NCBI GenBank assembly: GCA_005878525.1
Contig: VBMB01000033.1
Location: forward strand, 1 to 33,412
Length of the DNA: 33,412 nucleotides
From: Methanobacteriota archaeon
GTDB lineage: Archaea; Thermoplasmatota; Thermoplasmata; RBG-16-68-12
Direction of reading: 5' to 3'
Each line of letters opens with the position of its first letter. Position 1 is the first letter of the stretch. The notes under the pieces were generated by a model. That model saw only the letters and a list, made by a program, of their open reading frames with translations. It was not told the origin of the DNA and did not search any database. A program made the translations under genes and the position numbers. This document shows positions 1 to 33,412 of the stretch, in pieces.

Positions 1-1
1 C

Positions 2-1282
2 GCGATCGACCGTTCCACGGTGGACTATCTCCAAGAGGCGATCGACGAGGCCCGCGGCGGAGGCTATGCGGCCCTCATGATCCGCTTCGACACGCCCGGT
101 GGCGGGCTCGCCGAGACCGTCGCGATCGCGGAGATGTTCAACAACGCCCGCGACGTGCCGATTCTCGGATGGGTCGGACCGGTCGGCGCGCATGCTTGGA
201 GTGCGGGGACGATCTTGCTTGTGTCGACGGACCTCGCGGCGATGGCCCCCGGCACGACGATCGGGTCGGTGCAGCCCGTGGAGGTCGGTCCGGGCGGCAT
301 CGTGCCGGTCACGGACCCGAAGATCATCAACGCGGTCGTGACGGCGATCTATGAGGAGCTCGCTCTCCACAACCGCAGCACGGACCTCGCGGCGCGGTTC
401 GTGATCGACAACCTGAACCTCAACGCGACGCAGGCGCAGAGCCTCCGTGCGACGGAGCTGGTCGCCGCGAGTCCGCAGGAATTTGCGACCCTGGCGGACG
501 GACGCCGGGTGGTCGTGCAGAGCAACGCGACCGTGTACAAGGACTTCACCCTCCACACCGCAGGCGCCGAGATCGTGACGTTCAGTTCGTCCGCACGGGT
601 GCGACTCCTCGAGATCCTGTCGGACCCACTCGTCGCGTCGCTCCTGCTGATCCTCGGGATCTATCTCGTGATCTTCGGCATCTCCGCGCCGGGCCACGGG
701 GCCGAGATCGCCGGGATCATCATCCTCCTGCTGGCCCTCATCGGCCTCGGATTCAGCGTCGACCCGATCGCCCTCCTGCTGTTCATCGTCGGCGTCATCC
801 TGATCATCATCGAGATCAAGACGCCCGGATTCGCCGTGTTCGGAATCGGCGGGATCATCGCGATCGTCTTGGCAGCGGCGTTCCTCGCACCGTTGCGACC
901 GCCGCGGTTCGTCGTCTCGCCGGATTACCAGATTTTCTTCCTCGCGTCGTTCCTCATCCCGACGGGTCTCTTCGGCGGATTCCTGTTGTTCGCGATGTAC
1001 AAGGTGCAGCAGGTCCGGCACCGTGCTCCGATCGTCGGGGAGATGGTTGGGCAGCCCGCGACCGTAGTCGAGGGCCTGCGTCCCGGGGAAAAGGGCTACG
1101 TGCGGCACCGCGGGGAACTCTGGCAGGCGACGGCGGACGAGACGCTCTCGGCCGAGTCCAGAGTCTACATCCAAGGGGTGGACGGCATCGTCCTGCGAGT
1201 GTCGTCCACGCCGCCGCCCGCTCCCGCGTCCAACCTGCTGCGTCGCCGCTTCGCATTCCTCCTCCGTCGGAAGGCCGCGTGA
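2..1282 (+). CDS. NfeD-type membrane-bound serine protease (ClpP class), 5' truncated
   Basis: The reading frame is open to the left edge, with six sensible codons before the GTG at 20, so the N-terminus lies outside the window. Counting from that GTG, the first ~160 residues resemble the ClpP-like protease domain of NfeD/1510-N proteins. The motif WSAGT gives a nucleophile Ser61, and DPKI gives Lys101, matching the Ser-Lys dyad spacing of the archaeal stomatin-cleaving protease. About four hydrophobic segments follow (roughly residues 200-345). A C-terminal NfeD OB-fold domain covers about 345-400 (VGEMVGQPATVV onward). The family cleaves the C-terminus of stomatin/SPFH partners in the membrane. 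No stomatin gene is visible, but it could lie upstream of the window. The family call is secure; the biological substrate is inferred. Confidence 0.9.
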   Translation, partial: AIDRSTVDYLQEAIDEARGGGYAALMIRFDTPGGGLAETVAIAEMFNNARDVPILGWVGPVGAHAWSAGTILLVSTDLAAMAPGTTIGSVQPVEVGPGGIVPVTDPKIINAVVTAIYEELALHNRSTDLAARFVIDNLNLNATQAQSLRATELVAASPQEFATLADGRRVVVQSNATVYKDFTLHTAGAEIVTFSSSARVRLLEILSDPLVASLLLILGIYLVIFGISAPGHGAEIAGIIILLLALIGLGFSVDPIALLLFIVGVILIIIEIKTPGFAVFGIGGIIAIVLAAAFLAPLRPPRFVVSPDYQIFFLASFLIPTGLFGGFLLFAMYKVQQVRHRAPIVGEMVGQPATVVEGLRPGEKGYVRHRGELWQATADETLSAESRVYIQGVDGIVLRVSSTPPPAPASNLLRRRFAFLLRRKAA

Positions 1283-1291
1283 GGTTCCAAA

Positions 1292-1299
1292 CTCTTAAG
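1292..1299 (+). promoter_or_regulatory. TATA-like box upstream of the Rieske-like gene
   Basis: CTCTTAAG lies 33 nt before the ATG at 1325. This matches the AT-rich box in otherwise GC-rich DNA seen before many genes here, and predicts a transcript start at or within a few bases of the start codon. Confidence 0.5.
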
Positions 1300-1324
1300 G
1301 CCCGGGGGAGGTTCGCCCCGCCCA

Positions 1325-1645
1325 ATGGACACGGACGTCAATCTGTGCAAGACCGACGACGTCCCGGACGGCGGGAAGAAGCACTTCGAGATCATGGGGT
1401 ACGACATCCTCGTCGTGCGATTGGGTGACCGCTTCTTTTGCGTCGATGCCGCGTGCACGTACAAGTGGGCGATGCTCACCGACGGCCTTGTGGACCGCGA
1501 GAAGCTCTTGATTACGTGCAAGGATTGCAACGGTTCGTGGGATCTCCAGACGGGCCAGCCGAAGGAACTGCCCGCGAAGTTCCCCCTCACCGCCTATCGG
1601 ATCGAATCGGTCGCTGACGATCTGATCGTCACGTTCACGTATTGA
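1325..1645 (+). CDS. Rieske-like small protein lacking both canonical His ligands
   Basis: This 106-residue protein has the length and layout of a Rieske ferredoxin. It has a beta-rich N-terminus, a first ligand loop at residues 44-46, a second at 65-68 followed by GSWDLQTG, and a final strand YRIESVADDLIV. Canonical Rieske proteins have CxH and CxxH; here the sequence reads C44-T-Y46 and C65-K-D-C68, so the two histidines are replaced by Tyr and Cys. Cys8 and Cys39 are additional. It therefore cannot bind a normal 2Cys-2His [2Fe-2S] cluster; it may bind zinc, a different Fe-S cluster, or nothing. The ATG at 1325 is chosen because a TATA-like box sits 33 nt upstream. Fold assignment is by pattern only. 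Confidence 0.75.
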   Translation: MDTDVNLCKTDDVPDGGKKHFEIMGYDILVVRLGDRFFCVDAACTYKWAMLTDGLVDREKLLITCKDCNGSWDLQTGQPKELPAKFPLTAYRIESVADDLIVTFTY

Positions 1646-1791
1646 GACCGGCCGATCCTCGCGACGTCGGAAGAAAAGCCTTATGAGCGCGCGGTTCCTC
1701 GCGACGGACGTCCTCCAATTCCCGTGACGAACCGAGTCGGCCCGTTCGGCTTTGGCCCGCGTTCTCATCGAGCGTTGAGGCGGTGGCGACG

Positions 1792-2022
1792 ATGGCCGAC
1801 GACAAGGATCAGCAGTTCACGCGGATGTGGAACGAAGAGAACAAATCGAAGCGAGCGAAGTTCCGGAACCTCATGAAGGCGAAGCTCGATGTGCTTCACG
1901 TCGAGGTGACGGAAGAAAACGCGCGGGCGTTCTGGAACGGCCGGCTCGCGGTTCGCCAGCCCGAGCGGATCTACCAGATGCCGGAGCGGCCCGAAAGCCG
2001 ACGACCTCCACGACGCCGCTGA
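1792..2022 (+). CDS. Small basic hypothetical protein (76 aa)
   Basis: I do not recognise this family. The protein is highly charged, predicted helical over residues 1-55 (many Lys/Glu/Arg), and ends in a Pro/Arg-rich tail (PESRRPPRRR). G/C preference at third codon positions looks coding. ATG at 1792 is preferred over an in-frame GTG at 1783. A TATA-like CCTTATGA at about 1679-1686 would give a leader of ~80 nt, so promoter assignment is uncertain. It ends in a convergent arrangement with the OB-fold gene, with two hairpins in between. A nucleic-acid-binding role would be a guess from its charge only. Confidence 0.55.
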   Translation: MADDKDQQFTRMWNEENKSKRAKFRNLMKAKLDVLHVEVTEENARAFWNGRLAVRQPERIYQMPERPESRRPPRRR

Positions 2023-2064
2023 TCCGATTCGCGTAGATTCCTGCGGGTCGCTGACCTAGAAACG

Positions 2065-2082
2065 AGCAGCGATTCCGCTGCT
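2065..2082. terminator. Hairpin between convergent genes (first of two)
   Basis: AGCAGCG and CGCTGCT form a perfect 7-bp stem with a 4-nt ATTC loop, 42 nt after the stop of the small basic protein gene. There is no strong T-run directly 3' on the plus strand, so termination is inferred from position between convergent genes. Confidence 0.4.
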
Positions 2083-2102
2083 TAGCCAGAAAAATGAAAA
2101 GT

Positions 2103-2120
2103 CCTGGCCCGAGGGCCAGG
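2103..2120 (-). terminator. Stem-loop plus T-rich tract terminator for the OB-fold gene
   Basis: CCTGGCC and GGCCAGG form a perfect 7-bp stem with a 4-nt loop. Read on the minus strand it is followed by TTTTCATTTTT, and it lies 17 nt beyond the stop codon of the minus-strand gene. Archaeal termination mainly needs the U-tract, so the tract itself is the stronger evidence. Confidence 0.6.
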
Positions 2121-2137
2121 GAAATGGTGAAGGTCAA

Positions 2138-2668
2138 TCAGTACCGGCGTCGCCCGCGGTCCCGTCGGTCCCGGTCGCGGCCGCCGCTGCCGCTGCCGCC
2201 ACCGCTGCGGTTGCCGCTGAAGGTCCCGAACTCGAACTGCCGGTCTCCGCCAGTGCTTCGCTCACGTCGCTCGCCGCTGTAGCCACCGCTCCGGTAGCGC
2301 GGCTCGCGCTCGTATTCGACTGCGCTGACATCGAGCGCCGTGTTGACGTTCTCGATCATCTGCTCCGACTTCGCCATCGTGCCGTACTTCCCGACGTTCA
2401 GTCGGATGTGCCCGCGCACGAGGGTAACGTAGCCGTTGTCGATGAGGAGCGTCTCGTCCTTGTGGACACTCCCGATCTGGTCGTTCCAGAGGGTCAGGAG
2501 GACGGTCCCGGTCTCGTCGCCAACCGTCGCTTCGACGAGCTTTCTCGCTTCGCCGAATTTCGACGTGATCTCTCTCTCTTCACTCAGACTGACCACCTTG
2601 ACCAAGACATTCACTTGCTTGGAGGCGGGGGTCAAGTCTTTGACTTTCGTCATTGCCTTGTCTTCCAT
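2138..2668 (-). CDS. OB-fold single-stranded nucleic-acid-binding protein with Gly/Arg-rich tail
   Basis: Residues ~10-100 form a single OB-fold of the RPA/SOSS-B (hSSB1)/crenarchaeal SSB type. The pattern VNVLVKVVSLSEEREI, then GDETGTVLLTLWND, then GYVTLVRGHIRLNVGKYG is typical, with aromatic and basic positions for single-strand binding. Residues ~118-176 are a low-complexity Gly/Arg/Ser tail (GGGSGSGGRDRDRRDRGRRRY), reminiscent of the flexible protein-interaction tails of SSBs and of RGG RNA-binding tails. The likely role is protection of single-stranded DNA, or an RNA-chaperone function. The start is either ATG 2668 or the in-frame ATG at 2653. The leader is long if the TTTTTATA box at 2773-2780 drives it. 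Confidence 0.85.
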   Translation of the reverse strand: MEDKAMTKVKDLTPASKQVNVLVKVVSLSEEREITSKFGEARKLVEATVGDETGTVLLTLWNDQIGSVHKDETLLIDNGYVTLVRGHIRLNVGKYGTMAKSEQMIENVNTALDVSAVEYEREPRYRSGGYSGERRERSTGGDRQFEFGTFSGNRSGGGSGSGGRDRDRRDRGRRRY

Positions 2669-2772
2669 GTTCTCACTTCTGCCGACACAAGACGCCAGAG
2701 TCGCAAAGGCCGGAAAAACCGTGTCCAGTCGAATTCAGACGTTGTGGGCTGATTACGCTTACGAGACCCTCC

Positions 2773-2780
2773 TATAAAAA
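2773..2780 (-). promoter_or_regulatory. TATA-like box for the OB-fold gene
   Basis: On the minus strand this reads TTTTTATA, the most canonical TATA box in the neighbourhood. It would start transcription ~80 nt before the ATG at 2668. A weaker T-rich box around 2712-2719 is an alternative giving a shorter leader. Confidence 0.4.
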
Positions 2781-2862
2781 CATTCGGAAGCGGAGGAGCG
2801 CAACATTGTGACGGGACGCATCGGAGCTGGCCCCGAGCGAACTCCTTCGATGTCGGCACCAT

Positions 2863-2870
2863 CTTTTTAC
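2863..2870 (+). promoter_or_regulatory. TATA-like box for moaA
   Basis: CTTTTTAC lies 35 nt upstream of the moaA ATG, predicting a leader of only a few nucleotides. Confidence 0.45.
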
Positions 2871-2897
2871 CGCGACTCCACCTTCCTATGAGGGCTC

Positions 2898-3881
2898 ATG
2901 CTCGTCGACGCATTCGGACGCGAAGTCACGGACATCCGTGTCAGCGTAACGAAGCGATGTAATTTCGGATGCATCTATTGCCACGACGAAGGCCTCGGTC
3001 CGATCCTGAAGCCGCGGATGCCCCACGAGGACGAGATGTCCGTGGCCGAGATCGAGCGGCTCCTGCGCGTCGCCCGCGAGTTTGGGATCCGCTCGGTGAA
3101 ATTCACGGGCGGCGAACCGCTCATCCGGCTGGATATGGAACAGATCATCGATCGTTCGGTCCGCCAACTTCCAGACGTCTCGATGACGACGAACGGCTCG
3201 ATGCTCGCGAAACGCGCGGAGGCTCTTCGGGACGCGGGTCTGAAACGCGTCAATGTTTCGATCGATTCGCTCGATCCCGCGGCCTTCCGAGACATCCGCA
3301 AAGGCGAGCTCGCGCCGGTCCTGCGTGGCATTCAGGAAGCGCTCCGAGTGGGCCTGAAGCCCGTCAAGCTCAACATGGTCGTGTTCAAACAGACGCTCCC
3401 GCACATCCCGCGGATGATCGAGTACATCTCCGACGGCGACGGGCTCAAGCTCCAGCTCATCCAGTTCATGCCGGAGCTCGTCGGTCAACAGGATTGGATG
3501 GTCGACATTGACGCCCTCAAGAAATGGCTCGAGGACCGCGCCGACAAGGTCCTCGTCCGCGAGATGCACCACCGGCGGATCTACCTCTTCAACGGCGCCG
3601 AGGTCGAGGTCGTCGACCCGGTGTACAACGCGGAGTTCTGCATGAACTGCCACCGGATCCGCGTGACGCACCAGGGGGAACTGAAAGGGTGCCTGAACCG
3701 CAACGACGACCTGATTCCGACGCGCAGCTTGGATGACGATGGCCTGCGGCAGGCCTTCCGACAGGTCGTCGCGAACCGCGTGCCGTACTACGGCGCCTAT
3801 GTGAAGGACTTCCCTCGACGGGATCCGCACGCCGCTTTGCCGATTGAATTCCCTACGGTCTCGTCGGCGGCGGCGGGCTGA
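2898..3881 (+). CDS. moaA: GTP 3',8-cyclase MoaA (radical SAM, molybdenum cofactor synthesis)
   Basis: MoaA converts GTP to 3',8-cyclo-7,8-dihydro-GTP, the first step of molybdopterin synthesis. The radical-SAM cluster motif is C21-x3-C25-x2-C28 and is followed by the SAM-binding GGEP at 71-74. The MoaA-specific second cluster is C248-x2-C251-x13-C265, in FCMNCHRIRVTHQGELKGC. Length (327 aa) matches the family. The C-terminus reads SSAAAG rather than the GG tail of well-studied MoaA proteins. The gene stops only 18 bp before the tnpB remnant, so insertion may have altered its 3' end. The ATG at 2888 is out of frame. No other molybdenum cofactor gene is in the window. Confidence 0.92.
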   Translation: MLVDAFGREVTDIRVSVTKRCNFGCIYCHDEGLGPILKPRMPHEDEMSVAEIERLLRVAREFGIRSVKFTGGEPLIRLDMEQIIDRSVRQLPDVSMTTNGSMLAKRAEALRDAGLKRVNVSIDSLDPAAFRDIRKGELAPVLRGIQEALRVGLKPVKLNMVVFKQTLPHIPRMIEYISDGDGLKLQLIQFMPELVGQQDWMVDIDALKKWLEDRADKVLVREMHHRRIYLFNGAEVEVVDPVYNAEFCMNCHRIRVTHQGELKGCLNRNDDLIPTRSLDDDGLRQAFRQVVANRVPYYGAYVKDFPRRDPHAALPIEFPTVSSAAAG

Positions 3882-3899
3882 GCCTTCGGTCAGGTTCTG

Positions 3900-5092
3900 T
3901 CACAAATCGGGTGATGGAATCATCCCCGTCTGCGACTCCACTCCGCTCGGCTCCTCCCTTGCGCCTGTCGGCAACGCCGACAGGTCGTAGAGGGGAATCA
4001 CCACATCACGGCGGAGGGCACCGGGCTGGAACCGTACCGCCCTTGCCAAGGCCTCGTTCGAGGCCAAGGCGGTTTTCAGGATGTTCAGGCCTGCGTTGAT
4101 CTGCCGGTCCATCTCCCAGTCGCACATCAAACACACGAACACCTTGCCCACCCTATCTCGGCGCCGGGCGCCACACACTGGGCAGGTCTTGCTGGTCCAC
4201 GCGGGGTTCACTTTGATGATTGGCACACCTTCGAGGGCGGCTTTGTACTCGATCTGACGACGGATCATAGAACGAGGCCAGGAGGAGAGGCAGCGGTTCA
4301 TCCGACGGGAAACGCCTCCCGCACGGTGGAGGGTGAGGTCCTCCAAGACAATCGCGGCCCGCGCCTCGGTCGCGAGTCGCACGAGGCCCTTGGAGACCCG
4401 ATGGAGCCGCTGGCGGACGCGTTGCCGTTCCCTCCGACCCTCGCGGTCGAGGAGCCGTCGAGCGACCCTCCTATCGAAGGCCTTCTTGCGGGCGAGTCTC
4501 CGTCGGCGTCGAAAGTGGATCTCCTGGATGCATCGCGCCGTGGGGCTCGTGCGGCTTCGGCGCCTCCTTCCTCAGGACGACGATAACCTTCCCCGGGACA
4601 ACCGTGAGGGATCCGAGGCCCCACGACGAGTCGCCGAGAATCGAACGGTGCCACTCGGAGAGCGGCAAAGTGCAGCTGAACTCCTTCCGTCTCCCGGATC
4701 GGGATTCCGATTCGTCCGGTCTCCCGGTCGAGCCAATAGGACTGGTTCTCCGCCTTCAACATGAGTCGACGAAGGAACGGGGTGGAGGACCGCTTTCCCT
4801 TCCTGATTCTGCGCCGATGCACCTTCAAGATGGCGAGGGCGACCTCGAACGCGGAGGGGATGTACTGCTTGTGCACCGCGTGGCGCGCGCTGAGGTCCGC
4901 GTATGCAGCCCGAGTGAGTCGCGCGCGAGATCGGATGTCTTCCCTCAGGGCGATCCGGATCGATTCGTTCACGAGGAGGCGGAATTCCGCTAGGAGCCAA
5001 CCAAGACCAGGATCCTCCGTCGTAACAGGAAAGACGAGGGCTCGGTGTGCGAGCACACTCCTCTCTAGCGAGGAGGAGGGCGTCAAAGTCAT
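3900..5092 (-). pseudogene. tnpB: Degraded IS605/IS1341-type TnpB (RNA-guided nuclease family)
   Basis: The gene is spread over three frames on the minus strand. The N-terminal piece begins at 5092 (residues through EGVQLHF). A one-base insertion in the AAA at 4667-4669 shifts into the frame of LPLSEWHRSILGDSSW and VRKEAPK-like sequence. A second frame change, with about 25 residues apparently missing near 4520-4560, leads to RLARKKAFDRR and then the C-terminal piece. The missing stretch should carry the first RuvC Asp. The second acidic site (IVLEDL), the zinc finger (CPVCG...CLMCD) and the third Asp (DRQINAG) survive. No tnpA is nearby. The element is therefore inactive as read. Confidence 0.85.
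3964..3984 (-). other. Strong hairpin in the 3' end of tnpB (possible guide-RNA or element-end structure)
   Basis: CCTGTCGGC and GCCGACAGG form a perfect 9-bp stem with a 3-nt loop within the last ~30 codons of the tnpB remnant. In IS605-family elements the omega/reRNA overlaps the 3' end of tnpB, so this may be part of that RNA or a right-end structure. Function is inferred from position only. Confidence 0.35.
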
Positions 5093-5194
5093 TGAGGGAG
5101 ATGCCTGAATGTGAAAATCCGGACTCGGGAGGAATGAGAAGTGGGCTACAGTGCTGGCCGTCGTTCATCACCTGAGTTCCCTCCGGTCAGAATC

Positions 5195-5202
5195 CTCAAA
5201 TA
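5195..5202 (+). promoter_or_regulatory. TATA-like box for the NCS1 permease
   Basis: CTCAAATA lies 31 nt before the GTG at 5226, supporting that GTG as a near-leaderless start rather than the longer frame beginning at 5151. Confidence 0.4.
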
Positions 5203-5225
5203 GCCCTGCGGAATGCGTCGCGCGC

Positions 5226-6728
5226 GTGAAGGTTTTCAGGGGCCTCGACGTCATCGTCGCCGAGTACAAGGCGACCGACCAGGTACCGACCGAGGCCCGC
5301 GCCTTTAGCGGGTGGGATCAGTTCGCTCTCTGGTTCGCCGCCGCTTCGTTGCCGGCGGCGTGGCTGTACGGCGGCTACATGACCGGCGCGTACGGGCTCC
5401 CCGGCGCGTTCGCGCTGATCTTCCTCGTCTCCACGCTCACGTTCATCCCGTGGGCCCTCATCGGCTACATCGCGGCGGACAAGGGAGCGTCCTCCGTGTC
5501 CCTGCTCCGACCCGCGTTCGGCCTGCGGGGGAGCAAACTGCCCTCCGTCTTCTACCTGTTTTTCGGGTACGGTTGGGCCGCGGTGAATGTCTTCATCGCC
5601 GCGATCTCCGCATCGTTCATTTTCAACTTGACCCTCGGCTGGCCCGATGCGTTCCACACCCCCGCGGGCTCCCCGATCAATTACTATCTCATCCCGTCGA
5701 TTCTCCTCATCTGCTTTCTGCAAGGGTTCTTCGCGACCGCGGGTCACCGGGCGATTCGATATCTGAACTGGGTCTCCACGGTCGCGCTCGTCGCCTTGGG
5801 CGCATACGCGTCGTATATCGTGTTGAAGGACTTCGACTTCGGACAGCTCTGGGCCTGGCGGCCCGCGCGCCCTCTCTCGTTTACGTTCACGGCTGGGGCC
5901 CTCGGAAGCGGATTCACGTACACCCTCACGTTCCCGCTCCTGCTCGACCTGCTCATCGCGTACAACTGGACGTGGGAGTTCATCGGCGACTTCAGCCGTT
6001 TCGCGCGATCCAAGAAAGCCGGGACGTGGGGTCCGTTCGCGGGCGCGTCCCTGGCGCAGTACTGGTTCTTCTCGGTCGGCGCCTTGATGACGGTCGCATT
6101 CCTGGTGACCGCGCCCGCCGGCTCCGTCAACTTCGCGGCGATTTCGGACCCGAGTTACAAGGCCACCCAGCTCGGGTTCGGCCTCGGGGCGTATCTGATC
6201 ATCCTGTTCGCGACCATTTCCACGAACGCGGGAAACATCTACGCATCCGCGCTCGGCATCACGAACATCGCGACCCGATGGAAGACGTCGATGCGGAGGC
6301 TCCTTCTCCTGTCCGCTTTGATCGTCGTCCCGCTCGCGCTCCTTCCGCTCTTCGAGACGAACTTCGTCTTCACGTACATCTTCTTCCTCGACTTCCTTGG
6401 AGCAATCGTCGTGCCTCTGTGGACTCTCACGCTCGTCGACTACTTCCTCGTCAAGGCGCGGCGCTACTCGGACGACCTCTTCGCACAGGATGGCGGCCAC
6501 TACTGGTACCGCGGCGGATGGAACTGGCCCGCGGTCGTGACCCTCCTCAGCGGAACCGCTCTGTATTGGATCATCGCGTTCGGCTTCCCGGCGCTCCGGG
6601 AAACGATTTCCGCTGCGTTGCCCACCATCGTCTTCGTCCTCGTCGTGTACTACTTCTGGGGCCGGTCCGCCTGGGAGAAACATCTCCGTGCCCTCCGGGA
6701 GGCGCGACTCGTCGAGGCGACGGGCTGA
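5226..6728 (+). CDS. NCS1-family nucleobase:cation symporter (cytosine/purine permease type)
   Basis: This ~500-residue integral membrane protein has about 12 hydrophobic segments and the NCS1 hallmarks. These are FSGWDQFALWFAAASLPAAW in the first helix, a GYIAADKGASSVSLLRPAFG loop after the second, and YNWTWEFIGDFSRFARSKK in the middle. NCS1 carriers import nucleobases, hydantoins or related compounds with Na+ or H+. The frame is open to a GTG at 5151, but the extra 25 residues look non-conserved, and the GTG at 5226 has a TATA-like box 31 nt upstream. It is followed at 100 bp by an aminotransferase and a semialdehyde dehydrogenase, suggesting a uracil/thymine or related nucleobase substrate; that is inference. 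Confidence 0.88.
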   Translation: MKVFRGLDVIVAEYKATDQVPTEARAFSGWDQFALWFAAASLPAAWLYGGYMTGAYGLPGAFALIFLVSTLTFIPWALIGYIAADKGASSVSLLRPAFGLRGSKLPSVFYLFFGYGWAAVNVFIAAISASFIFNLTLGWPDAFHTPAGSPINYYLIPSILLICFLQGFFATAGHRAIRYLNWVSTVALVALGAYASYIVLKDFDFGQLWAWRPARPLSFTFTAGALGSGFTYTLTFPLLLDLLIAYNWTWEFIGDFSRFARSKKAGTWGPFAGASLAQYWFFSVGALMTVAFLVTAPAGSVNFAAISDPSYKATQLGFGLGAYLIILFATISTNAGNIYASALGITNIATRWKTSMRRLLLLSALIVVPLALLPLFETNFVFTYIFFLDFLGAIVVPLWTLTLVDYFLVKARRYSDDLFAQDGGHYWYRGGWNWPAVVTLLSGTALYWIIAFGFPALRETISAALPTIVFVLVVYYFWGRSAWEKHLRALREARLVEATG

Positions 6729-6752
6729 TCTGACGCCGGCTGCCATAGAAAG

Positions 6753-6760
6753 CCTATATT
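6753..6760 (+). promoter_or_regulatory. TATA-like box for the aminotransferase-dehydrogenase operon
   Basis: CCTATATT lies 76 nt upstream of the ATG at 6829, predicting a leader of about 45 nt. That is longer than for most genes here. Confidence 0.45.
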
Positions 6761-6828
6761 CTATTCGTCCCATCCCTCTCCGCTAGGGCGAGCCAGAGCC
6801 ACACAGGTCTCGCACGAGCCACGTTACC

Positions 6829-8190
6829 ATGGCGAAACGCACGAGGAAGGAGCTGCGCGGGCCGAAGATCGTTTCGGTCCCACCCGGACCGAAGTCGAAA
6901 GCCGCGATGGCGCGGAAAGAGAAGTTCATCACGAACGCCGTCAAGGTCGCCCTTCCCATCGACGTCACATTCGCGGAAGGTCCCTTCGTCCAAGACGCCG
7001 ATGGCAATGTCTACGTCGACCTGGGAGGCGGGATCGGCGTCCAGACCGCGGGCCACCGTCCACCTTCGGTCATTCGTGCCGCGAAAGACGAACTGGATCG
7101 GCTGACGCACATCTCTTTCATGGTGGCGACCTACGGGCCGTACACCGACCTGGCGGCGCGCATGGCGGAGATCTGTCCGCCGGGCCTGACGAAGTCGATC
7201 TTCCTCAACTCCGGGTCCGAGGCGATCGAGAACGCCGTCAAGATCTCGCGTGCCGCGACGAAGCGGGCGTGGCTCGTCTCCTTCAAGACCGCATTCCACG
7301 GACGCACGCTCCTCGACATCAGCCTCACGGGGAAGGACAAACCGTACCGCGAAGGATTCGGTCCGCTCGTCCGTGAGGTGATCCTCGCGGACTACGCATA
7401 CCCGTACCGCGACCCGGCGGGGCTCCCGCCCGCGGAGTGCGCGAAGGCCCGCGTCGAGGAAATCGAGCGGCTCATCAACCAGACGGAAGTCGCGGGCCGC
7501 GTCGCCGCGATCCTCGCGGAGCCGGTCCAGGGCGAAGGCGGGATGATCGTCCCGCCCAAGGAGTTCTTCCCGCTCCTCCGCAAGCTGTGCGACGCCCACG
7601 GCATCGTCCTCGTGGACGACGAGGTGCAGGCGGGGATGGGTCGCACCGGGAAGCTGTGGGCGATCGAGAACTGGAACACGGTGCCGGACATCCTCGTGAG
7701 CGGCAAGGCCGTCGGAGGCGGATTGCCGTTCGGCGGGGTGACGGGGAAGCCCGCGGTCATGGACCGACCGGGACCCGGGAGCCTGGGCGGGACGTTCGGC
7801 GGCAATCCCATCGTCTGTGCGGCGGCGCTCGAAGCGATCGACGTGATTCAGAAGGCACTCCCCAAGACGAAGCGGCTGGAGTCGCTCATCCGGAAACGGT
7901 TGGACGAGATCTTCGAAGGCCACGACCGCGTGGGTGAGGTCCGCGGCATCGGCGCGATGTGGGCGCTCGAGTTCGTCAAGGACCGCCGGACGAAAGAGCC
8001 GGACGTCGAACTCGCGCGGGCCGTTCAGCTCGCTGGCCTCAAGAACGGCCTCCTGCTCCTGACCGCGGGGTTCTTCAACAACTGCGTCCGCTTGCTCCCG
8101 CCGATCAACATCCCGCTGCCGTTGATGGCGAAGGCGCTCGACCTGCTCGAAGACAGCCTCGATCTGGCTCTCGCCGGGAAAGCGTCCTGA
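6829..8190 (+). CDS. Class III PLP-dependent aminotransferase (omega/GABA/beta-alanine type)
   Basis: The 453-residue protein has the fold type I class III features. SGSEAIENAVK binds phosphate, FHGRT follows at ~157, Asp264 in VDDEVQAGMGRTGK contacts the PLP ring nitrogen, and Lys293 in VSGKAVGGGLPFGG forms the Schiff base. GGTFGGNPI is also present. Such enzymes move the amino group of 4-aminobutyrate, beta-alanine or similar omega-amino acids to a keto acid. The next gene, 7 bp downstream, is a methylmalonate/malonate-semialdehyde-type dehydrogenase, so beta-alanine to malonate semialdehyde (or 3-aminoisobutyrate to methylmalonate semialdehyde) is the best guess. Substrate cannot be read from sequence alone. 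Confidence 0.9.
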   Translation: MAKRTRKELRGPKIVSVPPGPKSKAAMARKEKFITNAVKVALPIDVTFAEGPFVQDADGNVYVDLGGGIGVQTAGHRPPSVIRAAKDELDRLTHISFMVATYGPYTDLAARMAEICPPGLTKSIFLNSGSEAIENAVKISRAATKRAWLVSFKTAFHGRTLLDISLTGKDKPYREGFGPLVREVILADYAYPYRDPAGLPPAECAKARVEEIERLINQTEVAGRVAAILAEPVQGEGGMIVPPKEFFPLLRKLCDAHGIVLVDDEVQAGMGRTGKLWAIENWNTVPDILVSGKAVGGGLPFGGVTGKPAVMDRPGPGSLGGTFGGNPIVCAAALEAIDVIQKALPKTKRLESLIRKRLDEIFEGHDRVGEVRGIGAMWALEFVKDRRTKEPDVELARAVQLAGLKNGLLLLTAGFFNNCVRLLPPINIPLPLMAKALDLLEDSLDLALAGKAS

Positions 8191-8197
8191 GGTGGAG

Positions 8198-9688
8198 ATG
8201 GTCCGCGCGACCAAGCTGCTGCCGGAAGTCAAGTCCCACTACGGGGACCTGCAGAACTATGTCGGCGGAGCGTGGCGCACACCGCACGCGACCGAGTGGA
8301 TCGAGGATACGAACCCCGCGACCGGCCGCGTCATCGCCCGGGTCCCGCTCTCGACGAAAGAAGACGTCGACGTCGCGGTGCAGGAAGCGCTTCGGGCGTG
8401 GGATGTGTGGCGGGAAACGCCTCCCCTCAACCGCGCGCGGTACTTCTTCACGCTACGGGACCTGATGGAACGGCATTTCGAGGACCTCTCGCGGGTCGTC
8501 GTGCAGGACATGGGCAAGACGATCGACGAGGCGCGGGGCGAGGTCCGGCGGGCGATCGAGAACGTCGAGGTCGCCGCGGGCATCCCGAGCCTCATGATGG
8601 GATACAACCTGGAAGACGGGGCCGGCGCCGGGATTGACGAGGAAGTCCTCTACCAGCCGCTCGGGGTATTCGCCGGAATCAGCCCATTCAACTTCCCCGT
8701 CATGGTACAGTTCTGGTTCTGGCCGTACGCCGTCGCGACAGGGAACTGCTGGATCGCGAAGCCGTCGGAGCAGGATCCGACCGCGATGCAGCTCGTGATG
8801 GATCTCGTCCAAAGGGCAGGCTTCCCGGCCGGCGTCGTGAACCTGGTTCATGGGGCGAAGGACACCGTCGGCGCAATCCTCGAACATCCGGGCATCGCCG
8901 GCGTCTCTTTCGTCGGCTCGAGCGCTGTCGCGACGCAGATCTACGCAAAAGCCGCCGCCTCGGGGAAGCGCGTCCAAGCCGGAGGCGGCGCGAAGAACGT
9001 CCTCGTGGTCATGGGGGACGCAAAACTCGACAAGATCGTCTCGAACATGGTCTCCTCCTGCTACGGTTGCGCGGGAGAGCGTTGCCTCGCCGGTTCCGTC
9101 GTCGTTGGCGTGGGCGACGTGCACGAGAAGCTTCGTCACGCCTTCTCGAGTGCCGCCGCCGCGTTGAAGGTCGGGTACGGCTTGGACGAGACGGTCCAAA
9201 TGGGCCCTGTGATTTCCGAGGCTCACCGCGACCGGGTGGTGGACTTCATCGATCGAGGGGAGCAAGAAGGCGCCAAGGTCGCCCTGGACGGACGGACCGT
9301 CCAGGTGCCCGGTTATGACGGTTACTTCGTCGGCCCGACGATCCTCGATGACGTCCGGCCTGACATGAGCGTCGCCCGACAGGAGATCTTCGGGCCCGTC
9401 GCGAACCTCTTGGCGGTCGACGCCCTGGAGGAGGCAATCGACGTGATGAACGCGAGCCCGTACGGGAACGCCGCGACGATCTACACGTCGAGTGGGAAGC
9501 ACGCCCGGGACTTCCGCCGCGGCGTCCGGGCCGGGAACATCGGCATCAACGTCGGGGTCGCGGCCCCGATGGCCTACTTCCCGTTCGGCGGGATGAAGGA
9601 CTCGTTCTTCGGGGACCTCCATCCACAGAGCCGCGATGCGATCCGGTTCTTCACGGAAAGCAAGGTCGTCATCACCCGATGGCCATGA
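8198..9688 (+). CDS. mmsA: CoA-acylating (methyl)malonate-semialdehyde dehydrogenase
   Basis: The enzyme oxidises methylmalonate or malonate semialdehyde to propionyl-CoA or acetyl-CoA with NAD+ and CoA. Diagnostic features are SPFNFPVMVQFWFWPYA near residue 165, the catalytic Cys in GCAGERCLAGS near residue 296, and the C-terminal FPFGGMKDSFFGDLH...FFTESKVVITRWP. The usual general-base Glu of hydrolytic ALDHs is replaced by QAGGGAKN, as in the CoA-dependent MMSDH subfamily. The ATG at 8198 has GAGGTGG just upstream; an in-frame GTG at 8192 is possible. It almost abuts the aminotransferase gene (7 bp), so the two are very likely one operon. It ends 18 bp from the convergent oxidoreductase gene. 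Confidence 0.93.
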   Translation: MVRATKLLPEVKSHYGDLQNYVGGAWRTPHATEWIEDTNPATGRVIARVPLSTKEDVDVAVQEALRAWDVWRETPPLNRARYFFTLRDLMERHFEDLSRVVVQDMGKTIDEARGEVRRAIENVEVAAGIPSLMMGYNLEDGAGAGIDEEVLYQPLGVFAGISPFNFPVMVQFWFWPYAVATGNCWIAKPSEQDPTAMQLVMDLVQRAGFPAGVVNLVHGAKDTVGAILEHPGIAGVSFVGSSAVATQIYAKAAASGKRVQAGGGAKNVLVVMGDAKLDKIVSNMVSSCYGCAGERCLAGSVVVGVGDVHEKLRHAFSSAAAALKVGYGLDETVQMGPVISEAHRDRVVDFIDRGEQEGAKVALDGRTVQVPGYDGYFVGPTILDDVRPDMSVARQEIFGPVANLLAVDALEEAIDVMNASPYGNAATIYTSSGKHARDFRRGVRAGNIGINVGVAAPMAYFPFGGMKDSFFGDLHPQSRDAIRFFTESKVVITRWP

Positions 9689-9706
9689 CGGCCGTCGGCA
9701 CCCCGC

Positions 9707-10735
9707 TCAGCCGCTTCGCGCCTTTGGGGGTTCCCCGCGGATGCGGAGTGCGACCCGGCCGAGGAGGCGGCCCTGCTCCACCCGAGTGTGAGCCTCTGCC
9801 GCTCGATCGAGAGGATACGTTGCCGCGATGGGGACCCGAAGTCGAGACTCGGCAGCCGCCTGCGACAGCGCGTCGAACTCCTTGGGACCGTACTCGCCGT
9901 CGTACGCGACCAATCGGGGGTTCGCCCGTTGACGCGGCTCCGGCTCGATGCCATTCGGATAGGCGACGCGACCGTTCGCGCGAACGAAGTCGATGCATCC
10001 CTCGAGCCCCTCCCCTCCGGCAAGGGCGAGGACCGCATCGAGTCCATCGGGAGCGAGTTCTTTCAAGCGGCCAACCTCCTCCGGGCGGCGCGCATCGATC
10101 ACCTCGGCGACTCCGAGCCCTCGGACGAGCGTGGCGGCGTCTGGCGTGGAGGCCGTCCCGAGCACGCGGGCGCCGCGGAGCGCTGCGAACTGCACGGCGA
10201 GGGAGCCGACTCCCCCGGACGCCCCGAAGATCAAGATGGTCTCTCCTCGACGCGGGTGCAACGCATTGTCGATTCCCTGGAGGGCCGTCAGTCCCGTCGT
10301 CGGCGCGGCCCCGGCCTCCAAGAGCGTGAGGTGCTCCGGCGCCCGACCCACACTGCCGGCGTCCACTGCGACGTACTCCGCGTAGAACCCTCCTTTCGGA
10401 TTCGAGTAATGGCACGCCCACACCCGGTCCCCGGCGCGCACGCCCCGGACGTCGGCACCGGTCGCGGCGACGACGCCCGCGCCGTCCGTGCCGGGTATGA
10501 TCGGGAACTGGGGATTCGGTCCCCAGGGGCGCCACGATCCGTCCCGGACAAGTCCGTCCCAGCTGCCGACGCCGGCCGAGGCCAGCGCGATGAGGACCTC
10601 CCGAGGGCCTGGTTTGGGCACCGGGAGTCGATGGAGCGCGAGCACCGCGGGGGGACCGAATTCATCGATCGCCGCCGCGTTCATGGTCTGCGGAATCGCC
10701 TGCCGTCCCGCGTCGGCGCCTCCCCGTTTCGTCAT
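9707..10735 (-). CDS. MDR-family NADPH:quinone oxidoreductase / zinc-independent alcohol dehydrogenase
   Basis: The 342-residue product starts MTKRGG. Residues ~18-140 are the GroES-like domain, with IPGTDGAGVVAATGADV and GDRVWA. The Rossmann domain has FGASGGVGSLAVQFAALRGARVLGTAST for dinucleotide binding. The four-Cys structural-zinc lobe is absent, as in quinone reductase/crotonyl-CoA-reductase-like members. The open frame extends upstream to 10987, but that part looks unrelated to the family. The ATG at 10735 has GGGAGA about 10 nt upstream; the next in-frame ATG at 10684 (MNAAAIDEFGPP) is a second candidate and fits family N-termini. The substrate is unknown. It is convergent with mmsA and divergent from the HxlR gene. 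Confidence 0.85.
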   Translation of the reverse strand: MTKRGGADAGRQAIPQTMNAAAIDEFGPPAVLALHRLPVPKPGPREVLIALASAGVGSWDGLVRDGSWRPWGPNPQFPIIPGTDGAGVVAATGADVRGVRAGDRVWACHYSNPKGGFYAEYVAVDAGSVGRAPEHLTLLEAGAAPTTGLTALQGIDNALHPRRGETILIFGASGGVGSLAVQFAALRGARVLGTASTPDAATLVRGLGVAEVIDARRPEEVGRLKELAPDGLDAVLALAGGEGLEGCIDFVRANGRVAYPNGIEPEPRQRANPRLVAYDGEYGPKEFDALSQAAAESRLRVPIAATYPLDRAAEAHTRVEQGRLLGRVALRIRGEPPKARSG

Positions 10736-11069
10736 CGCGTCAATTCTCCCGCATCCAATGCTCCGAGCTCTGTTTTTCAGGGCCAACTCGGAAGGCGATG
10801 ATAAGGTTGCCGCGGCTTCGACGTGAGGACAAAAGGCTCCGGCGCTTCCAAGGACAAGGGTTCGATGGAAGTCGCTCCTTTCGCCCGCCCGAAGGTTCCG
10901 GTCAGCCGCGAAAGACGCGCTCCGAAGGTGTGCGTCTCCGACCGGCGATTTGCAGCGGGTGGATCCTAACCCGTTTCCAAGTCGCACTAGGTTCTTACCC
11001 GAAACGTGGTACGGAAACGAAACTACTTATATCCCGGACGCACATTATATGGTGCAAGGATGCGAAGTC
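10736..11069. other. Gene-free divergent intergenic region (~330 bp)
   Basis: I see no credible gene here. Frames that cross it are continuations or shadows of the flanking genes. It holds the promoters of the minus-strand oxidoreductase (AT-rich spots near 10770-10778 and TTATC at 10801-10805 on the minus strand) and of the plus-strand HxlR operon (box at 11025-11032). Confidence 0.5.
11025..11032 (+). promoter_or_regulatory. TATA box of the HxlR-TFB-aIF1 operon
   Basis: ACTTATAT in an AT-rich pocket predicts transcription from about 11055, which favours the ATG at 11070 over the one at 11049 for the first gene. Confidence 0.55.
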
Positions 11070-11420
11070 ATGGCGGAGAAGGAAAGCCCCTGCGAGGGCC
11101 CCGGCTGCGGAGCGATGGTCGCCTTCGAGGTGATCGGCTCCGAGCTCAAGCTCACGGTCCTCCACAGCCTCCTCTCCGGACCGAAACGCTTCAACGAGTT
11201 GCGCGTGGCGACGGGCATGTGCCAGAGCTCGCTCGCGAAGACGTTGAAGGAACTCGAGGAGGTCGGGATCGCGGAGCGGAAGGTCCATCTGGACCGGCCG
11301 GTCGCGGTCGAGTACCGCCTGTCGCCGAAAGGCGCGGCGCTCTTCGAGGCGGTCCGGGACCTGGAGCGGTGGGCGACCCGCTGGGTCATGAATTCGGTTC
11401 CTCGCGAGGTGACGCAATGA
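11070..11420 (+). CDS. HxlR-family winged-helix transcriptional regulator
   Basis: The 116-residue protein matches the HxlR pattern: FEVIGSELKLTVLHSLLSGPKRFNEL, then a recognition helix in SSLAKTLKELEEVGIAERK, a beta wing VEYRLSPKGAAL, and a C-terminal dimerisation helix. It carries Cys8, Cys13 and Cys51; Cys near the N-terminus is typical of redox- or aldehyde-responsive HxlR proteins, so a thiol-based signal is possible. Alternative start ATG is at 11049. Its stop overlaps the TFB start by four bases (ATGA), implying translational coupling. The target genes are unknown; autoregulation of the operon is the simplest idea. Confidence 0.85.
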   Translation: MAEKESPCEGPGCGAMVAFEVIGSELKLTVLHSLLSGPKRFNELRVATGMCQSSLAKTLKELEEVGIAERKVHLDRPVAVEYRLSPKGAALFEAVRDLERWATRWVMNSVPREVTQ

Positions 11421-12397
11421 GCCAGTTTACATCGACGAACGCAAGCGACGTGAGATTCAAGCGGGAGCTGCAGCCCGAGCCATCGGGTTCGGATCCCACC
11501 CGCTGCCCGAACTGCGGCAGCTTTGCTCTGTACGTCGACCCGGTCCGCGGCGAACGCGTGTGCGACACCTGCGGCTTCGTGGTCGACGAGAGCCTCGTGG
11601 ACCAAGGCCCCGACTGGACCACGTTCGAAGGGGACGACCGGATTCGGGCCGGCCCGCCGCCGTCCGTGATGGCGCCGGACAAAGGGCTCGGGTCTATGGT
11701 GGGCAACGGCCTACGGGACGCGAAGGGGAATCCGATCGACGCACGCAGCGTGGCGGCGTTGAACCGTCTGCGGCGAGTGAGCCAGTGGACTCGGTATGAC
11801 CGCACGGAGCGCGCCTTGGCCCCCGGCCTCGCGCAACTCTCGAGCCTCTCCTCCCGCCTGGGCCTCGCCCCGGCCTTCCGAGAACGCGCCGCGATCATCT
11901 TGCGGAAAGCGATCGAAGCGGGCCTGTCCCGCGGTCGGTCCATGGACGCGATCGTCGCCGCGGTCGTCTACCTGGCGGCGAAGCAACTGGGTGCGCCTCG
12001 CGGTCTGCACGAACTGTCCGAGGCGACCGGCGTGACGGTCCACCGAATCTCGCTGACCGCGAAGGTCGTCAGCCGGGAACTCGGGGTGTTCAGCCGCGCG
12101 AGCCGCGCGGAGGACTTCGTGCCTCGGTTTGCATCCCAGCTCGGCCTGGATCCGCGGGTCGGGGAGCGGTCCTTGGCCCTCGTCGCCCAGGTGAAGGATT
12201 CGAAAGTCCTCGAGGCGAACTCGCCCGTCGGGATCGCCGCGGGGGCCCTGTACCTGGCCTCGGAGGAGCTCGGCGTGCCCCTGACGCAAGCTCAGATCGC
12301 CCGCCTGACCGGCGTGAGCGAGGTCACCATCCGAAAACACTATCGTCTACTGAAGGAATCCCTGGCAGAGAAGGAGACGCCATTGGAGGCGGCTTGA
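11417..12397 (+). CDS. tfb: Transcription initiation factor IIB (TFB)
   Basis: TFB bridges TBP-bound TATA DNA and RNA polymerase. The zinc ribbon is formed by C30-x2-C33 and C49-x2-C52. It is followed by the B-reader/linker region (~60-120, including GPDWTTFEGDD and DKGLGSMVG) and two cyclin-fold repeats (~125-215 and ~220-315). The second repeat carries the BRE-contacting helix-turn-helix at TQAQIARLTGVSEVTIRKHYRLL. Length is 326 residues, normal for the family. The start overlaps the HxlR stop (ATGA) and its stop overlaps the aIF1 start (TTGA). Whether this is the sole TFB or one of several paralogs cannot be decided from this window. Confidence 0.96.
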   Translation: MSQFTSTNASDVRFKRELQPEPSGSDPTRCPNCGSFALYVDPVRGERVCDTCGFVVDESLVDQGPDWTTFEGDDRIRAGPPPSVMAPDKGLGSMVGNGLRDAKGNPIDARSVAALNRLRRVSQWTRYDRTERALAPGLAQLSSLSSRLGLAPAFRERAAIILRKAIEAGLSRGRSMDAIVAAVVYLAAKQLGAPRGLHELSEATGVTVHRISLTAKVVSRELGVFSRASRAEDFVPRFASQLGLDPRVGERSLALVAQVKDSKVLEANSPVGIAAGALYLASEELGVPLTQAQIARLTGVSEVTIRKHYRLLKESLAEKETPLEAA

Positions 12398-12690
12398 TCG
12401 CGGGTATCTGCCCGACATGCGGGTTGCCTAAGGAGATCTGCGTCTGCGAGGACCTGGGCCGCGAGACGACCCAGCTGTCCGTCGAGATGGACACGCGCCG
12501 CTACGGGAAGGCCGTGACCGTGGTGCGAGGCCTGGAGTCGAAACCGGACGAGGCGGAGAAGCTCGCCCGGGACTTGAAGAAAGGGCTTGCCACCGGCGGT
12601 TCCGGCAAAGGCGGCGTGATCGTCCTCCAGGGCGACCATCGCAAAGACGTGGTGCGGTTGCTCCAGTCGAAGGGCTACAACGTGCGGTGA
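12394..12690 (+). CDS. Translation initiation factor aIF1 (SUI1 family)
   Basis: aIF1 binds the small ribosomal subunit near the P site and enforces start-codon fidelity. The 98-residue sequence has the euryarchaeal N-terminus with CPTCGLPKEICVC, a likely metal site. The SUI1 core follows: YGKAVTVVRGLE, then KKGLATGGSGKGGVIVLQGDH and VVRLLQSKGYNV. The start is TTG at 12394, overlapping the tfb stop by four bases, with GGAGG just upstream. The aIF1 message thus starts at a near-cognate codon, which is notable because aIF1 itself discriminates against such codons. Confidence 0.93.
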   Translation: MIAGICPTCGLPKEICVCEDLGRETTQLSVEMDTRRYGKAVTVVRGLESKPDEAEKLARDLKKGLATGGSGKGGVIVLQGDHRKDVVRLLQSKGYNVR

Positions 12691-12698
12691 CGGCGGCC

Positions 12699-12706
12699 CT
12701 TATCTA
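12699..12706 (+). promoter_or_regulatory. TATA-like box for the zinc-type MDR dehydrogenase
   Basis: CTTATCTA predicts a transcript start near 12729. An AGGTGG at 12735-12740 then lies just before the CTG at 12745. Confidence 0.4.
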
Positions 12707-12744
12707 GGACCGCTTCGATTCGCCGCCGTCGCGCAGGTGGTACG

Positions 12745-13788
12745 CTGAAGGCGGTCATCGTGCCCCGCTTCGGCGGGCCTGAGGTTCTCGAGCTGGACCG
12801 GCATCATTCGGATCCCGTCCCGGGACCAGACCAAGTCGTCGTCCGCGTGCACGCGGCGTCCCTGAACCACCTCGACCTAGCGGTCCGCGAAGGAATCCCG
12901 ACCCTCAAGCTGACGCTCCCTCATATCCTCGGCTGCGACGCGGCGGGCGACATCGCGGAGGTCGGCTCCGATGTGACCGATGTCGAGGTCGGCGACCGCG
13001 TCGTCGTGAATCCGGGGATCTCGTGCGGCCGATGCGAGTATTGCCTGCGGGGCGAGGACTCCGAATGTGTGGACTACAAGATCCTCGGGGAACATCTGCC
13101 CGGGACATATGCGGAAAAGGTCGCGGTTCCCGCGCGAAACGTGCTCACGATCCCGACGGACATGGACTTCCCGCAGGCCGCCGCCGTCCCCCTGGCGTTC
13201 ATGACCGCGTGGCGGATGCTCATCACCCGCGCGAAGGTTCGGCCCGGCGAGGATGTCTTGATCCTCGGCGCCGGCTCCGGCGTCTCGACGGCCGCGATTC
13301 AAGTCGCAAAGCTCGCCGGGTGCACGGTCTTCACGACGAGCTCGAGCGACGCGAAGCTGGAGAAGGCGAAGGCGCTCGGCGCGGATGTCCTCGTCAACTA
13401 CAAGGCGATGCCGTGGTCCAAGGCGATCTGGGAACTCACGGGGAAGCGCGGCGTCGATGTCGTCGTCGATCACGTCGGCGAGGCGACGTTCAAGGACTCC
13501 GTGCGGAGCCTCCGGAAAGGGGGCCGCGTCGTGGTCCCGGGGGCGACGACCGGCGCACTGCTCGAGCTCGATGCGCGATACCTCTTCTGGCGGCAGCTCT
13601 CCGTGCTCGGTTCGACGATGGCGAATCAACGGGAGTTCGAGGAGGTCATGAAGCTCGTGTTCATGGGCCGCCTCAAACCGGTTGTCGACCGAGTCTTCCC
13701 GCTCGAGCAGGCCCGCCAGGCCCACGAATACCTGGGGCGAGGCGAGCAGTTCGGGAAGGTCGTGCTCGCGATCGACTCGCCCGACTAG
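12745..13788 (+). CDS. Zinc-binding MDR alcohol dehydrogenase/quinone oxidoreductase with probable CTG start
   Basis: The protein carries a GroES-like domain with a four-Cys structural zinc lobe (CGRCEYC...SEC at ~95-108) and a Rossmann domain with LGAGSGVSTAAIQVAKLAG. The motif LGCDAAGDIAEVGSDV replaces the usual GHE, as in quinone-reductase-like zinc MDRs. The first annotatable start is GTG 12760, giving MPRFGGPEVLEL. Family members start MKAVxxPRFGGPEVLEL, and the five codons before that GTG read CTG-Lys-Ala-Val-Ile, with AGGTGG 4 nt upstream of the CTG. I therefore place the start at CTG 12745. The substrate is unknown. Confidence 0.85.
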   Translation: MKAVIVPRFGGPEVLELDRHHSDPVPGPDQVVVRVHAASLNHLDLAVREGIPTLKLTLPHILGCDAAGDIAEVGSDVTDVEVGDRVVVNPGISCGRCEYCLRGEDSECVDYKILGEHLPGTYAEKVAVPARNVLTIPTDMDFPQAAAVPLAFMTAWRMLITRAKVRPGEDVLILGAGSGVSTAAIQVAKLAGCTVFTTSSSDAKLEKAKALGADVLVNYKAMPWSKAIWELTGKRGVDVVVDHVGEATFKDSVRSLRKGGRVVVPGATTGALLELDARYLFWRQLSVLGSTMANQREFEEVMKLVFMGRLKPVVDRVFPLEQARQAHEYLGRGEQFGKVVLAIDSPD

Positions 13789-13789
13789 C

Positions 13790-14137
13790 CTAGAGGACCT
13801 TCTCGCGCAACATAGCGCGGTAGACGAGGCCCGATTCGATCGGCCCTCCGGTCGTTTCCCGCAGGTCCTTCACCCAGGCTCGGATCCGACGCGCGATTCG
13901 CGTCGCTCCTGCAAACCGAATCCGTCGGGTCGTGGTCCGTCTCCGCTTGATGGAACGGATCACGCTCGACCGGTCCGCGGGGCGGTACTCCCAACGGACG
14001 TACTCCGCCAAATCCGGGTTCCGGACGTACTCGCTCACGATTCCCTGCGCGTCGAAGATCGGATATGTGCTTCCGAACATGTACGGGAGAACAACGGGGT
14101 CGATGAGAGATTTTGACCCGCCATAGACGGCCGTCAA
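13790..14137 (-). CDS. Hypothetical basic protein, possible paralog of the product at 14479-14766
   Basis: I do not recognise the family. From the TTG at 14137 it is 115 residues; a shorter start is the ATG at 14080 (MFGSTYPIFDAQG). The central segment LAEYVRWEYRPADRSSVIRSIK resembles LREYSRLEYGRSDIGWILAS in the neighbour at 14479-14766. The second half is Arg-rich. The region at its 5' end (14112-14144) is nearly identical to the region upstream of that neighbour. Codon changes between the copies in that region are not synonymous, so it may be regulatory DNA rather than coding, which favours the ATG at 14080. Confidence 0.55.
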   Translation of the reverse strand: MTAVYGGSKSLIDPVVLPYMFGSTYPIFDAQGIVSEYVRNPDLAEYVRWEYRPADRSSVIRSIKRRRTTTRRIRFAGATRIARRIRAWVKDLRETTGGPIESGLVYRAMLREKVL

Positions 14138-14144
14138 ATGACGG
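14112..14144. promoter_or_regulatory. 33-bp palindrome-containing motif, copy A
   Basis: It begins TTTGACCCGCC and ends with the perfect inverted repeat CCGTCA-AA-TGACGG (14131-14144); it also contains the palindrome GACGGCCGTC. It matches copy B at 14777-14809 at 28 of 33 positions, in the same orientation, and lies at the 5' end of the minus-strand gene 13790-14137. A protein-binding site or shared promoter element is inferred. Confidence 0.5.
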
Positions 14145-14171
14145 GTCGGTGAAGACCCCTAGAGGCGAGGA

Positions 14172-14435
14172 TCACGCTTTCTTGCGAGCCTTGCGCGGCT
14201 GAACCCGAGCCCGGATCTCTTGGATCAGCTCGGCCGACTCGGGGAACCGGTTCGTCTTCTCGAGCGAAAACACAATCGTGTCGTCGACCGCGACGTCGTA
14301 CACGCCGTGGTCGCCTGGGACCAGTCGGAGGGCGGACAACGTCTCACCGAATTCCTTCAAAATCGCATCCGCGTCCTGGATCGCCTTGGGCAGATACCGA
14401 CACGGAGCGCAGTAGCGAATGGTGACTTCCGCCAT
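14172..14435 (-). CDS. SelW/Rdx-family redox protein (CxxC form)
   Basis: The 87-residue protein starts MAEVTIRYCAPCRYLPKA, with the redox motif C9-x2-C12 in the position where selenoprotein W family members carry CxxU or CxxC. The rest follows the family: LKEFGETLSALRLVPGDHGVYDVAVDDTIVFSLEKTNRFPESAELIQEIRARV. It has a thioredoxin-like fold. The biochemical role of archaeal and bacterial Rdx proteins is not well defined; thiol redox exchange is assumed. It sits on the same strand between the two paralog-like genes. Confidence 0.88.
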   Translation of the reverse strand: MAEVTIRYCAPCRYLPKAIQDADAILKEFGETLSALRLVPGDHGVYDVAVDDTIVFSLEKTNRFPESAELIQEIRARVQPRKARKKA

Positions 14436-14478
14436 CCCGCCTAGGGAGGGTGGCCGTGCGATAAAAAGGTGCGCCGCC

Positions 14479-14766
14479 TCACGGGCACTGGGTGTCGTCG
14501 TGACCGTGCACGTCGAAGGCGGCGAAGCCGCGGAAGGAGTTCAGGAAGTACCGCAGCCGCAACCCGAGCGAGCCCTTCGGGCGCTTCGTCGGCGCAGGCC
14601 GTGAGGCCTTCACCGAGGCGAGGATCCACCCGATGTCCGAGCGGCCGTACTCGAGCCGGCTGTACTCCCGGAGGGTGAAGTTGCGGTTGCTGTCTGTCCA
14701 AATCCGTGTGCTGTCCGGTGCAATCAGATACATGTGTTGTACCTCGGAAGAGGAAAAGACGTCCAT
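14479..14766 (-). CDS. Hypothetical protein, possible paralog of the product at 13790-14137
   Basis: I do not recognise the family. The frame from ATG 14766 gives 95 residues (MDVFSSSEVQHMYLIAPD); a second ATG at 14733 aligns with the ATG at 14080 of the other gene. The shared signature is (A/R)EY-x-R-x-EY-x-x-(A/S)D followed by an Ile/Val and Lys-rich helix. The C-terminus is different, with FLNSFRGFAAFDVHGHDDTQCP. The gene is divergent from the HTH_10 regulator, and motif copy B lies between them. A role in the regulator's regulon is possible. Coding status is moderately supported. Confidence 0.5.
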   Translation of the reverse strand: MDVFSSSEVQHMYLIAPDSTRIWTDSNRNFTLREYSRLEYGRSDIGWILASVKASRPAPTKRPKGSLGLRLRYFLNSFRGFAAFDVHGHDDTQCP

Positions 14767-14776
14767 GACGAACCTC

Positions 14777-14809
14777 TTTGACCCGCCTTCGGCGGCCGTC
14801 GTATGACGG
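14777..14809. promoter_or_regulatory. 33-bp palindrome-containing motif, copy B
   Basis: It shares 28 of 33 positions with copy A, including TTTGACCCGCC, GCGGCCGTC and ATGACGG, with CCGTC-N4-GACGG arms. It ends 6 bp before the TATA-like box of the divergent HTH_10 gene, a position where a bound regulator would block TFB/TBP. Operator function, perhaps for the adjacent regulator, is inferred. Confidence 0.5.
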
Positions 14810-14814
14810 CACCA

Positions 14815-14822
14815 CCTATATC
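14815..14822 (+). promoter_or_regulatory. TATA-like box of the HTH_10 regulator gene
   Basis: CCTATATC lies 33 nt upstream of the ATG at 14848, supporting a leaderless transcript from that codon. Read on the other strand it is also AT-rich and could serve the divergent gene. Confidence 0.5.
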
Positions 14823-14847
14823 CCCCTCGGCGGCGATGGGGCTGCCC

Positions 14848-15582
14848 ATGAGCCTCTGGGAGATCTCGTTTCGGACCCAGTACGACTACCCGTTCATGAA
14901 AATCTCCGCGCACCATCCCGGCCTTCCCATCTCGATGTGGTGCATCTGGAATCGAGAGATGATCCAGGTGCCGACCCGAGACGAGAACGTGCTCGACGAA
15001 ATCGCGAAAGAGATTCGGAAGGCGGGTAAGTGCATCGACGAATGGGCCGAGGCGGGGGACTCCCGCATCTTCATGCTCAAGTGCACGTGCGCGAGCTGGG
15101 ACAGCCCATGGAACGTCTGGGAACCCCATGAGGCCGTGGAAGCGCCTCCGGCGATTTTCAAGGACGGCTGGGGCTATTTCCGAGTGATTGCCTTCGACGA
15201 GGTCCGCACGCGGGACCTGTTCAAGGACTTCAACAAACGCGGTCCGACGGAGCTGATCCGGAAACGGGAACTTCCGCTCAGCGTCCTGCCGTCGAGCATC
15301 TGGGTGAACAGCCTTTTCGGCGACCTGACGTCGAAGCAGTCAGACGCGCTCCTGAAGGCGCACCGCTACGGATACTACAGCTCCCCGCGCGACGTGACGA
15401 CGGAGAGCATCGCCCGGAGTCTCGGGGTCAGCCGATCCACGTACGAGGAGCATCTGCGCAAGGCGGAGAACCGGGTCATGGGCAACCTGATCCCGTACCT
15501 CCAGCTGTTCTCGTCCGGTGAGAAGAGGCCGGACAAGATGCCGCTCAAGGAGACGCCGCTCGAGTCGAACGTCGAAGCCTGA
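14848..15582 (+). CDS. Bacterio-opsin activator-type HTH_10 transcriptional regulator
   Basis: The 244-residue product has a C-terminal HTH_10 domain (~residues 165-225): LTSKQSDALLKAHRYGYYSSPRDVTTESIARSLGVSRSTYEEHLRKAENRVM. This is the signature of Bat-like archaeal regulators. The N-terminal ~160 residues are a sensor-like region (SFRTQYDYPFMKIS...) containing several Cys and Trp, resembling the variable input domains of this class. ATG 14848 is chosen from TATA spacing; ATG 14836 is an alternative. It is divergent from the small gene 14479-14766 and convergent with the bactofilin-like gene, 4 bp from its stop. The ligand and targets are unknown. Confidence 0.88.
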   Translation: MSLWEISFRTQYDYPFMKISAHHPGLPISMWCIWNREMIQVPTRDENVLDEIAKEIRKAGKCIDEWAEAGDSRIFMLKCTCASWDSPWNVWEPHEAVEAPPAIFKDGWGYFRVIAFDEVRTRDLFKDFNKRGPTELIRKRELPLSVLPSSIWVNSLFGDLTSKQSDALLKAHRYGYYSSPRDVTTESIARSLGVSRSTYEEHLRKAENRVMGNLIPYLQLFSSGEKRPDKMPLKETPLESNVEA

Positions 15583-15586
15583 GGCT

Positions 15587-16045
15587 TCACGGACCCGGCG
15601 CGGCCGGGGGTTTCGGCGGCGAGGCGGGCGGACCTGGAGCCGTTCCCGCTGGCGCCGGGGCGGGGGGTGGCGTGACCGGTTTCTCGGGCGGCGGGAGTGG
15701 CGCACTGTGGGTCTGCCCGATGACCTTGCCCCGGACGACGGCTCCTTTGTCGACGTAGAGACGGCCGCCTTCGTTGACGACGTCTCCTTGGACTAGCCCA
15801 TAGACCTCGAGGTCCCCGCCCGCCGCTTTCGCGGCTTTCGTCACGAGGCCCCGGAGGACCGCCTTGCCCGTCCGCTCCGCGAGGAGGTTCCCGGACACCA
15901 TCCCAGTCACGTCGCACACGCTGCTGTCGCGGACGAACAGGTCGCCGCGGACGAGGCCGGTCATCGTCGTTGGCCGCGGCCCGATTACCACGACGGAGCC
16001 TTCGAAGCGCTCATCGAGCACGCCGCCGCGGAAGATTCGCACCAT
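15587..16045 (-). CDS. Polymer-forming (bactofilin-like) beta-helix protein with Pro/Ala-rich tail
   Basis: Residues ~1-110 contain short repeats of the type G-x-V-x-G-D-x-x-V, for example GLVRGDLFVRDSSVCDVTGMVSGNLLA, then GDLEVYGLVQGDVVNEGGRLYVDKGAVVRGKVIG. These form a right-handed beta-helix in bactofilins and related polymer-forming proteins. The last ~40 residues are a low-complexity Pro/Ala/Gly tail, likely disordered. Function in archaea is uncertain; a scaffold or surface-associated role is possible. ATG 16045 is the clear start. The fold call is by pattern; assignment to bactofilins proper is tentative. Confidence 0.65.
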   Translation of the reverse strand: MVRIFRGGVLDERFEGSVVVIGPRPTTMTGLVRGDLFVRDSSVCDVTGMVSGNLLAERTGKAVLRGLVTKAAKAAGGDLEVYGLVQGDVVNEGGRLYVDKGAVVRGKVIGQTHSAPLPPPEKPVTPPPAPAPAGTAPGPPASPPKPPAAPGP

Positions 16046-16098
16046 GCGCGGGTCCCTTCGTGCCTAACGAGCGAATCGACTTCAAGATTTCGTTGCAC

Positions 16099-16960
16099 TC
16101 AGGCGTCGGACTGCTGAAGCCAGCGTTCCGCGTCGAGCGCCGCCATGGAGCCAAAACCCGCCGCCGTCACGGCCTGTCGGTAGCGGAAGTCGTGGACATC
16201 TCCGGCGGCGAAGACGCCTTCCACCGAGGTGGCGGTGGACAGCCCGTCGTGCGGCCGGAGGACCACGTACCCTTTCTCGAGCTTCAAGTGGTCCCGCAAG
16301 ATCTCGGTCGCGGGCTCATGGCCGATCGCGAGGAACAGTCCCTGGACCCTGAGGTCGGACGTTTGACCGGTCTTCTTGTTCTTGATTCGAACGCCCTCCA
16401 CCTTGGCATCCCCGAGGACGTCGACGACTTCGGTGTCCCAGAGGATCTTGACATTGGGCGTCTTGAACAAGCGGTCCTGCATGATCTTGCTTGCGCGAAA
16501 TTCATGCCGGCGATGGACGACCGTCACGGTTTTGCATATCTTCGAGAGAAACACAGACCGCGCAAGCGCTCACCCCTCGGCCCTTGAGGCGTTCTTCGTT
16601 TGGCAATCCGAGGTATTTCGCGTTCGCGCCGGTCGCGATGATCACGGAGCGGCCCTCATGCATTCCGTCGGAGGTCCAGACTTTCAGCGGGCGCTTCGTG
16701 AAATCCACCTTCGAGACGTTGTCGTCGACGAACTCCGCCTTGAAGCGTTCGGCTTGTTCCCGCCAGAGCTCCATGAGCTCGGGGCCTTGGATGCCCTTCG
16801 GGAAACCGGGATAATTCTCGACGTCCGTCGTGATCATGAGCTGTCCCCCCGCGACCGCGCCGGCGATGACGAGCGTCTTCAAGTTCGCCCGAGTCGAATA
16901 GATCGCCGCGGTGAGGCCGGCGGGGCCGGAACCAATGATGATGACATCGTAGAGAGGCAT
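16099..16960 (-). pseudogene. trxB: Thioredoxin reductase with internal deletion and frameshift
   Basis: The upstream piece (from ATG 16960) has the FAD-binding GSGPAG at residues 10-15, ATGA at ~109 and the active-site C133-A-V-C136. Immediately after Cys136 the sequence should continue with a DGFFF-type stretch and the NADPH-binding GGGxSAxEEA. Instead it jumps, in another frame, to FLSKICKTVTVVHRRHEFRASKIM and continues normally to EGVFAAGDVHD and the C-terminus at 16099. About 24 codons, including the NADPH motif, are missing at ~16552. As read, the gene cannot make a working enzyme. It is either a genuine recent pseudogene or a sequencing/assembly error. Both halves are otherwise well preserved. 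Confidence 0.85.
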
Positions 16961-16986
16961 GACCCCCGTTCAAGGTCCCGGTTCCC

Positions 16987-16994
16987 CATAAGAG
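16987..16994 (-). promoter_or_regulatory. TATA-like box of trxB
   Basis: On the minus strand CTCTTATG lies 34 nt before the ATG at 16960, so the promoter of the broken trxB still looks intact. Confidence 0.45.
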
Positions 16995-17018
16995 TTACTC
17001 TGTCACGGATACCCGCAA

Positions 17019-17026
17019 CCTAAAAG
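17019..17026 (+). promoter_or_regulatory. TATA-like box of the 407-aa protein gene
   Basis: CCTAAAAG lies 32 nt before the TTG at 17051, consistent with a transcript starting within a few bases of that codon. Confidence 0.45.
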
Positions 17027-17050
17027 GGTCGGCGACGTTTCCTTCGATGC

Positions 17051-18274
17051 TTGGCATCAAAAGACGTCGAGCGGCTCTTCGCAATCCTCCCGACGTTCGA
17101 GCACCAAAAGGGGATCCGCCTCTTCGACGACGTGGCGAAAGATCCGGCGAACGCGGCGCCAATCCTCCAGGAACTCGTGCTCGTCGTGTCGAATCACGAC
17201 GACCCCCAATTGCACACGCCACACGGCCTGTTGACCCTCGAAGCGGGACGCGATCTCCTCCGCCTCACGCGGCCGCCGGGAGGGCTCGGCCTGCTCCGGT
17301 TTCTGGTCCTCTACAATTTCAGCCTGCAAAAGCGCCCATTGACGACCGCGGCGGTCGAGGCAGAAGCGAGGGCGATCCCTGCTGCGACGCCGGGGGACAT
17401 GGAGCGCGCCTATCGAAAGGTCGTCCATGATCACGCGGGGACGAAAGCCGCGGCGCTACTCGCTCGGGTCGGCCTCGACCACGGAATCGAGGCCGCGGCG
17501 CACCTGGCCATTCGCGCGTCACTCGATGACCTCGGACGTCTGGGTCACAATCTCACGATAGCCGTCGCGTACTCCGAGGCCGCGTCGAGTCTCGGACTTC
17601 CGCGGGGGCTCGTCCCTCTCGCGAACCTGGGGCATGCTCAGGCGGTGAGTCTGCAAGGCGTCCGGCCCATCGACATCCCGATTTTCGCAAACGCCGGCGC
17701 GGGCAAGCCGGATGTCGAGCTGCTGAGCCGTCTCCTCGAGGACTGGGAGTTCGATCGCGTCGAGGAAATCCTCCGGGCCCTCGCGTTCGAGGGACAAGCC
17801 GACGCAGCGTATCGTCCGCTCCTCGTCGCCGCGAGCGCGGAGCCCGGGTTCTTGGGACACACATTGAGTGAGGCGCACGCCGCGCGTCTTGCCAGCCGCT
17901 ACCTGACGCCTCCGGAGAATGCCTGGCTCCTGTGGAAGTTGTATCGCACCCTGACGACGAAGTTCGGCTATCCGGACTTTCTTCGGCTCGGGCCACCCGA
18001 GTCGACCGACCGATCTTCCCTCATCGCCGCCCTCGAATCGAGCCTACGATACAAGTCGCCGCCCGCGGAGGAGACGGTGCGAGGCGCCCTCGAAGCGGAC
18101 GTCCCCCTGGACGACATCCTCGCCGCCGTGGTGGACTTCTACGGCCAGTGGACGGTCGGTGAGAAGGAGCACACGATCAGCTACTTGAACGCGGTCTTGC
18201 AGACCGCGAGGTTCCTCGGGAGGGAGGAGGCGCTGCTCCCGCTCGCGATCGGCCTGAGCAAGTTGCCCTTTTGA
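17051..18274 (+). CDS. Hypothetical alpha-helical protein (407 aa)
   Basis: I do not recognise this family with confidence. The sequence is dominated by predicted helices rich in Ala and Leu, with no signal peptide, membrane segment or Cys cluster. His-containing stretches such as HLAIRASLDDLGRLGHNLTI and PLANLGHAQAV, and a late segment DILAAVVDFYGQWTVGEKEH, may be functional sites, and faintly recall helical His-rich oxygenases such as the questin-oxidase-like group; that is a weak resemblance. The start is TTG at 17051; an ATG at 17047 is in another frame, and a short indel or a true near-leaderless TTG start are both possible. The gene is divergent from trxB. Confidence 0.7.
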   Translation: MASKDVERLFAILPTFEHQKGIRLFDDVAKDPANAAPILQELVLVVSNHDDPQLHTPHGLLTLEAGRDLLRLTRPPGGLGLLRFLVLYNFSLQKRPLTTAAVEAEARAIPAATPGDMERAYRKVVHDHAGTKAAALLARVGLDHGIEAAAHLAIRASLDDLGRLGHNLTIAVAYSEAASSLGLPRGLVPLANLGHAQAVSLQGVRPIDIPIFANAGAGKPDVELLSRLLEDWEFDRVEEILRALAFEGQADAAYRPLLVAASAEPGFLGHTLSEAHAARLASRYLTPPENAWLLWKLYRTLTTKFGYPDFLRLGPPESTDRSSLIAALESSLRYKSPPAEETVRGALEADVPLDDILAAVVDFYGQWTVGEKEHTISYLNAVLQTARFLGREEALLPLAIGLSKLPF

Positions 18275-18310
18275 CCGCCGGGCATTCCCGCACGAGGCAA
18301 CGTTGGTCCG

Positions 18311-18327
18311 CCGAGAACGATTCTCGG
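18311..18327. promoter_or_regulatory. Perfect inverted repeat upstream of the DCC gene
   Basis: CCGAGAACGATTCTCGG has 7-bp arms around a 3-bp centre. It ends 12 bp before the TATA-like box at 18340, an operator-like position for a dimeric regulator. It could instead act as a terminator hairpin for the upstream gene, but no T-run follows directly. Confidence 0.45.
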
Positions 18328-18339
18328 TACGACCCGTTT

Positions 18340-18347
18340 GTTTAAGC
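18340..18347 (+). promoter_or_regulatory. TATA-like box of the DCC gene
   Basis: GTTTAAGC lies 36 nt before the ATG at 18376, predicting a leader of only a few bases. Confidence 0.5.
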
Positions 18348-18375
18348 CCACCTCCGCCTAGTTTTCTCCGAGACC

Positions 18376-18765
18376 ATGGCGGGCCCGTCGTACGTCCTCT
18401 TGTACGACCGCGACTGCGGGATCTGCAGTGCACTCTCCCGGTGGATCCGCGCGGTCGACGTCCGGAGGCGAATCCGATTCGAGTCGATTCAATCTGGACG
18501 CGGGTTGCTGAAGGGAATTCCGGAGGATCGGATGCTCGATGCTTGGCACATGGTCGCTCCCGACGGCCAGGTCACGACGGGCGGCGACGCGGTGCCCACT
18601 TTGGTCGGCGCGTTCCCGATCGGCGCCGGCTTTGGACGTCTCCTTCGCGGTTCGTCCGGCCTGATGCGTCAGGTCCACCGACTCTATGCGTTCCTCACGC
18701 GGTTCCGCGACCGGCTCGTTTGCCGCTTGGACGCGGCCCCGCTGTCGGCGCGTTCGTCCCCGTGA
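18376..18765 (+). CDS. DCC-family (DUF393) thiol-disulfide oxidoreductase
   Basis: The 129-residue protein opens with VLLYDRDCGICSALSRWI. This contains the family's D-x-x-C-x-x-C signature at Cys14 and Cys17, in the thioredoxin-like active-site position. The conserved downstream pattern follows: IRFESIQS, then MVAPDGQVTTGGDAVPTLVGAFP. Family members are predicted thiol-disulfide oxidoreductases of mostly unknown partner. Its last 71 bp overlap the 3' end of the convergent endonuclease IV gene. A palindrome and TATA-like box precede it. Confidence 0.87.
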   Translation: MAGPSYVLLYDRDCGICSALSRWIRAVDVRRRIRFESIQSGRGLLKGIPEDRMLDAWHMVAPDGQVTTGGDAVPTLVGAFPIGAGFGRLLRGSSGLMRQVHRLYAFLTRFRDRLVCRLDAAPLSARSSP

Positions 18766-19600
18766 CGAGGGACCGAAGCGTCTTCAGGTTTCTCCGATAG
18801 CCGGCATCGGCCCCGGGGAACTCGAGGCAGCCCGGGAGTTCCCTGAAACGCTCCTCGTTCACGAGGAAACGGAACGCCTCCTTCCCGAGCTTCCCCTTCC
18901 CGATATCCGCGTGGCGGTCGAGTTTCGATCCGAGGTCGCCCACCGAATCGTTCAGGTGGAACGCGCGGATCCGACCGAGTCCGACGGTTTCGTCAATCGT
19001 CCGGAGGAGCGACTCGTAGCCGTCCCGCGTCCGGAAGTCGTAGCCCGCGGCGAACGTGTGGCATGTGTCGACGCAGACCCCGAGGCGGTCCGGATGGGCC
19101 GAGCCTTTCATCATCTCGGCGAGCTGCTCGAATCGATAGCCGACGACCGAGCCCGCCCCCGCCGTATTCTCCAGGACCGCGAACACATCTGGAGCGCTGG
19201 CGTGCTCGAAGCACCAGTCCAAGCTTGCCGGGATCGTCTGGACGGCGTGCGCCTCGCCCCTCCCCAGGTGGGCTCCCGGGTGGAAAATCACGTCCCGAAC
19301 TCCGAGGATCTGGGCACGATCGAGCTCCTCCACGAACGCAACGCGGCTGTAGTTGAGCGTGTTATCGTCCGGTCCCGCGAGGTTGATCAGATAGTTCGCG
19401 TGAATGATCGCGCGCGCAATCCCGTTCGCAGGCATCGCTTCCTGGAACGCCTTCGCCTCCTCCGGAGGAATCGGCTTCGTCTTTCGAAGCATGCGCGGAC
19501 TGCGCGAGAAAATCTGGATTGCATCGGCCCCGACCGCCTTGCCGCGCTCCGGGGCGAGCGCGATGCTCTCCGCGATCGAGACGTGGGCGCCGAGGTACAT
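18695..19600 (-). CDS. nfo: Endonuclease IV (apurinic/apyrimidinic endonuclease)
   Basis: The enzyme cuts DNA 5' to abasic sites and removes 3' blocking groups in base-excision repair. The TIM-barrel trinuclear-zinc signatures are present: LGAHVSIAESI at the start, IIHANYLINLA, DVIFHPGAH, AVLENTAG, GVCVDTCHTFAAGYD, IRAFHLNDS and DRHADIGKG. The last metal-binding Glu sits in CLEFPGADA. ATG 19600 is chosen because MYLGAHVSIA is the family N-terminus; ten upstream codons to 19630 look extraneous. The core ends at LKTLRSL and the remaining ~20 residues form a tail produced by the 71-bp overlap with the DCC gene. Confidence 0.94.
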   Translation of the reverse strand: MYLGAHVSIAESIALAPERGKAVGADAIQIFSRSPRMLRKTKPIPPEEAKAFQEAMPANGIARAIIHANYLINLAGPDDNTLNYSRVAFVEELDRAQILGVRDVIFHPGAHLGRGEAHAVQTIPASLDWCFEHASAPDVFAVLENTAGAGSVVGYRFEQLAEMMKGSAHPDRLGVCVDTCHTFAAGYDFRTRDGYESLLRTIDETVGLGRIRAFHLNDSVGDLGSKLDRHADIGKGKLGKEAFRFLVNEERFRELPGCLEFPGADAGYRRNLKTLRSLVTGTNAPTAGPRPSGKRAGRGTA

Positions 19601-19695
19601 CGCTCCCCCCCGCGGGAATCGCCTCGGCACAGATGAGCTTGCCGATGTCCCTGGCGGCCGCGACGGGCGCTACGAATCGCGGATGGACGCTTCGT

Positions 19696-20463
19696 CTATT
19701 CCGCCCGGTACGCCGCGGCGAGTTTCCGCGCTTTCACGACCAGATACGAGAGCGTCAAGTGGTTCTCCCCTTGCGCGAACGAATCCGAGAGCTCCTCCCA
19801 CCGCCCGTCCTCGACCCATTTTCGCACGACCGAGTCGCGGAGGAAAAGCTCGACCTCACGCAACTGGTCGAAGAGCGCCACGGTCGTGTCGACGCCCATG
19901 AAGGAGACTTCGAAACGGTTCTCCTCGAGCAGGTCCGTCATGGCGTCCTCGTAGAAGGCCCATTGGGAACCCCGTCGGGTCTCCTTCCAGTGGTCCCCGT
20001 GATGGCAGCAGAAGATGAACGTCCCTCCCGGACGGAGGGCACGAGATGAATGCCAGACGATCTCCGGCGACATGCAGAGGTTGCTGATGACCGCATCGAT
20101 TGGGTCGCGGGCGAATTCATGGTAGGGCGTCTTGTCGACGTCGCCGAGGACGAATTCGACGTGCGGAATATTCCGGATGCCCGCATATGCCCGAGCATGC
20201 ATGAGTTTCGTGCGGTCGAGGTCCACACCGACGACGCGAGCGCCGGCCGACGCAGCGACGAAAGCGAGCCGCCCTTCGCCCGTGCCGACATCCAAGACGA
20301 GCTTTCCGCGAAAGTCCTCATGCCGGAACTGATACACAAGCGACGGACGGAGCGAGTCGGACTCCTTCGCCGCCTCCCGCCATGGAAGCGTGCGGCTCAC
20401 GCGCACGACGTCCGGCACGATGTCCTCGCGCCCTCGCAACGGATGCGCGGAATAAGAGGACAC
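19696..20463 (-). CDS. Class I SAM-dependent methyltransferase
   Basis: The Rossmann-type methyltransferase core lies at ~50-170. Motif I is VLDVGTGEGRLAFVAASAGARVVGVDLD, followed by VEFVLGDVDKTPYHEF (motif II/III), DAVISNLCMSPE (motif IV) and RALRPGGTFIFCCHHGDHW. The C-terminal third is an accessory region, and ...LTLSYLVVKARK forms the last strand. The substrate is unknown; YAGIRNIPHVEF and the small size are common to ubiquinone/small-molecule methyltransferases but are not diagnostic. The frame opens at GTG 20463. TCTTATTCC overlapping that start could be a TATA box for a shorter form from the GTG at 20418, so the start is uncertain. It is divergent from the aldehyde dehydrogenase gene. 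Confidence 0.85.
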   Translation of the reverse strand: MSSYSAHPLRGREDIVPDVVRVSRTLPWREAAKESDSLRPSLVYQFRHEDFRGKLVLDVGTGEGRLAFVAASAGARVVGVDLDRTKLMHARAYAGIRNIPHVEFVLGDVDKTPYHEFARDPIDAVISNLCMSPEIVWHSSRALRPGGTFIFCCHHGDHWKETRRGSQWAFYEDAMTDLLEENRFEVSFMGVDTTVALFDQLREVELFLRDSVVRKWVEDGRWEELSDSFAQGENHLTLSYLVVKARKLAAAYRAE

Positions 20464-20488
20464 CGGTGCGGAGCCGGGAAAGCCACAC

Positions 20489-20496
20489 GCTTATAG
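20489..20496 (+). promoter_or_regulatory. TATA-like box of the aldehyde dehydrogenase operon
   Basis: GCTTATAG lies 39 nt before the ATG at 20528, predicting a ~9-nt leader. Confidence 0.5.
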
Positions 20497-20527
20497 TCCG
20501 CCGCCCGATGGTGGGCGCGGAACGACG

Positions 20528-21979
20528 ATGGAAATCCGCGACCACGGCCTCTACATCGCCGGGAAGACGGTCCCGGCGTCCTCGGAGCAGACCGCGGAGG
20601 TGATCGATCCCGCGACGAATCGACCGATCGCCCGAGTGGCGTCCGGGACGAAGGACGACGTCGACGCCGCGGTCGAAGCGGCCCGGCTCGCCTTCGAGTC
20701 CTCCGAGTGGCGCGAGATGGATCCGAGCAAACGGGGACGGTTGCTCTGGCTCCTGGGCCAGCAAGTGCGGGACCATTTTGACGAGCTCTCGCGGCTCGAG
20801 TCCCAAAACGTTGGGAAGCCGCTGCGCGAAGCGAAAGGCGACATCGCGTACGTCTACAAGCTGTTCGAATATTATGCCGGGATGGCAGATAAAATTCAGG
20901 GTGACACGATCCCGGTCCCGGGTGCCCGGTTCGATTACACCTTGCGGGAGCCGCTCGGCGTGACGGCCCACATCGCGCCGTGGAACTATCCTCTGCTCCT
21001 CGCGTCCCGAGGCGTGGCCCCCGCGCTCGCCGCCGGCAATTCGGTCGTCCTGAAGCCGGCCACGCTCACCCCGCTCACGGCCCTCAAACTCGGAGAGCTC
21101 GCGACGGCAGCGGGCTTCCCCTCCGGGATCGTGAACGTCGTCACAGGCCCCGGCCGGGAGGTCGGCGGCGCTCTCGCGGCGCATCCCGACGTCGACTCCG
21201 TCACCTTCACGGGCTCCACGGACACCGGGAAGCAGCTCCTCCGCGTCGTCGCGGATCGAGTCGTGCCGACGACCCTCGAACTCGGCGGCAAGAATCCGCA
21301 GATCGTCCTCCCGGACGCGAAGATCGACCGGGCCGTCAAGGGCGCTCTGTGGGGCGCGTTCCAGAACGCCGGTCAGATGTGCTGGGCCGGGTCGAAGCTG
21401 TTCGTGCACGAGTCGATCGCGCCCTCGTTCCTCGCCAAGCTCAAGGAGCAGACGGAGAAACTGCGGCTCGGGCCTCCCCTGAAGGACGACGTGCAGATGG
21501 GCCCCCTCGTCTCCCGCGAGCACGCCGCGAACGTCGTCCGCGCGATCGAGGACGGGATCGAGCAGGGATCGAAGCTTCTCGCGGGAGGCGGTCGGACGGA
21601 TTCCGCCGAGTTGAAGGACGGGAACTTCGTGCGACCGACCGTCTTCGAGGACCCTCCGGATCGTGCGCGCGTGGCCCGCGAGGAGGTCTTCGGCCCGGTC
21701 GTGGCGGCATGGCACTTCGACGATGTCGACGACGCGATTGCGAAGGCGAACGACACGCCGTACGGCCTCGCGGCGGGTGTCTGGACGCAAGATATCGCGA
21801 AGGCGCACGCGATCGCGCGAAGACTGCAGGCGGGCATGGTCTCGATCAACGAGTTCCCGGTCACCTTCCCGCAGACGCCGTTCCTCGGGTGGAAACAGTC
21901 GGGGCTCGGTCAGGAGCAAGGCGTCGACGCGGTCTTGTTCTACACCCACGTCAAGAATGTCCTCGTGAACCTCGAGTGA
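20528..21979 (+). CDS. NAD(P)+-dependent aldehyde dehydrogenase (betaine-aldehyde/GABA-aldehyde type)
   Basis: The 483-residue protein has the full hydrolytic ALDH set: Asn153 in PWNYP, Lys176 in VLKPA, the cofactor-fold FTGST at ~227, the general base Glu251 in LELGGKNP, and the catalytic Cys285 in NAGQMCWAGS. EEVFGPVV near residue 380 is also present. It is closest in style to betaine-aldehyde, aminobutyraldehyde and semialdehyde dehydrogenases. It oxidises an aldehyde to the acid; the true substrate is unknown. The gamma-carbonic anhydrase gene follows after 4 bp, so they are probably cotranscribed. Downstream aminotransferase and saccharopine-dehydrogenase-like genes suggest amino-acid catabolism. 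Confidence 0.92.
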   Translation: MEIRDHGLYIAGKTVPASSEQTAEVIDPATNRPIARVASGTKDDVDAAVEAARLAFESSEWREMDPSKRGRLLWLLGQQVRDHFDELSRLESQNVGKPLREAKGDIAYVYKLFEYYAGMADKIQGDTIPVPGARFDYTLREPLGVTAHIAPWNYPLLLASRGVAPALAAGNSVVLKPATLTPLTALKLGELATAAGFPSGIVNVVTGPGREVGGALAAHPDVDSVTFTGSTDTGKQLLRVVADRVVPTTLELGGKNPQIVLPDAKIDRAVKGALWGAFQNAGQMCWAGSKLFVHESIAPSFLAKLKEQTEKLRLGPPLKDDVQMGPLVSREHAANVVRAIEDGIEQGSKLLAGGGRTDSAELKDGNFVRPTVFEDPPDRARVAREEVFGPVVAAWHFDDVDDAIAKANDTPYGLAAGVWTQDIAKAHAIARRLQAGMVSINEFPVTFPQTPFLGWKQSGLGQEQGVDAVLFYTHVKNVLVNLE

Positions 21980-21983
21980 CACG

Positions 21984-22529
21984 ATGATCTACGTCGCCCC
22001 GAGCGCGGTCCTCGTCGGAGACGTGACCGTCGAGGAGGGGGCGAGCATCTGGCACGGCGCCGTGCTGCGCGGGGACTTCGACTCGATTGTCGTCGGGCGC
22101 GACTCGAACGTCCAGGACAACGCGGTCGTGCACGTCGATCGCGGCTTGCCCGCGGTGCTCGGCCGACGTGTGACCGTCGGCCACGCGGCCGTGGTCCACG
22201 GCTGCTCCATCCGCGACGACTGCTTGATCGGCATGAATTCGACGATCAATAGCGGCGCGGTGATCGGCTCGGGATCGGTCGTCGCGAGTGGTGCCGTGGT
22301 CCGGGAGAACGCCGAGTTTCCCGCTGGCGGCCTGATCGCCGGCGTCCCCGCCAAGATCATTCGGAGCGTCGACGAGACCCTTCGGCGTCGGATTGACCTT
22401 TCGTGGCCGATCTACCGGGAGCTCGCGAAGGCGAGCTTGACCGCGCGGGCCCCGATCAAAGGCGATCCTTCGAAGCAGGTCTCGCTCGGCCTCTCGGCGG
22501 AATTCACGCGTCTCGTCCGCGAAGAATGA
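21984..22529 (+). CDS. Gamma-class carbonic anhydrase family protein
   Basis: This left-handed beta-helix hexapeptide-repeat protein has 181 residues. Metal-ligand histidines are His50 (NAVVH), His67 and His72 (VGHAAVVHG). The 17- and 5-residue spacing matches CamH-type gamma-carbonic anhydrases, which lack the acidic loop of Cam. The C-terminal helix runs from DETLRRRIDLSWPIYRELAKA. Activity as a carbonic anhydrase is plausible, but many family members have other or unknown roles. The gene starts 4 bp after the aldehyde dehydrogenase stop. Its own stop overlaps a possible upstream ATG (22526) of the thioesterase gene. Confidence 0.92.
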   Translation: MIYVAPSAVLVGDVTVEEGASIWHGAVLRGDFDSIVVGRDSNVQDNAVVHVDRGLPAVLGRRVTVGHAAVVHGCSIRDDCLIGMNSTINSGAVIGSGSVVASGAVVRENAEFPAGGLIAGVPAKIIRSVDETLRRRIDLSWPIYRELAKASLTARAPIKGDPSKQVSLGLSAEFTRLVREE

Positions 22530-22541
22530 GAGCCACCCAAA

Positions 22542-22549
22542 CGTTTTTC
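22542..22549 (+). promoter_or_regulatory. TATA-like box of the thioesterase gene
   Basis: CGTTTTTC lies 32 nt before the ATG at 22574, supporting that ATG as a leaderless start separate from the upstream operon. Confidence 0.4.
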
Positions 22550-22573
22550 GGTGGAATCCGGCATCGACCGCCG

Positions 22574-22978
22574 ATGACACGCTTCACCACGGACATCCAG
22601 ATGCGGTTCCGCGACATCGACGGCATGGGCCACGTCAACAACGCCGTTTATCTCTCCTACGTCGAGCTCGCGAGGACGCAGTTCTACATGCACCACGCGA
22701 ACCGGCGGTCGCTCGACGAGATCGACTTCATCCTCGCGCACGTGGACATCGACTTCGAGTCCCAGGCGACGTGGGGCGATCAGATTCAGGTGACGGTCTG
22801 GCCTTCGAAGATTGGCAACTCCTCGTTCACGCTCAGCTACGAAATCAAGGAGAAAAAGAGCGGCCGCATCCTCGCGCGCGCGAAGAGCGTCCTGGTCTCG
22901 TACGACTACGAGAAGAAGAAGTCGAAGCCGATCCCCGACGATTTCCGCTCCCTCTTGCAATCAGGCCTCGAGGCATAG
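22574..22978 (+). CDS. Hotdog-fold acyl-CoA thioesterase (4HBT family)
   Basis: The 134-residue protein has the 4-hydroxybenzoyl-CoA thioesterase signature MRFRDIDGMGHVNNAVYLSYVELAR, with the active-site Asp in DIDGMGHVNN. It is followed by VDIDFESQATWGDQIQVTVWPSKIG and the final strands of the hotdog fold. It hydrolyses an acyl-CoA thioester of unknown chain. ATG 22574 gives the typical family N-terminus and has a TATA-like box upstream. The in-frame ATG at 22526, overlapping the previous stop, would add 16 residues that look non-conserved. Confidence 0.9.
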   Translation: MTRFTTDIQMRFRDIDGMGHVNNAVYLSYVELARTQFYMHHANRRSLDEIDFILAHVDIDFESQATWGDQIQVTVWPSKIGNSSFTLSYEIKEKKSGRILARAKSVLVSYDYEKKKSKPIPDDFRSLLQSGLEA

Positions 22979-23023
22979 GCCCGGGCCTTCTCGGGTCTTC
23001 ATGAACCTCCGCCCAAAGGCTCT

Positions 23024-24397
23024 ATGACGAGGCGGACGTTCCCCGCGAGGATGGCGAAGAAGGGGGCGAGGCCTCCGGTCGGGACGAAGGGCGCCGCGGA
23101 CTGGTACTGGAAGCGCTACACGGAACTCTACCCGAAGTACTTCTGGGCCGACGACACGAAGCTTGCGGACATCGTGGTCGCGTCCGCGAAGGGCTCCCTC
23201 CTGTATGACGTCGAGGGCAAGGAGTACATCGACCTCACGAGCCAATGGGCGACGAACAATCTGGGGAACGTCCATCCGGAGATCCTGAAGGCGACCGTGG
23301 ATGCGCTCGAGCGCTACGGGTTCCTCATCCTCTTCATGAATCCGCATCTCCCGATGATCGATGTCGCGGAGCGGCTCCTGTCGATTCGTCCGTCGGACAA
23401 CCTCACACGCGTATTCCTCGAGCTCTCCGGCACCGGGGCCGCGGAAGGTGCGGTCAAGCACGCGATCGAGGCGAGCGGTCGGCCGCTCATCTTGAGCTTC
23501 ATGGGACAGTATCACGGGCTCAGCATCGGGGCGACGGCGTTTGGCACCCTCGCGTCGCGCATGCGACGGAACTGGGAGGCCTTCTCCGGAGGCGCCATCC
23601 ACTCGCCCTACCCGATGACGTATCGGAAACCGAAGGGCATGACGGACGATCAGTTCGGAGAGTGGTGCCTCGGATTCCTCGAGGACCAGATCCTCCGGTA
23701 CGTCGCCTCCCCGGATCGGATCGCGGGGGCGATCTTCGAGCCGGTGGCCCTGGAGGCGGGCGTCTGGATCCCCCCCAAGAATTTCGCGCTTGGCCTTCGC
23801 AAGCTCGCGGATCAGCACGGCTGGTTCTTCATCGCGGACGAGGTCGAGGCCGGGCTCGGTCGCACCGGGAAGATGTGGGGGATCGAGCACTTCGGCGTCG
23901 CGCCGGATCTCGTCTCGATTGGCAAGGCGCTCGGGGGCGGGTTGATGCCTCTGGGCGCGGTCCTCGGGGACGATCGATCCATGGGCAAGGGTGACGTCGT
24001 GGCGGGGACCACCTTCGGCGGGCATCCGGCCGCCTGCGTGGCCGCGACGGTCACGATCGATATCATGCGACGAGACCGGATTCCGGAACGCGCGGCCCGG
24101 GTCGGCGGAAAGGCCCTGAAGCGCGTGAAGGAGTGGGAAGACCTCTCGATCGTCGGCGAGACGCGCGGCCTCGGCCTCGCGATCGGCGTCGAGATCGTGA
24201 GCAACAAAGGGACGAAGGCCCGCGACAACGACACCGCGCGGGACGTCTTCTTTGACTGTGTCCGCGGCGGCGTCATCCCGCTATACGACTACGAGATGAA
24301 CGTTCTCCGGATCCAGCCCCCGCTGACGATCGAGGAACCGTTGCTCGACAAGGCCCTCGACGGGATGGAGTCGGCGTTGCGCAAGCACTCCCGCTAA
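23024..24397 (+). CDS. Second class III PLP-dependent aminotransferase
   Basis: The 457-residue enzyme differs from the one at 6829 but carries the same catalytic set. ELSGTGAAEGAVKHA is in the phosphate-binding position, MGQYHGLS follows at ~160, Asp272 lies in ADEVEAGLGRTGKMWG, Lys301 lies in SIGKALGGGLMPLGA, and TTFGGHPAA is also present. The substrate is an omega-amino acid or amine of unknown identity. An in-frame ATG at 23051 (MAKKGARPP) is an equally possible start. The stop overlaps that of the convergent saccharopine-dehydrogenase-like gene by four bases. Closeness to an ALDH and that gene suggests lysine or related diamine/amino-acid catabolism; this is inference. Confidence 0.9.
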   Translation: MTRRTFPARMAKKGARPPVGTKGAADWYWKRYTELYPKYFWADDTKLADIVVASAKGSLLYDVEGKEYIDLTSQWATNNLGNVHPEILKATVDALERYGFLILFMNPHLPMIDVAERLLSIRPSDNLTRVFLELSGTGAAEGAVKHAIEASGRPLILSFMGQYHGLSIGATAFGTLASRMRRNWEAFSGGAIHSPYPMTYRKPKGMTDDQFGEWCLGFLEDQILRYVASPDRIAGAIFEPVALEAGVWIPPKNFALGLRKLADQHGWFFIADEVEAGLGRTGKMWGIEHFGVAPDLVSIGKALGGGLMPLGAVLGDDRSMGKGDVVAGTTFGGHPAACVAATVTIDIMRRDRIPERAARVGGKALKRVKEWEDLSIVGETRGLGLAIGVEIVSNKGTKARDNDTARDVFFDCVRGGVIPLYDYEMNVLRIQPPLTIEEPLLDKALDGMESALRKHSR

Positions 24398-25581
24398 GTG
24401 AGGGACCGCTCCGAGCGCACCCGCTCTTTGACGTCGATTCCAAACTTCCGCAGGAGCGGGAAGAACGGTTTCGGGTCGAGGTTCTCTGGAGAGAGCTTGC
24501 CCTTCTCGCGGATCGAGCCGCCCGCGAGGAGGAGCGCACCGGCGGCCGCGCCCGTCCCGGTGAGATAGGCGGTCGCCGTCGCCCCGAATCGTTGTGACGC
24601 CTCACGATGCCCGAGGATCGCGTAGATCGTATGGACGATGCTGTGTCCGTCCTTCTCGCCGGCCACCTCGACCAGAATCGCCGCGTAGCCATCGACGCGG
24701 CCCGCGAGGTCTGCGGGTTTCGGCAAGGCGCTGAACAAGGCCCTTCGCGGGTTCGGTCCTCCGGGCGGCCCCGGTTCGAGGAGGCGCAGGTCGCGGAACA
24801 GCTTCAGCGTCTGGACGGTGGGTGGGTCGAGGGCGAGCTTGAAGTCGACATAGCGGACGCCTTTCCCGATGAACCGCGGAAGGGTGTCGACCTCCTCATG
24901 GTCGACGGAGTACACGGGAAGGGATCCGATCGGCGCCGGGAACTCGTATGCCTCGAGTTCTCCGAAGGGCGGTACGGAGTCGTACTTACCGTCCCGCCAA
25001 ATCCTCGACGGCGCGAGCGTCTCCTCGACGAACGTCTCCGGGCTGAAGAGGGCGATGAACGGATAATCCGGACTCGAGGCGGTGTCGCCGTCGCGCACCT
25101 TGATCGAATCAACACGCTCCATGCCGTCCGCGGCGTACCTCGCGAAGACGTTGCTCAATCCCGGATCCTCGCCCATCGCGCAGAGGGCCGTCAGCCCCGC
25201 GGCTTTCCACGTGTCGGAATCCACGAACGGATCCCGCGAGTCGTTCGCCGGGTCCAGATAGTTGAGTCCCTCTGCCAGCGCGGCGGCCTGGACCGCTCGA
25301 TTGAATTGCGGGAGCGCCGTGTTGATCACGAGGCGGCATCCGAGCATCGCACGCCGCAGGCCCTCACCGTCGCTCGCATCGAGTTGGGTCGCACGGGCCT
25401 TCGGACTCTTCAGGCGCGAGGCCGTGCGCTTCGCAAGCTCCCCGTCCACGTCGGCGAGGATGACCTCGGCCACATCATCGCTCGCGCAAAGGTGTTGAGC
25501 CACCACGGAACCAACCGCTCCGCACCCGATCAGGAGAACACTCGGTGGGTCGGAGGGTATGCTGTCGAACCTCGGTTCCAA
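24394..25581 (-). CDS. Saccharopine dehydrogenase-like NAD(P)-binding oxidoreductase
   Basis: The N-terminal Rossmann domain has VLLIGCGAVGSVVAQHL at ~15-31, then ILADVDGELAKRTASRL and LVINTALPQFNRAVQAAALAEGLNYLDPAND, the hallmark arrangement of saccharopine dehydrogenase/lysine 6-dehydrogenase proteins. The C-terminal domain (~130-330) carries GEDPGLSNVFARYAADGM, also typical. At 395 residues it is a stand-alone enzyme, not the bifunctional form. It could act on lysine, saccharopine or carboxynorspermidine-like imines. The start is TTG at 25581; no good ATG lies near the conserved N-terminus. Its promoter is probably the AT-rich TTATGT at ~25623-25630 on the minus strand. Confidence 0.87.
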   Translation of the reverse strand: MEPRFDSIPSDPPSVLLIGCGAVGSVVAQHLCASDDVAEVILADVDGELAKRTASRLKSPKARATQLDASDGEGLRRAMLGCRLVINTALPQFNRAVQAAALAEGLNYLDPANDSRDPFVDSDTWKAAGLTALCAMGEDPGLSNVFARYAADGMERVDSIKVRDGDTASSPDYPFIALFSPETFVEETLAPSRIWRDGKYDSVPPFGELEAYEFPAPIGSLPVYSVDHEEVDTLPRFIGKGVRYVDFKLALDPPTVQTLKLFRDLRLLEPGPPGGPNPRRALFSALPKPADLAGRVDGYAAILVEVAGEKDGHSIVHTIYAILGHREASQRFGATATAYLTGTGAAAGALLLAGGSIREKGKLSPENLDPKPFFPLLRKFGIDVKERVRSERSLT

Positions 25582-25684
25582 TAGTAGCGACGGCGGCCCA
25601 TTAGCCTTGCGGGGGAGGGGACATAAGCCTGACGCAGGGGTTCAAAACCCATGGTACAAAATAGCATGCGGGTCCGCCGATGTT

Positions 25685-25700
25685 AACCTTGTTTAAGGTT
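25685..25700 (-). terminator. AACCTT/AAGGTT hairpin downstream of the DUF255 gene
   Basis: Six-base arms with a 4-nt loop lie 15 nt past the stop of the minus-strand gene ending at 25716. The surrounding 25582-25715 segment has no gene; it holds this hairpin and the promoter of the saccharopine-dehydrogenase-like gene. Confidence 0.4.
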
Positions 25701-25715
25701 GCATTTCGACCAGAA

Positions 25716-27818
25716 TCACGATTTCGTTCCGCCGGCCTCGAGAATCGTCCGCAATCGTGTCGGATCCGATGTCGGCGGCGAACACACCTGCCCCTGGCAT
25801 ACGAACGCCACGGGGGCTGTCTTGGCCTCCTTCGTCTTGAGCATGGGCTCGACGGGCGGCGGCACGTACGCATCGTCGCCATCGACGACGAGCACGGTCT
25901 TCCCCGCGGAGTATGTCCCGCTCGCGGTCTCCTGTAATTTCCGAACCCGCGAATCGTGGCGAGGACCGAGCACGACGACCTCCGCCGGTGGATGAATCCA
26001 CAATTCGGCTGCGAGATGATAGGCCCCTGCGAAGACCGGGCCGTATCGGCTCGCCTCGCCCGCAAAGGCCGTCATCAGCTCATCATGGTGCAACCGATAG
26101 TCGTCGTTCCCGGTGAGCGCATGGAGCCGCGCCAAACATAGCGCGGCCACCGCGTTCGCTCCCGCATACGGCGAATCCTCGACGGGGCGACGACGGACTT
26201 CGCGCAGGGTCAGACCCACGCCCTCGTGCAGGTCCGTCGCGATGTCGACGAACCCTCCCGCTTTGTCCCAGAAGTGGTTCAGTGTGAAGACCATGATCTC
26301 CTCCGCGGTGCGAAGGTACTCCGGCTCGGCGGTCGTGGTGTACGCGGCGAGCGCGGCGTCGACGACGTACACATGGTCTTCCAACAGGCCGCGGACTTTC
26401 CGGTCGCCATCGGCGAAGGCGTGCCACATCCCGCGGTCTTTCGACCACATCTCCGAGAGGACCCGTCCCAGGGATTTGAGCGCGAACGCGCGGACGTCCT
26501 CCCGACCAAAGGCCATCGAGGCCTCCAGGACCGCCGCGATCATCATCCCGTTCCAGGAGGCGAAGATCGTCCGGTCCACCGCCGGCATGGGACGTTTCTC
26601 GCGTGCAGCCTTCAGCTTCTCCATGCCGTGGGTGATCAGAGCCCGGACGCGATCAACCGACAGGTGGAGTTCCTTGGCAATCGCCTCCGCGTTTTGGTCC
26701 ACGAACAGCACGTTCTTCCTCGGGTTGTGGTGCATCTCGCCCCGATCTCCGACTTCGAAGTGCAACGCGAGGACCCGAGCTTCGTCTGCAGTCACGGCGG
26801 CCCTAAGTTCGTCCGACGTCCAGGTGAAGTAATCGCCATCGTCGTCGAGGCCGACGTCCGCGTCTTGACTCGCGAAGTATCCGCCGCGCTGGCGGTCCGA
26901 GAGGACCTCTTCCGCCCACGCGAGGATCCCTTCGGCGGTCTCGCGGTAGAGCGGGTCGCGGGTGAGTTGCCACGCGTGAACGTAGTTCGCCAGGAGGCCT
27001 GCGTTGTCGTACAGCATCTTCTCGAAGTGCGGCACGATCCACCGCGGATCCGTCGAGTATCGATGGAAGCCTCCGCCGACCTGATCGTAGACGCCGCCCT
27101 GCGCCATCGCCGTGAGGGTGCGGGTGAAGATCTTCCGGAGGCCCTCTTCCTTCGTCCGATGGAAACGGGCCATGACCCACTCCATCGTCCCCGGGTGCGG
27201 GAACTTCTGCTGGCCCGAGATGCCGCCGTTCACGGGGTCGAATTGCCCGCGGAGCGAGTCGAGGCTCTCCTTCAGCATCGCCTCGTTCACGGCGCCTTCT
27301 TCGATGAGCGCGACGCGGCCTTCCGCGAGAGCCTGATGGAGCGCCTCCGCTTCTTTCAGCGTGTCCGCCTTGTTCGTGCGGTAGGCATCCGCCATCGCGA
27401 GCAGGACGCGTCGGAAGCTCGGGCGTCCGTACGAGTCCTTCGGGGGAAAATAGGTACCTCCGTGGAACACCTTGCCGTCCGGCGTCAGGAAAGCGGTGAG
27501 CGGCCAGCCGCCTTGGCCCGCGATCGCGCCGACGGCCTGCTGGTACCGCGCGTCGATGTCGGGTCGCTCGTCCCGGTCCACCTTGATGGCGACGAAGTTA
27601 TCGTTGATGACGCCGGCGAGCTCCGGATCCTCGTACGATTCGCGATCGATGACGTGACACCAGTGGCACCACGTGGCCCCGATGTCCAGGAGGATCGGCC
27701 GGTCGAGTTCTTTCGCGCGGCGGAACGCGTCTTCCCCCCACGGATACCACTGGACGGGCTGGTGGGCGGCCCCCTTCAGGTACGTCGACGACTCCTTCGC
27801 GAGCCGGTTCTCCGCCAT
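25716..27818 (-). CDS. DUF255 thioredoxin-domain protein (YyaL/SPATA20 family)
   Basis: The 700-residue protein starts MAENRLAKESSTYLKGAAHQPVQWYPWGEDAF. A thioredoxin-like domain with ATWC51-H-W-C54-HVI follows, the family's characteristic CHWC site. Then comes an (alpha/alpha)-barrel region resembling N-acylglucosamine epimerases/glycosidases (KFPHPGTMEW, GGVYDQVGGGFHRYSTD, WIVPHFEKMLYDNA, FASQDAD, SWNGMMIAA). Length is normal for the family. The enzymatic role is not settled; coupling of thiol redox to a carbohydrate-like fold is presumed. ATG 27818 is clear. The gene follows msrA by 24 bp on the same strand, so the two are probably cotranscribed. Confidence 0.95.
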   Translation of the reverse strand: MAENRLAKESSTYLKGAAHQPVQWYPWGEDAFRRAKELDRPILLDIGATWCHWCHVIDRESYEDPELAGVINDNFVAIKVDRDERPDIDARYQQAVGAIAGQGGWPLTAFLTPDGKVFHGGTYFPPKDSYGRPSFRRVLLAMADAYRTNKADTLKEAEALHQALAEGRVALIEEGAVNEAMLKESLDSLRGQFDPVNGGISGQQKFPHPGTMEWVMARFHRTKEEGLRKIFTRTLTAMAQGGVYDQVGGGFHRYSTDPRWIVPHFEKMLYDNAGLLANYVHAWQLTRDPLYRETAEGILAWAEEVLSDRQRGGYFASQDADVGLDDDGDYFTWTSDELRAAVTADEARVLALHFEVGDRGEMHHNPRKNVLFVDQNAEAIAKELHLSVDRVRALITHGMEKLKAAREKRPMPAVDRTIFASWNGMMIAAVLEASMAFGREDVRAFALKSLGRVLSEMWSKDRGMWHAFADGDRKVRGLLEDHVYVVDAALAAYTTTAEPEYLRTAEEIMVFTLNHFWDKAGGFVDIATDLHEGVGLTLREVRRRPVEDSPYAGANAVAALCLARLHALTGNDDYRLHHDELMTAFAGEASRYGPVFAGAYHLAAELWIHPPAEVVVLGPRHDSRVRKLQETASGTYSAGKTVLVVDGDDAYVPPPVEPMLKTKEAKTAPVAFVCQGQVCSPPTSDPTRLRTILEAGGTKS

Positions 27819-27842
27819 GGAGAGGAAGCAGGCGAGGCCGCG

Positions 27843-28421
27843 TTAAGTCCCTTTGGGTGCGACCGCTGACACCTTGAGCCGCGCCGCGAACTGCTTGCGA
27901 AACTTCGAGACTTTCGGGGCGATGACGACGCGGCAGTAGCCCGCGGTCGGATTCTTGCGGAAGTAGTCCTGATGGTACTCCTCAGCTCGATAGAACGGCT
28001 GTAGCGGTGTGACTTCCGTGACGATCGGCCGTCCCCAGATCCCCGCTTGGAAGATCTCCGCCATGACTTGGCGCGCCGTCTTCTCTTGCTCCGGAGAATG
28101 GTAGAAGATCGCAGACCGATACTGGGTCCCGACATCGCCACCTTGCCGATTCAACGTGGTCGGGTCATGGACGGAGAAGAAGATCCGCAAGATGTCGGCG
28201 AGCGGGATGACGGTCGGATCGAACGTGACCTGCACGGCCTCCGCGTGACCCGTCGTGTCCGTGCAGACGGCCTCGTACGAGGGATTCACGAGCCGACCGC
28301 CGGAATATCCGACCTCTACTTTCTCGACGCCGCGGAGCTCCTGGAACACCGGCTGGAGGCACCAGAAACACCCGCCCGCGAGGGTGACGACCTCGCTGCT
28401 TCGCTTCGACTCGGGCATCAT
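27843..28421 (-). CDS. msrA: Peptide-methionine (S)-S-oxide reductase MsrA
   Basis: MsrA reduces methionine-S-sulfoxide in proteins using thioredoxin-type reductants. The catalytic Cys18 lies in AGGCFWCLQPVF; GYSGG, GHAEAVQVTFDP, FFSVHDPTTLNRQGGDVGTQYRSAIFYH and PFYRAEEYHQDYF are all conserved. A C-terminal GYCR supplies a probable recycling Cys. The usual GCFW-G-x-E is GCFW-C-L-Q, adding a Cys at position 21. ATG 28421 follows GGTGAGG. The GTG at 28430 and ATG at 28418 are alternatives. The intact trxB that would normally feed it is broken in this window. Confidence 0.95.
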   Translation of the reverse strand: MMPESKRSSEVVTLAGGCFWCLQPVFQELRGVEKVEVGYSGGRLVNPSYEAVCTDTTGHAEAVQVTFDPTVIPLADILRIFFSVHDPTTLNRQGGDVGTQYRSAIFYHSPEQEKTARQVMAEIFQAGIWGRPIVTEVTPLQPFYRAEEYHQDYFRKNPTAGYCRVVIAPKVSKFRKQFAARLKVSAVAPKGT

Positions 28422-28452
28422 GCTCCTCACCTTGGGATTCGCCTCGGCTCGG

Positions 28453-28460
28453 GATTAAGG
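28453..28460 (-). promoter_or_regulatory. TATA-like box of the msrA-DUF255 operon
   Basis: CCTTAATC on the minus strand lies 39 nt before the msrA ATG, giving room for the short GGTGAGG ribosome-binding site. Confidence 0.45.
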
Positions 28461-28489
28461 TTTGCCATCAACCGGACGCCTGGCGTCGG

Positions 28490-29341
28490 TCACTTGACAA
28501 GGGCCGGGGCGTTCCCGCTCAGGATTCGTTCCTTCGTCCGCTCGGACAGCGGGAGGGACCGAAGGCCCTCGATCTCCTCGCGGATCCCCGGCACACCCGG
28601 CGCCGGCCAGTCCGAGCCGAAGACGACTTTGTCCGCGATTTCTTCGAGTCGAGGGAACCACTGCAGGAGGCGCTTCGGGGGTATGCTCGAGATATCCAAG
28701 TGGAGATTTCGATGGCGGCGAAGCAAGTAGAACGCCGTGTCGCACCAGAGCGGTCGCCCGCCGTGGGCCATCAGGATCGTGAGATCCGGGAAATCCTGAG
28801 CGACGTCGTCGAGGGCCATCGGATCCCCGAATTTTGATCGCGCGCCGGGAAAGACCGAGGTCCCGGTGTGCACCATCACCGGCATCTTCAGTCGCTCCGC
28901 GGTTTTGTAAATCGTCCGGAGTGCAGGCAACTTCCCGTCGGCGTACGCGTTCGCGGCTAAGAGCTGATGCGGCGGATGGATTTTCATACCCCCCATCTCC
29001 CACTTCGATGCGAGGCGTTCGACGTCCCGTTTCGGATCCTTCGTGCGTTTCGGATGGACGGAGCCGAACGGGATCAAGCGCCTCCGGTCCTCCTTCGCGA
29101 ACTCGCCGACGAACCGGTTCACGTCCTCCGTGAAGCCCATCACTTCGGGGGCGACGTAGTTGATCAGGCACGCCCGCTCGACGCCGGCTCCGTCGAGGTG
29201 CTCGAGGAACGCCCTGGGGTCATCCATGAGACGTGACGTGTAGGGCCGATCCGGAATTTCTCGCCACAACAAATCCAGGATCACGGGTTTCAAGGAGCGA
29301 TACGGTTCCACGTGCACGTGGACGTCCGTGATCCCGGGCAA
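28490..29341 (-). CDS. Amidohydrolase-2 family metal-dependent hydrolase
   Basis: The 283-residue TIM-barrel protein begins PGITDVHVHVEPYRS, supplying the HxH metal pair. It continues with MGGMKIHPPHQ, a second His site in MPVMVHTGTS, ILMAHGGRPLW, and the catalytic Asp in VVFGSDWPAPGVPG. This is the order expected of amidohydrolase-2 (ACMSD-like) enzymes, which include decarboxylases and lactonases; the substrate is unknown. The start is TTG at 29341, with an AAAAGAC box 30-37 nt upstream and no better in-frame codon, so a near-leaderless TTG start is likely. Confidence 0.9.
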   Translation of the reverse strand: MPGITDVHVHVEPYRSLKPVILDLLWREIPDRPYTSRLMDDPRAFLEHLDGAGVERACLINYVAPEVMGFTEDVNRFVGEFAKEDRRRLIPFGSVHPKRTKDPKRDVERLASKWEMGGMKIHPPHQLLAANAYADGKLPALRTIYKTAERLKMPVMVHTGTSVFPGARSKFGDPMALDDVAQDFPDLTILMAHGGRPLWCDTAFYLLRRHRNLHLDISSIPPKRLLQWFPRLEEIADKVVFGSDWPAPGVPGIREEIEGLRSLPLSERTKERILSGNAPALVK

Positions 29342-29370
29342 CGACGCGCGGTAGCTGGGGATGAGAGAAA

Positions 29371-29378
29371 GTCTTTTC
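29371..29378 (-). promoter_or_regulatory. AT-rich promoter box of the amidohydrolase gene
   Basis: GAAAAGAC on the minus strand lies 37 nt before the TTG start. It is a weak TATA match but the only AT-rich stretch there. Confidence 0.3.
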
Positions 29379-29391
29379 GCAGCGGCACTCG

Positions 29392-30135
29392 TCAGTCCGG
29401 ACTCGGCAGCCGGCGGATGACTTCTCGGTAGTCGCGGTACGGGGTCGTGCAGGGCGAGCCGTCCGCGTACAGGAGGACGCTCTCGCCCGGATCGGCGTTG
29501 CTCAAAGCCATGATCGTCGACGAGACCGTTCCGCCGCCCGCGAAGTGGACGCAGAGGCCGACTCCTCCCGTTCCGGTCGCATGCGTGCGGAGCGCGTCCT
29601 GCAGCGCACGGATCACCTCATCGACGGACCGAGACGGGGTCTTCGCGAGTAGACCTTGGACGAACTGCACTTTCGGATCGGTCGCGACGTTTCCGCCTTC
29701 GTTCGTGAGGACGTTCAGTCCCTCATGGCCGCGGTTCATGGCGAGCTCTCCCTCGTAACGAAAGAACCGGAGTTCCTTCCGTGAGGCCGCGAGGAGGTTC
29801 CAGTAGTTGTACTCGTGTTCACGAACCTCGCGTTGGAGGAACACGTCCACGCCGGAGACGCTCGGTTGCCGCAACGCGTCGAGGACGAGCTGTCCTCGCG
29901 ACCGCGCGCTCGGGGACGTCCGGCCGCGGCGGTTCGAGAGCGCGACGACCAGTCCGGTGCCGCTCGCGCCGAGCCAGCTGCCGCCCGCTTGTCGATCGCG
30001 CGGCGCAACGATGATCGGCGTGCCGTCGAGGACTGCGGGCGGATCTGCGGGCCGCATCGAGGACTCGTCGCGGTTCATCCCGAGGACGATGTCATACCCG
30101 GGGACGGAGCGCCAGAACGCGATGAGCGTGCACAC
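29392..30135 (-). CDS. NRDE-domain (TANGO2-like) protein
   Basis: The 247-residue protein opens MCTLIAFWRSVPGYDIVLGMNRDESSMRPA. This contains the NRDE motif and a Cys2 that could act as an N-terminal nucleophile after Met removal, as in the Ntn-hydrolase-like NRDE/TANGO2 family. GGSWLGAS and LVVALSNRRG are also family features. Eukaryotic TANGO2 has been linked to heme and lipid handling; the archaeal role is unknown. The start is GTG at 30135, 9 bp after the stop of the helical-repeat gene, so they are likely in one operon. Confidence 0.9.
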   Translation of the reverse strand: MCTLIAFWRSVPGYDIVLGMNRDESSMRPADPPAVLDGTPIIVAPRDRQAGGSWLGASGTGLVVALSNRRGRTSPSARSRGQLVLDALRQPSVSGVDVFLQREVREHEYNYWNLLAASRKELRFFRYEGELAMNRGHEGLNVLTNEGGNVATDPKVQFVQGLLAKTPSRSVDEVIRALQDALRTHATGTGGVGLCVHFAGGGTVSSTIMALSNADPGESVLLYADGSPCTTPYRDYREVIRRLPSPD

Positions 30136-30144
30136 CGCCGCGCC

Positions 30145-30756
30145 TCACTTCATCTGTTTGAGGTCGTACGCGCGCATCTGCGCGACCCGGGCGACGTCGG
30201 GTCGGCCGGCCTTCGTGGCGGACTCCATCGCCCGCTCGTACGCCAGAATCGTCGCTGCCCGGAGGCTCGCATCGCCGCTGGTCGTGGCCTGTTCGCTCAT
30301 CGCTTCCGCGGTGTCGAAGAAGTATTTCGCGGCGGTCAGGTGGTCCCCGAGGGTCCGGAAGAACGCGCCCGCGAAGAGGCCCTCGTGGGTCAGGCCCTCC
30401 GCACCGCCGGAGAAGTTGTCCTTCAGGACCGCGCCGTATTCTTTCGCGATCTCCGGGAGGGAGGCGTCGCCGTGGAGGTCCTGCACGGCGTTCCGGTATT
30501 CCACGAGGGCGAGGTACTGCCGTTCGTCTCGGGCCATTTCATCGTCGCTCAGGGCAAGATATCCCTGTCCCGCCTTCCGACGCCATCTCCCGCCGTCCTT
30601 CAATCGTCCGAGCTTCTCGTTGCATCGGGCCAGGGCCTGGTGGATTCCGACGCGGTCAAGGGCCGAGCCGGAGGTCGTCAGTTTCTCGTAGTGCGGCAGT
30701 GCGGCGGCGAAGTCCCCGCGCGCCTCCGCCTCGATGGCATCGAGCAGATCGGACAT
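30145..30756 (-). CDS. Helical (TPR-like) repeat protein of unknown function
   Basis: The 203 residues are almost entirely helical, with repeat-like helix pairs such as DLLDAIEAEARGDFAAALPHYEKL and GIHQALARCNEKLGRLKDGGRWRRKAGQGYLAL. The last part is HLTAAKYFFDTAEAMSEQ. This suggests a TPR-type solenoid used as a protein scaffold. No catalytic motif is seen. GGAGGT lies ~13 nt before the ATG at 30756. It is 34 bp downstream of queD and 9 bp upstream of the NRDE gene on the same strand, consistent with one transcript. Confidence 0.75.
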   Translation of the reverse strand: MSDLLDAIEAEARGDFAAALPHYEKLTTSGSALDRVGIHQALARCNEKLGRLKDGGRWRRKAGQGYLALSDDEMARDERQYLALVEYRNAVQDLHGDASLPEIAKEYGAVLKDNFSGGAEGLTHEGLFAGAFFRTLGDHLTAAKYFFDTAEAMSEQATTSGDASLRAATILAYERAMESATKAGRPDVARVAQMRAYDLKQMK

Positions 30757-30790
30757 CGGTTGTGCAGACCTCCGCGGGGTAAGTGCTCCT

Positions 30791-31117
30791 TCACATCTCC
30801 GCCCACTTGCCGTAGCCTTCCCAGACCCGGACGTGGAGCGGGAACTTGATTTTCTCGTGCAATCGCTTTGTGATGAGCTCGCAGATGTTCTCGACGGTCG
30901 GGTACTCGAGGAACGTGTTCCAGTCCTTGTGGTCGTAGTCCGCCAGAATCGCGCGGAGGTTCTTCTTCAAATCCGCGAAGTCGAGGAGCATGCCGCCTTT
31001 GTGGTCCCCCTCGATGTAGACGTCAATCTGGTACGTGTGCCCATGCAGGGAACCGCAGCGCTCGTGGCCCGGGAGGTGATGCGCGCAGTCGATGTACTCG
31101 GTGACTCCGAGTTTCAT
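30791..31117 (-). CDS. queD: 6-carboxy-5,6,7,8-tetrahydropterin synthase QueD (PTPS family)
   Basis: QueD converts dihydroneopterin triphosphate to 6-carboxytetrahydropterin, the second step towards preQ0 and archaeosine. Zinc ligands are His13 (DCAHHLPGH) and His25/His27 in C21-x3-H-G-H, where Cys21 is the catalytic cysteine. Glu100 in VRVWEGYGKW binds the pterin, and PTVENICELI is the conserved helix. The size (108 aa) is normal. QueC lies 0.8 kb upstream on the same strand. Eukaryotic-type PTPS is less likely because of the CxxxHGH pattern and the QueC neighbour. Confidence 0.9.
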   Translation of the reverse strand: MKLGVTEYIDCAHHLPGHERCGSLHGHTYQIDVYIEGDHKGGMLLDFADLKKNLRAILADYDHKDWNTFLEYPTVENICELITKRLHEKIKFPLHVRVWEGYGKWAEM

Positions 31118-31143
31118 CGATTCCGGCCCAAGGTCCGGGCCGC

Positions 31144-31151
31144 CATAAAGC
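31144..31151 (-). promoter_or_regulatory. TATA-like box of queD
   Basis: Minus-strand CTTTATGG lies about 34 nt before the ATG at 31117, predicting a near-leaderless queD transcript separate from the cupin gene. Confidence 0.45.
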
Positions 31152-31165
31152 TTGGCCTGCGGGCG

Positions 31166-31501
31166 CTAGATCGGCGTGACGGTGAGGAACTTCAGCGGCC
31201 CCTTGCCTCGTTGCAAGAACTGGTGCTCCTCATTCGACTGAACGAGCAACACGACCCCCGGACGCAACGCGAGTTTCTTCCCGCCGATCAGGGCGACGCC
31301 TCGCCCCTCCGTGACGACGAGCTGGTGGTCCCACTCGTGGCGGTGCGGCGCAGAGTACCCGCCTTTCGAGATGATTAGCTCGTGCATGGCGGTCTTCCGG
31401 GCCCCGTCCTCATGCCCGATGAGCTGTTTCATCTTCACGTTGTGACTGCCTTCCTCCAAGAATCGGATTGCGGCGACCGACCGGACGTGGGTCGTATACA
31501 T
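31166..31501 (-). CDS. Small cupin-domain protein
   Basis: The 111-residue single-domain cupin has motif 1 around SAPHRHEWDHQLVVTEGRG (two His and a Glu-like position for metal binding) and motif 2 around LRPGVVLLVQSNEEHQFLQRG (His near residue 92). It could be a metal-dependent dioxygenase, isomerase or sensor; the sequence does not say which. ATG 31501 has an AT-rich box (AAAAAGGTTAAT) 30-40 nt upstream. It lies between the queD and queC genes but with its own likely promoter. Confidence 0.87.
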   Translation of the reverse strand: MYTTHVRSVAAIRFLEEGSHNVKMKQLIGHEDGARKTAMHELIISKGGYSAPHRHEWDHQLVVTEGRGVALIGGKKLALRPGVVLLVQSNEEHQFLQRGKGPLKFLTVTPI

Positions 31502-31531
31502 GCCGGGCAGCGGGGGAATTCGCGAGGCCCA

Positions 31532-31885
31532 TTAACCTTTTTGCGAAGCCGGAGCCGGATGGATGGGCAGATTCCTCCCCACGCCTCGGCACGCCATGAC
31601 GAATGCGGCCACTCCCAAAGCGCCGAGGAGCGGACCCCAAATCAAGATCGGGGTCCAGTCCACTGGAACGTTGTGCGGAGTCATCAGGATGTTCACGATG
31701 ATGCCGGAAAATATGCTGGCCGCGAACAGGATCTCGAGAGCGATGACCCATCCTCCTGCGACAAAGTTTTCCCGGAGTGACCCTCCACGACGGGCGGCGA
31801 GGAACTGAAGGACTCCAAAGAGCACGCCGACGATCCCGATGGTGATCACCGGTCCGACGAAGCTGATCGTGGTCCGGATGTCCAC
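31532..31885 (-). CDS. Small integral membrane protein (117 aa)
   Basis: It has three predicted membrane helices: SFVGPVITIGIVGVLFGVLQFLA, then WVIALEILFAASIFSGIIVNILM, then ILIWGPLLGALGVAAFVMACRGVG. A positively charged loop (RRGGSLREN) and a short hydrophilic C-terminus are also present. I do not recognise the family. The start is GTG 31885, with a TTTTAT box 24-31 nt upstream and no other in-frame start nearby, so a near-leaderless GTG start is likely. The stop lies within the promoter region of the cupin gene. Confidence 0.75.
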   Translation of the reverse strand: MDIRTTISFVGPVITIGIVGVLFGVLQFLAARRGGSLRENFVAGGWVIALEILFAASIFSGIIVNILMTPHNVPVDWTPILIWGPLLGALGVAAFVMACRGVGRNLPIHPAPASQKG

Positions 31886-31908
31886 GAGACGACAGAAATC
31901 ATGCGGAC

Positions 31909-31916
31909 AATAAAAG
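31909..31916 (-). promoter_or_regulatory. TATA box of the small membrane protein gene
   Basis: Minus-strand CTTTTATT is a good TATA match 31 nt before the GTG at 31885. Confidence 0.5.
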
Positions 31917-31948
31917 TTGCGCCGCTTTGCCCGATTTCGGCAGTTCGC

Positions 31949-32602
31949 CTACGATTCGTACGCGACCGGGTCCTCGATGCCCACGTTCGCGAACGCCTCC
32001 CGACGCTCGCGACAGGAGACGCAGGTGCCGCAATGCACGGCGCGGTCCCAATAGCACGACCACGTGACGTCGAACGGGACGTTCATCTCGAGGCCCATGC
32101 GGACGACCTCTTCCTTCGATTTGCCGCTCAGCGGGACGAGGATCTGGACCGGCGCCTTGTCGTACGACCACAGGCTGAGGTGGAACATGCTGTTGAGGAA
32201 ATTGAAGAACTTCGGGCTCGAGTCGGGGAACGATTCCGGATCGACGCCGTTGTGACCGCCGACCAGGTAACGCGCCGCGTCGAGTTCCGCGTAATAGCCC
32301 GCGAGACCGTAGAAGATCAGGTTCCGTCCCGGAATGTATCCCTCCGGAGAATCGAGGAGGATGCGGTTCTCGAAGCCCTCCTTTCGAAGGTCGTCGACCT
32401 CTTTCAGGAACGGGAGATCCACATGGCGGATCGGGGCGGTCTCGGCTTGCGAGGTCAGCGCGCGGACCGCTTCGTTCTCTCGTTTCGGCCGGCCGAAGTA
32501 GTCGAACGTGAGTGGTCGGATGTCCCAGCCCTGTTTCTTCGCCCACCACAATGCCACGGCCGAATCAACGCCGCCGGACAAGAGGACGATCGCCCGTTCC
32601 AT
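31949..32602 (-). CDS. queC: 7-cyano-7-deazaguanine synthase QueC
   Basis: QueC forms preQ0 from 7-carboxy-7-deazaguanine, ATP and ammonia; archaea use preQ0 for archaeosine in tRNA. The PP-loop ATPase motif is LLSGGVDSA at residues 7-15. GRNLIFYGLAGYYAE and VGGHNGVDPESFPDSSPKFF are also typical, and the C-terminal zinc site is SCYWDRAVHCGTCVSCRER. ATG 32602 is chosen because MERAIVLLSGGVDSA matches the family N-terminus; the open frame upstream to 32809 does not. A TATA-like ATATTTAT at about 32674-32681 gives a leader of ~40-45 nt. No QueE is in the window. Confidence 0.93.
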   Translation of the reverse strand: MERAIVLLSGGVDSAVALWWAKKQGWDIRPLTFDYFGRPKRENEAVRALTSQAETAPIRHVDLPFLKEVDDLRKEGFENRILLDSPEGYIPGRNLIFYGLAGYYAELDAARYLVGGHNGVDPESFPDSSPKFFNFLNSMFHLSLWSYDKAPVQILVPLSGKSKEEVVRMGLEMNVPFDVTWSCYWDRAVHCGTCVSCRERREAFANVGIEDPVAYES

Positions 32603-32673
32603 TCGATTACCGCCAAATCGTTGGGGCCGCAGCCTTTCGCGGTGCAGGCCGCGAAGCGGAGGCTTCCGCCCCA

Positions 32674-32681
32674 TAAATATC
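32674..32681 (-). promoter_or_regulatory. TATA box of queC
   Basis: Minus-strand ATATTTAT is the best TATA match near queC. The predicted leader (~40-45 nt) is longer than for neighbours, but I could not fit it to a preQ1/preQ0 aptamer consensus. Confidence 0.45.
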
Positions 32682-32718
32682 TGTCCCAGACTCGCAGCCC
32701 GGAGGGCCGAAAAGGACT

Positions 32719-33412
32719 TCAGGCCGCGGGGGGCGGCGGCGGGAGATGGTACGGCTGCCAGAGGACCTGGAGTTCGTCCTCGATCCCTTCCAGAGGCTCG
32801 CCTTGCCACGTCGCGAGGCGGTCCCCGTATCGGTCGTCAAGAATCGCGAGTAGATGTCGCAGCCGGTGCACGATGTCTTCCGTGTTGCCGGATGAGACGA
32901 GGACCGCGAGGACAATCCCTCGGTCGCTGCACATGACGAAGCGGTGGTCTCCCAGGGTCACTTCGTGGACTTCTCCGTCTCGCTCCGTGAACGCCTCGCG
33001 GACGAACGACGAGATTGCGGAGATCATGCTCCCGACCACATCGCGATCTTTGTCGCTCATCAGGCTGCGCGACATGTGCTTGATCAGCAGGCTGTTTGAG
33101 CTGATCACGAAGACTTCCTCGATATCGGGTTCCGGCGTCGATGGGACGAGCTCCGCAGGCGGTGGCGGGGCCACAGTGGCCGTCGACGGGATTCGCTTGA
33201 TCGTCACTTCCATCTTCTTTGGAGCCAACTTCCGCCCGGGCACGAGATGCCAGAGGTCCGACGACGCCCATGCGAAGGCTAAGCCTGCGCCGATGACCAG
33301 AACCCATCCGGCCAGGGGCGTCCAGGTCGTGTTGAAACTGCCGCCCGCATACTGCCCGAGGAACTGCGGAACCGGAATCCTCAGGTTCGTTTTGGCTGCG
33401 GGCGGAATCGTG
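32719..33412 (-). CDS. Membrane-anchored protein with cytosolic roadblock/longin-like domain, 5' truncated
   Basis: The frame is open to the right window edge, so the N-terminal (probably extracellular) part is missing. The visible part starts with an extracytoplasmic-looking stretch, then a membrane helix (WVLVIGAGLAFAWASSDLWH) and a Pro-rich linker. The last ~110 residues form an alpha/beta domain: EEVFVISSNSLLIKHMSRSL, DVVGSMISAISSFVREAF, HEVTLGDHRFVMCSDRGIVLAVLVSSG and a final helix. This pattern recurs at the C-termini of archaeal surface/membrane proteins and resembles roadblock/longin sensory domains. The tail is polyproline. A signalling or small-GTPase-linked role is inferred. The internal GTG at 33243 is not the real start. 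Confidence 0.75.
   Translation of the reverse strand, partial: TIPPAAKTNLRIPVPQFLGQYAGGSFNTTWTPLAGWVLVIGAGLAFAWASSDLWHLVPGRKLAPKKMEVTIKRIPSTATVAPPPPAELVPSTPEPDIEEVFVISSNSLLIKHMSRSLMSDKDRDVVGSMISAISSFVREAFTERDGEVHEVTLGDHRFVMCSDRGIVLAVLVSSGNTEDIVHRLRHLLAILDDRYGDRLATWQGEPLEGIEDELQVLWQPYHLPPPPPAA

Follow-up and report, generated by a model that had tools for sequence, protein, structure and literature searches.

Two copies of a predicted operator-plus-promoter element beside the gene of an HTH_10 regulator in an uncultured soil Thermoplasmata archaeon

Two near-identical 33-bp motifs within the window, the 33,412-nucleotide stretch of archaeal DNA analyzed here (contig C33 of a 2.0-Mb genome in 165 contigs), are likely to be operator-plus-promoter elements that together form a compact two-site autoregulated unit of the adjacent HTH_10 regulator. 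Through these elements the regulator would, very probably, govern the expression of its own gene and that of two small genes nearby. A small local regulon at 13.8–15.6 kb had been put forward in a preliminary description of this DNA, and such a unit is favoured by the conservation of the motif, its uniqueness in the genome, its co-occurrence with the regulator and its fixed placement at promoters. The features of the unit are as follows.

14848–15582, plus strand: HTH_10 regulator (PF04967, E 5e-19) with a PF24280 (HVO_A0563_N) N-terminal domain
14817–14821, plus strand: TATAT in the sequence of the putative regulator promoter
14777–14809, unstranded: copy B, predicted composite element with operator and promoter parts, located between gene B and the divergent regulator
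14796–14809: core palindrome of copy B, CCGTC-GTAT-GACGG
14783–14795: second dyad of copy B, CCGCC-TTC-GGCGG
14777–14781: TTTGA edge of copy B
14751–14761, minus strand: initiator-like element CGTCTTTTCCT of the gene B promoter (putative role)
14479–14733, minus strand: gene B, divergent from the regulator; small basic protein of 84 aa, pI 9.9, with an L..Y.R.EYG motif
14172–14435, minus strand: SelW/SelT/SelH-like (Rdx) thioredoxin-fold protein, Cys form YCAPC (PF10262, TIGR02174)
14112–14144, unstranded: copy A, the same predicted composite element as copy B, upstream of gene A and after the end of the SelW-like gene
14131–14144: core palindrome of copy A, CCGTC-AAAT-GACGG
14087–14097, minus strand: initiator-like element CGTTGTTCTCC of the gene A promoter (putative role)
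13790–14080, minus strand: gene A, small basic protein of 96 aa, pI 11.2, paralogue of gene B

The two copies, TTTGACCCGCCATAGACGGCCGTCAAATGACGG (A) and TTTGACCCGCCTTCGGCGGCCGTCGTATGACGG (B), are identical at 28 of 33 positions in the same orientation, as had been reported, while the chance expectation for pairs this alike in a window of this composition is about 0.004. No third copy with three or fewer mismatches to the pattern shared by A and B was found in the whole 2.0-Mb genome, and the pattern was absent from 100 shuffles of the window. A few other pairs of 33-mers in the window are equally similar and look like related coding sequence; one of these, 7639–7671 and 23858–23890, is 30/33 identical (GGTCGCACCGGGAAG-TGTGGG-GATCGAG) and is apparently related coding sequence and no regulatory repeat. 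The CCGTC...GACGG arms and the TTTGACCCGCC noted in the preliminary description are real and present in both copies, and the CCGTC-N4-GACGG palindrome stands; the motif is not a single palindrome, however, but a composite in which this palindrome adjoins a CCGCC-N3-GRCGG dyad with TTTGA at its outer edge. The complete layout, TTTGA-C-CCGCC-NNN-GRCGG-CCGTC-NNNN-GACGG, contains four CCGYC/GRCGG half-sites that make up two adjoining dyads. On the minus strand the order is motif B, gene B (14733–14479), the SelW-like gene (14435–14172), motif A and gene A (14080–13790), and the copies do flank the SelW-like gene.

Conservation was assessed in relatives, the nearest named ones being metagenome assemblies labelled ‘Euryarchaeota archaeon’ and ‘Thermoplasmata archaeon’, of which many derive from a single soil-depth sample set (EA_). 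A sequence profile built from 26 motif copies and run on 61 genomes, a search the preliminary description had proposed for the genome and its relatives, gave 27 strong matches (36.8–45.8 bits), all at this locus or on the duplicate contig G018:C55, while the next best match anywhere scored 21.9 bits; as the profile contains the matched sequences, their own high scores are expected and the gap is the finding. The full motif is thus confined to this locus, and it is conserved at both positions, so that neither a lack of conservation in relatives nor random occurrence in coding regions, both checked as possible objections, refutes a local regulon. The match on the second contig (G018:C55:6571-6604) is a copy of the motif A/gene A unit and probably represents a strain variant or an assembly duplicate. 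Among the 19 genus genomes searched, all 15 with an intact regulator start carry the full motif; it was not found in the other four. In G005, G007 and G015 the HTH_10 proteins present are all distant paralogues, and in G016 a contig edge leaves no more than the 3' end of the regulator. These absences weigh little since the four assemblies are 65–85% complete. The exact core CCGTC-N-WW-N-GACGG occurs one to three times per genome in five genomes tested, and the two matches outside the locus are both within long open frames. A larger regulon was rejected, as the genome-wide profile and exact-palindrome searches gave no further promoter sites.

The placement of the core relative to the regulator gene is equally constrained. 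In all 26 orthologous loci, taking the best CCGYC-N4-GRCGG match within a 50-bp search interval, the core palindrome begins −50 to −52 from the regulator ATG, a conserved distance beside the regulator's own TATA/BRE region. These loci come from the genus of the window, from another genus and from groups further removed, with a regulator identity of 57–100% (57–59% for the distant ones), and the core matches CCGYC-N4-GRCGG exactly in 23 of them, deviating at one position in L018, L019 and L026. The TATA box that had been placed beside copy B is the TATAT starting 7 bp after it; an AT-rich promoter box is kept at the same place after the core in the relatives, and the regulator start at 14848 is predicted to be nearly leaderless.

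Comparison of loci with and without gene B separates the parts of the element. In five distant loci lacking gene B (L051–L054 and L057) the core is kept and TTTGACCCGCC is gone, with the GACGG preceding the core retained in four of the five. Conversely, wherever gene B is present an edge of the TTGA or TTTCA type persists, including in loci with a decayed second dyad (L018, L019, L023, L024 and L027). Most simply, the core is to be assigned to the regulator and TTTGA to the promoter of gene B or gene A. Because the core stays while TTTGACCCGCC disappears without gene B, the 33-bp element resembles an operator joined to a weak promoter of the small genes, one that is poor in TATA. Apparent additional GACGGCCGTC matches, about 200 bp from the regulator on its upstream side in L051–L053 (about 330 bp in L057), were discarded, as they fall within coding sequence where a divergent ATPase gene begins.

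Each motif copy had been placed at the 5' end of a small minus-strand gene. Both copies are indeed upstream of these genes but not inside them, the true ATGs being at 14080 and 14733. The gene A ATG, 32 nt downstream of motif A in the window, is separated from it by exactly 31 nt in 11 of 11 species, and the start reads ATGTTCGG in ten of these and ATGTACGAA in one. The gene B ATG lies 44 nt from motif B (42–45 nt in 20 of 20 loci) and is preceded in most loci by GAGG, which in the window is a ribosome-binding-site-like GAGGT. Both small-gene promoters share the consensus CGTCNTTCTCC about 15–26 nt from the motif edge; this roughly matches the distance from TBP site to transcription start, a spacing that suggests an initiator role for CGTCNTTCTCC and a TBP-site role for TTTGA.

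An hhalign comparison shows the gene A and gene B protein families to be homologous (probability 95.9%, E 5.5e-9), and since the two genes are paralogues copy A is probably part of a duplicated promoter-plus-gene unit. Gene A and motif A are co-present in 11 close species; neither was found in more distant members of the genus. Within species the A and B motifs are 76–94% identical, while their flanks average 48% on the gene side and 35% on the other side. Motif identity is no closer within species than between them (0.824 against 0.813), indicating that the likeness of A and B is kept by selection and not by gene conversion or recent exchange. Probably, then, the motif-plus-small-gene unit duplicated once, after which the proteins diverged and the DNA element stayed. 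To the right of motif A in L011–L014, about 8–13 nt beyond it, a plus-strand GATAT/TATAT-like box resembles a displaced TATA box; it may be what is left of a duplicated regulator promoter, or may serve as an antisense promoter. On contig G002:C104 (L012, L104), the regulator match and the gene B match are each listed with one internal TGA, which may be a terminal stop, an assembly error or a sign of decay.

Searching with the gene B profile reveals one more member of the family in the genome (G000:C128, E 7e-4), a third paralogue whose relatives occur in other species as well (E 8e-6 in G001):

3298–3564 of G000:C128 (L128), minus strand: third paralogue, a member of the small basic L..Y.R.E[YF]G family; its divergent neighbour is at 3648–4367 (plus strand)

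Its divergent partner is an ArsR-type HTH protein (PF01022, E 3e-16), and a similar arrangement of small paralogue and ArsR-type regulator is present at L133. Pfam yielded no match for any of the small proteins tested and NCBIfam none for genes A and B; the gene B profile matched no solved structure, and the AlphaFold2 model of gene B is weak (pLDDT 59.7). The locus thereby hints at a family of small proteins, associated with transcription regulators, that is as yet undescribed; this is a lead and not a result. That these proteins are dedicated partners of divergently paired regulators (HTH_10 here, ArsR-type at C128 and L133) is a tentative proposal that we rate as rather unlikely; if true, Thermoplasmata would possess a small co-regulator module that is transferable, comparable to Brb and its partner Bat.

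The regulator itself is classified by its domains. PF04967 scores 68.2 bits against a curated cut-off of 23.1, and the N-terminal PF24280 domain scores 38 bits against a cut-off of 27, making this an HTH_10 regulator of the HVO_A0563 type. The earlier designation as Bat-like holds for the HTH_10 domain; the GAF and PAS/PAC sensor architecture of Bat proper is absent, and Pfam shows PF24280 instead. Across the loci that carry the predicted operator, the region of the recognition helix (SRST-x-EEHLRKAEN) hardly varies. The AlphaFold2 model (pLDDT 76) has a sole PDB match below E 0.001, Ta1207 (E 7e-4), along with weak matches to TraR and sigma region 4. Cys32, Cys79 and Cys81 are invariant among 19 orthologues, which together with the SelW-like neighbour suggests that the regulator may sense a redox or metal signal. 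Within the genus of the window the SelW-like gene lies downstream of gene B, an arrangement not found in the second genus or in the further families examined. Its start carries no motif, and it is probably co-transcribed with gene B. Convergent with the regulator, an open reading frame at 15587–16045 (minus strand) has a weak bactofilin-like PF04519 match (E 2e-4) that is below the cut-off.

The data presented above have led us to propose a model whereby the regulator would bind CCGTC-N4-GACGG, probably with a dimer on each palindrome, together with the neighbouring CCGCC-N3-GRCGG dyad. From copy B, flanked by two promoters, it would control its own TATA promoter and the weak, TTTGA-edged gene B promoter with the SelW-like gene behind it; at copy A it would control gene A alone. 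Activation, through recruitment of TBP/TFB, is suggested because the motif sits just upstream of the TATA region and beside TATA-poor promoters. In L024 and L027 (family f5), a second CCGTC-N4-GACGG palindrome is found at −17 from the regulator ATG, over the predicted transcription start, a position more typical of repression that suggests autorepression in those loci. The locus offers a sharply defined predicted operator, CCGTC-N4-GACGG, at a fixed promoter spacing, for an HTH_10/PF24280 regulator of uncultured soil Thermoplasmata, a class for which we found little DNA-binding information. Being self-contained, with two sites in each genome, the unit lends itself to in vitro tests that need a single protein and two short DNA fragments.

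Four other explanations were weighed against control by the adjacent regulator. The motif could be the operator of another regulator encoded elsewhere, of the ArsR, TrmB or HxlR type, with the HTH_10 protein merely a target. Other types of archaeal regulator do bind palindromes with 5-bp arms and an N4 spacer beside TATA boxes, as CsmR does at TATCA-N4-TGATA (PMC13286277), but if an outside regulator acted on further targets, further sites would be expected, and none of comparable score occurs in the 61 genomes. The core also tracks HTH_10 orthologues through several families, even where the divergent gene differs, and we consider this explanation distinctly unlikely. A second DNA-binding protein that travels with this locus may, alternatively, bind the motif. 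It is far less probable that the motif acts as RNA, in a leader hairpin or a terminator of minus-strand transcripts. The minus strand can form CCGYC-NNN-GGCGG if G-U pairs are tolerated; against this, there is no Rfam family at the motif and no compensatory-change pair within the genus (pairs counted on the plus strand), the core stays beside the regulator promoter in lineages without gene B, the predicted transcript starts downstream of the motif, and copy B follows no gene end. Still less credible is a mobile-element end or recombination site repeated around the SelW-like gene: two direct copies do flank this genus-specific gene, but they have no other genomic copies, keep a fixed promoter spacing, are stably maintained in 11 species, and copy B exists in loci without the SelW-like gene or copy A. 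We attach almost no probability to conserved coding sequence for N-terminal TA-x-x-GGSK peptides of the two paralogous small proteins: both window copies happen to be in open frame with the small genes, but stops between motif and gene B in L011, L012 and L016 interrupt the frame and already refute this explanation, and the conserved downstream ATGs and the persistence of the core without gene B argue against it. The preliminary description had deduced conservation at the DNA level from differences at residue-changing codon positions; the conclusion was right, and the remark on residues falls away because the motif lies upstream of the small genes.

Control by the adjacent HTH_10 regulator can be set beside several known systems. 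The site resembles that of CsmR of Haloferax volcanii, a promoter-proximal semi-palindrome upstream of BRE and TATA (PMC13286277), in its 5-bp arms and N4 spacer; CsmR, in contrast, is a small winged-helix protein with many targets, and its arms differ from those of the window motif. The regulator shares its Pfam domain architecture with PF24280/HTH_10 (HVO_A0563-type) regulators; our literature search found no paper naming HVO_A0563 and hence no operator for comparison. The SelW-like protein matches both PF10262 and TIGR02174 of the SelW/SelT/SelH (Rdx) family, has Cys where the family has selenocysteine, and is a passenger gene of the unit. The unit as a whole resembles the Bat purple-membrane regulon, where small partner proteins, including basic ones, are encoded beside Bat homologues, Brb cooperates with Bat, and an inverted repeat overlaps the divergent brz/brp promoters (PMC2253796, PMC3184054). 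In Halobacterium salinarum the TATA box of bop deviates from consensus (GTTACA) (PMC2121645), and the regulatory site lies 5' of this atypical promoter, as proposed here. The window regulator is not Bat, since it has a PF24280 N-terminal domain where Bat has GAF and PAS domains; its predicted targets are confined to this locus, and the unit contains no opsin or carotenoid genes. The small proteins of the window, which have no zinc-finger cysteines, are likened to Brb by size, charge and position, being small, basic (pI 9.9–12.0 for full-length members) and encoded beside an HTH_10 regulator. Both systems nevertheless pair an HTH_10 regulator with small proteins encoded alongside, and by this analogy the locus would work like a Bat-type local switch, a known and ordinary kind of local genetic switch.
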